Below, piece after piece: positions 1-38,223 of a stretch of 38,223 bases of DNA. Positions within the stretch are counted from its first letter, which is position 1. Every line of letters begins with the position of its first letter. The notes beneath the pieces were generated by a model that saw only the letters and a program-made list of their open reading frames with translations, searched no databases and was not told the origin of the DNA. This stretch comes from Pseudomonas sp. BGr12 (GTDB lineage Bacteria; Pseudomonadota; Gammaproteobacteria; Pseudomonadales; Pseudomonadaceae), in the NCBI RefSeq assembly GCF_030272895.1, contig NZ_JALRNF010000049.1:1-38223 (forward strand), in the 5' to 3' direction. The position numbers and the translations under genes are program-made.

Positions 1-54
1 CCCGCGATGCGATGTAACTGACCGATTGCAATCGCGGGGCAAGCCCGCTCCTAC
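1..54. repeat. REP palindrome, family A, cut by window edge
   Basis: The left arm survives only as CCCGCGAT at 1-8. The complete right arm lies at 31-54 (ATCGCGGGGCAAGCCC then GCTCCTAC). The same sequence family recurs at 2174-2237 and 27153-27215. It sits downstream of the flavoprotein gene that reads towards it, a usual place for REPs in Pseudomonas, and may help end transcription. Confidence 0.75.
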
Positions 55-73
55 AAAAGACAGTTGCTCCCAC

Positions 74-93
74 AGGGCCGCATCGGCGGCCCT
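74..93 (-). terminator. Possible terminator hairpin of the flavoprotein gene
   Basis: AGGGCCG (74-80) and CGGCCCT (87-93) pair around a 6-nt loop, 12 nt past the stop codon of the minus-strand gene. No T-tract follows on the minus strand, so a factor-independent terminator is only a guess. It could act together with the adjacent REP. Confidence 0.35.
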
Positions 94-105
94 TCGGGTA
101 GTGCA

Positions 106-1308
106 TCAGGCAATCGGGATCAGCGGGTCGGCGGCAGCCAGTGCGGTGGCGCGGTCGGCTGCCGGCGGGTAGATCCAGGTGGTGTTGATCTGGGTCTTGA
201 GGTCCTTGGCCTCCTTGCGCAGCAGCTTGACCTGGCGGTCCCAGCCTTCAGTGAACACCGCGCCCCAGGCGCCCAGGTCCAGGCAGGTGACGTACTTGGG
301 CTGGCTGTAGGCAATGGGTTCGACACCGAGCAGATCGGCGGCGACGTTGTTGCCGCTGTGGCGCCCCAGGACGATGGCGTGCTGGCAGGACATGACCGCG
401 TAGTTGCCCAACTCGTCGGTGGCGGCGTAGGCCACGTCGCCGGTGGCATAGACATGCTCCTGGCCCTTGACCTTGAGGTTGCGGTCCACGTGCAGGCGCC
501 CTTGTGCATCGCGCTCGGCAGGCACTTGCGCAGTCAGCGAGCTGGCGCGCACGCCCACGGTCCAGATCACGGTGCTGGCTTCGATGCGCTCGCCATCGGC
601 CAGGGTCACGCCGCCGGCATCCACGCCTGCCACCGAGGCATTGACCTTCCATTCCACGCCCAGCGCTTCGCACGCCTCGACGATCGTCGGGCTGATGCCT
701 TCACCCAGTGCTGCGCCGATCTTGGCGCCGCGGTCGACGATGATCACCCGCACCTTGGCGTCGTCACCGAGGATGGCGCGCAGGCGGCCCGGCATTTCGG
801 TGGCGGTCTCGATCCCGGTGAAGCCGCCGCCGGCGACTACCACGGTGTTGCGTGCCAGCGACGCCGGCTGGTTGGCCAGCGACTTGAGGTGCTGCTCAAG
901 ACGCGCCGCCGATTCGATCTGGTCGACGTCGAAGGCATGCGCGTCGAGACCGTCGATATTGGGGCGGAACACGCCGCTGCCGGCAGCCATGACCAGGCGG
1001 TCGTAGTTGATGTCGGTGCGCACGCCCTGGGCGTCGGTGTAGCTGACGCGCTTGGCGGCCACGTCGATCTGCTCGGCGGCGCCCTGGATGAAGTTCACGC
1101 CCACGGCGTTGAACAGGTCGCCCAGGGGCGCTTTCATCTGGTGGACATCCGGCTCGTAGAAGCGCGGACGGATGCGCAGTTCGGCTTGCGGCGCGAGGAC
1201 GCTGATGGCGACATCGTTGCGGCCATGTTGATCCAGCAGGCGGGCGGCGCTCAATGCGCTCCAGACACCACCAAAACCTGCGCCGACAATCAGAATGTGC
1301 TGTTTCAT
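106..1308 (-). CDS. NADH dehydrogenase-like FAD/NAD(P) oxidoreductase
   Basis: Predicted 400-residue flavoprotein of the type II NADH dehydrogenase / pyridine nucleotide-disulphide oxidoreductase superfamily, probably moving electrons from NAD(P)H to a quinone or other acceptor at the inner membrane. The FAD Rossmann motif GAGFGG is at residues 9-14, a second dinucleotide motif (AGGGFTGIE) lies near residue 160, and the FAD-closing ATGDVA motif near 290. The ATG at 1308 is chosen because GGAG precedes it by about 7 nt and the FAD motif then lies at the usual distance. An upstream in-frame start would add 19 unlikely residues. It is divergent from an Rrf2 regulator, which suggests redox-responsive control. 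The electron acceptor cannot be told from sequence. Confidence 0.88.
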   Translation of the reverse strand: MKQHILIVGAGFGGVWSALSAARLLDQHGRNDVAISVLAPQAELRIRPRFYEPDVHQMKAPLGDLFNAVGVNFIQGAAEQIDVAAKRVSYTDAQGVRTDINYDRLVMAAGSGVFRPNIDGLDAHAFDVDQIESAARLEQHLKSLANQPASLARNTVVVAGGGFTGIETATEMPGRLRAILGDDAKVRVIIVDRGAKIGAALGEGISPTIVEACEALGVEWKVNASVAGVDAGGVTLADGERIEASTVIWTVGVRASSLTAQVPAERDAQGRLHVDRNLKVKGQEHVYATGDVAYAATDELGNYAVMSCQHAIVLGRHSGNNVAADLLGVEPIAYSQPKYVTCLDLGAWGAVFTEGWDRQVKLLRKEAKDLKTQINTTWIYPPAADRATALAAADPLIPIA

Positions 1309-1363
1309 TTTGCTGCTCCACATGAGTGAGATCGGTGTGGGGTGAGTCTCATCACCGCCGAAC

Positions 1364-1388
1364 AACTACGACTCTATTGATCGTAGTT
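1364..1388. promoter_or_regulatory. Inverted repeat in the flavoprotein/Rrf2 divergent region
   Basis: AACTACGA (1364-1371) and TCGTAGTT (1381-1388) are perfect inverted copies separated by 9 nt. The site lies 56 nt upstream of the flavoprotein start, where a promoter is expected. It is a candidate operator for the neighbouring Rrf2 protein or another dimeric regulator. The assignment is inferred from position only. Confidence 0.45.
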
Positions 1389-1442
1389 TGTGGGCGCAAG
1401 CATTTTTTTCTGCCGATCGCCGGGGCGATCCGGTTAACCTTG

Positions 1443-1470
1443 CCCGGAAACCGCTCTGTTTCCGGGTTTT
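1443..1470 (+). terminator. Intrinsic-terminator-like hairpin upstream of Rrf2 gene
   Basis: CCCGGAAAC (1443-1451) pairs perfectly with GTTTCCGGG (1458-1466) around a 6-nt loop and is followed by TTTT, the layout of a factor-independent terminator reading rightward. No gene ends just upstream on this strand. It may therefore insulate the Rrf2 promoter from antisense read-through, or attenuate a long Rrf2 leader. Confidence 0.55.
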
Positions 1471-1594
1471 CTCGAAGAGAATGACCTTCTTCAGGCTGAG
1501 GAAAGCCGATGTACGGTAGCGGTGGCGGACGGCTGGAGTCCGTTTGCGCAAAAAACACTGGTATTATTTGCGACAAAGTTAGTCGGAGATTGTC

Positions 1595-2140
1595 ATGTCA
1601 CTGTATAGCGCCGGGGTGGAGTACGGCATCCACTGCCTGGCCTTCCTGGTCGATGAACTGGGCGATAGCCGTGAAGCCAGCGTGCGCGACCTGGCGGAGT
1701 TGCAAGGGGTGCCCCAGGAGTACCTGGCCAAGGTCTTCACCAAACTGGCCAAGGCTGGGCTGGTGGTGGCCACCGAGGGGGTGCGCGGCGGTTTCAGGCT
1801 GGCGCGTCCCGCCGATGAGATCACTGTGCTGGATATCGTCACGGCCATCGACGGGCGCAAGATGATCTTCGAGTGCCGCGACGTGCGCGATCGCTGCGCG
1901 CTGTTCGACGGTTCGCCGCCGGACTGGGCGAGGGACGGCACCTGCTCCATTCATGCGGTGATGCTCACGGCGCAAAAGCGCATGGAAGAAGCGCTGGCCC
2001 AACAGACCATCCTGGATATCGCCCGCCGTGTGGGACGCAAGGCCCCGGCCGAGTTTTCCACGCGCTTGGCCAACTGGATGAATGACCGGCGTACGGGCAA
2101 GGCGGGCGGGGATATCCCGGTGGTCGACGTTTCCGACTGA
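1595..2140 (+). CDS. Rrf2-family transcriptional regulator
   Basis: A 181-residue regulator of the Rrf2 family (IscR, NsrR, RsrR relatives). An N-terminal winged helix-turn-helix spans about residues 1-70, with the family-typical stretches VPQEYLAKVF and GVRGGFRLAR. Cysteines 94, 101 and 117 lie in the loop that binds a [2Fe-2S] or [4Fe-4S] cluster in characterised members, so an iron-sulphur redox or nitric oxide sensor is the likely role. The fourth ligand is not obvious. ATG 1595 has a GGAG ribosome site. The gene is divergent from the flavoprotein gene, which is its most likely target. Metal binding and target are inferred. Confidence 0.88.
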   Translation: MSLYSAGVEYGIHCLAFLVDELGDSREASVRDLAELQGVPQEYLAKVFTKLAKAGLVVATEGVRGGFRLARPADEITVLDIVTAIDGRKMIFECRDVRDRCALFDGSPPDWARDGTCSIHAVMLTAQKRMEEALAQQTILDIARRVGRKAPAEFSTRLANWMNDRRTGKAGGDIPVVDVSD

Positions 2141-2173
2141 CCTGTGTGTGGGAGCGGCGGTGCGACGACTCGA

Positions 2174-2237
2174 CTTGCCCCGCGATTGCGGTGTGACAGA
2201 CGGACCGCAATCGCGGGGCAAGCCCGCTCCCACAGCT
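2174..2237. repeat. REP palindrome, family A
   Basis: The arms 2174-2191 and 2205-2222 are perfect 18-bp inverted copies (core CTTGCCCCGCGATTGC) with a 13-nt loop, followed by CCCGCTCCCACA. The element fills the gap between the Rrf2 gene and the convergent hydrolase gene and reaches that gene's stop codon. It probably works as a bidirectional terminator. Confidence 0.85.
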
Positions 2238-2850
2238 ACCGTGCCGTGCCGTTACGTGGCTTGTAGAACAGGAAATCCCCGGTCTCGGAGGTCTTCACAT
2301 AGGCCCGCGCCCAATCGGGCGACACCCTGCGGTCATGGAAGTACAGCGCCCCGTGGGTGCGATCCTGCAGTTGCCGGTTCAGGGCCTTGCGCGCGATTTC
2401 CTTGGCGATGGCGTAGCGGTTCTCTTCCTGGACCGAGTCGGAGCGCCCGTCACACCACCAGGAAAACTGGCAGTTGCCGGTTTCCTTGCCTTGCTTGACC
2501 ACCCCGCACACGGTGTCCGGAAAGCCCTGGTGGCCGAGTCGGTTCATCACCACACTGGCCACCGCTTCCATGTCCCGTGCCTGGCCACCCTTGGATTCCC
2601 AATAGATGCTGCGGGCCAGGCACGTAATGGCATCGTCCAGCGCCGCCGCCCCGGCCGGGTCCACCGCTTGTACCTCGGTGCGGGTGATGGCCTTGGCGCC
2701 GGGCGCAGGCGGTGCGTCGGGCTGCACGACCGCCTTGTGCTCCAGCACCTGGGCTTTTTCTTCGGCAGCCCTGGCCGCAGGGTCGGCGGCAAATGTCAGC
2801 GGCCCCGAGAGGACCATGGCAAGGCAGGTTACAATCGTTAGCAGGCGCAT
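2236..2850 (-). CDS. Secreted SleB/CwlJ-like cell wall hydrolase
   Basis: A 204-residue protein starting at the ATG at 2850, with an AAGGG ribosome site. Residues 1-22 form a signal peptide (MRLLTIVTCLAMVL..., cleavage near TFA-A). After a proline- and alanine-rich linker comes a Hydrolase_2 (SleB) domain: the ARSIYWESKGG segment carries the glutamate expected to be catalytic, followed by VASVVMNRLGH, the QFSWWCDG core and GALYFHD. Family members cleave the peptidoglycan glycan chain. In a non-sporulating Pseudomonas this points to envelope remodelling. Three cysteines in the domain could form disulphides in the periplasm. The stop codon abuts a REP. Confidence 0.85.
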   Translation of the reverse strand: MRLLTIVTCLAMVLSGPLTFAADPAARAAEEKAQVLEHKAVVQPDAPPAPGAKAITRTEVQAVDPAGAAALDDAITCLARSIYWESKGGQARDMEAVASVVMNRLGHQGFPDTVCGVVKQGKETGNCQFSWWCDGRSDSVQEENRYAIAKEIARKALNRQLQDRTHGALYFHDRRVSPDWARAYVKTSETGDFLFYKPRNGTAR

Positions 2851-2985
2851 GCTCGAACCCTTGGGTGGCAGGAAGGCCATGCCTTCCCGTTACAGGGTCG
2901 ACCGCAGCGCGCTCAAAACATTCCAGCTGTTCGACGACGGGTGACTTCGCGCATCATGGGCGCAGTCCGTTCAAGGGAGATTTGC

Positions 2986-3834
2986 ATGCGCGTCCAGTTA
3001 TCCGTTCCGGGTCTTGCCGGCCTGGCATTGGCCCTGATGGCAGGTGCCGTCCAGGCCAGTGAGCCGTCGCAACTGATCGATGCGATCAACAGCTTCCGCA
3101 GCCAGCCGCAGAAATGCGGCAAGCAGGTCTCACTGGAACTGCCGCCGCTGGCCAGCGATCCGCGCCTGACGCTGCCGGCCACCGGCAGCGTCGACCTGAA
3201 GACGGCGCTGGCCCAGGCCAACTACCCAATGGTGAGTGTCCAGTCCATCACCCTCAACGGCCCGCCGGATGCCCAGGCGGCGATGAAGGCGGTGCAGGAA
3301 AGCTTCTGCCAGGTGGTGCTCGACCCGCAATTCGTCGATATCGCTGTCAGCCAGCAAGGCCGCGACTGGCGCATCGTCCTGGCGCGGCCGTTGCTGGCCG
3401 GACGCCTGGGCGACTGGCAGGCCGAAGGCCAGAAGCTGCTGGAAATGATCAACAGCGCCCGCAGCCAGCAGCGCCAGTGCGGCGCCAGGTCCTATGCCGC
3501 GACCACGCCGCTGGCCTGGAACGCTGTCCTGGCGGGCGTCGCCGAGTCACATACACGGGCCATGGCCAACCAGAACTTTCTCGATCACGTCGATCGCGAT
3601 GGCCGCACGCCCGGCGACCGCGCGGAGCTTGCAGGCTATGCCGGCCAGGTGTCCGCCGAGAACATCGCGGCCGGCCAGGACACCGCCCGCAAGGTGGTCG
3701 ACGGCTGGCTGGCCAGCCCCGGCCACTGCGCCAACCTGATGAACCCGCAGTACAAGGAATTGGGTGCCGCCTACGCGGTCGATCCCAAGAGCGATGCCGG
3801 GATCTACTGGACCGCGATGTTCGGCGCCCCGTAG
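2986..3834 (+). CDS. Secreted CAP-domain protein, duplicated domain
   Basis: A 282-residue exported protein. ATG 2986 is preceded by AAGGGAGA, and residues 1-24 look like a signal peptide ending in VQA-S. Residues about 148-282 form a CAP/SCP domain with the usual conserved residues: His201 (DHVDRDG), Glu225 (SAENIAAG) and His247 (SPGHCANLMNP). The N-terminal half (about 28-138) aligns as a worn copy of the same domain: INSFRSQPQKCG matches INSARSQQRQCG, and FCQVVLDPQFVDI matches HCANLMNPQYKEL. The copy lacks the central His/Glu segment. Bacterial CAP proteins lack an agreed activity. The gene is convergent with the SulP gene, with only 8 nt between stops. Confidence 0.85.
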   Translation: MRVQLSVPGLAGLALALMAGAVQASEPSQLIDAINSFRSQPQKCGKQVSLELPPLASDPRLTLPATGSVDLKTALAQANYPMVSVQSITLNGPPDAQAAMKAVQESFCQVVLDPQFVDIAVSQQGRDWRIVLARPLLAGRLGDWQAEGQKLLEMINSARSQQRQCGARSYAATTPLAWNAVLAGVAESHTRAMANQNFLDHVDRDGRTPGDRAELAGYAGQVSAENIAAGQDTARKVVDGWLASPGHCANLMNPQYKELGAAYAVDPKSDAGIYWTAMFGAP

Positions 3835-3842
3835 GGGCCCGC

Positions 3843-5288
3843 TCAGCCGTGGTGCAGGTCGGTGCGCTTGAGCAGTTGCTTGCAGCGCTCGGACAGGTGC
3901 ACCACGCGCAGTTGCTTGCCGTTGTTGCTGTAGCGTTCGCGCAGGGTCTTGAGCGCGGCAATGGCCGAGTAGTCGACGAACCTCAGGTGTTGGCAATCGA
4001 GTGTCACTCGCGCCGGGTCGTTGGCCGGGTCGAACTGGTTGAGGAACGGCGTGGTCGAGGCAAAGTACAAGGTGCCGTGCACCCGGTAGAGCTTGCTGCC
4101 GTCGGCTTCCTGGTGGCTGTCGGCATACAGCTCGCGGGCCTGCTGCCAGGCGAAATTGAGCGCGGCGATGACGATGCCGATCAGCACCGCCGTGGCCAGG
4201 TCGGTGAACACGGTCACCAGGGTCACCGCGATGATCGCCAGCATGTCGTGCCGCGGCACCTTGTGCAGCACCCGTAGCGAGGCCCAGGAGAATGTCTGCT
4301 GGGCGACCACGAACATCACCCCGACCAGCGCCGCCAGCGGAATCTGCTCGATCAGCGGCGAGAGGAACAGCACGAACAGCAGGATCATCACCCCGGCGAC
4401 CACGCCGGACAGCCGGCCACGGCCACCGGAGCTGAGGTTGATCGCGGTCTGGCCGATCATGGCGCAACCGCCCATGCCGCCGAACAGGCCGGACGTCATG
4501 TTGGCCACACCCAGGGCCACGCACTCGCGGTTGGGATGGCCGCGGCTTTCGGTGATCTCGTCGGTGAGGTTGAGGGTCAGCAGGGTTTCCAGCAGGCCGA
4601 CCAGGGCCATGAGGATCGCGTAGGGGGCAATGATCTTCAGGGTCTCGAGGCTCCAGGGGATGTCCGGCCAGGCCAGCTGCGGCAGGCCGCCGGCGATATG
4701 GGCCAGGTCGCCCAGGGTGCGGGTCGGCAGCTCGAGCAGGTAGACCCCGACGCCGACGCCGAGGATGGCGATCAGTGCCGGCGGCACGCTGCGGGTCAGG
4801 CGCGGCAACAGGTAGACGATAGCCATGGTCAGCGCCACCAGGCCGGCCATCAGGTACAGGGCCGAACCACCGAGCCAGGCGCCGTCATGCTTGAAGTGTT
4901 CGAGCTGGGCCAGGGCGATGATGATCGCCAGGCCGTTGACGAAGCCGAGCATCACCGGATACGGCACCATGCGCACCAGCTTGCCCAGGCGCAGCACGCC
5001 GAAGGCGATCATGATCAAGCCGCCGAGCAGCACCGTGGCCAGCAGGTACTGCACCCCGTGTTGCACCACCAGGGCGACGATGACCACGGCCATGGAGCCG
5101 GCCGCGCCGGAAATCATCCCCGGTCGGCCGCCGAGCAAGGCGGTGAGGGTGCAGATGATGAAGGCACCGTAGAGGCCCATCAGCGGATTGAGGTGCGCCA
5201 CCAGGGCGAAGGCGATGCACTCGGGGACCAGGGCGAAGGACGTGGTCAGTCCTGCCAGGACATCGGCGCGCAGGGAGGTTGTTTTCAT
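3843..5288 (-). CDS. SulP-family anion transporter with STAS domain
   Basis: A 481-residue inner-membrane transporter of the SLC26/SulP family. The N-terminal two thirds hold many hydrophobic segments and family motifs (LVPECIAFALVAHLNPLMGLYG near the start, GRPGMISGAAGSMAVVI, and NRECVALGVANMTSGLFGG). The C-terminal 90 residues are a cytoplasmic STAS domain with the switch-like segment LRFVDYSAIAALK. Substrates in the family are sulphate, bicarbonate, dicarboxylates or other anions. The substrate here is not shown, though the short length resembles bacterial bicarbonate or general-anion members. The ATG at 5288 is chosen to begin the first membrane domain properly, although its ribosome site is poor. 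A TTG at 5357 would add 23 residues and overlap the upstream gene. Confidence 0.87.
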   Translation of the reverse strand: MKTTSLRADVLAGLTTSFALVPECIAFALVAHLNPLMGLYGAFIICTLTALLGGRPGMISGAAGSMAVVIVALVVQHGVQYLLATVLLGGLIMIAFGVLRLGKLVRMVPYPVMLGFVNGLAIIIALAQLEHFKHDGAWLGGSALYLMAGLVALTMAIVYLLPRLTRSVPPALIAILGVGVGVYLLELPTRTLGDLAHIAGGLPQLAWPDIPWSLETLKIIAPYAILMALVGLLETLLTLNLTDEITESRGHPNRECVALGVANMTSGLFGGMGGCAMIGQTAINLSSGGRGRLSGVVAGVMILLFVLFLSPLIEQIPLAALVGVMFVVAQQTFSWASLRVLHKVPRHDMLAIIAVTLVTVFTDLATAVLIGIVIAALNFAWQQARELYADSHQEADGSKLYRVHGTLYFASTTPFLNQFDPANDPARVTLDCQHLRFVDYSAIAALKTLRERYSNNGKQLRVVHLSERCKQLLKRTDLHHG

Positions 5289-5371
5289 GGGGGGAGGGCT
5301 GTCGGGACGAAAAGGATGGGATGCTACGTAAAAAGCCGGGCACGGACCAGTATTCAAAGGGAGGTGGAATC

Positions 5372-5731
5372 GTGAAATTTGTGGTGGTTGGACAGCATAG
5401 AAGCGAGTACCCGCAGCCCATTACCTTTGCCAGGGGGGCTGAGTTGGTCATTGGTGAGCGTTATGACGGTGAGGAGGGCTGGGACAACTGGTTCTTCTGC
5501 ACGACCCCGGGCCAGCAGGGCGGCTGGGTGCCGGGCCAGATCATCGAGCGGCTGGAGGGCGACCGGGGCAGGGCGCTGGAGGCTTACTGCGCCCGGGAGC
5601 TGGATGTGGAATCGGGCGACCGGCTGGAGGGTGACAGGCAGTTGAATGGCTGGGTGTGGTGTTGCAATACCAACACGGCCGAGGAAGGCTGGGTGCCGCT
5701 GGCGGTGTTGCGGCAGGTAGCCGAGGCCTGA
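5372..5731 (+). CDS. Small tandem SH3-like protein
   Basis: A 119-residue protein read from GTG 5372, which has an excellent AGGGAGG ribosome site 7 nt upstream. No signal peptide is seen, so it is probably cytoplasmic. It consists of two SH3-like halves of about 50 residues. Each contains an acidic ERYDGEEGW/DRQLNGW-type segment, a WxxC strand (NWFFCTT, VWCCNTN) and a closing GGWVPGQII or EGWVPLAVL strand. Such proteins are usually annotated as variant SH3 domain proteins of unknown function. It is divergent from the SulP gene and followed by a REP array. Confidence 0.75.
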   Translation: MKFVVVGQHRSEYPQPITFARGAELVIGERYDGEEGWDNWFFCTTPGQQGGWVPGQIIERLEGDRGRALEAYCARELDVESGDRLEGDRQLNGWVWCCNTNTAEEGWVPLAVLRQVAEA

Positions 5732-5738
5732 AACGCCC

Positions 5739-6118
5739 CATCGCCGGCGTTACCGGCTCCCACAATGAATCTCGGCATGTCTCGGCCTTTGTGGGAGCTG
5801 GCGAAGCCTGCGATCGACCGCGCAGCGGTCACAAGCCTTCTGTCGCCAGAACCGACCGGCCCCAAGGGCTGCTGCGCAGCCATCGCCGGCGTTGCCGGCT
5901 CCCACATTGAATCTCGGCATGTCTCGGCCTTTGTGGGAGCTGGCGAAGCCTGCGATCGACCGCGCAGCGGTCACAAGCCTTCTGTCGCCAGAACCGACCG
6001 GCCCCAAGGGCTGCTGCGCAGCCATCGCCGGCGTTGCCGGCTCCCACAATGAACCTCGGCATGTCTCGGCCTTTGTGGGAGCTGGCGAAGCCTGCGAACG
6101 ACCGCGCAGTGGTCGCCG
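5739..6118. repeat. Tandem array of a 142-bp REP unit (2.7 copies)
   Basis: CATCGCCGGCGTT begins at 5739, 5881 and 6023, an exact 142-bp period. Each unit carries the inverted pair GCCGGCTCCCACA and TGTGGGAGCTGGC about 30 nt apart, then a GATCGACCGCGCAGCGGTC palindrome and a spacer. Units one and two differ at only a few positions. The third is cut after its REP part by the end of the argC-like gene. The array fills the whole gap between two genes that converge on it. Confidence 0.9.
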
Positions 6119-6122
6119 TCCC

Positions 6123-7055
6123 TCAGTGCATCGCCGCCAGCATCAGCTCCAGGTTCTGCACCGCCGCCCCCGAGGCGCCCTTGCCCAGGTTGTCGAACAC
6201 CGCGGTCAGCAACACCTGCCCATGGGCCTCGTTGGCAAACACCGCCAGGCGCAGGTCGTTGCTGTCGTTCACAGCTTGCGGATCCAGTTGCGCCGGCGCC
6301 TGGCCGAGCTCCAGTGGCGCCACCTGCACATAGCGTGAACCGTGGTAATGCTCGTGCAGGCTTTCATGCAGGCGGCCCGCCGTCACTCCCGCCGGCAGCA
6401 GGCGGGTCTGCAGGGCGATGGTCAGGGCAATGCCCTGGCGGTAGCTGCCATAGCTGGGCACGAACACCGGCCGTTGCGTCAGTCCGGCATGCTGCTGGAT
6501 TTCCGGCACGTGCTTGTGATCCAGGTTCAGGCCATACACCAGCACACCCTGGCTCGCTTGTGCGCCGGGCGCTTCATGGCGATCGACGGCGGCACGGCCA
6601 CCACCGGAATAGCCCGACACGGCATTGATGGTCAGCGGGTAGTCGGCCTGCACAAGCCCCGCGCTCACCAGCGGACGCAACAAGGCAATGGCGCCAGTGG
6701 GGTAGCAGCCGGGGTTGCTGACCCGTTTGGCCCGGGCGATGCGCTCGGCCTGCTGATCGTCCAGTTCCGGCAGGCCATAGACCCAGCCGGCACTGGTGCG
6801 GTGGGCGGAGCTGGCGTCGATCACCCGCACCGCCGGGTTGACGATGGCCGCCACCGCCTCCCGCGCCGGGTCGTCCGGCAGGCACAGGATCGCCACATCG
6901 GCGCTGTTGATCGCCTCGGCGCGGCGCGCCGGATCCTTGCGCTCGGCATCGGGCAGGGTCAGCAGGCGCAGGTCGCTGCGCCCGTGCAGGCGGCCGTGGA
7001 TCTGCAGGCCGGTGGTGCCTTGGTCGCCATCGATAAAGACAAGGGGCTGGTGCAT
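6123..7055 (-). CDS. argC: N-acetyl-gamma-glutamyl-phosphate reductase (type 2 ArgC)
   Basis: A 310-residue NADP-dependent reductase of the ArgC family, which converts N-acetylglutamyl phosphate to the semialdehyde in arginine synthesis. The nucleotide-binding start is [17 protein letters not shown], and the catalytic cysteine lies in [11 protein letters not shown] near residue 115. The length matches the short type 2 form rather than the roughly 345-residue type 1 enzyme. Pseudomonas usually has a type 1 argC elsewhere, so this may be a second copy with its own use. No other arginine gene is nearby. The gene is divergent from a LysR regulator across a strong palindrome, which suggests specific control rather than the arginine regulon. 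Confidence 0.88.
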
Positions 7056-7112
7056 GGTGTTCTCGACGAATCAGTACAGGGAGTGCCTATGCTGGCGCCG
7101 ATCTGGACGAAA

Positions 7113-7150
7113 GAAAATTTGAATATCATGATGGTGACATTCAACTTTTC
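7113..7150. promoter_or_regulatory. Palindromic operator between argC and LysR gene
   Basis: GAAAATTTGAAT (7113-7124) and ATTCAACTTTTC (7139-7150) are inverted copies matching at 11 of 12 positions, with a 14-nt spacer. The site is centred about 35 nt before the LysR start and about 76 nt before the argC start, in the only AT-rich part of the gap. That is where a LysR-type regulator usually binds to repress itself and activate its divergent target. Confidence 0.65.
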
Positions 7151-7166
7151 TGAACGATAAAACCCC

Positions 7167-8060
7167 ATGCGTGAAATCAGCCTCGACCGCCTGCGCACCC
7201 TGGTGGTGATCGCCGAGCTCGGCTCCTTCGCCCAGGCCGCCCGGGTGCTTAACCTGGCGCCGCCCACGGTCAGCCTGCACATCGCCGACCTGGAAGCGCG
7301 CATCGGCGCGCCATTGCTGTCGCGCAAGCGTGGGCAGATCCAGCCCACCACCATTGGCGAAACCTTGCTCGAGCGCGCGCGCCGCCTGCTGGCCGATGCC
7401 GAGCAGGCACTGGACGAAGTGCAGCGCCAGGTCCAGGGCCTGGGCGGGCGCGTGCGCCTGGGCGCCTCGACCGGCGCCATCGCCCATCTGCTGCCCCAGG
7501 CGCTGGACATTCTCGGTGTGCGGCACCCCGGCATCGATGTGCAGGTGCAGGTGCTGACCTCGCGCGAATCCCTGGTGCGCCTGCAGGACGGCACCCTCGA
7601 CCTGGGCCTGGTGGCCTTGCCCCAGGGCGCGGTCAAGGGGGTGCAGATCCAGCCCTGGCGCCGCGACCCGATCATGGCTTTCATCCCCAGCAGCTGGGTA
7701 CCGCCGGCGCGGGTTACGCCGGCCTGGCTGGCCGACCGCGCACTGATCCTCAATGACAACACCACTCAGTTGTCTCGGGTGACCGGCGACTGGTTCGCCA
7801 GCGCCGGCCTGCAACCGCAGGCACGCATCCAGCTCAACTACAACGATGCGATCAAAAGCCTGGTGGCCGCCGGCTACGGCGCCACCTTGCTGCCCCACGA
7901 AGCCAGCTCGCCGGAGCCGGATGGGCGCCTGTGCATGCGCCCGTTGCGCCCCGGGCTGTGGCGTCACCTGGGCATTGCCAGCCGCGAAGGGCAGGTGGAG
8001 CAGAGCACCCGCTTCGTGCTCCAGGTGCTGGTCGAACTGGCGCTGCAGGCCGGTCGCTAG
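7167..8060 (+). CDS. LysR-family transcriptional regulator
   Basis: A 297-residue LysR-type regulator. The N-terminal winged helix-turn-helix covers residues 1-60 (DRLRTLVVIAELGSFAQAA, then PPTVSLHIADLEARIGAPLL). The periplasmic-binding-like co-inducer domain covers about residues 90-295. Its most likely target is the divergent argC-like gene through the palindrome between them. The co-inducer is unknown. Its stop codon overlaps the stop of the convergent GNAT gene in a shared CTAG at 8057-8060. Confidence 0.88.
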   Translation: MREISLDRLRTLVVIAELGSFAQAARVLNLAPPTVSLHIADLEARIGAPLLSRKRGQIQPTTIGETLLERARRLLADAEQALDEVQRQVQGLGGRVRLGASTGAIAHLLPQALDILGVRHPGIDVQVQVLTSRESLVRLQDGTLDLGLVALPQGAVKGVQIQPWRRDPIMAFIPSSWVPPARVTPAWLADRALILNDNTTQLSRVTGDWFASAGLQPQARIQLNYNDAIKSLVAAGYGATLLPHEASSPEPDGRLCMRPLRPGLWRHLGIASREGQVEQSTRFVLQVLVELALQAGR

Positions 8061-8776
8061 ACCAGGCGAATCGCGGTGCCAGGCTGCCACGGGCCTTCGC
8101 CCAGGCGCTCCAGGGCCAGGGCCTGGGCCTTGCGTTGCAACTGGTCGAGGTGGCGGTCGCGCTGCTTCTCGGCGTCGACCATGGCTCGCTTGCCGTGCTG
8201 CTTGAGCAGGTAGCTGTGAATCTGCTGGATTTCCAGGGTGCGATAGATCGGCGCCACGTCGAGCACCGCCACCAGGCCTGCGCTTGCATGGTCGCGGGTG
8301 TTCATCAGCACCTGTGGCCCGCGCGCGCCGATCACCTGGAAGCCCAGGGCCTCGAAGCACTCCACCTTGCCTGGCGCGCAGGCCAGTTCGGCATGGGGGT
8401 AGCGTGCGGTCATCTGCTGCAGCAGCGCACGGGCGACACCTTGGCGACGGTGCTGGCTGTGCACGGCGAGGTAGGCGACGGTGCAGGCCTGGGGGTCGTC
8501 CTGCAGGGGCAGGTAGAGGAGAAAGCCAATGACGCTGTCCGGATCGTCGACATCGCAGGCGACCACCAGCTCGACCTTGAGCTCACCGGCACCGTTCATG
8601 GCATCCAGGTAGCGATGCACTTCAAAGCCGATGCCGTACTGGTAGAGGTTGTACAGCGGGTTGCTCGGGGGGATGCCGACAGCGCTGATGTCGCTGAGGT
8701 AGTCGACCACCATCTGCAGGATCTGGCTCTTGATCGACTCCCCGGGCGGGGCGACAAAATGGGTGAGGGCGGGCAT
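8057..8776 (-). CDS. GNAT-family N-acetyltransferase
   Basis: A 239-residue protein with an acetyl-CoA-binding GNAT core in its middle: the motif A stretch VAYLAVHSQHRRQGVARALL carries the Q/R-x-x-G-x-A signature, and motif B follows as VECFEALGFQVIG. The long N-terminal part (about 65 residues) and the charged C-terminal helix (DAEKQRDRHLDQLQRKAQAL) are outside the usual 150-residue GNAT fold. The start at 8776 has a GGAG ribosome site. An upstream start at 8827 is less likely. The acyl acceptor is unknown. The gene lies next to the diiron-oxidase operon in opposite orientation, and a link is not shown. Confidence 0.78.
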   Translation of the reverse strand: MPALTHFVAPPGESIKSQILQMVVDYLSDISAVGIPPSNPLYNLYQYGIGFEVHRYLDAMNGAGELKVELVVACDVDDPDSVIGFLLYLPLQDDPQACTVAYLAVHSQHRRQGVARALLQQMTARYPHAELACAPGKVECFEALGFQVIGARGPQVLMNTRDHASAGLVAVLDVAPIYRTLEIQQIHSYLLKQHGKRAMVDAEKQRDRHLDQLQRKAQALALERLGEGPWQPGTAIRLV

Positions 8777-8968
8777 CGGGGCAACTCCAGAACAAATAAA
8801 GGGCCGGTGATTTGGCTTGGGGTGCAAGTCTACAGGTCTACCGGCCTGCTTGCTTGCGACCTTCCATCTTGCGCCCGGGCCATTGCGCTGAACTTCGGGC
8901 AGTGGCGGGCCTCACTTGTTTACAAGGGCGATGTCGCCCGCTGAACCACTGACGGCAGGAACCCGACC

Positions 8969-10315
8969 ATGAGCGTGTCGATTGCATCAACTGTGCAAAC
9001 CGCGGGGCCATGGGAGGCCCGATCTGCGTTGCAACAACGCTATCAGAACCTGCTCCAGGGGGCGGTGGGCGACAGCCATGAATGGCTCCTCGCGCAACTG
9101 CAACGCGCCGAGGCCTTGCCCGATGAGTTGCCAGCCAATCCCGCGGACCTCGGACAGTGGGGCACCCAGCGGGCGGCCGCTGTGGCCCGGCACTATGCCG
9201 ATTACCTGGCCATCCGCAAAGCTGGCGCGCCACGGCGCTATTTCAGCAACCGCGCCCATGCCTTGTACTTTCTCCAGCAGGTAGCGCCGACCAAGGCGGT
9301 GGATGGTGCCTGGTTGTACGGCACCTTGCGTCATTGGCCTGATCCGCGCTTTCACGGTTTGATCCGCACCTACCTGGAGGAACTGGGTGAGGGTGACCCG
9401 GCAAGCAACCATGTGCTGATTTATCGTCGCCTGCTCAGCGAGCTGGGTTGTCACCAGGACTTGCCCCTGAGCGCGGAGCATTACCTGCAGGGCACGCTGC
9501 AACTGGCCCTGGGCTTGAACACCGAGGCCTTTTTGCCGGAGCTGATCGGCTATAACCTCGGCTACGAGCAGTTGCCCTTGCACTTGTTGATCAGCGCCTA
9601 CGAGCTGGATGAGCTGGGTATCGATCCGCACTATTTTCGCCTGCATGTGACCATCGACAACGCCAGCAGCGGCCATGCCTGCAAAGCGCTGCAGGCCTTG
9701 CGGCAGCTGTGGCCGCAGCAGGGCGGCACGCCGTTCTATCAACGTGTGGCCCGCGGTTATCGCCTCAACGACCTGGGGCCGGGGGCACAGGCGATCATCG
9801 ACAGCTTCGATCTCGAAGCCGAGTTGCTGGCCTCCCTGGAGCGCAAGCGCGGGTTCGGCCAGCACATGCACTCGGACTACTGTCGCATCGAAGGGCGCAC
9901 GGTCAATCAATGGCTGGCGCACACCAATCTGCTCAGCGGCTTTCTCGCCGTGTTGCAGCGCAAGGGCTGGATCAGGCGGGACCGGGACCCGGGCCAGAGT
10001 CGTTTCTGGCGATTGGTCGACGGACCGGGTGCAGCCATGTTCGGCGTATTCGACCCTTACGAGAAACAGTTGCTGCATGACTGGATCGCTGGCACCTGGC
10101 AGCCTCTGGCCAAACCAACGCGCATGCCGACACTCAAGGTCGATCCATTGATCGACGATGAGCAGGAACAGGCCCTGGAGGCAACCCTGCAGGCGCTGCC
10201 GCCACAAACCCGCATCGAGCAACTGATCAAGGACATGAGCGGCAACCGCCATGCCTTGCCCCGTGGCCTGTGGGCGACGCGCCGGTTCGCGCAGATGACC
10301 GGCTTGCACCGTTAA
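8969..10315 (+). CDS. Haem-oxygenase-like diiron oxidase (HDO) family protein
   Basis: A 448-residue protein of the iron-containing redox enzyme family (haem oxygenase-like fold, relatives UndA, SznF, FlcD, BesC). Characterised members use two irons and O2 for N-oxygenation, C-C cleavage or desaturation. The expected ligand pattern is present: EELGEGDPASNH (Glu137/138, His148), then GYNLGYE (Glu200), then LHVTIDNASSGH (His226, Asp230, His236). About 190 residues follow the metal domain, with no motif I recognise apart from a helical KRGFGQHMHSDY stretch (residues 293-304) that adds more histidines. It is the first gene of a three-gene operon, with the methyltransferase starting 10 nt downstream. 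The substrate is unknown. Confidence 0.85.
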   Translation: MSVSIASTVQTAGPWEARSALQQRYQNLLQGAVGDSHEWLLAQLQRAEALPDELPANPADLGQWGTQRAAAVARHYADYLAIRKAGAPRRYFSNRAHALYFLQQVAPTKAVDGAWLYGTLRHWPDPRFHGLIRTYLEELGEGDPASNHVLIYRRLLSELGCHQDLPLSAEHYLQGTLQLALGLNTEAFLPELIGYNLGYEQLPLHLLISAYELDELGIDPHYFRLHVTIDNASSGHACKALQALRQLWPQQGGTPFYQRVARGYRLNDLGPGAQAIIDSFDLEAELLASLERKRGFGQHMHSDYCRIEGRTVNQWLAHTNLLSGFLAVLQRKGWIRRDRDPGQSRFWRLVDGPGAAMFGVFDPYEKQLLHDWIAGTWQPLAKPTRMPTLKVDPLIDDEQEQALEATLQALPPQTRIEQLIKDMSGNRHALPRGLWATRRFAQMTGLHR

Positions 10316-10325
10316 GGAGCGCACG

Positions 10326-11276
10326 ATGCTACTGGACCAGGTTCAACGTCAGGCCGATCAGGCCCTGCTGCAACTGGGGAGGCGGCTGCAGGCCGACGGC
10401 TACCGCTTTACCTGCGTAACGCCCTTGACCCAGCATCGCAACAATATTCGTGCCGGGAACGAACAGGCGCAGACCCTGCGCGATATCTTCGGTTGGAACC
10501 GGGCGTTCAACCCGGCCGTGCTATCGGCGGACGAACGGGCGCAGATGCAACGGGCAGGTATCGTCGAACACCTGGGCGACCTCTGGCGCAGCCGGGTGCG
10601 CTGGTCGAACCTGGGAACCTTGCTACTGGTGCATTCAAGCTACCCTACCGACAGCGTCGATGCCGTGTTCTTCGGCCCCGACAGTTATCGCTTTGCCCGG
10701 GTCATCGAAGCCCACCTGCGTGAGCGTACGACCGCCCTCGACCATGCCGTGGATATCGGCTGCGGTGCCGGCATTGGCGCGTTGCTGATCGCCCGGGCAC
10801 GGCGTCATGCCCAGGTCTGTGCCCTGGACATCAACCCCCGGGCCTTGCGTCTGACCGCGATCAATGTTGCCCTGGCGCAACTGGCCAATGTCTCGGTGGA
10901 GCACAGCGACGTGCTCGATGGCGTGACCGGACGGTTCGACCTGATCGTTGCCAATCCACCCTACATGCTCGATGCCGGCGAACGTGCCTATCGCCATGGT
11001 GGTGGCGTCCTGGGCGAACAGCTGTCGCTGCGTATCGTCGAGCAAGCCTTGCCGCGCCTGGCGCCGGGCGGCACCTTGCTGCTGTACACAGGTGTTGCCA
11101 TGGTCGAGGGCCGTGACCCTTTCCTGGCGCAGGTGCAAGGTACCCTGGTCGATCCGCGCTGGGCCTGGCGCTACGAGGAGCTGGACCCGGATGTGTTTGG
11201 CGAACAACTGCTTGAACCCGGCTACCAGCAGGTCGAGCGGATCGCCGCGGTGATGCTGTGCGTGACGCGACGATGA
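10326..11276 (+). CDS. SAM-dependent methyltransferase with NPPY motif
   Basis: A 316-residue class I methyltransferase. An N-terminal helical region (1-135) precedes the Rossmann core: SAM motif I is VDIGCGAGIG (142-151), the acidic motif II residue is in CALDINP, and motif IV is VANPPY (208-213). NPPY marks enzymes acting on a planar nitrogen, as in adenine, guanine or glutamine-amide methylation (HemK, RlmG). In this setting a small-molecule nitrogen or oxygen is as likely as RNA or protein. It has a strong AAGGAG ribosome site and overlaps the ligase gene by ATGA. Target unknown. Confidence 0.85.
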   Translation: MLLDQVQRQADQALLQLGRRLQADGYRFTCVTPLTQHRNNIRAGNEQAQTLRDIFGWNRAFNPAVLSADERAQMQRAGIVEHLGDLWRSRVRWSNLGTLLLVHSSYPTDSVDAVFFGPDSYRFARVIEAHLRERTTALDHAVDIGCGAGIGALLIARARRHAQVCALDINPRALRLTAINVALAQLANVSVEHSDVLDGVTGRFDLIVANPPYMLDAGERAYRHGGGVLGEQLSLRIVEQALPRLAPGGTLLLYTGVAMVEGRDPFLAQVQGTLVDPRWAWRYEELDPDVFGEQLLEPGYQQVERIAAVMLCVTRR

Positions 11277-12379
11277 CCAGGCCTTGTACCTTCGGCATCG
11301 AGGAGGAGTACCTGCTGGTGGAGCTGGCCAGCGGCCAGGCAGTTGCCAGGCCCGGGGCCGGCATCATCGCGCTGTGCCGCCAGGTGCTGGGCGCGCACTT
11401 CGCCCAGGAGATGTTCCGCAGTCAGATCGAAGTGGCCTCGCCGGTGTTCGACAGCCTGGCCCAGGCCAGTGATTTCCTCCAGCACCGCCGCAAGCAACTG
11501 GCCAGGGCGCTGGCGGCCGAAGGCATCGGACTGCTCGCCGCGGGCAGTCACCCCATGGGCGGCTGGCGCCAACAGCAACCAGCAGACGGGGCGCATCATC
11601 GGCAACTGTTCGAGGACTACCAGCAGGTCGCACGCCGAAGCCTGTTGTGTGGCCTGCATATCCATGTCGGGGTGGCGCAAGGCGTTGACCGGATCAGGTT
11701 GATCAACCAGTTGCTGCCCTGGACACCCCTGTTGTTGCTGCTCAGCGCATCATCGCCTTTCTGGGAAGGCGAACCCAGCGGCTACCAGAGTTACCGCCGG
11801 GTCGCCTGTGGAGAGTGGCCGCACATGGGGCTGCCGGAACGCCTCGGCGACTGGCAGGCCTACCAGCGTTACCTGCAGCTGCTACGCCGTACGGGATCGC
11901 TGCGCGAAGACAACGATTTTTGGTGGGCCGTTCGCCCGTCGCGACGCTTCCCTACGGTGGAGTTGCGGATCGCCGATGCCTGTCCCCGGCTTGAGGATGC
12001 GCTGTGCATTGCCGGTGTGTTTCGCCGCATGGTCGAACATTGCCTGAACCACCCGCAGGACGCTGCGCTGACCCGTGAGCAGTACTGGATCGCCGGGCAG
12101 AACTACTGGCGTGCCATGCGCCATGGGCGCCATGGCCCGTACATCTGTCTGCCGGGTGAGGGGCAGGGCAGTGCGCAGCAATGGCTGGCGCAGGCGCGGC
12201 AGCGCTTCGACGCCGGGCCCTGTGACAGCGAGCGCAGTTTTGACCGGGCCGAGCAGATCTTGCGCGAGGGCACCAGTGCCGACTGGCAACTGGCGACGTA
12301 TGAGCGTTGCCAGCAACGGCCGCAGGGGGCGTTGCTGGCGGTGGTCGAGGGGTTGGTGGCAATGACGGGGTGTTGTTGA
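11273..12379 (+). CDS. YbdK-type carboxylate-amine ligase (GCS2 family)
   Basis: A 368-residue member of the glutamate-cysteine ligase type 2 family, which uses ATP to join a carboxylate (often the gamma-carboxyl of glutamate) to an amine. Visible motifs are FGIEEEYLLVE (residues 7-17), FRSQIEVAS (48-56), AAGSHPMGGW (89-98), the metal-binding CGLHIHVGV (126-134) and FPTVELRIADACP (226-238). The start ATG at 11273 overlaps the stop of the methyltransferase gene as ATGA, which indicates translational coupling. The E. coli relative YbdK has weak glutamate-cysteine ligase activity. Here the enzyme more likely serves whatever product the operon makes. Confidence 0.88.
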   Translation: MTRPCTFGIEEEYLLVELASGQAVARPGAGIIALCRQVLGAHFAQEMFRSQIEVASPVFDSLAQASDFLQHRRKQLARALAAEGIGLLAAGSHPMGGWRQQQPADGAHHRQLFEDYQQVARRSLLCGLHIHVGVAQGVDRIRLINQLLPWTPLLLLLSASSPFWEGEPSGYQSYRRVACGEWPHMGLPERLGDWQAYQRYLQLLRRTGSLREDNDFWWAVRPSRRFPTVELRIADACPRLEDALCIAGVFRRMVEHCLNHPQDAALTREQYWIAGQNYWRAMRHGRHGPYICLPGEGQGSAQQWLAQARQRFDAGPCDSERSFDRAEQILREGTSADWQLATYERCQQRPQGALLAVVEGLVAMTGCC

Positions 12380-12399
12380 TCTGCGACCGTGGCGGCCTC

Positions 12400-12472
12400 A
12401 TCGCCGGCGATGCCGGCTCCCACATCCCCTGTGGGAACCACCGCTTTTGTGGGAGCTGGCGTAGCCAGCGAT
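12400..12472. repeat. REP pair, family B
   Basis: ATCGCCGGCGATGCCGGC followed by TCCCACA (12400-12424) faces TGTGGGAGCTGGC followed by GTAGCCAGCGAT (12448-12472) in inverted orientation. It lies between the converging ligase and tautomerase genes and ends 4 nt before the tautomerase stop codon. Confidence 0.8.
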
Positions 12473-12476
12473 AGCC

Positions 12477-12686
12477 TTACCCCGATCGCTCGCGCTTGCG
12501 CAGCGCCGTCACCGTCTCGCCGCCGACCCCCCAGTTGTCGGTGGGCACTTCTTCGATGACCACGAAGGTCGAGGCTGGCGGCTTGTTCAGTACCCGATAC
12601 AACAGCTCGGTAGTGCCTTCGATCAGCTCGCGTTTCTGTTCGGCGCTGACGCCTTCCTGGGTAACCCGGATGTGTACATAAGGCAT
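12477..12686 (-). CDS. 4-oxalocrotonate tautomerase-family protein
   Basis: A 69-residue small tautomerase. After removal of the initiator methionine the N-terminal proline (MPYVHIRVTQEG) becomes the catalytic base of the family. The segment QKRELIEGTTELLYRVL and the FVVIEEVPTDNWGVGG stretch are typical of 4-OT subunits, which form hexamers. Family reactions are keto-enol tautomerisations, and the substrate is unknown. It lies 20 nt downstream of the SDR gene on the same strand, so the two are probably one transcript under the divergent LysR regulator. Confidence 0.88.
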   Translation of the reverse strand: MPYVHIRVTQEGVSAEQKRELIEGTTELLYRVLNKPPASTFVVIEEVPTDNWGVGGETVTALRKRERSG

Positions 12687-12706
12687 GACAGTCTTCCTCC
12701 GTTTGC

Positions 12707-13447
12707 TTACCAGACACCGGTGGCTGAACCGCCGTCCACGGCGATCACGGTACCGGTCACGAATGTCGAGTCGGTCAGGTACAGCACCGCATCGACCACA
12801 TCCTCGGGCTTGCCGATCTGCCCGGTGGGCGCCAGGGCCTTGAGCGCTTCGCGGGTCTGCGGGTCGTCGCCATGCAGCGGGGTGTCGATGATCCCCGGGG
12901 CCACGGCATTGACCTGCACCTGCGCAGGCGCCAGTTCCAGCGCCAGGGCACGTACCGCCTGGTTCAGGCCGCCCTTGATCAGCACCGGCAGCAGCGCCGG
13001 CACCTTGCTGTTCGGTTGCAGGGCGATGGAGGCGGTGATCGAGACGATATGCCCGGCGCCATTGGCGGCCATGTGCTGAGCGGCGACCTGCGCCGGGTAG
13101 ACGAAGCCCTTGAGGTTGGTATCGACGATAGCCTCGATATCGGCCGGCGTGTAGTCGGCCACCGGCTTGGCGATGAAGATGCCGGCGTTGTTGATCAGGA
13201 TATCCACCTTGCCGAAGGCTTCGATGGCCTGGTCGAACAGCTTGCGTGCGGTCTCGGGCCGGGCGATGTCGCCTTCGACCAGCAGGAAGTTGGCCGGGTT
13301 GCCCAGGGACGCCGCAGCCTCTTGCAGGCGGGCCAGGGTGCGGGCGTTGCCGACCACATTGTCGCCGCGCTCAAGGTAGGCCTTGGCGATGGCGAAACCC
13401 AGGCCGCTGGAGGCGCCGGTGACGATGACGGTTTTGGCTGTGTGCAT
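12707..13447 (-). CDS. SDR-family protein lacking the catalytic tyrosine
   Basis: A 246-residue protein with a short-chain dehydrogenase/reductase fold: cofactor motif TGASSGLG (10-17), structural NNAG (86-89), a serine region SITAS (136-140), Lys158 and VNAVAPGIIDTP. The tyrosine of the YxxxK catalytic pair is missing. The residue four before Lys158 is Pro154 (ALLPVLIKGG). Either another residue replaces it or the protein is not a classical oxidoreductase. Length and C-terminus (VDGGSATGVW) are otherwise normal. It is co-directional with the tautomerase gene and divergent from a LysR gene. Confidence 0.85.
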   Translation of the reverse strand: MHTAKTVIVTGASSGLGFAIAKAYLERGDNVVGNARTLARLQEAAASLGNPANFLLVEGDIARPETARKLFDQAIEAFGKVDILINNAGIFIAKPVADYTPADIEAIVDTNLKGFVYPAQVAAQHMAANGAGHIVSITASIALQPNSKVPALLPVLIKGGLNQAVRALALELAPAQVQVNAVAPGIIDTPLHGDDPQTREALKALAPTGQIGKPEDVVDAVLYLTDSTFVTGTVIAVDGGSATGVW

Positions 13448-13542
13448 GATCGAGTCTCCGTAAAGCCGGGCGACAGGTCCGGCTGATGGAGCTCAGGTTA
13501 ATTGGCAAGCAGGTCTTGAAAAATGGTGTGAATGTAATTTGA

Positions 13543-13564
13543 ATTGATACCTGGTGTAATCAAT
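13543..13564. promoter_or_regulatory. Inverted repeat before the second LysR gene
   Basis: ATTGAT (13543-13548) and ATCAAT (13559-13564) form a perfect 6-bp inverted repeat with a 10-nt spacer, 9 nt before the LysR start codon in a divergent promoter region. Its size and position suit an autoregulatory LysR site. The assignment is inferred. Confidence 0.45.
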
Positions 13565-13573
13565 GAGGTGCTC

Positions 13574-14485
13574 ATGACCCGGGTATTCGACGATCTGCAA
13601 CTGGGCAGCATCGAGCTGTTTTGCCTGGCGGCCGAAACCGGCAGCTTTACCGCCGCCGCCAACCAGGCCGGGGTCACGCCGGCGGCGGTCAGCCGTTCGG
13701 TGGCGCGCCTGGAAGAGCGCCTGGGCGTGCGATTATTCGTGCGCACCACCCGGCAGATGCGCCTGACCGAGGGCGGACGCGGCTACTACGAGCAGTGCCG
13801 GCAGGCGCTGACCCAACTGATCGATGCCGAACGCGAAGTCAGCGGCGCCCAGGCGGTGCCGGCGGGTTTGCTGCGCATCAGCCTGCCCACGCCCTATGCC
13901 CATTACCGCCTGCTGCCGCGCCTGCCACAATTTCGCCAGCGCTACCCGCAGGTGCGTATCGACGTGCATGTCAGTAACCGCAATATCGATTTTGCCGAGG
14001 AGGGCTACGACCTGGCGATCCGTGGGCGCGCACCGGCCGATTCACGGCTGGTGGCCCGGCGCCTGGAGGAGGCCGAGCTGGTGGTGGTCGCCACCCCCGA
14101 CTACCTGCGTCGCGCCGGCATCCCAGCCACGCCGGACGACCTGCTCGGGCATGAGTGCATCCAGTTCGAACTGCCCAGCACCGGGCGCACCACGCCCTGG
14201 TCGTTCCAGGTCGCAGGCAAGTGGGTCGAAGTGCAGACCTCGGGCAGCTACACCTGCCTGGAGGATTTTCTCGCCACCGCCACCCTGGTGAAATACGGCG
14301 CCGGGCTGATGCAGGCCTACCGCTTCACCGTGCAGCAGGAGCTGGACAGCGGCCAACTGGTCGAGGTGCTCGGCGACTATGGCGGCACCTCGCGGCCCTT
14401 CATGCTCATCTACCCCCATGCCCGGCATGTGCCGTTGCGGGTCAGGGCGATGATCGATTTTCTGTTGCAGGGCGAGGCTGGGTGA
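13574..14485 (+). CDS. LysR-family transcriptional regulator
   Basis: A 303-residue LysR-type regulator. The helix-turn-helix region reads LGSIELFCLAAETGSFTAAA then TPAAVSRSVARLEERLGVRLF, and the substrate-binding domain runs from about residue 90 to the end. The YDLAIRGRAP and LVARRLEEAELVVVATPDYL stretches are typical of the large CrgA-like subgroup that controls adjacent oxidoreductases. ATG 13574 has GAGGTG upstream. It is divergent from the SDR and tautomerase genes, its likely targets. Its last 44 nt overlap the end of the convergent GlxA-type gene. Confidence 0.87.
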   Translation: MTRVFDDLQLGSIELFCLAAETGSFTAAANQAGVTPAAVSRSVARLEERLGVRLFVRTTRQMRLTEGGRGYYEQCRQALTQLIDAEREVSGAQAVPAGLLRISLPTPYAHYRLLPRLPQFRQRYPQVRIDVHVSNRNIDFAEEGYDLAIRGRAPADSRLVARRLEEAELVVVATPDYLRRAGIPATPDDLLGHECIQFELPSTGRTTPWSFQVAGKWVEVQTSGSYTCLEDFLATATLVKYGAGLMQAYRFTVQQELDSGQLVEVLGDYGGTSRPFMLIYPHARHVPLRVRAMIDFLLQGEAG

Positions 14486-15428
14486 AGCGCGCCCGGTAGT
14501 CGCTGGGGGTGACGCCCAGGCGGCGCACGAAGGCCCGGCGAAAGCCGTCGATGTTGGCGTAGCCCACCGCGTCGGCCAGACGCTTCAAGGGGATATCCGA
14601 CTCTTCGACCAGGCGCCGGGCACTGTCGATGCGCGCCAGCTCCACGAACTCGGCCGGGGTGGAGCCGGCCTCCAGCTTGAACACCCGGGCGAAGTTGCGC
14701 TCGCTCATGCCGGCGCGGGCGGCCAGGGCCGGGACGCTGAGGTCGTCCTTGAGGTGGGCCAGTATGTAGGCCTGCACGGCGCTGATGGCCGATTTTTCGG
14801 CGGTCTGCGCCGCCAGGTGGGCGCTGAACTGCGACTGGCCACCGGGGCGCTTGAAGAACATCACCATTTCCCGCGCCACCCGCAAGGCCAGCTCGCGGCC
14901 GTGGTCTTCCTCGACCATGGCCAGGGCCAGGTCCATGCCCGCAGTCACGCCCGCCGAGGTGTACAGGCTGCCGTCCTTGACATAGATGCTGTCGGCCTCG
15001 ACCTCGGTGTCGGGGTTTTCCCGGGCCAGGCGCGCGCTGCTGTTCCAGTGGGTGGTCACCCGCCGTCCGCGCAGGATGCCGGCGGCGGCCAGGGCGAAGG
15101 CACCGGTGCACACTGAGCCGATGCGTCGTACCGAGCCTGCCTGGCGTTGCAGCCATTGTTGCAGGGCCGGGTTGCCGACGATCTCGTCGATTTGCGGGCC
15201 GCCGGCCACCAGCAGGGTATCGAGCCTGGCCTTGTGGGTGTCCACCGTGGCGTCCACCGCCAGGCGCAGGCCGCTGCTGGTCTTGATCAGGCCGGGTTCG
15301 GTGCCGATCACCTCGACCCGGTAGGCGCGGGGGTTGCCCAGTTGTTTCGCCGCTTCGGCGAAGACATCGGCGGGGCCGACGATATCCAGCATTTGCACAC
15401 GGGGAAAAGCCAGAAGGGCGATGCGCAT
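14442..15428 (-). CDS. GlxA-family (DJ-1/PfpI + AraC) regulator
   Basis: A 328-residue regulator. Residues 1-190 form a DJ-1/PfpI-like glutamine amidotransferase domain (LLAFPRVQMLDIVGPADVF, LVAGG, and the nucleophile-elbow-like SVCTGAFALAAAG with a cysteine). Residues about 215-315 hold the two AraC helix-turn-helix motifs (VPALAARAGMSERNFARVF and LKRLADAVGYANIDGFRRAF). Such proteins sense small metabolites through the amidotransferase-like domain, and the ligand is unknown. Its 3' end overlaps the LysR gene tail by 44 nt in convergent orientation. It is divergent from the SLAC1/TehA-type channel gene, its likely target. Confidence 0.87.
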   Translation of the reverse strand: MRIALLAFPRVQMLDIVGPADVFAEAAKQLGNPRAYRVEVIGTEPGLIKTSSGLRLAVDATVDTHKARLDTLLVAGGPQIDEIVGNPALQQWLQRQAGSVRRIGSVCTGAFALAAAGILRGRRVTTHWNSSARLARENPDTEVEADSIYVKDGSLYTSAGVTAGMDLALAMVEEDHGRELALRVAREMVMFFKRPGGQSQFSAHLAAQTAEKSAISAVQAYILAHLKDDLSVPALAARAGMSERNFARVFKLEAGSTPAEFVELARIDSARRLVEESDIPLKRLADAVGYANIDGFRRAFVRRLGVTPSDYRARFTQPRPATENRSSP

Positions 15429-15546
15429 GGGGGTTGTCCGTTGGGGTCGAGAGGTTGGCGGAAAACGTCGTTATGTGGCTATTTCAGCCAAGACGATCAT
15501 GGCAGAAACTACCCCTAACGACAAATCAAGCCAGGAGTCAGCCGTC

Positions 15547-16548
15547 ATGAACACTGCCACCATTCCCGCCCTGGAGCCTGCTCACAGCCAGGTTGCCAGC
15601 AGCGTCTCGATCAAGCACCTGCCGGTCAACCTGTTCGGCTCGGTCATGGGCCTGGCCGGTCTGGGCCTGGCCTGGCGCCTGGCGCACCAGTACTTCGGCG
15701 TCAGCCCGCTGATCGGCGAAGCCATCGCCCTGTTCGCCAGTCTGGTGTTCGTGGTGCTCGCTGCAGGTTACCTCACCAAACTGGTACGCCATCGCCAGGC
15801 GGTGGTCAACGAGTTCAAGCACCCGATCGCCGGCAACTTCTTCGGCACCATCGTTATTGCCCTGTTGCTGCTGTCGGTGGTGGCAGCGCCCTACAGCGAA
15901 GGCTTCGCCCAGCTGTTGTGGAGCGTGGCCAGCCTGCTGGCCGTGGCCCTGGGGGGGCTGGTGCTGTCGCGCTTGCTCAAGGGCAAGCAGGACCTGCAAC
16001 ACGCGGTGCCGGCCTGGCTCATTCCGGGCGTTGCCACCCTCGACATCGCCGTGACCGGTGCGCACATGCCCATGGCCTGGGCGAGCGAGCTGAACCTGCT
16101 GGCCATGGCGGTGGGGGCGGCCCTGGCCCTGGTGTTCTTCACCAGCATCTTCCCGCGCCTGGTGCACCAGGACGCCCTGGCCAAGGGCATGGTGCCTTCG
16201 CTGATGATCCTGGTGGCGCCGTTTGAAGTGGGCTTTCTGGCCTACACCAACCTGTTCGGCGAGGTCGACCGGTTTGCCGGCATGCTGTTCTACTTCGGCC
16301 TGTTCCTGGCCGTGGTGCTGGGCTTCAAGGTGTTTCGCCGCGATGTGCCGTTTGCCCCTTCGTGGTGGGCCATCAGCTTCCCGCTGGCCGCGCTGAGCAA
16401 TGCCGCCTTCAAATATGCCCATGCCCAGGGCGGAGTGGCACTGCAAGGGCTGGCCTGGGTGATCCTGATCCTGCTGACCATCGCCCTGGCGGTACTGACG
16501 GTGAAAACCCTGGCCAGCCTGTTCCGTGGTCAACTGCTCAGCGCCTGA
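15547..16548 (+). CDS. SLAC1/TehA-family anion channel protein
   Basis: A 333-residue inner-membrane protein with about ten hydrophobic helices, of the tellurite-resistance/dicarboxylate transporter (TDT, SLAC1) family. Recognisable parts are KHLPVNLFGSVMGLAGLGLAW at the first helix, HPIAGNFFGT, and the mid-protein WLIPGVATLDIA and PMAWASELN. Family members pass anions, or small acids and sulphite. The substrate is not evident. The ATG at 15547 has AGGAG 9 nt upstream. A start at 15499 would add 16 polar residues. It is divergent from a GlxA-type regulator. A clear hairpin follows the stop codon. Confidence 0.83.
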   Translation: MNTATIPALEPAHSQVASSVSIKHLPVNLFGSVMGLAGLGLAWRLAHQYFGVSPLIGEAIALFASLVFVVLAAGYLTKLVRHRQAVVNEFKHPIAGNFFGTIVIALLLLSVVAAPYSEGFAQLLWSVASLLAVALGGLVLSRLLKGKQDLQHAVPAWLIPGVATLDIAVTGAHMPMAWASELNLLAMAVGAALALVFFTSIFPRLVHQDALAKGMVPSLMILVAPFEVGFLAYTNLFGEVDRFAGMLFYFGLFLAVVLGFKVFRRDVPFAPSWWAISFPLAALSNAAFKYAHAQGGVALQGLAWVILILLTIALAVLTVKTLASLFRGQLLSA

Positions 16549-16558
16549 TGGCCTGAAC

Positions 16559-16587
16559 CGACGCGAGCCTGCAACGGGCTCGCGTCG
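16559..16587 (+). terminator. Hairpin terminator after the SLAC1-type gene
   Basis: CGACGCGAGCC (16559-16569) pairs perfectly over 11 bp with GGCTCGCGTCG (16577-16587), with a 7-nt loop, 10 nt after the stop codon. The following sequence is TTGCAAG rather than a T-run, so termination may be partial. Confidence 0.6.
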
Positions 16588-16661
16588 TTGCAAGCGGCGG
16601 TCACCAAGCCTGCTTTAATGAATCAAGCGATTTTACCCGTCATTGAAGAGAGCGCCCGCCC

Positions 16662-17549
16662 ATGGACCGTCTCACCGCCAAAGACTTCGCCCCCGAACTG
16701 CTCGAACTCTACGACTTCTACGCTCACGGCCGGATCAACCGCCGTGAGTTCCTCGACCGCGCGGCGGCCTTCACCTTCGCCGGCATGACCGCCAGTGCCT
16801 TGCTGGCGTCGCTGAGCCCGAACTACGCACTGGCCCAGCAGGTACCGGCCTCCGACCCGGATATCCACGCCGAGTACATCACCTATCCCTCGCCCAAGGG
16901 CCATGGTCAGGTGCGTGGCTACCTGGTGCGACCGGCCAAGGTCCAGGGCAAGTTGCCCGCCGTGGTGGTGGTGCATGAGAACCGCGGCCTGAACCCTTAC
17001 ATCGAAGACGTGGCCCGGCGCCTGGCCAAGGCTGGCTTCATCGCCCTGGCGCCTGATGGCCTGACGTCGAAAGGCGGCTATCCCGGTGATGACGAGAAGG
17101 GCAAGGAACTGCAGGCCGGGATCGACCAGCAGAAGCTGATGAACGACTTCTTCGCCGCCATCGAATGGCTGATGAAGAACGACACCACCACCGGCAAGGT
17201 CGGCATCGTCGGCTTCTGCTATGGCGGCGGGGTGGCCAACGCGGCGGCGGTGGCCTACCCCGAACTGGCCGCGGCCGTGTCGTTCTACGGGCGCCAGGCC
17301 GATGCCAAGGATGTGCCGAAGATCAAGGCGCCCTTGCTGTTGCACTACGGCGAACTCGATACCCGCATCAACGAAGGCTGGCCGGCCTATGAGCAGGCGC
17401 TGAAGGCGGCGGGGACCACCTACGAGGCCTATCTCTACCCCGGTGCCAACCACGGCTTTCACAACGACACCACGCCGCGCTACGACGAGGCGGCAGCCCA
17501 GCTGGCGTGGGAGCGGACCCTGGCGTGGTTCCGGCGCTACCTGAAGTAG
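16662..17549 (+). CDS. Tat-exported dienelactone hydrolase-family protein
   Basis: A 295-residue alpha/beta hydrolase of the dienelactone hydrolase family, similar in plan to E. coli YghX. A twin-arginine motif, NRREFLDR (residues 26-33), precedes a hydrophobic stretch and an ALA-QQ cleavage-like site near residue 58, so Tat export to the periplasm is likely, though the n-region is long. The catalytic triad of the family is present: Cys186 (GFCYGGG), Asp233 (GELDTR) and His264 (GANHGF). Glu106 in HENRG matches the glutamate that restrains the cysteine. The substrate is unknown. No catabolic genes are adjacent. Confidence 0.86.
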
Positions 17550-17644
17550 TTGGCACACATCCGGATACAACCGCTGTTTGCCAAGGTTGCATTGCTCTGC
17601 TTGCATGCCTGGTTTACTCGATAGGCCACGTCAGGAGACAGGTG

Positions 17645-18364
17645 ATGAGAACCATGGTGGTAGGGGCAAGCAAGGGACTGGGCCGGGCCTTGATCGAGGG
17701 CCTGGGAGAGGCGGGCGACACCCTCATCGGTGTGTCGCGCAGCCGGCCTGAAGGCCTGGTGCCGCGTCCGGGCGTGCAGGTGCAGTGGATCGAGGCCGAC
17801 CTGGCTCATCCACGGGAGGCGGCGCAGCGCCTGGAGCAGGCGGTGGCCGGGCAGGGTCTCGATACCCTGGTCTACAACCTGGGCATCTGGGAGCGCCGGG
17901 CCTTTGCGCCAGACTACGACTTTCTCGCTGACGATGACGCCGAAGTAGAAGCCATCGTCAGCTGCAACATCACTGCGACCCTGTTGCTGATCAAGCGCCT
18001 GCTGCCGACCCTGCTGCAAAGCGAGCGGCCACGCATCATCCTCACCGGCTCGACCTCCGGCCTGAGCCAGAGCGGGCGCCCGGAGGTCACCTTCGGTGCC
18101 TCCAAGTTCGCCTTGCGCGGTATCGCCGATGCCCTGCGCGAGGGCTACCGCCAGCAGCAGTTGGGCGTGACCTGCCTGAACCTGGGCTACCTCAACACCG
18201 ACGACCCGCTGGCGACCCCGCGCGAGGAGGCTGCGTTGCGTGGTGAAGGCCAGTTGATTCCGGTGCACGATGTGGTCCAGGTGGTGCGCATGGCCCTGAG
18301 CCTGTCCACGGCCTGTTTCGTCAAGGAACTGACCTTGCCGGCCATGGCCGACGAGCGCTTCTGA
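17645..18364 (+). CDS. SDR-family protein with Phe in place of the catalytic Tyr
   Basis: A 239-residue SDR. The cofactor motif is GASKGLG (7-13), the NNAG position reads YNLG (77-80), and the active-site serine region is LTGSTSG (133-139). The YxxxK motif reads FGASK (150-154), so the catalytic tyrosine is phenylalanine while the lysine is kept. The loss of the hydroxyl should remove normal dehydrogenase activity. ATG 17645 has AGGAG upstream. It runs in the same direction as the hydrolase gene before it but with a 95-nt gap, and is followed by REPs. Confidence 0.82.
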   Translation: MRTMVVGASKGLGRALIEGLGEAGDTLIGVSRSRPEGLVPRPGVQVQWIEADLAHPREAAQRLEQAVAGQGLDTLVYNLGIWERRAFAPDYDFLADDDAEVEAIVSCNITATLLLIKRLLPTLLQSERPRIILTGSTSGLSQSGRPEVTFGASKFALRGIADALREGYRQQQLGVTCLNLGYLNTDDPLATPREEAALRGEGQLIPVHDVVQVVRMALSLSTACFVKELTLPAMADERF

Positions 18365-18391
18365 GCCTCGATAGGGGGCGGACCCTTGTGG

Positions 18392-18572
18392 GCGCAACTG
18401 TCTTTGTGGGAGCTGGCGAAGCCTGCGATCGACTGCGCAGCAATCGCCATCCGGCCACCTCGCTGGATCAGACGTACTGGGGCGCTCTTGTACTGCGGCC
18501 GCTTCGCGCCCGATCGCAGCCTGTCGGCAGCTCCCACAGATACCCTGCAATCTTTGTGGGAGCTACCGCCAG
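18392..18572. repeat. Cluster of family B REPs
   Basis: TTTGTGGGAGCTGGCGAAGCC starts near 18403 and is followed by CTGCGATCGACTGCGCAG. An inverted partner (GATCGCAGCCTGTCGGCAGC then TCCCACAG) ends near 18539, and a third half (TTTGTGGGAGCTACC) starts at 18553. This explains the 300-nt gap between the SDR and NmrA-like genes. No small gene with a ribosome site was seen there. Confidence 0.75.
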
Positions 18573-18666
18573 GCAACCACTGATCCGCCCCCGGATGCCC
18601 CATCGATATGGCGGAGTAGGATGGAAGGCTGCAGTACAAAGCCCCCATTCCCTGGGAGACTCAGCC

Positions 18667-19422
18667 ATGAAGATCGTCGTTATCGGTGGTACTGGCCTGA
18701 TCGGCACCCAGCTCTGCAACAACCTGCACGCCAAGGGCTACGGCGTACTGGCCGCTTCGCCGAAAACCGGCGTCAACGCCCTCACCGGCGAAGGCCTGGA
18801 AAACGCGCTCAAAGGCGCCGATGTGGTCGTGGACGTATCCAACTCACCCTCGTTCGAAGACGCTGCGGTGCTGTCGTTCTTCGAAACCTCCGGGCGCAAC
18901 CTGTTCGCCGCCGAGAAGCACGCCGGTGTACGTCATCACATCGCGCTGTCGGTGGTAGGCACCGAGCGCATGCTCGAGAGCGGCTACTTTCGCGCCAAGA
19001 TGGCCCAGGAGAAACTGATCAAGGAAGCGGGTGTGCCTTACACCATCCTGCGTGCCACGCAGTTCTTCGAATTCATGGGGGCGATTGCCTATTCCGGCGC
19101 CGACGGTAACTGCGTGCGCCTGACCAATGCCGCCCTGCAACCGATCGCCTCGTCCGATGTCGCCCAGGCGTTGGCCAACCTGGTCGATCAGGGTCCGGCC
19201 AATGGCACCCTTGAAGTTGCCGGGCCCGACCGCCAGCCCCTGGTCGAGTTCGTGCGCGCCTACCTGGAGCACAACCGCGATGCCCGCGAGGTGATCGCCG
19301 ATCCCCAGGCCACCTATTTCGGTGCGCCGATCGATGATCGTTCGCTGACCCCTGACGATAATGCGCTCAAGGGTGGCATGCATTTCCATACCTGGCTGAA
19401 AAACACCCCCGTCCAACGTTGA
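18667..19422 (+). CDS. NmrA/atypical SDR-family NAD(P)-binding protein
   Basis: A 251-residue Rossmann protein that opens with IVVIGGTGLIGTQL, the GGxGxxG pattern of atypical SDRs (NmrA, NAD(P)H azoreductase and sugar epimerase relatives). The fold continues with ADVVVDVSNSPSFED and IALSVVGTERM. The YFRAKMAQE stretch (Y-x-x-x-K) keeps a tyrosine-lysine pair, and VPYTILRATQFFEF is typical of NmrA-like proteins. The function could be redox sensing or quinone reduction. The substrate is unknown. ATG 18667 has GGGAGA 6 nt upstream. The cupin gene starts 19 nt after its stop, so the two are probably cotranscribed. Confidence 0.85.
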   Translation: MKIVVIGGTGLIGTQLCNNLHAKGYGVLAASPKTGVNALTGEGLENALKGADVVVDVSNSPSFEDAAVLSFFETSGRNLFAAEKHAGVRHHIALSVVGTERMLESGYFRAKMAQEKLIKEAGVPYTILRATQFFEFMGAIAYSGADGNCVRLTNAALQPIASSDVAQALANLVDQGPANGTLEVAGPDRQPLVEFVRAYLEHNRDAREVIADPQATYFGAPIDDRSLTPDDNALKGGMHFHTWLKNTPVQR

Positions 19423-19441
19423 TGCGGATCAGGAGCCTGTC

Positions 19442-19852
19442 ATGCGCATTCCTTCGTTGCTTGTGCTTGTAGCCTTGATGGGCGCCACGACGGTGGTGGC
19501 CCAGAGTTCGTCAACCAGCGCACCACCACCCACGGTCAAGCCGGTGATGACGCAGGCGCTGCCCGACTACCCGGGCAAGGAAATCCTGGTGCTGGAAGTG
19601 GAGTACCCGCCAGGTGGCGCCGACCCGGTGCATCGCCACGACGCCCATGGTGTGGTCTATGTGCTGGAGGGGACGGTGGTGATGGGGGTCAAAGGCGGAA
19701 AGGAAGTTACCCTGACGCCCGGGCAGGTGTTTCATGAGGGGCCGGCGGATATCCATACCGTGGGGCGTAATGCCAGCCAGGACAAGCCGGCGAAGTTTGT
19801 GGTGTTCCTGCTCAAGGAGACCGGCAAGCCGGCGTTGTTGCCGGCGGATTGA
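19442..19852 (+). CDS. Exported small cupin protein
   Basis: A 136-residue single-domain cupin with a signal peptide (MRIPSLLVLVALMGATTVVAQ, cleavage near VVA-Q). Cupin motif 1 is PVHRHDAHGVVYVLEG, with His64, His66 and His69 and a late glutamate as metal ligands. Motif 2 is TPGQVFHEGPADIHTVGRN, with the fourth histidine. A periplasmic metal-binding barrel is likely, with either enzyme or sensor function. It has an AGGAG ribosome site and follows the NmrA-like gene closely. A fold-back repeat region starts after its stop. Confidence 0.87.
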   Translation: MRIPSLLVLVALMGATTVVAQSSSTSAPPPTVKPVMTQALPDYPGKEILVLEVEYPPGGADPVHRHDAHGVVYVLEGTVVMGVKGGKEVTLTPGQVFHEGPADIHTVGRNASQDKPAKFVVFLLKETGKPALLPAD

Positions 19853-19904
19853 TCGGTGATACAGCGGTGATTCACTGCTGTTCCGAAATCGACGGGTCAA
19901 ACCA

Positions 19905-20300
19905 GAGCGTTGGCATTTAGGATGATGAGCATATCCATTCCTTGCAGCGGCGCTGCTGGCTGGTTTCGCCCTTTACGGCGACCCACTTTTGACGGGGCAA
20001 AAGTGGGCAAAACCCCCTGTCCCTGCATCCGGCCCTACGCTGCGCTTCGGGTTCCCTCCTTCCACCCTTGCTCCCGCGGGGGCGCGCCGAAGGGCCGTCC
20101 CTGGCCCTACGGCGCTCGCCGGCCATCCATGGCCGTCGCCCCACTACGCAAGGGTTCCACTCGGCCTCCTGAAGGGACGATCGGTGGCGCCTGGATTATC
20201 GCGCGCTTAGAAGCAAGAGCAAAAGCAGAGCGAAGCGCGGGCTTTGCTCTCCGACTTCGCTTTTGCTTTGGTTTTTGCTTTTGCTCTTCGTACATCGTCA
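19905..20300 (+). repeat. Direct repeat, first copy (partner 20583-20960)
   Basis: The stretch from GCGTTGGCA at 19907 through GATGAGCATATCCATTCC (19924) to the central GCTTTTGCTT region is repeated 678 nt downstream (GATGAGCATATCCATTCC at 20602) with high identity and few indels. It includes the whole left arm and the centre of the fold-back element. Confidence 0.85.
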
Positions 20301-20530
20301 GCCCAGACGACACGATTCGTCCCTTCAGGAGGCTGAGCGGAGGTATTGCGTAGCCGGGTGCAGGCCATGGATGGCCTGCAAGCACCGCAGGGCCATGGAT
20401 GGCCCTTCGGTGCGCCCCGGCGGGAGCAATGCCGGAGGGAAGGGACCCGGAGCGCAGCGTAGGGCCGGATGCAGGGACGTACGGTTTGGCTACTTTGCCA
20501 AGACAAAGTAGCCCGCCGTAAGGGCGGAAA
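19964..20530. repeat. Large fold-back (inverted) repeat, copy 1
   Basis: A 567-nt near-palindrome. The arm segments 20019-20046 and 20451-20478 are perfect 28-bp inverted copies (core CCCTGCATCCGGCCCTACGC). Nearer the centre, 20165-20180 pairs perfectly with 20317-20332 (CCTCCTGAAGGGACGA). The outer ends TTTCGCCCTTTACGGCG and CGCCGTAAGGGCGGAAA also pair with one slip. The middle is itself a purine/pyrimidine hairpin: AGAGCAAAAGC-type repeats from 20215 face GCTTTTGCTCT up to 20287. CCATCCATGGCC palindromes recur in both arms. Confidence 0.85.
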
Positions 20531-20582
20531 GGTGACTCCGCGTCACCCTCGCGAATGGATCAGCTCGCAACACCCCAGACCA

Positions 20583-21038
20583 ATGCGTTGGCACTGAAGA
20601 CGATGAGCATATCCATTCCCTGCGGCGGTGCTGCTGGCTGGTTTCGCCCTTTACGGCGACCCACTTTTGAGGGCAAAAGTAGGCAAAACCCCTGTCCCAG
20701 CATCCGGCCCTTCGCTGCGCTACGGGTTCCCTCGTTACACCCTTGCTCCCGCGGGGGCGCGCCGAAGGGCCGTCCCTGGCCCTGCGGCGCTCGCCGGCCA
20801 TCCATGGCCGTCGCCCCACTACGCAAGGGTTCCACTCGGCCTCCTGAAGGGACGATTGATGGCGCCTGGAATATCGCGCGCTTAGAAGCAAGAGCAACAG
20901 CAAAGCGAAGCGCAGGCTCGGCTTTGCGATTTCGCTTTTGCTTGTGCTTTTCGTGCATCGCCAGACCAGGCGACACGGTACGCCCCGCCGGGAGCAATAC
21001 CGTAAGGGCGCAAAGGTGACTCCGCGCCACCATGGCAA
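20583..21038 (+). repeat. Fold-back repeat, copy 2 with shortened right arm
   Basis: The left arm and centre match copy 1 at an offset of 678 nt. After the centre (GCTTTTGCTTGTGC near 20935) the right arm is reduced to CGCCCCGCCGGGAGCAATACCGTAAGGGCGCAAAGG-like remnants (20981-21016), in which about 150 nt of the arm present in copy 1 are missing. Both copies end with GGTGACTCCGCG (20531-20542 and 21016-21027), which looks like a shared element boundary. Confidence 0.8.
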
Positions 21039-21050
21039 ATGGATATGCAC

Positions 21051-21689
21051 TCACCCCTCAAGGCCAACTCCACTACCGACCACAGCCTTACGCCGCATGC
21101 GCTGGGCCACTTTCGCGATCAGTTTGAGAACGATGCCAGCGAACATCGTCGAGAACGCCAGTACATACCACCCCCCCATGGGAATCCGCTTGAAAAACGA
21201 CAGGCAGAACACCAGCGCAATGACCCACACCCCCATGCTGTGCAGACGCTTCCAGGCCGCCCCCCCGAGCCAGCGCATCGGTGTCTTGAACGAGGTCAGG
21301 GTCAGCAACAGGATGAACACATAGCCGAAGGTGCCGGGCAGGCTCGAGGTCACCGTACGCCCGGCCCAGAACAGCGCCGGAAAGTGCTGGGCGTACTGGT
21401 AGATCAGCACGCCGTGCACGGCATGGGAGAAAGCAAACGCCAGGCCCAGGTAGCGCCGCTCGCGCAGCAGCCTGCGGGTGCTGTCACCCGGCAGCAGGAT
21501 CGCCAGCGAAGAGGCCAGGAAGGTCAGCAGGAACAGCGCATACGAACTGCGTGCCGTGGCACGAATGGCGCTGCGCAAACCGTCCGAGCCCAGCGGGTGG
21601 GCGGCCAGGGTCAGCGCGGTCATGGCCAGGGTCAGCAGGGCGAGGAGGCCGAACAGCTTCCAGCCCGAAGGCAAGGCGGTGAGTTTCAT
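21051..21689 (-). CDS. MsrQ-like ferric-reductase-type haem membrane protein
   Basis: A 212-residue integral membrane protein with about six helices, of the ferric reductase-like transmembrane family that includes MsrQ, the haem b subunit feeding electrons to periplasmic methionine sulphoxide reductase MsrP. Candidate haem-ligand histidines are in AFSHAVHGVLIY (middle helices) and WKRLHSMGVW (later helix). The start at 21689 has GGAG upstream. No msrP gene is next to it in this window. It lies 125 nt downstream of the sensor kinase gene on the same strand, so it may be part of, or controlled by, that two-component operon. Confidence 0.8.
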   Translation of the reverse strand: MKLTALPSGWKLFGLLALLTLAMTALTLAAHPLGSDGLRSAIRATARSSYALFLLTFLASSLAILLPGDSTRRLLRERRYLGLAFAFSHAVHGVLIYQYAQHFPALFWAGRTVTSSLPGTFGYVFILLLTLTSFKTPMRWLGGAAWKRLHSMGVWVIALVFCLSFFKRIPMGGWYVLAFSTMFAGIVLKLIAKVAQRMRRKAVVGSGVGLEG

Positions 21690-21814
21690 GGGGTGCTCCG
21701 GGTGCAGGGGCGACGACGGAGTGCCGTCGCCTGGTCTGCCCGGGAGTCTTGCAGGGGCGCTTATCTGCAGTGTGTCGGCCGTTGGCGGTTATGTATCGGC
21801 GTGTACAACCGCGC

Positions 21815-23124
21815 TCACGGGGTGGCCGGTCGCAACTCGATCTGCGCGCACAGACCGCCGCCCTCGCGGTTGCTCAAGGTCAGGGTGCCGCCGATGGCCT
21901 GGGTCAGTTGCTGGGCGATGGCCAACCCCAGGCCCGTGCCACCGGTGGTGCGGTTGCGCGAGCCTTCGACCCGATAGAAGGGCTTGAGCACTTCATCCAG
22001 CTCGTCGGCAGGAATGCCGGGACCGTTGTCCAGCACGCGGATCACCGTGCTGTGGTTGGCGCCATGCTGGACTTCCAGCTGCGCGGCACCGGCGAACTTC
22101 AGGGCATTGTCGATCAGGTTCACCAGCACCCGGCGCAAGGCGTGGGGGCGGGTGTTGATCACCGCGCCATTGGTGGCGCCCAGCGCCACCTGCTGGCCGC
22201 TGTCCTGGTAGTCGAGCACCAGGCTGTCGAGAAAGGCGTCCAGCTGTACCCGGCAACTGGCCTCGGTGCTGCCGTCGATGCTGCGGGCATAGGCCACGCC
22301 TTCGCGCACCAGGTGCTCCATGGCTTCCAGGTCGCTCCAGAGCTTGTCTTTTTCCGTGGAGGCGTCCATCACCTCGACCCGCAGCTTCATCCGCGTGATG
22401 GGGGTTTGCAGGTCGTGGGAGATGGCCGCCAGCAGCTGCATGCGCTCTTTGAGGTAGGCGGCGATGCGCGATTGCAGCGAGTTGAACGCCACCGCCGCGT
22501 AACGCACCTCACGCGGGCCGCTTTCATCCAGCTCCGGGCCTGGGGCGTTGGGATCGAGGCTGTCCACCGCGTGGGCCAGGCGGGTCAACGGGCCGATGGC
22601 GGTCTTCACCGCCAGCCAGGTACACAGCAGCAACAGCGCCAGCTGGATCAGCAAGACCACCGGCAGCCAGGTCGACAGCGGCACCGATGCCGGGGTGACG
22701 TCCACGGTCAGCGGGTTGCCATCGGCCAGGCGCAGGTGCACCTGAAAATGCGGGCGTGGGCCTGGAATGCTCTGGTAGTCCAGCCGGTACTGGCTGCCGA
22801 TGGCCTTGTCGATGGACTGTGCGGCCATCGGCGCATCGGCCAGTTTCAGGGGCTGGCCCGGTTTGCCGCTGTCCAGGCGATAGCGGTAGTTGCGCCGCTC
22901 CAGGCGGGGCAGCCAGGCCGCGCGTTCGGCCGCAGGCAAGCGGTCGAGGATGGCCACCGAGGTGGACACGTCCTGCTCCAGGTTGCCCAGCATCATCGAG
23001 CGGGAACTGACGTAGCGCTCGTAGAACTGGAAGCTGAACGACAACCCGTAGGCCAGCACCAGGCCGGTGAAGAAGATCAGTGCCAGGCGCGAGGCCAGGG
23101 TGCGCGGCCAGCGCAATTGCACAC

Positions 23125-23128
<4 letters not shown>
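21815..23128 (-). CDS. Sensor histidine kinase
   Basis: A 437-residue inner-membrane kinase. Membrane segments are at about residues 13-33 and 153-175, enclosing a periplasmic sensor domain of about 120 residues. A HAMP-like segment follows (AIGPLTRLAHAVDSL). The phosphoaccepting His238 is in AAISHDLQTPITRM, and the ATP-binding domain has the N box LVNLIDNALKF, the G1 box DNGPGIP and G2 TGLGLAIAQQL. It is cotranscribed with its response regulator, with start and stop overlapping as ATGA at 23125-23128. The signal is unknown. The neighbouring redox proteins suggest envelope oxidative or metal stress. Confidence 0.92.
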
Positions 23129-23865
<737 letters not shown>

Positions 23866-23943
23866 GCCCGGCTCCTGTTCAAGCGCTCTGGCGCCAGTGT
23901 ACAGAGCCCGGTGGCGCTTGCCTGCCGGGGTTTGTATTGCAGT

Positions 23944-23966
23944 GTATCTGCTTGGGCGACAGATAC
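23944..23966. promoter_or_regulatory. Palindrome upstream of the response-regulator gene
   Basis: GTATCTG (23944-23950) and CAGATAC (23960-23966) are a perfect 7-bp inverted repeat with a 9-nt spacer. The right half belongs to GATACCTGCTG (23962-23972), which recurs as a direct repeat at 24004-24014. The cluster lies in the gap between the regulator gene and the divergent DUF2790 gene and may serve both. Confidence 0.5.
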
Positions 23967-24089
23967 CTGCTGAAGCAATGCGCGCTGATCCGGACACATC
24001 GCCGATACCTGCTGCGCCTCAAATAGGTCTCATCGGGAAGGGCTGTTCCTCCCCGGCAACAGGGTGAAGCCTCACCCGGGAGACGCGAG

Positions 24090-24356
24090 ATGAACTTCAA
24101 GACCCTGGCCCGCATCGGCCTGTTCGCCACCCTCGGCCTGGGCGCCTTCAGTGCCTTTGCCGACACCACGCAACCGGTGCCCAGCTACCATTACGGCCAG
24201 CACCTGGATGTGAAGAAAGTGCTGTCGATCCATGACGACAACGCCAGCCAATGCGGGATCGTCACCGCGCAGATGGACTACCTGGACTCGAAGGGGCAGC
24301 CCCATAGCGTGAAATACCAGACCTACGCCACCGGTGCCTGCCACGAAGGCGGCTAA
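24090..24356 (+). CDS. Exported DUF2790-family protein
   Basis: An 88-residue protein with a signal peptide (residues 1-24, ending AFA-D) and a DUF2790-type mature part. Characteristic pieces are YHYGQHLDVKKVLSI, CGIVTAQMDYLDSKG and VKYQTYATGAC. Two cysteines (in QCGIV and GACHEGG) could pair in the periplasm. DUF2790 proteins are common in Pseudomonas, often next to two-component systems or metal-response genes, and have no agreed function. It has a GGGAGA ribosome site. The thioredoxin-like gene starts 23 nt after its stop, so the two form an operon divergent from the two-component genes. Confidence 0.85.
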   Translation: MNFKTLARIGLFATLGLGAFSAFADTTQPVPSYHYGQHLDVKKVLSIHDDNASQCGIVTAQMDYLDSKGQPHSVKYQTYATGACHEGG

Positions 24357-24379
24357 GCGCCTCAAGGAGAGAGAACGTC

Positions 24380-25000
24380 ATGGCATTGTTCACAACCCTC
24401 GGCGGCGCCCTGCGCCGCCTGAACCCGGCGCGCCGCCGCGCCGCTATCGTCGCCACGCTGGCCCTTGCAGTGGTCGCCCTGGGCCTGGGTGGGCGGCTGT
24501 TCGCAGGCAGCTCGCAACTGGACAGCCTGGGGCCGATGCCCGAGCTCGACGGCGCCGTGCAATGGCTCAACTCGCCGCCGCTGGACCGCGAGGCGCTCAA
24601 GGGCAAGGTGGTGCTGGTGGACTTCTGGACCTACGACTGCATCAACTGCCGGCGCAGCCTGCCGTACGTCAACCAGTGGGCCAAGCGCTATGCCGACAAG
24701 GGCCTGGTGGTGATCGGCGTGCACACCCCGGAGTACGACTATGAAAACGATATCGGCAACGTTCGCGAGCAGGTGAAGAAGCTCGGCATCGAGTACCCGG
24801 TGGCCATCGACAACCGCTACACGATCTGGAACGCCTTCTCCAACCAGTTCTGGCCGGCGCACTACTTCGTCGATGCCCGCGGCCAGGTGCGCTATGTGCA
24901 CTTCGGCGAAGGCGCGTACGACACCCAGGAGCAGGTGATCCAGCAGTTGCTGGCCGAATTGCCAGGGCAGGCGGGTGCTGCTCAGTCCCCCGCGAATTAG
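24380..25000 (+). CDS. Membrane-anchored thioredoxin-like protein (DipZ/TlpA type)
   Basis: A 206-residue protein with one N-terminal membrane segment (about residues 21-41) and a periplasmic thioredoxin fold. The active site is Cys87-Ile-Asn-Cys90 in FWTYDCINCRRSLPYV, the TYxCINC form found in the C-terminal domain of DipZ-type proteins. The later WPAHYFVDARG stretch gives the conserved cis-proline region. The role is likely thiol-disulphide exchange or peroxide handling in the periplasm. The stop codon overlaps the stop of the convergent MocR gene by 4 nt. Confidence 0.87.
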   Translation: MALFTTLGGALRRLNPARRRAAIVATLALAVVALGLGGRLFAGSSQLDSLGPMPELDGAVQWLNSPPLDREALKGKVVLVDFWTYDCINCRRSLPYVNQWAKRYADKGLVVIGVHTPEYDYENDIGNVREQVKKLGIEYPVAIDNRYTIWNAFSNQFWPAHYFVDARGQVRYVHFGEGAYDTQEQVIQQLLAELPGQAGAAQSPAN

Positions 25001-26496
25001 CCTGTGGTCAGGGCTGCAGACAGCCGTAGCATGGCGGCTTCGATCTCGCGCTCGGTCAGCGAGGCGTAGCCCAGCAGCCAGCCCTGGCGCTTGTGCTCGC
25101 CCTGGTACAGGCGGCTGAGGCCCGGCAACTGCACGCCGGCCCTGGCGGCCAGGTCGATGCTGTGCGCTTCGGACCAGCCCGGTTCCAGCAGGCAGGGGAT
25201 CTGCAGGCCGCCCGGCGGGCGCAAGGCCGTGACGATGCCGGGCAAGTGCCTGGCGATGGCGTCGAGCAGGTAGCTGCGCCGTTGCCCGTAGAGTTTGCGC
25301 ATGGCCCGTACATGGGCGTTGTAGTGGCCGTCCTCCATGAAGCGCGCCAGGGTCAGCTGGAGTATCTGCGGCGTGTGTCCGTCGACGATGCTGCGGGCAT
25401 GGCTGAAGGGTTTGACCAGCTCCGGCGGCAGTACCATGTAGCCCATGCGCAGCCCCGGAAACAGGGTCTTGCTGAAGGTGCCGATGTACAGCGTGCGCTG
25501 CTGCTGATCGAGGCCCTGGACACAGGCGGTGGGCAGGCCGTCGTAGTGGAACTCGCTGTCGTAGTCGTCTTCGATGATCCACTTGCGCTGCTGCGCGGAC
25601 CAGTTGATCAGCTCCAGTCGGCGCTCCAGGCTCAGGGTGGCGCCGGTGGGGTACTGGTGCGACGGGGTGACGTACACGCAGGCGGCGCCACTGCGGTCGG
25701 CACGCAGCAGGTCGGTGCGGATGCCCTGGGCGTCGACGTCGATGGGCACGACCCGGGCTTCGGCGGCTTCGAAGGCCTTCCTGGCACCAAAGTAGCCGGG
25801 GTTCTCCAGCAGGATCGGCTTGCCCGCATCGACCAGCAGCTGCGCACAGAGGAACAGCGCCTGGCGCGTGCTGCTCAGCACCAGCACCTGCTCGGGAGCC
25901 ACCCGGGCGCCGCGCTCCAGGTTCAGGTACACGGCGATGGCCTTGCGCAGCGGCTCGGCGCCCTGGGGGTCGCCGTGCAGCAGGACATGGCCACGGTAGT
26001 CCTTCATCGCCTGGCGTTGCAGGCGCTCCCACACGGCGGTGGGGAAGGAGCGGGTTTCCGGCAGGCCGGTGGCGAACGCCTTGATGGTGGTCTGGTCGGC
26101 GACGCCGCCGCTGTCGAAGATCATCCGCCCGCGCAGGCTCAGGCCCTGGCCCGCTGCTGGGGGCTCGGGCCGGTGACCGCGGGGCTTGCTGCGCCGGCGT
26201 GAGGCGCCGCGCAGTTCGTTGCCCAGCGCTTCGGACACATAGCTGCCCGAGCCCTTGCGGCGCAGGATGTAGCCGTCGCGCTGCAACTGCACATAAGCGT
26301 TTTCGACGGTATCGCGGGCCACGCCGAGGCGGGTTGCCAGGGTTCGGGTCGCCGGCAGTTTCACCCCGGGGGCGAGGGCACCGTCGAGGATCAGCGCGCG
26401 CAGGGCACGCTGGATCCGCTGGTGCAGGTCCAGGCGTGCGAACTCGGCATCGTTGAGGCGAATCTTCAGGGTTTCAAGCTCGAACGCAATGGCCAT
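24997..26496 (-). CDS. MocR/PdxR-type regulator (GntR HTH + aminotransferase domain)
   Basis: A 499-residue MocR-type regulator. The GntR winged helix spans residues 22-90 (LPATRTLATRLGVARDTVENAY). After a basic linker follows a fold-type I aminotransferase-like domain, with the PLP lysine at Lys343 in GTFSKTLFPGLRMGY and the aspartate region IIEDDYDSEF. Such proteins bind PLP and often an amino compound and control vitamin B6, GABA or taurine genes. The target is not evident here, because the divergent gene (26694) encodes a small secreted protein unrelated to known MocR targets. Confidence 0.9.
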   Translation of the reverse strand: MAIAFELETLKIRLNDAEFARLDLHQRIQRALRALILDGALAPGVKLPATRTLATRLGVARDTVENAYVQLQRDGYILRRKGSGSYVSEALGNELRGASRRRSKPRGHRPEPPAAGQGLSLRGRMIFDSGGVADQTTIKAFATGLPETRSFPTAVWERLQRQAMKDYRGHVLLHGDPQGAEPLRKAIAVYLNLERGARVAPEQVLVLSSTRQALFLCAQLLVDAGKPILLENPGYFGARKAFEAAEARVVPIDVDAQGIRTDLLRADRSGAACVYVTPSHQYPTGATLSLERRLELINWSAQQRKWIIEDDYDSEFHYDGLPTACVQGLDQQQRTLYIGTFSKTLFPGLRMGYMVLPPELVKPFSHARSIVDGHTPQILQLTLARFMEDGHYNAHVRAMRKLYGQRRSYLLDAIARHLPGIVTALRPPGGLQIPCLLEPGWSEAHSIDLAARAGVQLPGLSRLYQGEHKRQGWLLGYASLTEREIEAAMLRLSAALTTG

Positions 26497-26693
26497 GTGG
26501 TCTGCCGTTGGTGGGTAAACGGAGCGGATCAGGCAGGCCAGTTTAGGCGTAGAGCCACGCTTGCGTCACGCGCTGCGCGGGGAGGCAGTGTCCTGTCGTT
26601 CTCAAGTGTTGTGCACCTGCTGATCGCCGATGGGATGCTTGCTGGCGGGCGCGCTAGAATGGGCGATCCCGTCCCCCCGTAACGAGGTTACCT

Positions 26694-27179
26694 GTGAAAT
26701 ACGCCATTGCCCTGCTGCTGAGCCTTGCGCCGTTGCTGACCAGTGCTGCCCAGGTCGGCGAGCACCTCAAACCCTGGACCTTGCTCGACCAGTATGACCA
26801 GGCCTATAGCCTCAACGAGCAGACCCGCATCCTGCTGGTGGCGCGCAACATGGACGGCGCCAAGCTGGTCAAGGCGGCCCTGGCCGAGCGCCCCAAGGGC
26901 TACCTGGAGGCGCGGGGGGCGGTGTTCGTCGCCGATATCCAGCGCATGCCGGCGCTGATCTCGAAACTGTTCGCCATTCCGGCCATGCGTGACTACAGCT
27001 ACCGCGTGCTGCTCGATCGCGAGGGCAGTGTGGCCAGCCGTTATGCCGGTGCCGAGGACACCGTGCTGTGGCTGCAACTGGACAAGGGCCAGGTAGTGGC
27101 AGAGCACGAATACGCCACGGCCCAAGCGCTGCGCCAGGCGCTGGAACAAGCCGTAGGAGCGGGCTTGCCCCGCGATTGA
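26694..27179 (+). CDS. Small exported thioredoxin-fold-like protein
   Basis: A 161-residue protein starting at GTG 26694 with a signal peptide (MKYAIALLLSLAPLLTSAAQ). The mature part (VGEHLKPWTLLDQYDQAYSL, RILLVARNMDGAKLVKAAL) resembles redoxin-like proteins but has no cysteine pair, so a catalytic redox role is unlikely. Relatives are often labelled FAD/FMN-containing dehydrogenase without support. The last eight codons and the stop (VGAGLPRD) are read from the arm of a REP palindrome, so the natural C-terminus has been replaced or extended by the repeat. Function unknown. Confidence 0.75.
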   Translation: MKYAIALLLSLAPLLTSAAQVGEHLKPWTLLDQYDQAYSLNEQTRILLVARNMDGAKLVKAALAERPKGYLEARGAVFVADIQRMPALISKLFAIPAMRDYSYRVLLDREGSVASRYAGAEDTVLWLQLDKGQVVAEHEYATAQALRQALEQAVGAGLPRD

Positions 27180-27215
27180 CCGCACCACTGTATCGCGGGG
27201 CAAGCCCGCTCCTAC
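27153..27215. repeat. REP palindrome, family A, invading a coding end
   Basis: The 24-nt arms 27153-27176 and 27192-27215 are perfect inverted copies (GTAGGAGCGGGCTTGCCCCG at the outer end), with a 15-nt loop. The left arm supplies the final codons of the preceding gene, and the right arm ends 3 nt before the Lrp gene's stop codon. It probably acts as a shared bidirectional terminator. Confidence 0.9.
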
Positions 27216-27218
27216 AGG

Positions 27219-27692
27219 TCAGAGGCTGATCGGCACCTGCAGGGTCGACTTCACCCGCTCCAGTACCACGATGGTCCTGAACCATTTCACATTGGGGTTA
27301 TCGTGGAACAGGCGCTGGGCCAGGGCCTGGTACTGGCTCATGCTCGCCACCGTCAGCACCAGCATGAAGTCGGCGTCGCCGGTGACGTAGTAGCACTGCT
27401 GGATCTCGGGCCCGGAGAAGGTCTGCTTCATCAGCTCAAGGTCCGCCGACTGGGTGCGGTCGGCGTGCACCTCGACCATCAGGGTGATCACCTGGCCGAC
27501 CTTTTCCGGGTCGATCACCGCGGTGCTGGCCTGGATGAAACCGGCTTTCTTCAGCCGCTGGATGCGCCGCTGCACCGAGGCCGTGGACAGGTGCACCTGT
27601 TCGGCCAGGGTGCGCAGCGGCAGGCTGTTGTCCTGCTGCAGGGCATCGAGCAGGGCGAGGTCGAAGTCGTCGAGTGCAGGTTTTGCGTGCAA
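27219..27692 (-). CDS. Lrp/AsnC-family transcriptional regulator
   Basis: A 157-residue Lrp-type regulator. The AsnC helix-turn-helix is at residues 8-60 (LDALQQDNSLPLRTLAEQV, STASVQRRIQRLKKAGFI), followed by the RAM ligand-binding domain with CYYVTGDADFMLVL. The only in-frame start that fits the family is TTG at 27692, preceded by GGATGAG. It is divergent from an EamA-type exporter, which it probably controls in response to an amino acid. A GCATCG inverted repeat lies between them. Confidence 0.88.
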   Translation of the reverse strand: MHAKPALDDFDLALLDALQQDNSLPLRTLAEQVHLSTASVQRRIQRLKKAGFIQASTAVIDPEKVGQVITLMVEVHADRTQSADLELMKQTFSGPEIQQCYYVTGDADFMLVLTVASMSQYQALAQRLFHDNPNVKWFRTIVVLERVKSTLQVPISL

Positions 27693-27737
27693 GATTTTCT
27701 CATCCAGGCAGTGAAAAACGAGGGCACTTCTCAGCAG

Positions 27738-27762
27738 CGATGCAATAAATTACCACGCATCG
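27738..27762. promoter_or_regulatory. Inverted repeat between Lrp and exporter genes
   Basis: CGATGC (27738-27743) and GCATCG (27757-27762) form a perfect 6-bp inverted repeat around a 13-nt AT-rich spacer, about 25 nt before the exporter's start codon. It could bind the Lrp-type regulator. The assignment is inferred from position. Confidence 0.4.
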
Positions 27763-27786
27763 ACTCCCCACAAGAAGAACGCCGCC

Positions 27787-28725
27787 ATGGACCCTCGTAC
27801 CTCACCCAACGCCACCCTCGGTGTGCTGCTCAACGTCCTGGCGTCGGTGCTGTTCGCCGTGATGTACGCCTACACCAGCCTGCTCGCACCCCTGGAGGGC
27901 GAGGAAATCTACGGCTGGCGGATCCTCCTGACCGTGCCCTGCCTGACCCTGATGGTGATCGCCAGCGGCCACTGGCACGAGGTGCGCACCCTGTTCGCCC
28001 GCGTGCTGCGCGAGCGTCTGTTCTGGGCGGTGCGCCTGCTGTCGGCAGCCCTGCTCGGGGTGCAGCTGTGGCTGTTCATGTGGGCGCCGGTCAATGGCTA
28101 CGGCCTGGACGTGTCGCTGGGCTACTTCATCATGCCGCTGACCATGGTGGTGCTCGGCCGCCTGGCCTTCAACGACAGCATCAGCCGCCTGCAACTGCTG
28201 GCCTGCGCGCTGGCGGCGGTGGGCATCATCAACCAGGTCGCCATCGCCAAGGCCATTACCTGGCCGGTGCTGGCGGTGGGGCTGGGGTACCCGTTGTACT
28301 TCTGGCTGCGCCGGGTCAGCGACAGCAACACCATGGGCGGCCTGTGGTTCGACATGACCCTGAGCCTGCCGGTCAGTCTGTGGCTGGTGCTCAAGGGCGG
28401 CGTGGTGCTCGAGGTGGCCGGCAGTGGTTCGAGCTTGCCCTGGCTGGTGCTGGGCCTGGGGGCGATCAGCGCCTCGGCCCTGGCCTTGCAGGCACTGTCG
28501 GGGCCACGCCTGAACCTGACCCTGTTCGGCCTCTTGGTGTATGTCGAACCGGTGCTGCTGGTGCTGGCCGCGATCCTGCTCGGTGAAAGCATCGCCCCGG
28601 CCCAGTGGCCGACCTACATCGCCATCTGGCTGGCGGTGCTGGTGCTGGTGGTGGAGGGCGGCCTGAGCCTCAATGGCAGCCGCCGCAGTTACTCGCCCAG
28701 CCGTTGCTCGCGTGAAGGCGGGTAG
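27787..28725 (+). CDS. EamA/RarD-type drug-metabolite transporter
   Basis: A 312-residue inner-membrane protein with about ten helices in two EamA halves. The start ATLGVLLNVLASVLFAVMYAYTSLL and the segments GEEIYGWRILLTVPCLTLMV, GYFIMPLTMVVLGRLAF and PVLLVLAAILLGE match RarD-like members. These export amino acids, related metabolites or drugs. The paired divergent Lrp gene favours an amino-acid exporter. The last 37 nt overlap the end of the convergent GlxA-type gene. Confidence 0.86.
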   Translation: MDPRTSPNATLGVLLNVLASVLFAVMYAYTSLLAPLEGEEIYGWRILLTVPCLTLMVIASGHWHEVRTLFARVLRERLFWAVRLLSAALLGVQLWLFMWAPVNGYGLDVSLGYFIMPLTMVVLGRLAFNDSISRLQLLACALAAVGIINQVAIAKAITWPVLAVGLGYPLYFWLRRVSDSNTMGGLWFDMTLSLPVSLWLVLKGGVVLEVAGSGSSLPWLVLGLGAISASALALQALSGPRLNLTLFGLLVYVEPVLLVLAAILLGESIAPAQWPTYIAIWLAVLVLVVEGGLSLNGSRRSYSPSRCSREGG

Positions 28726-29642
28726 CCGAAGTAGGCGCTGTAGCACTTGCTGAAATGCGAAACCGAGACGAAGCCACAGGCGATTGCCACATCCATCAGC
28801 GGCAGGTCGGAATACTGCAGCAGGCGCCGGCTCTTGGTGATGCGCAGTTCCATGTAGTAGCGGCTGGGCGAGGTGCCCAGCTGGGCCTGGAACAGGCGGT
28901 CGATCTGCCGTCGCGAGCGACCGCTGTAGGTGGCCAGCTGGTCCAGGCTCAGGGTTTCTTCCAGGTTGTTTTCCATCAGCTCGACGATGGTGCGCAGCGG
29001 TACGCTCATGGATTTCTTCGAGCTGCTGTCGACCCGGCGAAAGCGCGCCCCGGAAAACGCCAGGATCTCCTCGACACCGGCCGCCAGGGCTTCACCCTGC
29101 TGCAGCTTGAGCAGTGCCAGCATCATCTCCAGCGCACCGTTGGGGCTGGCGGCGGTCAGGCGGTCGCGGTCCAGCACGAAGCTGGCCGGGGTGATGCTGC
29201 TTTGCGGGCTGCGCTCGGCCAGGCTGGCGCGCTGCTCCGGGTGGATAGTGCAGCTGTAGCCGTCCAGCACCCCGGCGCGACCGAGAAAGTAGGCGCCGTT
29301 CCACAGACCGCCGAGGGCCAGCCCGTGGTCGGCGGCATCACTGAGCAGCTTGTCCAGTTCCGGGTACTTGAGCGGCGTGCGCAGGCCGCCGCAGACCACC
29401 AGCAGGTCCAGCGCCGGTCGCTCGAACGGCGTTGCATAGATCTCCAGGCCCAGGTCGCTGGTGACCCGTTCGCTGCCCAGCGACAGCGGGGTGATGCTGA
29501 ACAGGTTGTTCTGCAGCAGGTTGGCGGTGACCAGCACATCCATGGCCACGGTGAAGCTGGCCATGGAGAAGTTTTCCAGCAACAGGAAGCCCACGCGGTA
29601 GGCGGGTGCGGAGGCCGCCTCGGGGTGCTTGAGGTTCAGCAT
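28689..29642 (-). CDS. GlxA-family (DJ-1/PfpI + AraC) regulator
   Basis: A 317-residue regulator with a DJ-1/PfpI-like N-terminal domain (VGFLLLENFSMASFTVAMDVL, LLVVCGG, LGGLWNGAYFLGRAG, in which the nucleophile position reads Asn rather than Cys) and a C-terminal AraC DNA-binding domain (LDQLATYSGRSRRQIDRLF, LMDVAIACGFVSVSHFSKCYS). It belongs with ArgR/CdhR/GbdR-like regulators of amino-acid and betaine use in Pseudomonas. Target unknown. The ATG at 29642 has no clear ribosome site but begins directly before the domain. The gene overlaps the exporter's 3' end by 37 nt. Confidence 0.87.
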   Translation of the reverse strand: MLNLKHPEAASAPAYRVGFLLLENFSMASFTVAMDVLVTANLLQNNLFSITPLSLGSERVTSDLGLEIYATPFERPALDLLVVCGGLRTPLKYPELDKLLSDAADHGLALGGLWNGAYFLGRAGVLDGYSCTIHPEQRASLAERSPQSSITPASFVLDRDRLTAASPNGALEMMLALLKLQQGEALAAGVEEILAFSGARFRRVDSSSKKSMSVPLRTIVELMENNLEETLSLDQLATYSGRSRRQIDRLFQAQLGTSPSRYYMELRITKSRRLLQYSDLPLMDVAIACGFVSVSHFSKCYSAYFGYPPSREQRLGE

Positions 29643-29769
29643 GTTTGTTGTACTGGTTTTCTTGCTGAAGTGGCGAGGGGTGGGCAATTTGGGCTCCGCA
29701 GGGCAAGGGGGACTACGTGTTCGAATGATGCCAGATATTGAGGGTTGCGACTGCTGGTCCGTCGAACGC

Positions 29770-29848
29770 AGGCTTCGCCAGCTCCCACAGCAGAGCAGTA
29801 CGGCCCCATACCTTGTGGGAGCCTGCGATCGACCGCGAAGCGGTCGCT
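29770..29848. repeat. REP pair, family B
   Basis: AGGCTTCGCCAGC followed by TCCCACAG (29770-29790) faces TTGTGGGAGCCTGCGATCG followed by ACCGCGAAGCGGTCG (29813-29846) in inverted orientation. It fills the gap between two divergent genes, so here the REPs lie in a promoter-bearing region rather than after genes. Confidence 0.75.
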
Positions 29849-29886
29849 TGCTGTAACCTGCCAGCAAACCCCAGGAGCCCACCGCC

Positions 29887-30546
29887 ATGCTCGGCCAGCC
29901 CTTCCACCCCTGCCAGGCCCTCGCCGACACCTTGCTGCCTCACCTGCCCGACAGCAGGGGCGACGGCTCCCACGACCTTGCGCACATTCATCGAGTATGG
30001 ACCAACGCCCGGGCCATTCAGGCCGAGGAGGGTGGCGACCTGGACATCCTGCTGGCCGCGACCTTGCTGCACGACTGCGTGGTGGTGGAAAAAAACTCGC
30101 CGCTACGCAGCAAGGCCTCGACCCTGTCCGCCGAGAAGGCCTCGGCAATCCTCGGCGAAGAAGGCTGGCCCGCCGCACGCGTGCAGGCTGTTGCCCACGC
30201 CGTACAGACCCACAGCTTTTCCGCAGGCCTGCTCCCCACCAGCCTTGAAGCGAAGATCCTGCAGGACAGCGACCGCCTCGACGCCATCGGCCTGGTGGGT
30301 GTGGCCCGCTGTTTCTACGTGGCCGGGCGCAATGGCAGCGCCCTGTACGACTTCACCAACCCCTACGCCGAGGGGCGCGATCATGATGATAGCCGCTACG
30401 CTATCGAGCACTTTCACACCAAACTGCTAAAACTGGCCTCAGGGTTTCAAACCGCAGCGGGCGCACGCATGGCCGCTGAGCGCCACCAACGCCTGGAGCA
30501 CTTCCTGGGGAACTTCATGCACGAGATCGCGCCCAACGACACCTGA
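29887..30546 (+). CDS. HD-domain phosphohydrolase
   Basis: A 219-residue HD-superfamily protein similar in plan to E. coli YedJ. The metal-binding pattern is HDLAHIHRV (His33 region), LLHDC (His62-Asp63) and QDSDRLDAIG (Asp127/129), with HAVQTHS between them. The family hydrolyses phosphate esters of nucleotides or related compounds. The YedJ-type substrate is not settled. It has an AGGAG ribosome site. The following gene starts 21 nt after its stop and may be cotranscribed. Confidence 0.88.
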   Translation: MLGQPFHPCQALADTLLPHLPDSRGDGSHDLAHIHRVWTNARAIQAEEGGDLDILLAATLLHDCVVVEKNSPLRSKASTLSAEKASAILGEEGWPAARVQAVAHAVQTHSFSAGLLPTSLEAKILQDSDRLDAIGLVGVARCFYVAGRNGSALYDFTNPYAEGRDHDDSRYAIEHFHTKLLKLASGFQTAAGARMAAERHQRLEHFLGNFMHEIAPNDT

Positions 30547-30567
30547 CGCCCATTGCCGAGCCACGCC

Positions 30568-31110
30568 ATGCCCACATCCCACCTGGACCCGCTGCGCAAG
30601 GTGATCGAGCAACTGCCGGTCACGCCCCCGCCTGCACCCTGGCAGCTCAAGGCGCGGCTTACGGTGGCCGGTCTTCTGGAAGTGGGTTTCGACCGTGACA
30701 GCGAACTGCTGCTGATCGCCTCGAGCGCCGGCCGCAGCGTGATCGATTGCCGCAGCGGCGAACGGGTCGCCCGCGATCGCACCGACAACCTGGGCAGCGA
30801 CCGCCACCTGGAAACCCGCGGCATCGGCCCGTTGCAGGATCGGGTCATCCGCATGGCCGGCATCAATGGTGGCGGCCTGCCGGTGGCCACGGCCGATGGC
30901 TGGATGATCGAGGACATCACCCTGGCCTGGCCTGCGCAGCACCTGCTGCTGGTCGAGCCCGGCTCCTGGCTGCACGGCGCCCGCTATCACCGGCCGGCGG
31001 TGTTCCACAAACTGGCGGTGGAGCTGGAGGTGCGGGCGTTCGGGTTTTCCTATAGCGGGTTGAGTCTGGTGATTGCCAGTGGGGGGGAGGTGGTGGTGTT
31101 TGGGCGGTGA
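30568..31110 (+). CDS. Conserved hypothetical protein
   Basis: A 180-residue protein without signal peptide or membrane segment. I do not recognise a named family. The text is regular beta-rich sequence (ELLLIASSAGRSVIDCRSGE, LLLVEPGSWLHGARYH, LEVRAFGFSYSGLSLVIASG) and keeps a GC-rich coding pattern, so it is a real gene. The ATG at 30568 is chosen over one 15 nt earlier because it gives the shorter gap-free start. Both have weak ribosome sites. It directly follows the HD-domain gene and is the last gene before the less GC-rich T6SS cargo region. Confidence 0.7.
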   Translation: MPTSHLDPLRKVIEQLPVTPPPAPWQLKARLTVAGLLEVGFDRDSELLLIASSAGRSVIDCRSGERVARDRTDNLGSDRHLETRGIGPLQDRVIRMAGINGGGLPVATADGWMIEDITLAWPAQHLLLVEPGSWLHGARYHRPAVFHKLAVELEVRAFGFSYSGLSLVIASGGEVVVFGR

Positions 31111-31218
31111 AAAAGACTTCCCAATCCTTCCGATACGCGCTCAAGCTGCTCAAGCGTGAGAAAAATCAGCAGTCCGGTAGTAATGCCAAGTCATGTCAAT
31201 TGCTCCTGCAAGCCAATC

Positions 31219-32259
31219 TCATTCTGGAGATTCATTGTCGGCAATCCCGTACTTGTCCTGCGGCATCAAGCGCGCTTGCTTCGTGATTCCAGGCTCAATC
31301 CGATAATGCTGCCCGCCACTCGTGCAGTAGGCTTTGAATCCATGTAGCGAACACGCCAAGTCTGGTTTGGCTAGGCCTTTGAACAGTGTTGGGCGTGATC
31401 CATCCAGGAAGAGCAGATCATCTCCGACCTTGATCAAAAGCGGTTGCCGGCTGGCCCGATCTCGACAGGTAAAGGATTCGTCGTCTGCGCAGGAAAGCGC
31501 CAACCTTGTTGCTTGGGATAGCTCAAAAAACGGAAGTGGCCATCCATTGATGAAGAGGTGATGGGCGTCACGGGCAAAGGAGTAATTTTTCCAATGCTCG
31601 GCAGTGCCGGTTGGAAAGAACACCTCGAAGGTCGCAGGGGCCGCACCTTCAATCCTGTCCGAGTTGTAGTACGCGGCGGTACGGTCCACCGCATAACGAC
31701 TCAGCTCATCGAGCTGTGACGGCGTCAACACAGCGGGCGTTGCCGGGGCCATGCGGAAGTTTGCACCATCGCGGCTTACTAGCCAGAATTTGCGCGTCTC
31801 ATACGTGTTGTGGATCTGCAAGCTGCTCGGCAACCAGCAGACTGGAATCAATACTTGCCCTATTGAGCCCACGCCTCGTCCGGAGCACGGACTGCTGCGC
31901 GTGGAGGTCGCTGATGTCCAGTATGCAGAGCCGTTTGCGACGACAAATCCGTAATTTCGTTCGAGCGTAGTGTGCTTGCTGCATGCCCTGGTCCTGGCTG
32001 GTGATTGCCGGGTTGCAATGGCCTCTCTAACGCTAATCTCAAACCATTGTTCTTTGCAGTCGTAACGTTCAAAGGCTTGGCAATATCCCGATAGCCAAAG
32101 CAGGCCTGTAACTGTAATCCGCCGAGCGAGTGTGGTCAGGAGGCGGCGGTAATCGGTAGCGCTTACCGCTCCTGGTTTAACCGGATCAACGGAAATGCTA
32201 CAACCATGGCCGCTTGGAACTGCATGGGATGGCTTGGTTGGGTAATGCTCAGGCCCCAT
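31219..32259 (-). CDS. DKNYY-like protein of the T6SS module
   Basis: A 346-residue protein from ATG 32259, with GGAG 7 nt upstream. A hydrophobic segment (residues about 48-63, VTGLLWLSGYCQA) lies after a long polar start and could be an anchor or late signal. The second half has DKNYY-type repeats: YAVDRTAAYYNSDRIEG... followed by FARDAHHLFINGWPL, in which a residue pair and an aromatic pair precede a short strand. Such proteins occur near T6SS and toxin genes, sometimes as immunity proteins. Its start overlaps a relic of the upstream immunity gene's 3' end. Function not shown. Confidence 0.65.
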   Translation of the reverse strand: MGPEHYPTKPSHAVPSGHGCSISVDPVKPGAVSATDYRRLLTTLARRITVTGLLWLSGYCQAFERYDCKEQWFEISVREAIATRQSPARTRACSKHTTLERNYGFVVANGSAYWTSATSTRSSPCSGRGVGSIGQVLIPVCWLPSSLQIHNTYETRKFWLVSRDGANFRMAPATPAVLTPSQLDELSRYAVDRTAAYYNSDRIEGAAPATFEVFFPTGTAEHWKNYSFARDAHHLFINGWPLPFFELSQATRLALSCADDESFTCRDRASRQPLLIKVGDDLLFLDGSRPTLFKGLAKPDLACSLHGFKAYCTSGGQHYRIEPGITKQARLMPQDKYGIADNESPE

Positions 32260-32385
32260 CAAAATTCTCCGTTTGCTGTTTTCGTGCCGGCCGTGCCCCT
32301 GACAGGAAACAGGCTGACGCTGGGCATCGAACCGCCAGCATGGGTATTTCCCTGGTCTGTTTGAACAGGCGAATGTCGCAACTCC

Positions 32386-33456
32386 TTAGCGGGGCTTAGG
32401 TGCAGCGACCGGGGTGAAATGTAGGGAAGCAGGCAGCGGTCGACCGGTGATAGGGTCGAGTTGTTTGTCGTTGGCCAGTTTGCGGATCAGCGTCTCGTCG
32501 GGCTTTGGCGGCGGAACGTTGGCCAAGCGCTCTTCCAGCCATTGTAGCTTGCCGTCCCAGGGCGGCAGCTTGACCGGAGGCAGGGGGACGATTTCGTTGA
32601 TTTCGGGGACTTTGGGGTTGGCGTAGGAATAGCCTGCTAACACATTCCAGATTTTCTCGTAGCGATCGGCACGCTCATCATCTTTTTGCTGAGATAAATA
32701 ATCTATTACATCGTCCGGTTGAGGAACACGAAAAGCATCGGACAAACGAGAAGCTGCGCTCTCGTGTCCTGCAGCTACACCTAGTTGGAATACTTCAAGT
32801 GCATCTTGGTATTGCCTCATTCCCTTTAAGTTGACCCCTAAAGCTACAGTCGCTTTTCCATGACCTTGCTCCGCAGCACACCGGTGCATCCGGCGGGCAA
32901 TATCGGGAGCGATATCGCTCGGTGCCAGCTTTTCTGCAATGTAATATTGCGCTTCGGCGTTACCTTCATCTGCTGCCTTGCGGTAGTAGCGCAGCGCCAT
33001 TTCTTGGTCTTGCTTCAAGCCAGCCGAACCTTGTTGCAAGAAGATGGCAACAAAGTAATAGCCTGTTGCCACACCTGCGTCGATTAACTGCTGACTAAGG
33101 CGAAGGTTTTCAGCGCCACGAAGTTTGAAATGACCGCGTATGGCACCGTTCTGCAGGTTGATGCTGGCTTTATGATGACCCTGCTCAGTAGCGATGCGGT
33201 ATAACCTCTCGATCTGCTCGTCGACGCTCTTGTCCTGGTTGAGCTGATTGTTCTTTTGCAACCAGCGTGCGTGCTGGAAGAGGATGTCAGCCTCAGCTGG
33301 TGGCGCAGGTATTCTTTCGTGCACACAGCTGAAAGCGAGCTTGGCATTGATAGTACCGAGGGCGGGCACCGCTACATGTTTTTTCGCTTGGACCAAAGCA
33401 TTGCCGTTGTCACAAGCAGCCAGCAACAGGCTTGAAAGTAGAAGGCCCCGGCGCAT
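32386..33456 (-). CDS. Sel1-repeat lipoprotein, likely Tle5 immunity protein (intact copy)
   Basis: A 356-residue lipoprotein. Residues 1-14 are a lipoprotein signal with lipobox LLAAC (Cys15), so the protein should be anchored in the envelope. Sel1-like helical repeats follow, among them RLYRIATEQGHHKASINLQ (about 85-103) and ALRYYRKAADEGNAEAQYYIA (about 154-174). A proline-rich tail follows (VPLPPVKLPPWDGKLQWLEE). The ATG at 33456 gives the proper signal peptide. An earlier one would add 13 charged residues. It is a paralogue of the frameshifted gene just upstream. Tandem immunity paralogues behind a PLD effector are known for P. aeruginosa PldB. The immunity role is inferred from that layout. 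Confidence 0.8.
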   Translation of the reverse strand: MRRGLLLSSLLLAACDNGNALVQAKKHVAVPALGTINAKLAFSCVHERIPAPPAEADILFQHARWLQKNNQLNQDKSVDEQIERLYRIATEQGHHKASINLQNGAIRGHFKLRGAENLRLSQQLIDAGVATGYYFVAIFLQQGSAGLKQDQEMALRYYRKAADEGNAEAQYYIAEKLAPSDIAPDIARRMHRCAAEQGHGKATVALGVNLKGMRQYQDALEVFQLGVAAGHESAASRLSDAFRVPQPDDVIDYLSQQKDDERADRYEKIWNVLAGYSYANPKVPEINEIVPLPPVKLPPWDGKLQWLEERLANVPPPKPDETLIRKLANDKQLDPITGRPLPASLHFTPVAAPKPR

Positions 33457-33481
33457 CAGGTTATGCCTTCCAGGGCGGTTT

Positions 33482-34772
33482 TCACGCTTCACCATAGAAG
33501 CACCAACGGATCGTTTCTTCGTTTGTCGTAACCCTGTCAGAAAGCGGCCAAAGGCGTCGGTGGCTACGCTGAACCACCAGCTTGGGCATCGACTCGCCTT
33601 GTTTGAACAGGCGAATGCCACCATCGCTGGCGGAAGCTGCATACCCGAATGTCAGACCAACAGCTTCCCAGTAGCCGCTCTGTGGACAGGCTTGGCCGCT
33701 GTTGCACATTAGAGGGACCCCCGTGGCCTTGATGAAATGGGGGGAGGCAGGCAACGGCCGACCGGTGGCGGGGTCGAGTTGTTTTTCGTTGGCCAGTTTG
33801 CGGATCAGGGCCTCGTCGGGCTTTGGTGGCGGGACGTTGGCCAGGCGCTCTTCCAGCCATTGCAGCTTGCCGTCCCAGGGCGGCAGCTTGGCCGGAGGCA
33901 GGGGAACGATTTCGTTGATTTCGGGGACTTTGGGGTCGGCGTAGGAGTAGTTGGCGAGGATGCGCCAGATTTTTTTGTAGCGGTCGGCGCGCTCAAGATC
34001 CTCTTGTTGGCCGAAGTAGTGCAGATCATCTGACGGATCCGGTCCGCGAAAACCGTCGTCCAAGTAGCCGGCAGCACTTTCGTCGCCTGCGGCTACACCC
34101 ATTTGTAATACTTCCAGAGCCTCTTGAAAATTGCCCTTTGTCTGCAAGTTCACAGCTAGTGCTACAGCCGCTTTACCATGCCCTTGTTCTGCTGCACAAC
34201 GGCGCATCTGACGAGCAATGTCCGGAGCTATACGGACTGGAGCCAATTTTTCGGCAACATTATATTGCGCTTGTGCGTTCCCCTCATCAGCTGCCTTTCG
34301 AAAGTAACGCAGAGCCATTTCCGAGTCCTGCTTTAATCCGGCGGAGCCTTGTTGTAGAAAGTACGCTACAAATAGGTAACCGGTGGCCACGTTTGCACCG
34401 ATCAGTTGCTCGCTCAAGCGTAACTGCTCTTTACCCCGCACCTGGAAGTGGCCGCGCATGGCGCCATTTTGTAAATTGATATTGGCCTTGTAATGATAAT
34501 GTTCAGTAGCAATGCGATACAGCCGCTCTATCTCAGCGTCGACGCTTTTTTCCTGCTTGAGCTGATTGTTTTTTTTGCAGCCAGCGTGCATGCTGGAATA
34601 GAATGTCGGCCTCATTTGGGGGGGGGATTTGCTCGTGTTTGCAGGTAAATGACAGTTTTGTTTTAATCTCAGTAAGCGGATCCATCACAGCGCCTTTCTT
34701 CGAGTGGGTTAAATCAAGGCCGGCATCACAGGCAGCCAACAGTAAAAATGAACACAATGGAATCCAACGCAT
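33482..34772 (-). pseudogene. Sel1-repeat lipoprotein, likely Tle5 immunity protein, frameshifted
   Basis: The N-terminal part (34772 to about 34570) reads MRWIPLCSFLLLAAC (lipobox, Cys15) to ADILFQHARWLQKK, and then the frame runs out into a 79-residue product. The remainder continues in another frame from KNNQLKQEKS through Sel1-like repeats to the stop at 33482. The break is at an A8 tract (T8 at 34569-34576 on the plus strand). The paralogue has 7 nt there (TTCTTTT), so one extra base explains it. Corrected, the protein has 429 residues, with about 75 C-terminal residues (from GVPLMCNSGQACPQSGYW) that the intact copy lacks. It may be a true mutation, a phase-variable tract or a sequencing error. 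Its start codon overlaps the PLD stop by one base (TGATG). Confidence 0.8.
34569..34576 (-). other. A8 homopolymer at the frameshift
   Basis: Eight T on the plus strand (eight A in the message) fall in the codons for Gln-Lys-Lys-Asn. In the paralogue the same place reads TTCTTTT, with a C interrupting the run. A run of this length is prone to slippage in replication and transcription, so some full-length protein could still be made. Confidence 0.7.
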
Positions 34773-36673
34773 CAGTCGAGGTTCTTCAGGATTGCTTCGT
34801 TGTAAATGAATTCAATCAAAGGGGCGTAAGGTGAAAATTCTTCCTTTTTATAGTCCTTATTTTTATTGATTATTACCTGCCACTCTTTGAATGCCTCTGC
34901 CGGATCATCCTGTGCTCCCTTATTATCGGTATGCAACCTCCACAACTCCCGCCGCAACGCCTGAGTCTCACTCGCCCACTCATGGGCAATATTCAACTCA
35001 CTATCGACCAGCATGCTGCGCTCATTGATATTGGCCGAGCCGAGGGTGGTGAACACATCGTTGACGATCATCAACTTGGAGTGGATGTACACCGGCATCC
35101 AGGGTTTTCCGGCGGGCGAGTCGGGGGCGACCAGGGAGCACACATGGATCTTCAGGCCAGGGATCGGCTCCGGGGTGATGGTGCTTTCTTCGATTTCCCT
35201 GATCTTGTCCTTGAGGACGGCTTGCCGCCAACGACTATCGTCGAAACGTTGCTGCCGGGCGTCTTTGGCCTTGCCGCTCGCGTCACCACCACCTAGCGCA
35301 TCGGTGAGGCTCGTCAGGGTGATCAGGGCCTGCATTTCAAGCATCTCGGCCAGGGTCATTGCCTCTTTGTCTGCCTGGGCCTGCACCTGCTCGATGCGTC
35401 GCAATTTGGTGACCTGGGGCATGGTGTCGGCGCGACCGAGGCTTTCCAGCATGCGCTGGGTGTTCACCGTCCCTGCGCCAATGCCGTCGTCGGTGGCGTT
35501 GGTAATCACGAACAGGTGCAAGGCGCCGTGCAGGCCGGGATCGCGTCCTGCGCGGGTCTGGACGGCGGCCGCTTGCTTGATCGCCTCGGCCAGGGGCGGC
35601 CAGCGAAAGTACTGGTTCTCGATGTAGATGAACTGGGTCGCGTTGTTGATGGCCTTGAAGTGCAGTGCCTGGATATCGCACTTGCCGTCCTGTGGCTGGG
35701 TGCGGACCAGTTGCACGAGTTGCTCGGTGGCCCCGGGCATGCATTGAAGTTGCGGCCCGACTTGCCTGGCCTGGCGCAAGGCGAACAGGTCTTCGCCGGT
35801 CTCCTTGCGCCAGGCCGTGGCGAAGTTGTGGTGCAGGTGTTCGAGGATCGGCCCGCTGACCCGGCTGGAAATATCCTGGCGGGGCGTGTCGCCCCGTGGG
35901 CCTCGGTTGGGGGCAGGCTTGGCGTCTTCCGAGCGGTTCAGCGCTGAGTGATCGTCGGTGTCCCAGTACTCGTCAAGCATGTTGTGGCCCATGACGAAGC
36001 CGACAGCACTGTCCTCCAGCTCGTAGTCGACCAGCACAGCCTTTTGATGATGGGTCGGTGCGATGGTCATGGCGAAATTGGTGTCAAGGCTGAGCTGCGG
36101 ATCAAGGCTTTTGTAGCGTGCCTGGTAGGCAATTTCGGCCCGCTCGAAGAGGCTGAAGCCACGACCGACGAACACCGGAATGTTCCGCTCTGCACGAAGC
36201 GCTGCGGCCATGTTGTCGGGCATGGCGCAGAGGTTGAACCATTCGCGGTCATAGGCGTATTGCTCCTGTGTAGAGCGTTGCAACGCCCGATCCCAAAGGC
36301 GGAACGGTCCCTTGCCGGGCAGGTTGGCTTCGCCACCAATCCCGGCACTGTTGAACGGAAATTCCCAGCCGAGGATACGCACCGCCACCCCTTTGCGGGC
36401 TTTGGCCATCAGCAGTTCGCCAATGCAGGGGGCGCTGCCGTCCCTGATGAAGTACATCGATGGCTGGAAGCCCCAGCAGATGATGTCGATGGACTTTTTC
36501 GCCTGGGCAATGGCCTGGTGCACGGCCCTGAAGGCGACTTCGCCATTGATCAGGGGCTCAAAGGCCGCCGCCGCCGGAGGGTATTCGGTGTTGATCAAGT
36601 ACCAGGGCGATGAACACGTCGCCTGCTGGGTGTGCTGGAGTGCAAGTGGCACAACGATCTCGGGCTGACTCAT
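34772..36673 (-). CDS. T6SS phospholipase D effector (Tle5-type)
   Basis: A 633-residue PLD-superfamily enzyme with two HKD motifs. The first is HHQKAVLVD (His209, Lys211, Asp216) followed by GHNMLDEYWD. The second is YIHSKLMIVND (His531, Lys533) followed by GSANINERSML. In the second motif the usual first Asp is Asn538, with Asp539 next. No signal peptide is present, as expected for cargo delivered by VgrG. The family hydrolyses phosphatidyl-ethanolamine and related lipids in the target membrane (Tle5, PldA/PldB in P. aeruginosa). Its start overlaps the vgrG stop as ATGA (36670-36673), and its stop overlaps the immunity start by one base, so the three are coupled. Confidence 0.9.
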   Translation of the reverse strand: MSQPEIVVPLALQHTQQATCSSPWYLINTEYPPAAAAFEPLINGEVAFRAVHQAIAQAKKSIDIICWGFQPSMYFIRDGSAPCIGELLMAKARKGVAVRILGWEFPFNSAGIGGEANLPGKGPFRLWDRALQRSTQEQYAYDREWFNLCAMPDNMAAALRAERNIPVFVGRGFSLFERAEIAYQARYKSLDPQLSLDTNFAMTIAPTHHQKAVLVDYELEDSAVGFVMGHNMLDEYWDTDDHSALNRSEDAKPAPNRGPRGDTPRQDISSRVSGPILEHLHHNFATAWRKETGEDLFALRQARQVGPQLQCMPGATEQLVQLVRTQPQDGKCDIQALHFKAINNATQFIYIENQYFRWPPLAEAIKQAAAVQTRAGRDPGLHGALHLFVITNATDDGIGAGTVNTQRMLESLGRADTMPQVTKLRRIEQVQAQADKEAMTLAEMLEMQALITLTSLTDALGGGDASGKAKDARQQRFDDSRWRQAVLKDKIREIEESTITPEPIPGLKIHVCSLVAPDSPAGKPWMPVYIHSKLMIVNDVFTTLGSANINERSMLVDSELNIAHEWASETQALRRELWRLHTDNKGAQDDPAEAFKEWQVIINKNKDYKKEEFSPYAPLIEFIYNEAILKNLD

Positions 36674-38223
36674 TGTGTCTTTCCTTTTTTAGTCGCTGAA
36701 TTTTCCATAACTGCGGCATACAAGCCGCGGTGGTCCGTATGCGAGTCGGGTTGGCTCAACTCGGCATCGGGTTGCGAGGGATGGTTGTGTAACCCCTGAT
36801 TGGCCAGGTGCCCTTGCTCGACATTGCTGTACTCGTCCGGCACCGGTATGCGGAAGGTCACGCCATTGGCCATCTGCAAGTGGTAGTGACGGGTCACCAC
36901 CTGATGTTCGATCGACAGTTGCCCGCTGGCGTCCAGCACGCCTTTCTGCAATACGCCGCCGTCGGCGACGAGGGTGTAGGGCATGCCGGCCCAGGCCGCG
37001 TGTGGGGCATTGGGGGCCTGGGGGATGTTCAGCTTTACGCGTTGCGGCTGCACCTGGCGCTTGGGGTAGTCCGGGTGCGTGGCGGTCATGCTCGCCGGGC
37101 CGCTGTAGTCGAAGTGCGCCGACTTGACCGCGTAGTCGCCCGCCGTGCCCGATTCGATGCGGCCGGCATCGAGGGTGATGTAGCTGCCACCGGCATTGAG
37201 GGTGATCTTTTTCTTCGCCGTGAGGCGGATCTCGTCTTCGCTGCTGATGATCTCCAGGCCATGGCGGGCCAGCAGTTGCAGGCTGTCGTTCTGCGCCTGG
37301 ACACAGACCGGGCCCTGGTTGGCCACCAGCTTGATCCCCAGCTTGCGCACGAACAGGCTCAGGCCCTGGCCGACGCCGATGAACAGGCGCTTGACCACGC
37401 TGAGGTCGGCGGCGCCGCCGGCGTTGAGCATCAGGTTGTGCCGGGCCGCCAGTTGCAGGTGCGCGCCGCTGGTGAGGGCAATACCCTGTGGCGCGCTGAG
37501 CAGCAGCACCGAGGCCTTGAGCTCGTCGAGCTGCTCGCGCAGCAGGGCGATCTGCGCGGCCACGTCGGCCGGTTCGGCCTGGCTGGCCTGGGCATCGACG
37601 CTGAGCGCTTGCAGTTGCTCGCCGGCCTGTTGCAGCCGCTCCCGTGCCGCGTTCATTTCCAGCACCGGGCCCTGGGCCTTGGGCTGCTCGTCAGCACTGA
37701 TGAACAAGCCCTTGCCCGCCCGGAGCGCGCCCCAGCCATCGCTGCGCAGCTCAAAGCCTTCTCCGCGCTTCTGCTTATTGCCATCGACCAGGTGCCCGAG
37801 GTTCAACTGGCTCTTGCCACTGTGCTCGGTGCTGAGCTTGATGTGCTCCTGGCCCCGGGTGTCGTCCAGGCGCAGCTTGTTGTTGGCCGGGGTGCGCAGC
37901 ACGTTGCGCTTGTAGTTGCGCAGGCTGACGTGATCCGGGTGCTGGTCGTCGTGCAGGGCGTGGGCGATGTAGGGGCGGTCGGGGTCGCCCTGCTCGAAGG
38001 CCACCGCCACTTCGGTGCCGGCCAGCAGCGGCAGGTGCAGGCCGTGGGTGTCGCCGGCATAGGGCCGCGCCAGGCGCAGCCACAGGCTTTCCTCGCCGAG
38101 CCGCCAGCTGTCGCGGTCGAATAAAAAGCGCACTTTGTAGCGGCCCTGCAGGTCGATGTGGCCGTAAGGGTCGTTGGCCCGCGTGCTGCTGACCCGCGCC
38201 GGCACGGTGCCGGCGATCTGCGG
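36670..38223 (-). CDS. vgrG: VgrG T6SS spike protein (5' end outside window)
   Basis: The 517 visible C-terminal residues of a VgrG. First comes the gp5-like OB-fold (YGHIDLQGRYKVRFLFDRDS, LARPYAGDTHGLHLPLLAGTEVAV), then GDPDRPYIAHALHD and the NKLRLDDTRGQEHIKL region typical of VgrG. A coiled-coil-like stretch follows (LEMNAARERLQQAGEQLQAL...). After it comes a DUF2345 beta-prism (ISSEDEIRLTAKKKITLNAG), then a C-terminal extension of about 150 residues, including a transthyretin-like strand region (MPYTLVADGGVLQKGVLD) that in other VgrGs docks the effector. The frame is open to the end of the window. It immediately precedes and overlaps the PLD gene, so it is the probable carrier of that effector. 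Confidence 0.93.
   Translation of the reverse strand, partial: PQIAGTVPARVSSTRANDPYGHIDLQGRYKVRFLFDRDSWRLGEESLWLRLARPYAGDTHGLHLPLLAGTEVAVAFEQGDPDRPYIAHALHDDQHPDHVSLRNYKRNVLRTPANNKLRLDDTRGQEHIKLSTEHSGKSQLNLGHLVDGNKQKRGEGFELRSDGWGALRAGKGLFISADEQPKAQGPVLEMNAARERLQQAGEQLQALSVDAQASQAEPADVAAQIALLREQLDELKASVLLLSAPQGIALTSGAHLQLAARHNLMLNAGGAADLSVVKRLFIGVGQGLSLFVRKLGIKLVANQGPVCVQAQNDSLQLLARHGLEIISSEDEIRLTAKKKITLNAGGSYITLDAGRIESGTAGDYAVKSAHFDYSGPASMTATHPDYPKRQVQPQRVKLNIPQAPNAPHAAWAGMPYTLVADGGVLQKGVLDASGQLSIEHQVVTRHYHLQMANGVTFRIPVPDEYSNVEQGHLANQGLHNHPSQPDAELSQPDSHTDHRGLYAAVMENSATKKGKTQ

Follow-up and report, generated by a model that had tools for sequence, protein, structure and literature searches.

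Heme-oxygenase-like dimetal oxidases (HDOs) form a superfamily of more than 10,000 members with a proven function for only about a dozen, most of them in natural-product or cofactor pathways (PMC13108848). They are defined by the metal-ligand motif E-H-E-H-(D/E)-H (PMC11363339). In streptozotocin formation an arginine-guanidino methyltransferase works with an HDO, in the SznE/SznF pair (PMC11705231), and in one published case a YqcI/YcgG heme N-oxygenase replaces the HDO domain of SznF (PMC10849742). Mangotoxin derives from an arginine-containing tripeptide and is made by an HDO and ligases with few other genes; in its Pseudomonas cluster the HDO MboA lies beside the amino-acid ligases MboC and MboD (PMC13185094). 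Fluopsin C of P. aeruginosa involves the HDOs FlcD and FlcE (PMC11363339). A survey of cyanophycin clusters names CphA1, cyanophycinase and dipeptidases, and its main text contains no word starting with oxygenase or redox (PMC10206079).

The window analysed here, the whole stretch of 38,223 nucleotides from Pseudomonas sp. BGr12, carries at positions 8969-12379 of the + strand three genes that were confirmed by direct reading and by profile matches. The first encodes an HDO of 448 amino acids (8969..10315) and is separated by 10 nucleotides from the second, which encodes a class I SAM-dependent methyltransferase (MT) of the HemK/AerE-like type with 316 amino acids (10326..11276). The third encodes a GCS2-type carboxylate-amine ligase of the YbdK/PRK13515 family (11273..12379), its probable start ATG at 11273 overlapping the MT stop TGA (11274-11276) in an ATGA. 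The tight gene order described in the sequence-only reading is thereby confirmed. The GTG at 11258, given in the list of open reading frames as the ligase start, is less likely than this ATG because the overlap of four nucleotides is also found in five relatives. Inspection of the three genes revealed no carrier, exporter or resistance gene. HDO, MT and ligase almost certainly constitute a functional module.

The HDO matched PF14518 (Haem_oxygenas_2) with 100.8 bits (cut-off 28.9, E 1e-28), the family to which FlcD and FlcE also belong, and its active-site residues are intact. Its ligand set follows the order E-H-E-H-(D/E)-H, and the residues that had been named from the sequence, E137, E138, H148, E200, H226, D230 and H236, are all present and invariant across 59 aligned HDOs. 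Among 184 related stretches, some of them overlapping, the six ligands from E138 to H236 are complete in 182. The first pair is E138 and H148 (9380..9412, + strand); E200 (9566..9568) is a glutamate in 184/184 stretches, and H226, D230 and H236 (9644..9676) are kept in 184, 184 and 182 of the 184, respectively. These six correspond in kind to E215, H225, E281, H311, D315 and H318 of SznF, where the first two are likewise 10 residues apart (PMC11705231). In FlcD, E181, H191, E244 and H274 are similarly spaced, again with 10 residues between the first two, but V278 and R281 have replaced the last two ligands and E244 takes no part in iron binding (PMC11363339), whereas the protein from the window keeps all six. 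It differs from SznF in lacking a cupin domain at its C-terminus for forming the N-N bond, Haem_oxygenas_2 being the only Pfam match found. When solved structures were searched with the HDO sequence and its profile, the sole match was 9pfw, weak (E 0.26 and 0.47), 306 amino acids long and of the same type.

The MT matched PF05175 (MTS) with an E value of 1.8e-17, and its catalytic motif NPPY occupies residues 210-213 (10953..10964, + strand). NPP is kept in 159/159 stretches and is followed by tyrosine in 153 and phenylalanine in six. Among solved sequences the MT comes closest to a gentamicin methyltransferase, which we take to be GenN, and to 7rc2/7rc3, presumably the RiPP amide N-methyltransferase AerE; the alignment with 7rc3 spans FxGPDSY to the NPP region. 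P. alloputida also has a recorded relative of the MT, P0215.

The ligase matched PF04107 (E 4e-63) and lies above the cut-offs of both the NCBIfam carboxylate-amine ligase model NF010039 (419.5 bits, cut-off 371) and TIGR02050 (334.1 bits, cut-off 176.4), while the EgtA model TIGR03444 gave 20.3 bits for a cut-off of 370.8. E15, E17, E51, E58, H134, H136, R226, E235 and R237 do not vary among the 43 operon ligases that are 330 amino acids or longer, shorter ones having been dropped, and among 67 stretches these nine positions deviate only in six unlinked paralogs (L120-L125). Residues 3-294 are alignable with the solved homologs 1tt4 and 1r8g, and 1tt4 shares eight of the nine positions, with Asp at E51. 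The YbdK/PRK13515 ligases share the family model with the protein described here; unlike them, it is the operon partner of an HDO and an MT. The mangotoxin locus, likewise from Pseudomonas, resembles the operon in placing an HDO beside amino-acid ligases, but MboC and MboD are ATP-grasp enzymes; the operon also has no MboB-like reductase and includes a methyltransferase.

That the three families occur together across Pseudomonas, a check proposed for the initial reading, was borne out. In 99 Pseudomonadaceae genomes the HDO is present in 40 and the MT in 39, and every MT (39/39) adjoins an HDO, a near-obligate pairing as read from these genomes and a likeness to SznE/SznF (PMC11705231), from which the present operon differs in its ligase and its stress-type promoter. 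Over a wider set of loci the adjacency holds in 101/105; two of the four exceptions have no MT (L026, L101), one has a broken copy (L059), and in one the MT is present but uncalled (L116). This count excludes L001-L010; wider stretches replaced six of the nine genomes other than the window's own, and the three that were dropped (L006, L008, L009) each have MT and ligase. The adjacency is far from chance. The GCS2 ligase is the third partner in 47/105 loci and is adjacent in 11 of the 40 HDO-carrying genomes, and it is co-inherited with the pair (Mantel r 0.93-0.95, 41 loci). The core is therefore HDO plus MT, and the ligase is a frequent partner but not an obligatory one. The interpretation first proposed is thus partly supported: what stands is a jointly inherited group of enzymes whose function is undescribed, with an HDO that has a complete two-metal ligand set.

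Other arrangements occur. The pairing persists through a change of partner: the MT lies beside another PF14518 subfamily (HDO2), which keeps all six ligands, in L158, L159, L161, L164 and L143; the HDO2 of L143 is overlain by an antisense CphA extension. HDO and MT are divergently oriented in L141, and in one genome (G656) both are retained far apart. In a single locus, L142, the MT is flanked, all on one strand, by a GntA-type heme guanidine N-hydroxylase (NF041366, 235 bits, cut-off 145) and an EgtD-type methyltransferase; that genome gave no match to the window's HDO in a search that would miss the HDO2 subfamily. Among 14 MT loci outside Pseudomonadaceae that the MT search returned, five have no oxidase adjoining the MT in the stretches examined, and the weaker HDO relatives L093-L097 have no MT within the 3-4 kb examined. 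A zinc alcohol dehydrogenase is found near some loci.

Upstream of the operon, direct reading of the + strand gives GAACTT at 8890..8895, which aligns with the corresponding element of the nearest relatives (L011, L012), and, 16 nucleotides later, TCACT at 8912..8916. The consensus for AlgU (sigma-22) is GAACTT-N16/17-TCtgA (PMC10651043); the window has an exact -35 element, a spacing of 16 and a partial -10 element. The pattern is conserved among relatives: GAA[C/T]TT-N17-TC is found upstream in 47/90 related loci and every other spacing in at most six, the pattern being absent from 38. The spacing of the window itself, N16, is found in 5/90 regions, no more than background spacings. The loci are not independent; 22 of the spacers are distinct from all earlier ones by more than 5 nucleotides. 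A strict test of the AlgU -10 element gave 2/91 regions for a shuffle mean of 1.5, nothing above the shuffles, and GAACTT-N15-18-TC alone gave 13/91 for a mean of 1.0 and a maximum of 4; the promoter claim is based on the relaxed pattern and the spacing control. A looser -35 pattern raised N17 to 63/90 together with a much raised background (35 for N13, 33 for N16) and was not relied on. Judged from these sequences an AlgU-type promoter probably precedes the operon, an estimate that was lowered slightly because the window has N16. Between promoter and HDO a small lipoprotein gene is encoded in 26/90 loci by a strict motif and in 29/90 by a looser one; even the looser motif did not recover it from the window or from 61/90 loci.

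Cyanophycin genes lie beside orthologs of the HDO in some genera of another family, f184. In a wide view of 21 hand-picked loci of this family, L162 among them, CphA or CphB is near the HDO in 12 loci and in three of eight genera, with clusters such as HDO-MT-IaaA-CphB-CphA; the identities of the key proteins were checked. CphB-CphA is present in 3/3 loci of genus g728 and in the one locus of g702, and in both the MT as well as the HDO is inside the cyanophycin cluster; nine hand-picked loci from the five other genera have neither CphA nor CphB. In a short-range view of the best-scoring 30 of 69 matches, all 16 loci with CphA within 1.5 kb belong to genus g287, in which CphA adjoins the HDO in 16/16 loci, and by the tree these cases may represent a single event. 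HDO2-MT is divergent from CphA-CphB in L143, which belongs to another class. HDO-MT is accompanied by a cyanophycinase in L204 and, in L211-L213, by a cyanophycinase together with a homolog of beta-aspartyl peptidases (PF01112), and the HDO lies with a cyanophycinase in L207. The MT match of L213 is split over two reading frames. No match to CphA or CphB was found in the window or in the Pseudomonadaceae loci examined, a difference from the cyanophycin clusters which means that the link to arginine is transferred from other families.

The best overall explanation, advanced tentatively, is a module for tailoring arginine or isopeptides under a stress-type promoter. Envelope or osmotic stress would switch on the operon through the AlgU-type promoter. 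The GCS2 ligase would couple an amino acid to Glu or Asp through a side-chain amide and may fill the place that the cyanophycin synthetase CphA has in some relatives. The MT would place a methyl group on a planar nitrogen of an arginine-type substrate, in a guanidine or an amide. The HDO, with its two-metal site and O2, would act oxidatively on that molecule, N-oxygenation being the most probable reaction. We infer the substrate, the N-oxygenation, the product, the sequence of the steps and the induction by stress. By analogy with the other families, the chances that arginine or an arginine-containing isopeptide is the substrate appear evenly balanced, having been lowered slightly because all 16 short-range CphA neighbours come from one genus. 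HDOs catalyse many reactions other than N-oxygenation, and the choice of this reaction is somewhat doubtful. A broader proposal, unlikely as a whole, is a proteobacterial stress module giving N-methylated and N-oxygenated arginine or isopeptide, which in f184 would be made, stored or recycled with cyanophycin to yield a tailored polymer or dipeptides and in Pseudomonas, with GCS2 replacing CphA, a small side-chain amide.

A specialised-metabolite cluster, in which ligase, MT and HDO yield a small diffusible volatile, chelator or N-oxidised toxin, is rather unlikely. The natural-product or cofactor pathways of most known HDOs (PMC13108848) and the few genes needed with HDO and ligases for mangotoxin (PMC13185094) argue for it; the missing carrier, exporter and resistance gene, the stress-type promoter, the stress or cyanophycin neighbours and a distribution over 39/99 family genomes, closer to that of a housekeeping accessory, argue against. 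No support was found for the volatile or chelator suggested originally, and a stand-alone secondary-metabolite cluster is disfavoured by the two-gene core, the optional ligase, the AlgU-type promoter (a partial match in the window) and the cyanophycin clusters of some f184 genera.

Quite unlikely is a role in nitrogen salvage, HDO and MT aiding the breakdown of arginine or beta-Asp-Arg from cyanophycin or protein with no dedicated product. Such a role would account for the cyanophycinase and PF01112 peptidase neighbours described above, but a SAM-using MT and an ATP-dependent ligase suit synthesis more than degradation, and the Pseudomonadaceae loci examined have no cyanophycin gene. Formation of a thiol or antioxidant of the glutathione or ergothioneine kind, through a gamma-glutamyl amide formed with cysteine or histidine and then methylated and oxidised, is very unlikely: EgtA-type enzymes are within the GCS2 family, the promoter is of stress type and an EgtD-type histidine methyltransferase adjoins the MT in L142, but that is a single locus, the best match of the ligase is PRK13515/YbdK with EgtA at 20 bits against 371, and most HDO-MT pairs have no ligase beside them. 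Modification of a peptide or protein by MT and HDO, perhaps of the upstream lipoprotein of relatives, would agree with the alignment to 7rc2/7rc3 and with the lipoprotein gene of 26 or 29 loci; it is highly improbable, given that this gene was found neither in the window nor in most relatives and that no leader-peptide or maturation genes were seen. Formaldehyde release, for which the zinc alcohol dehydrogenase near some loci could speak, is likewise weaker than the main reading.

The two-gene core, the optional ligase, the stress-type promoter and the orthologs within cyanophycin clusters of some genera favour, short of proof, a part in the metabolism of arginine or isopeptides, in cells that are under stress or building reserves, over an antibiotic or a volatile. 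Among the searches made no close homologue had an assigned pathway, no account of the HDO-MT-ligase gene set was found in the open-access literature, and two papers on stress regulons (PMC6372562, PMC9436044) do not mention it in the main-text terms looked up. Two findings extend the sequence-only reading: the AlgU-type promoter pattern and the presence of orthologs in cyanophycin clusters of another family. If the link to arginine is true, oxidation and methylation would join cyanophycin-type nitrogen metabolism, both tied to the stress response, a connection for which no description was found in the open-access literature. Candidate substrates can now be named for the HDO-MT pair: arginine, beta-Asp-Arg and gamma-Glu-Arg. 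About two of every five sampled Pseudomonadaceae genomes carry the HDO, which is bound to one MT across several proteobacterial families, and the place of some relatives within cyanophycin clusters points to an undescribed route for modifying arginine-type molecules.

The three genes of the operon follow each other closely on the forward strand. The first, at 8969-10315, encodes a heme-oxygenase-like dimetal oxidase (HDO; Pfam Haem_oxygenas_2, E 1e-28), the second, at 10326-11276, a SAM-dependent methyltransferase (MT; Pfam MTS, E 1.8e-17), and the third, at 11273-12379, a carboxylate-amine ligase (Pfam GCS2, E 4e-63) that starts at the ATG within the ATGA overlap. By NCBIfam the ligase is PRK13515/YbdK, above the curated cut-off, while no model matched the HDO and none came near its cut-off with the MT. 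The metal ligands of the HDO, which a sequence-only reading had named correctly, are E138, H148, E200, H226, D230 and H236, and they fit the E-H-E-H-(D/E)-H motif described for HDOs (PMC11363339). E138 and H148 are spaced by 10 residues, as are E215/H225 of SznF (PMC11705231) and E181/H191 of FlcD. The full six-ligand set is kept in 182 of 184 stretches, some of them overlapping, and both exceptions are a single second-copy HDO seen twice (L149/L163, genome G718). This copy lacks E137, E138, H148 and H236, and two-metal binding has probably been lost in it. Elsewhere in the window, two adjacent similar ORFs on the reverse strand (32386-34591) both carry KNNQL..KSVD..IERLYRIATE near the start; their codon-usage scores are low for their length, and large ORFs adjoin them at 34772-38223.

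The core of the gene set is the HDO-MT pair. Among 99 genomes spread over Pseudomonadaceae, a strong HDO match (E < 1e-100) was found in 40 and a weak one in 1 more, and a strong MT match (E < 1e-90) in 39, the next best MT match having an E of 7e-11. The HDO adjoins the MT in every MT-bearing genome (39/39), and a single genome, G028, carries an HDO but no MT. The ligase adjoins the HDO in 11 of the 40 HDO genomes. By gene calling in loci with enough flanking DNA, the MT adjoins the HDO in 101 of 105, and the ligase lies downstream in 38 and divergently upstream in 9. The pairwise protein distances of HDO, MT and ligase correlate with r 0.93-0.95 (41 loci), so the ligase descended together with the pair and was then lost or moved, instead of being recruited at random; on a tree built from 57 HDOs its presence needs six changes. 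The agreement of distances shows co-inheritance, not function. Six ligase paralogs that do not adjoin an HDO (L120-L125) are possibly pseudo-enzymes, since conserved residues including E17, H134 and R237 have been lost in them; the rest of the 67 ligase stretches show no deviation at the positions tested. The six are accompanied by a 76-aa gene and by a gene pair that we take to be a RES-Xre toxin-antitoxin. At 8057-15428 of the window, the HDO (about 75 percent) and some neighbours resemble loci of the P. vranovensis and P. putida type, whereas G017, a genome listed as the window's species (L119), and others of the genus (L118, L126-L129) carry an HDO of a distant type (about 54 percent) and a divergent ligase; the mismatch would stem from horizontal exchange or from misplacement of the contig.

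When 398 genomes from across the phylum were searched for MT orthologs (E up to 1e-30), 18 gave a match, six of these lying outside Pseudomonadaceae, and further searches brought the outside loci to 14. The window-type HDO adjoins the MT in two of these (L115 and L141, the latter divergent), and another PF14518 subfamily occupies its place in five (L158, L159, L161, L164 and L143), all five assigned by homology and each with all six ligands, the three tested having Pfam E of 3e-40 to 2e-43. In L142 (genome G519), a GntA-type heme guanidine N-hydroxylase, the MT and an EgtD-type methyltransferase follow on one strand; this row could be a pathway of its own, yielding an amino acid that is both methylated and N-oxygenated. 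A search blind to the other HDO subfamily gave no match to the window's HDO in this genome; a manganese catalase is also present in the L142 stretch. Genome G656 keeps both HDO and MT, far apart, and no oxidase adjoins the MT in five loci (L144, L157, L160, L165 and L166), three of which are stretches under 4 kb. A class-wide search also gave weak HDO relatives, none of which had an MT within the 3-4 kb examined.

In the bacterial family of G656 (f184, by our guess Burkholderiaceae-like), 67 of 245 genomes carry the HDO. The best-scoring 30 loci, viewed with flanks of about 1.5 kb, contain a match to cyanophycin synthetase (CphA) in 16 and to the MT in 6; the 16 belong to genus g287 only and are every g287 locus among those 30. 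A wider view of 21 hand-picked loci from eight genera revealed CphA or cyanophycinase (CphB) in 12, from three genera (g287 8/8, g728 3/3, g702 1/1), and neither in nine loci of the five other genera. The layout is HDO-CphA in seven, HDO-MT-IaaA-CphB-CphA in three (IaaA being a beta-aspartyl peptidase homolog; in L213 the MT match is split over two frames), HDO-MT-CphB-CphA-like in one, with reading frames overlapping from the MT onward, and HDO-CphB-CphA-like in one. When checked against models, the L162 and L211 CphA and the L204 and L211 CphB score above the cut-off; the CphA-like protein is shortened in L204 (501 bits vs 850) and in L207. The IaaA homologs from L198 and L211 clearly belong to PF01112 but score far under the equivalog cut-off, and the remaining assignments rest on tblastn similarity. 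Since g287-type HDOs form one group on the HDO tree (97/98), their CphA association may go back to a single event; L204 and L211-L213 are placed elsewhere. In a locus from another class (L143), CphA-CphB is transcribed divergently from the MT and its HDO of the other subfamily. By our count the link comprises about three or four separate associations. By a rough estimate, with 1-2 cyanophycin loci per 5.5-Mb genome, well under 1 percent of randomly chosen genes would lie within 17 kb of one. Neither the window nor the Pseudomonadaceae loci examined gave a match to CphA or CphB.

Upstream of the HDO, GAA[C/T]TT-N17-TC is present in 47 of 90 loci, related loci not being independent in this or in the neighbour counts. 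In a scan from N8 to N27, N16 occurs in five and every other spacing in at most six, and the opposite strand gives at most one, so that N17 stands out and N16 alone does not; combined, both give 52 vs at most 6 in shuffled controls. The spacers form 22 groups differing by more than 5 nt, hence the pattern is not mere sequence identity. It has the shape of AlgU promoters, GAACTT-N16/17-TCtgA (PMC10651043; similar in PMC7641640). A strict AlgU -10 test failed and the pattern is absent from 38 of the 90 regions, so AlgU control is no more than likely. In the window GAACTT (8890-8895) is followed after 16 nt by TCACT (8912-8916). The nearest relatives, L011 and L012, have this site ahead of a small lipoprotein gene (GCFDR...SKPSLQM) that precedes the HDO and is found in 26 of 90 loci with a strict motif and 29 with a looser one. 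This gene is missing from positions 8890-8968 of the window, and since the window still matches both relatives at the promoter and directly before the HDO start, the absence looks like a deletion. In P. putida-type loci (L025, L029, L045, L063, L075 and others) the lipoprotein gene is preceded by one that ends in ...KGGRS, presumably resembling KGG/YciG stress proteins, and that is followed, by eye, by a hairpin-like repeat. Of 105 loci, 33 have LigD and 27 have Ku no more than six genes from the HDO, and their arrangement varies; genes for hemerythrin, MgtC and DUF4142 are found nearby as well. Such neighbours fit a stress role.

An HDO pathway with a ligase is already described for mangotoxin (PMC13185094). 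Searches of open-access papers gave no description of a fixed MT partner, of an AlgU-type promoter or of an association with cyanophycin. Cyanophycin has an aspartate backbone with arginine on every side chain, from which cyanophycinase frees beta-Asp-Arg (PMC10206079); a YqcI/YcgG heme enzyme substitutes for the SznF HDO domain in guanidine N-oxygenation (PMC10849742), and in streptozotocin formation an arginine-guanidino methyltransferase acts before the HDO (PMC11705231). An arginine-type substrate is favoured for HDO-MT, given the cyanophycin link, the GntA swap and the YqcI/YcgG precedent; every chemical step of the mechanism is one that we infer. An NPPY motif suits methylation of planar nitrogen, and the MT, which has it, would methylate such an atom. 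Of the five solved structures listed as matches, 7rc3 aligns with the MT over the greatest length; we take it to be AerE, a side-chain amide N-methyltransferase. CphA makes amides on the side chain of aspartate, and GCS2 enzymes make amides of the gamma-glutamyl type, so in Pseudomonas GCS2 may occupy the ligase place that CphA holds elsewhere.
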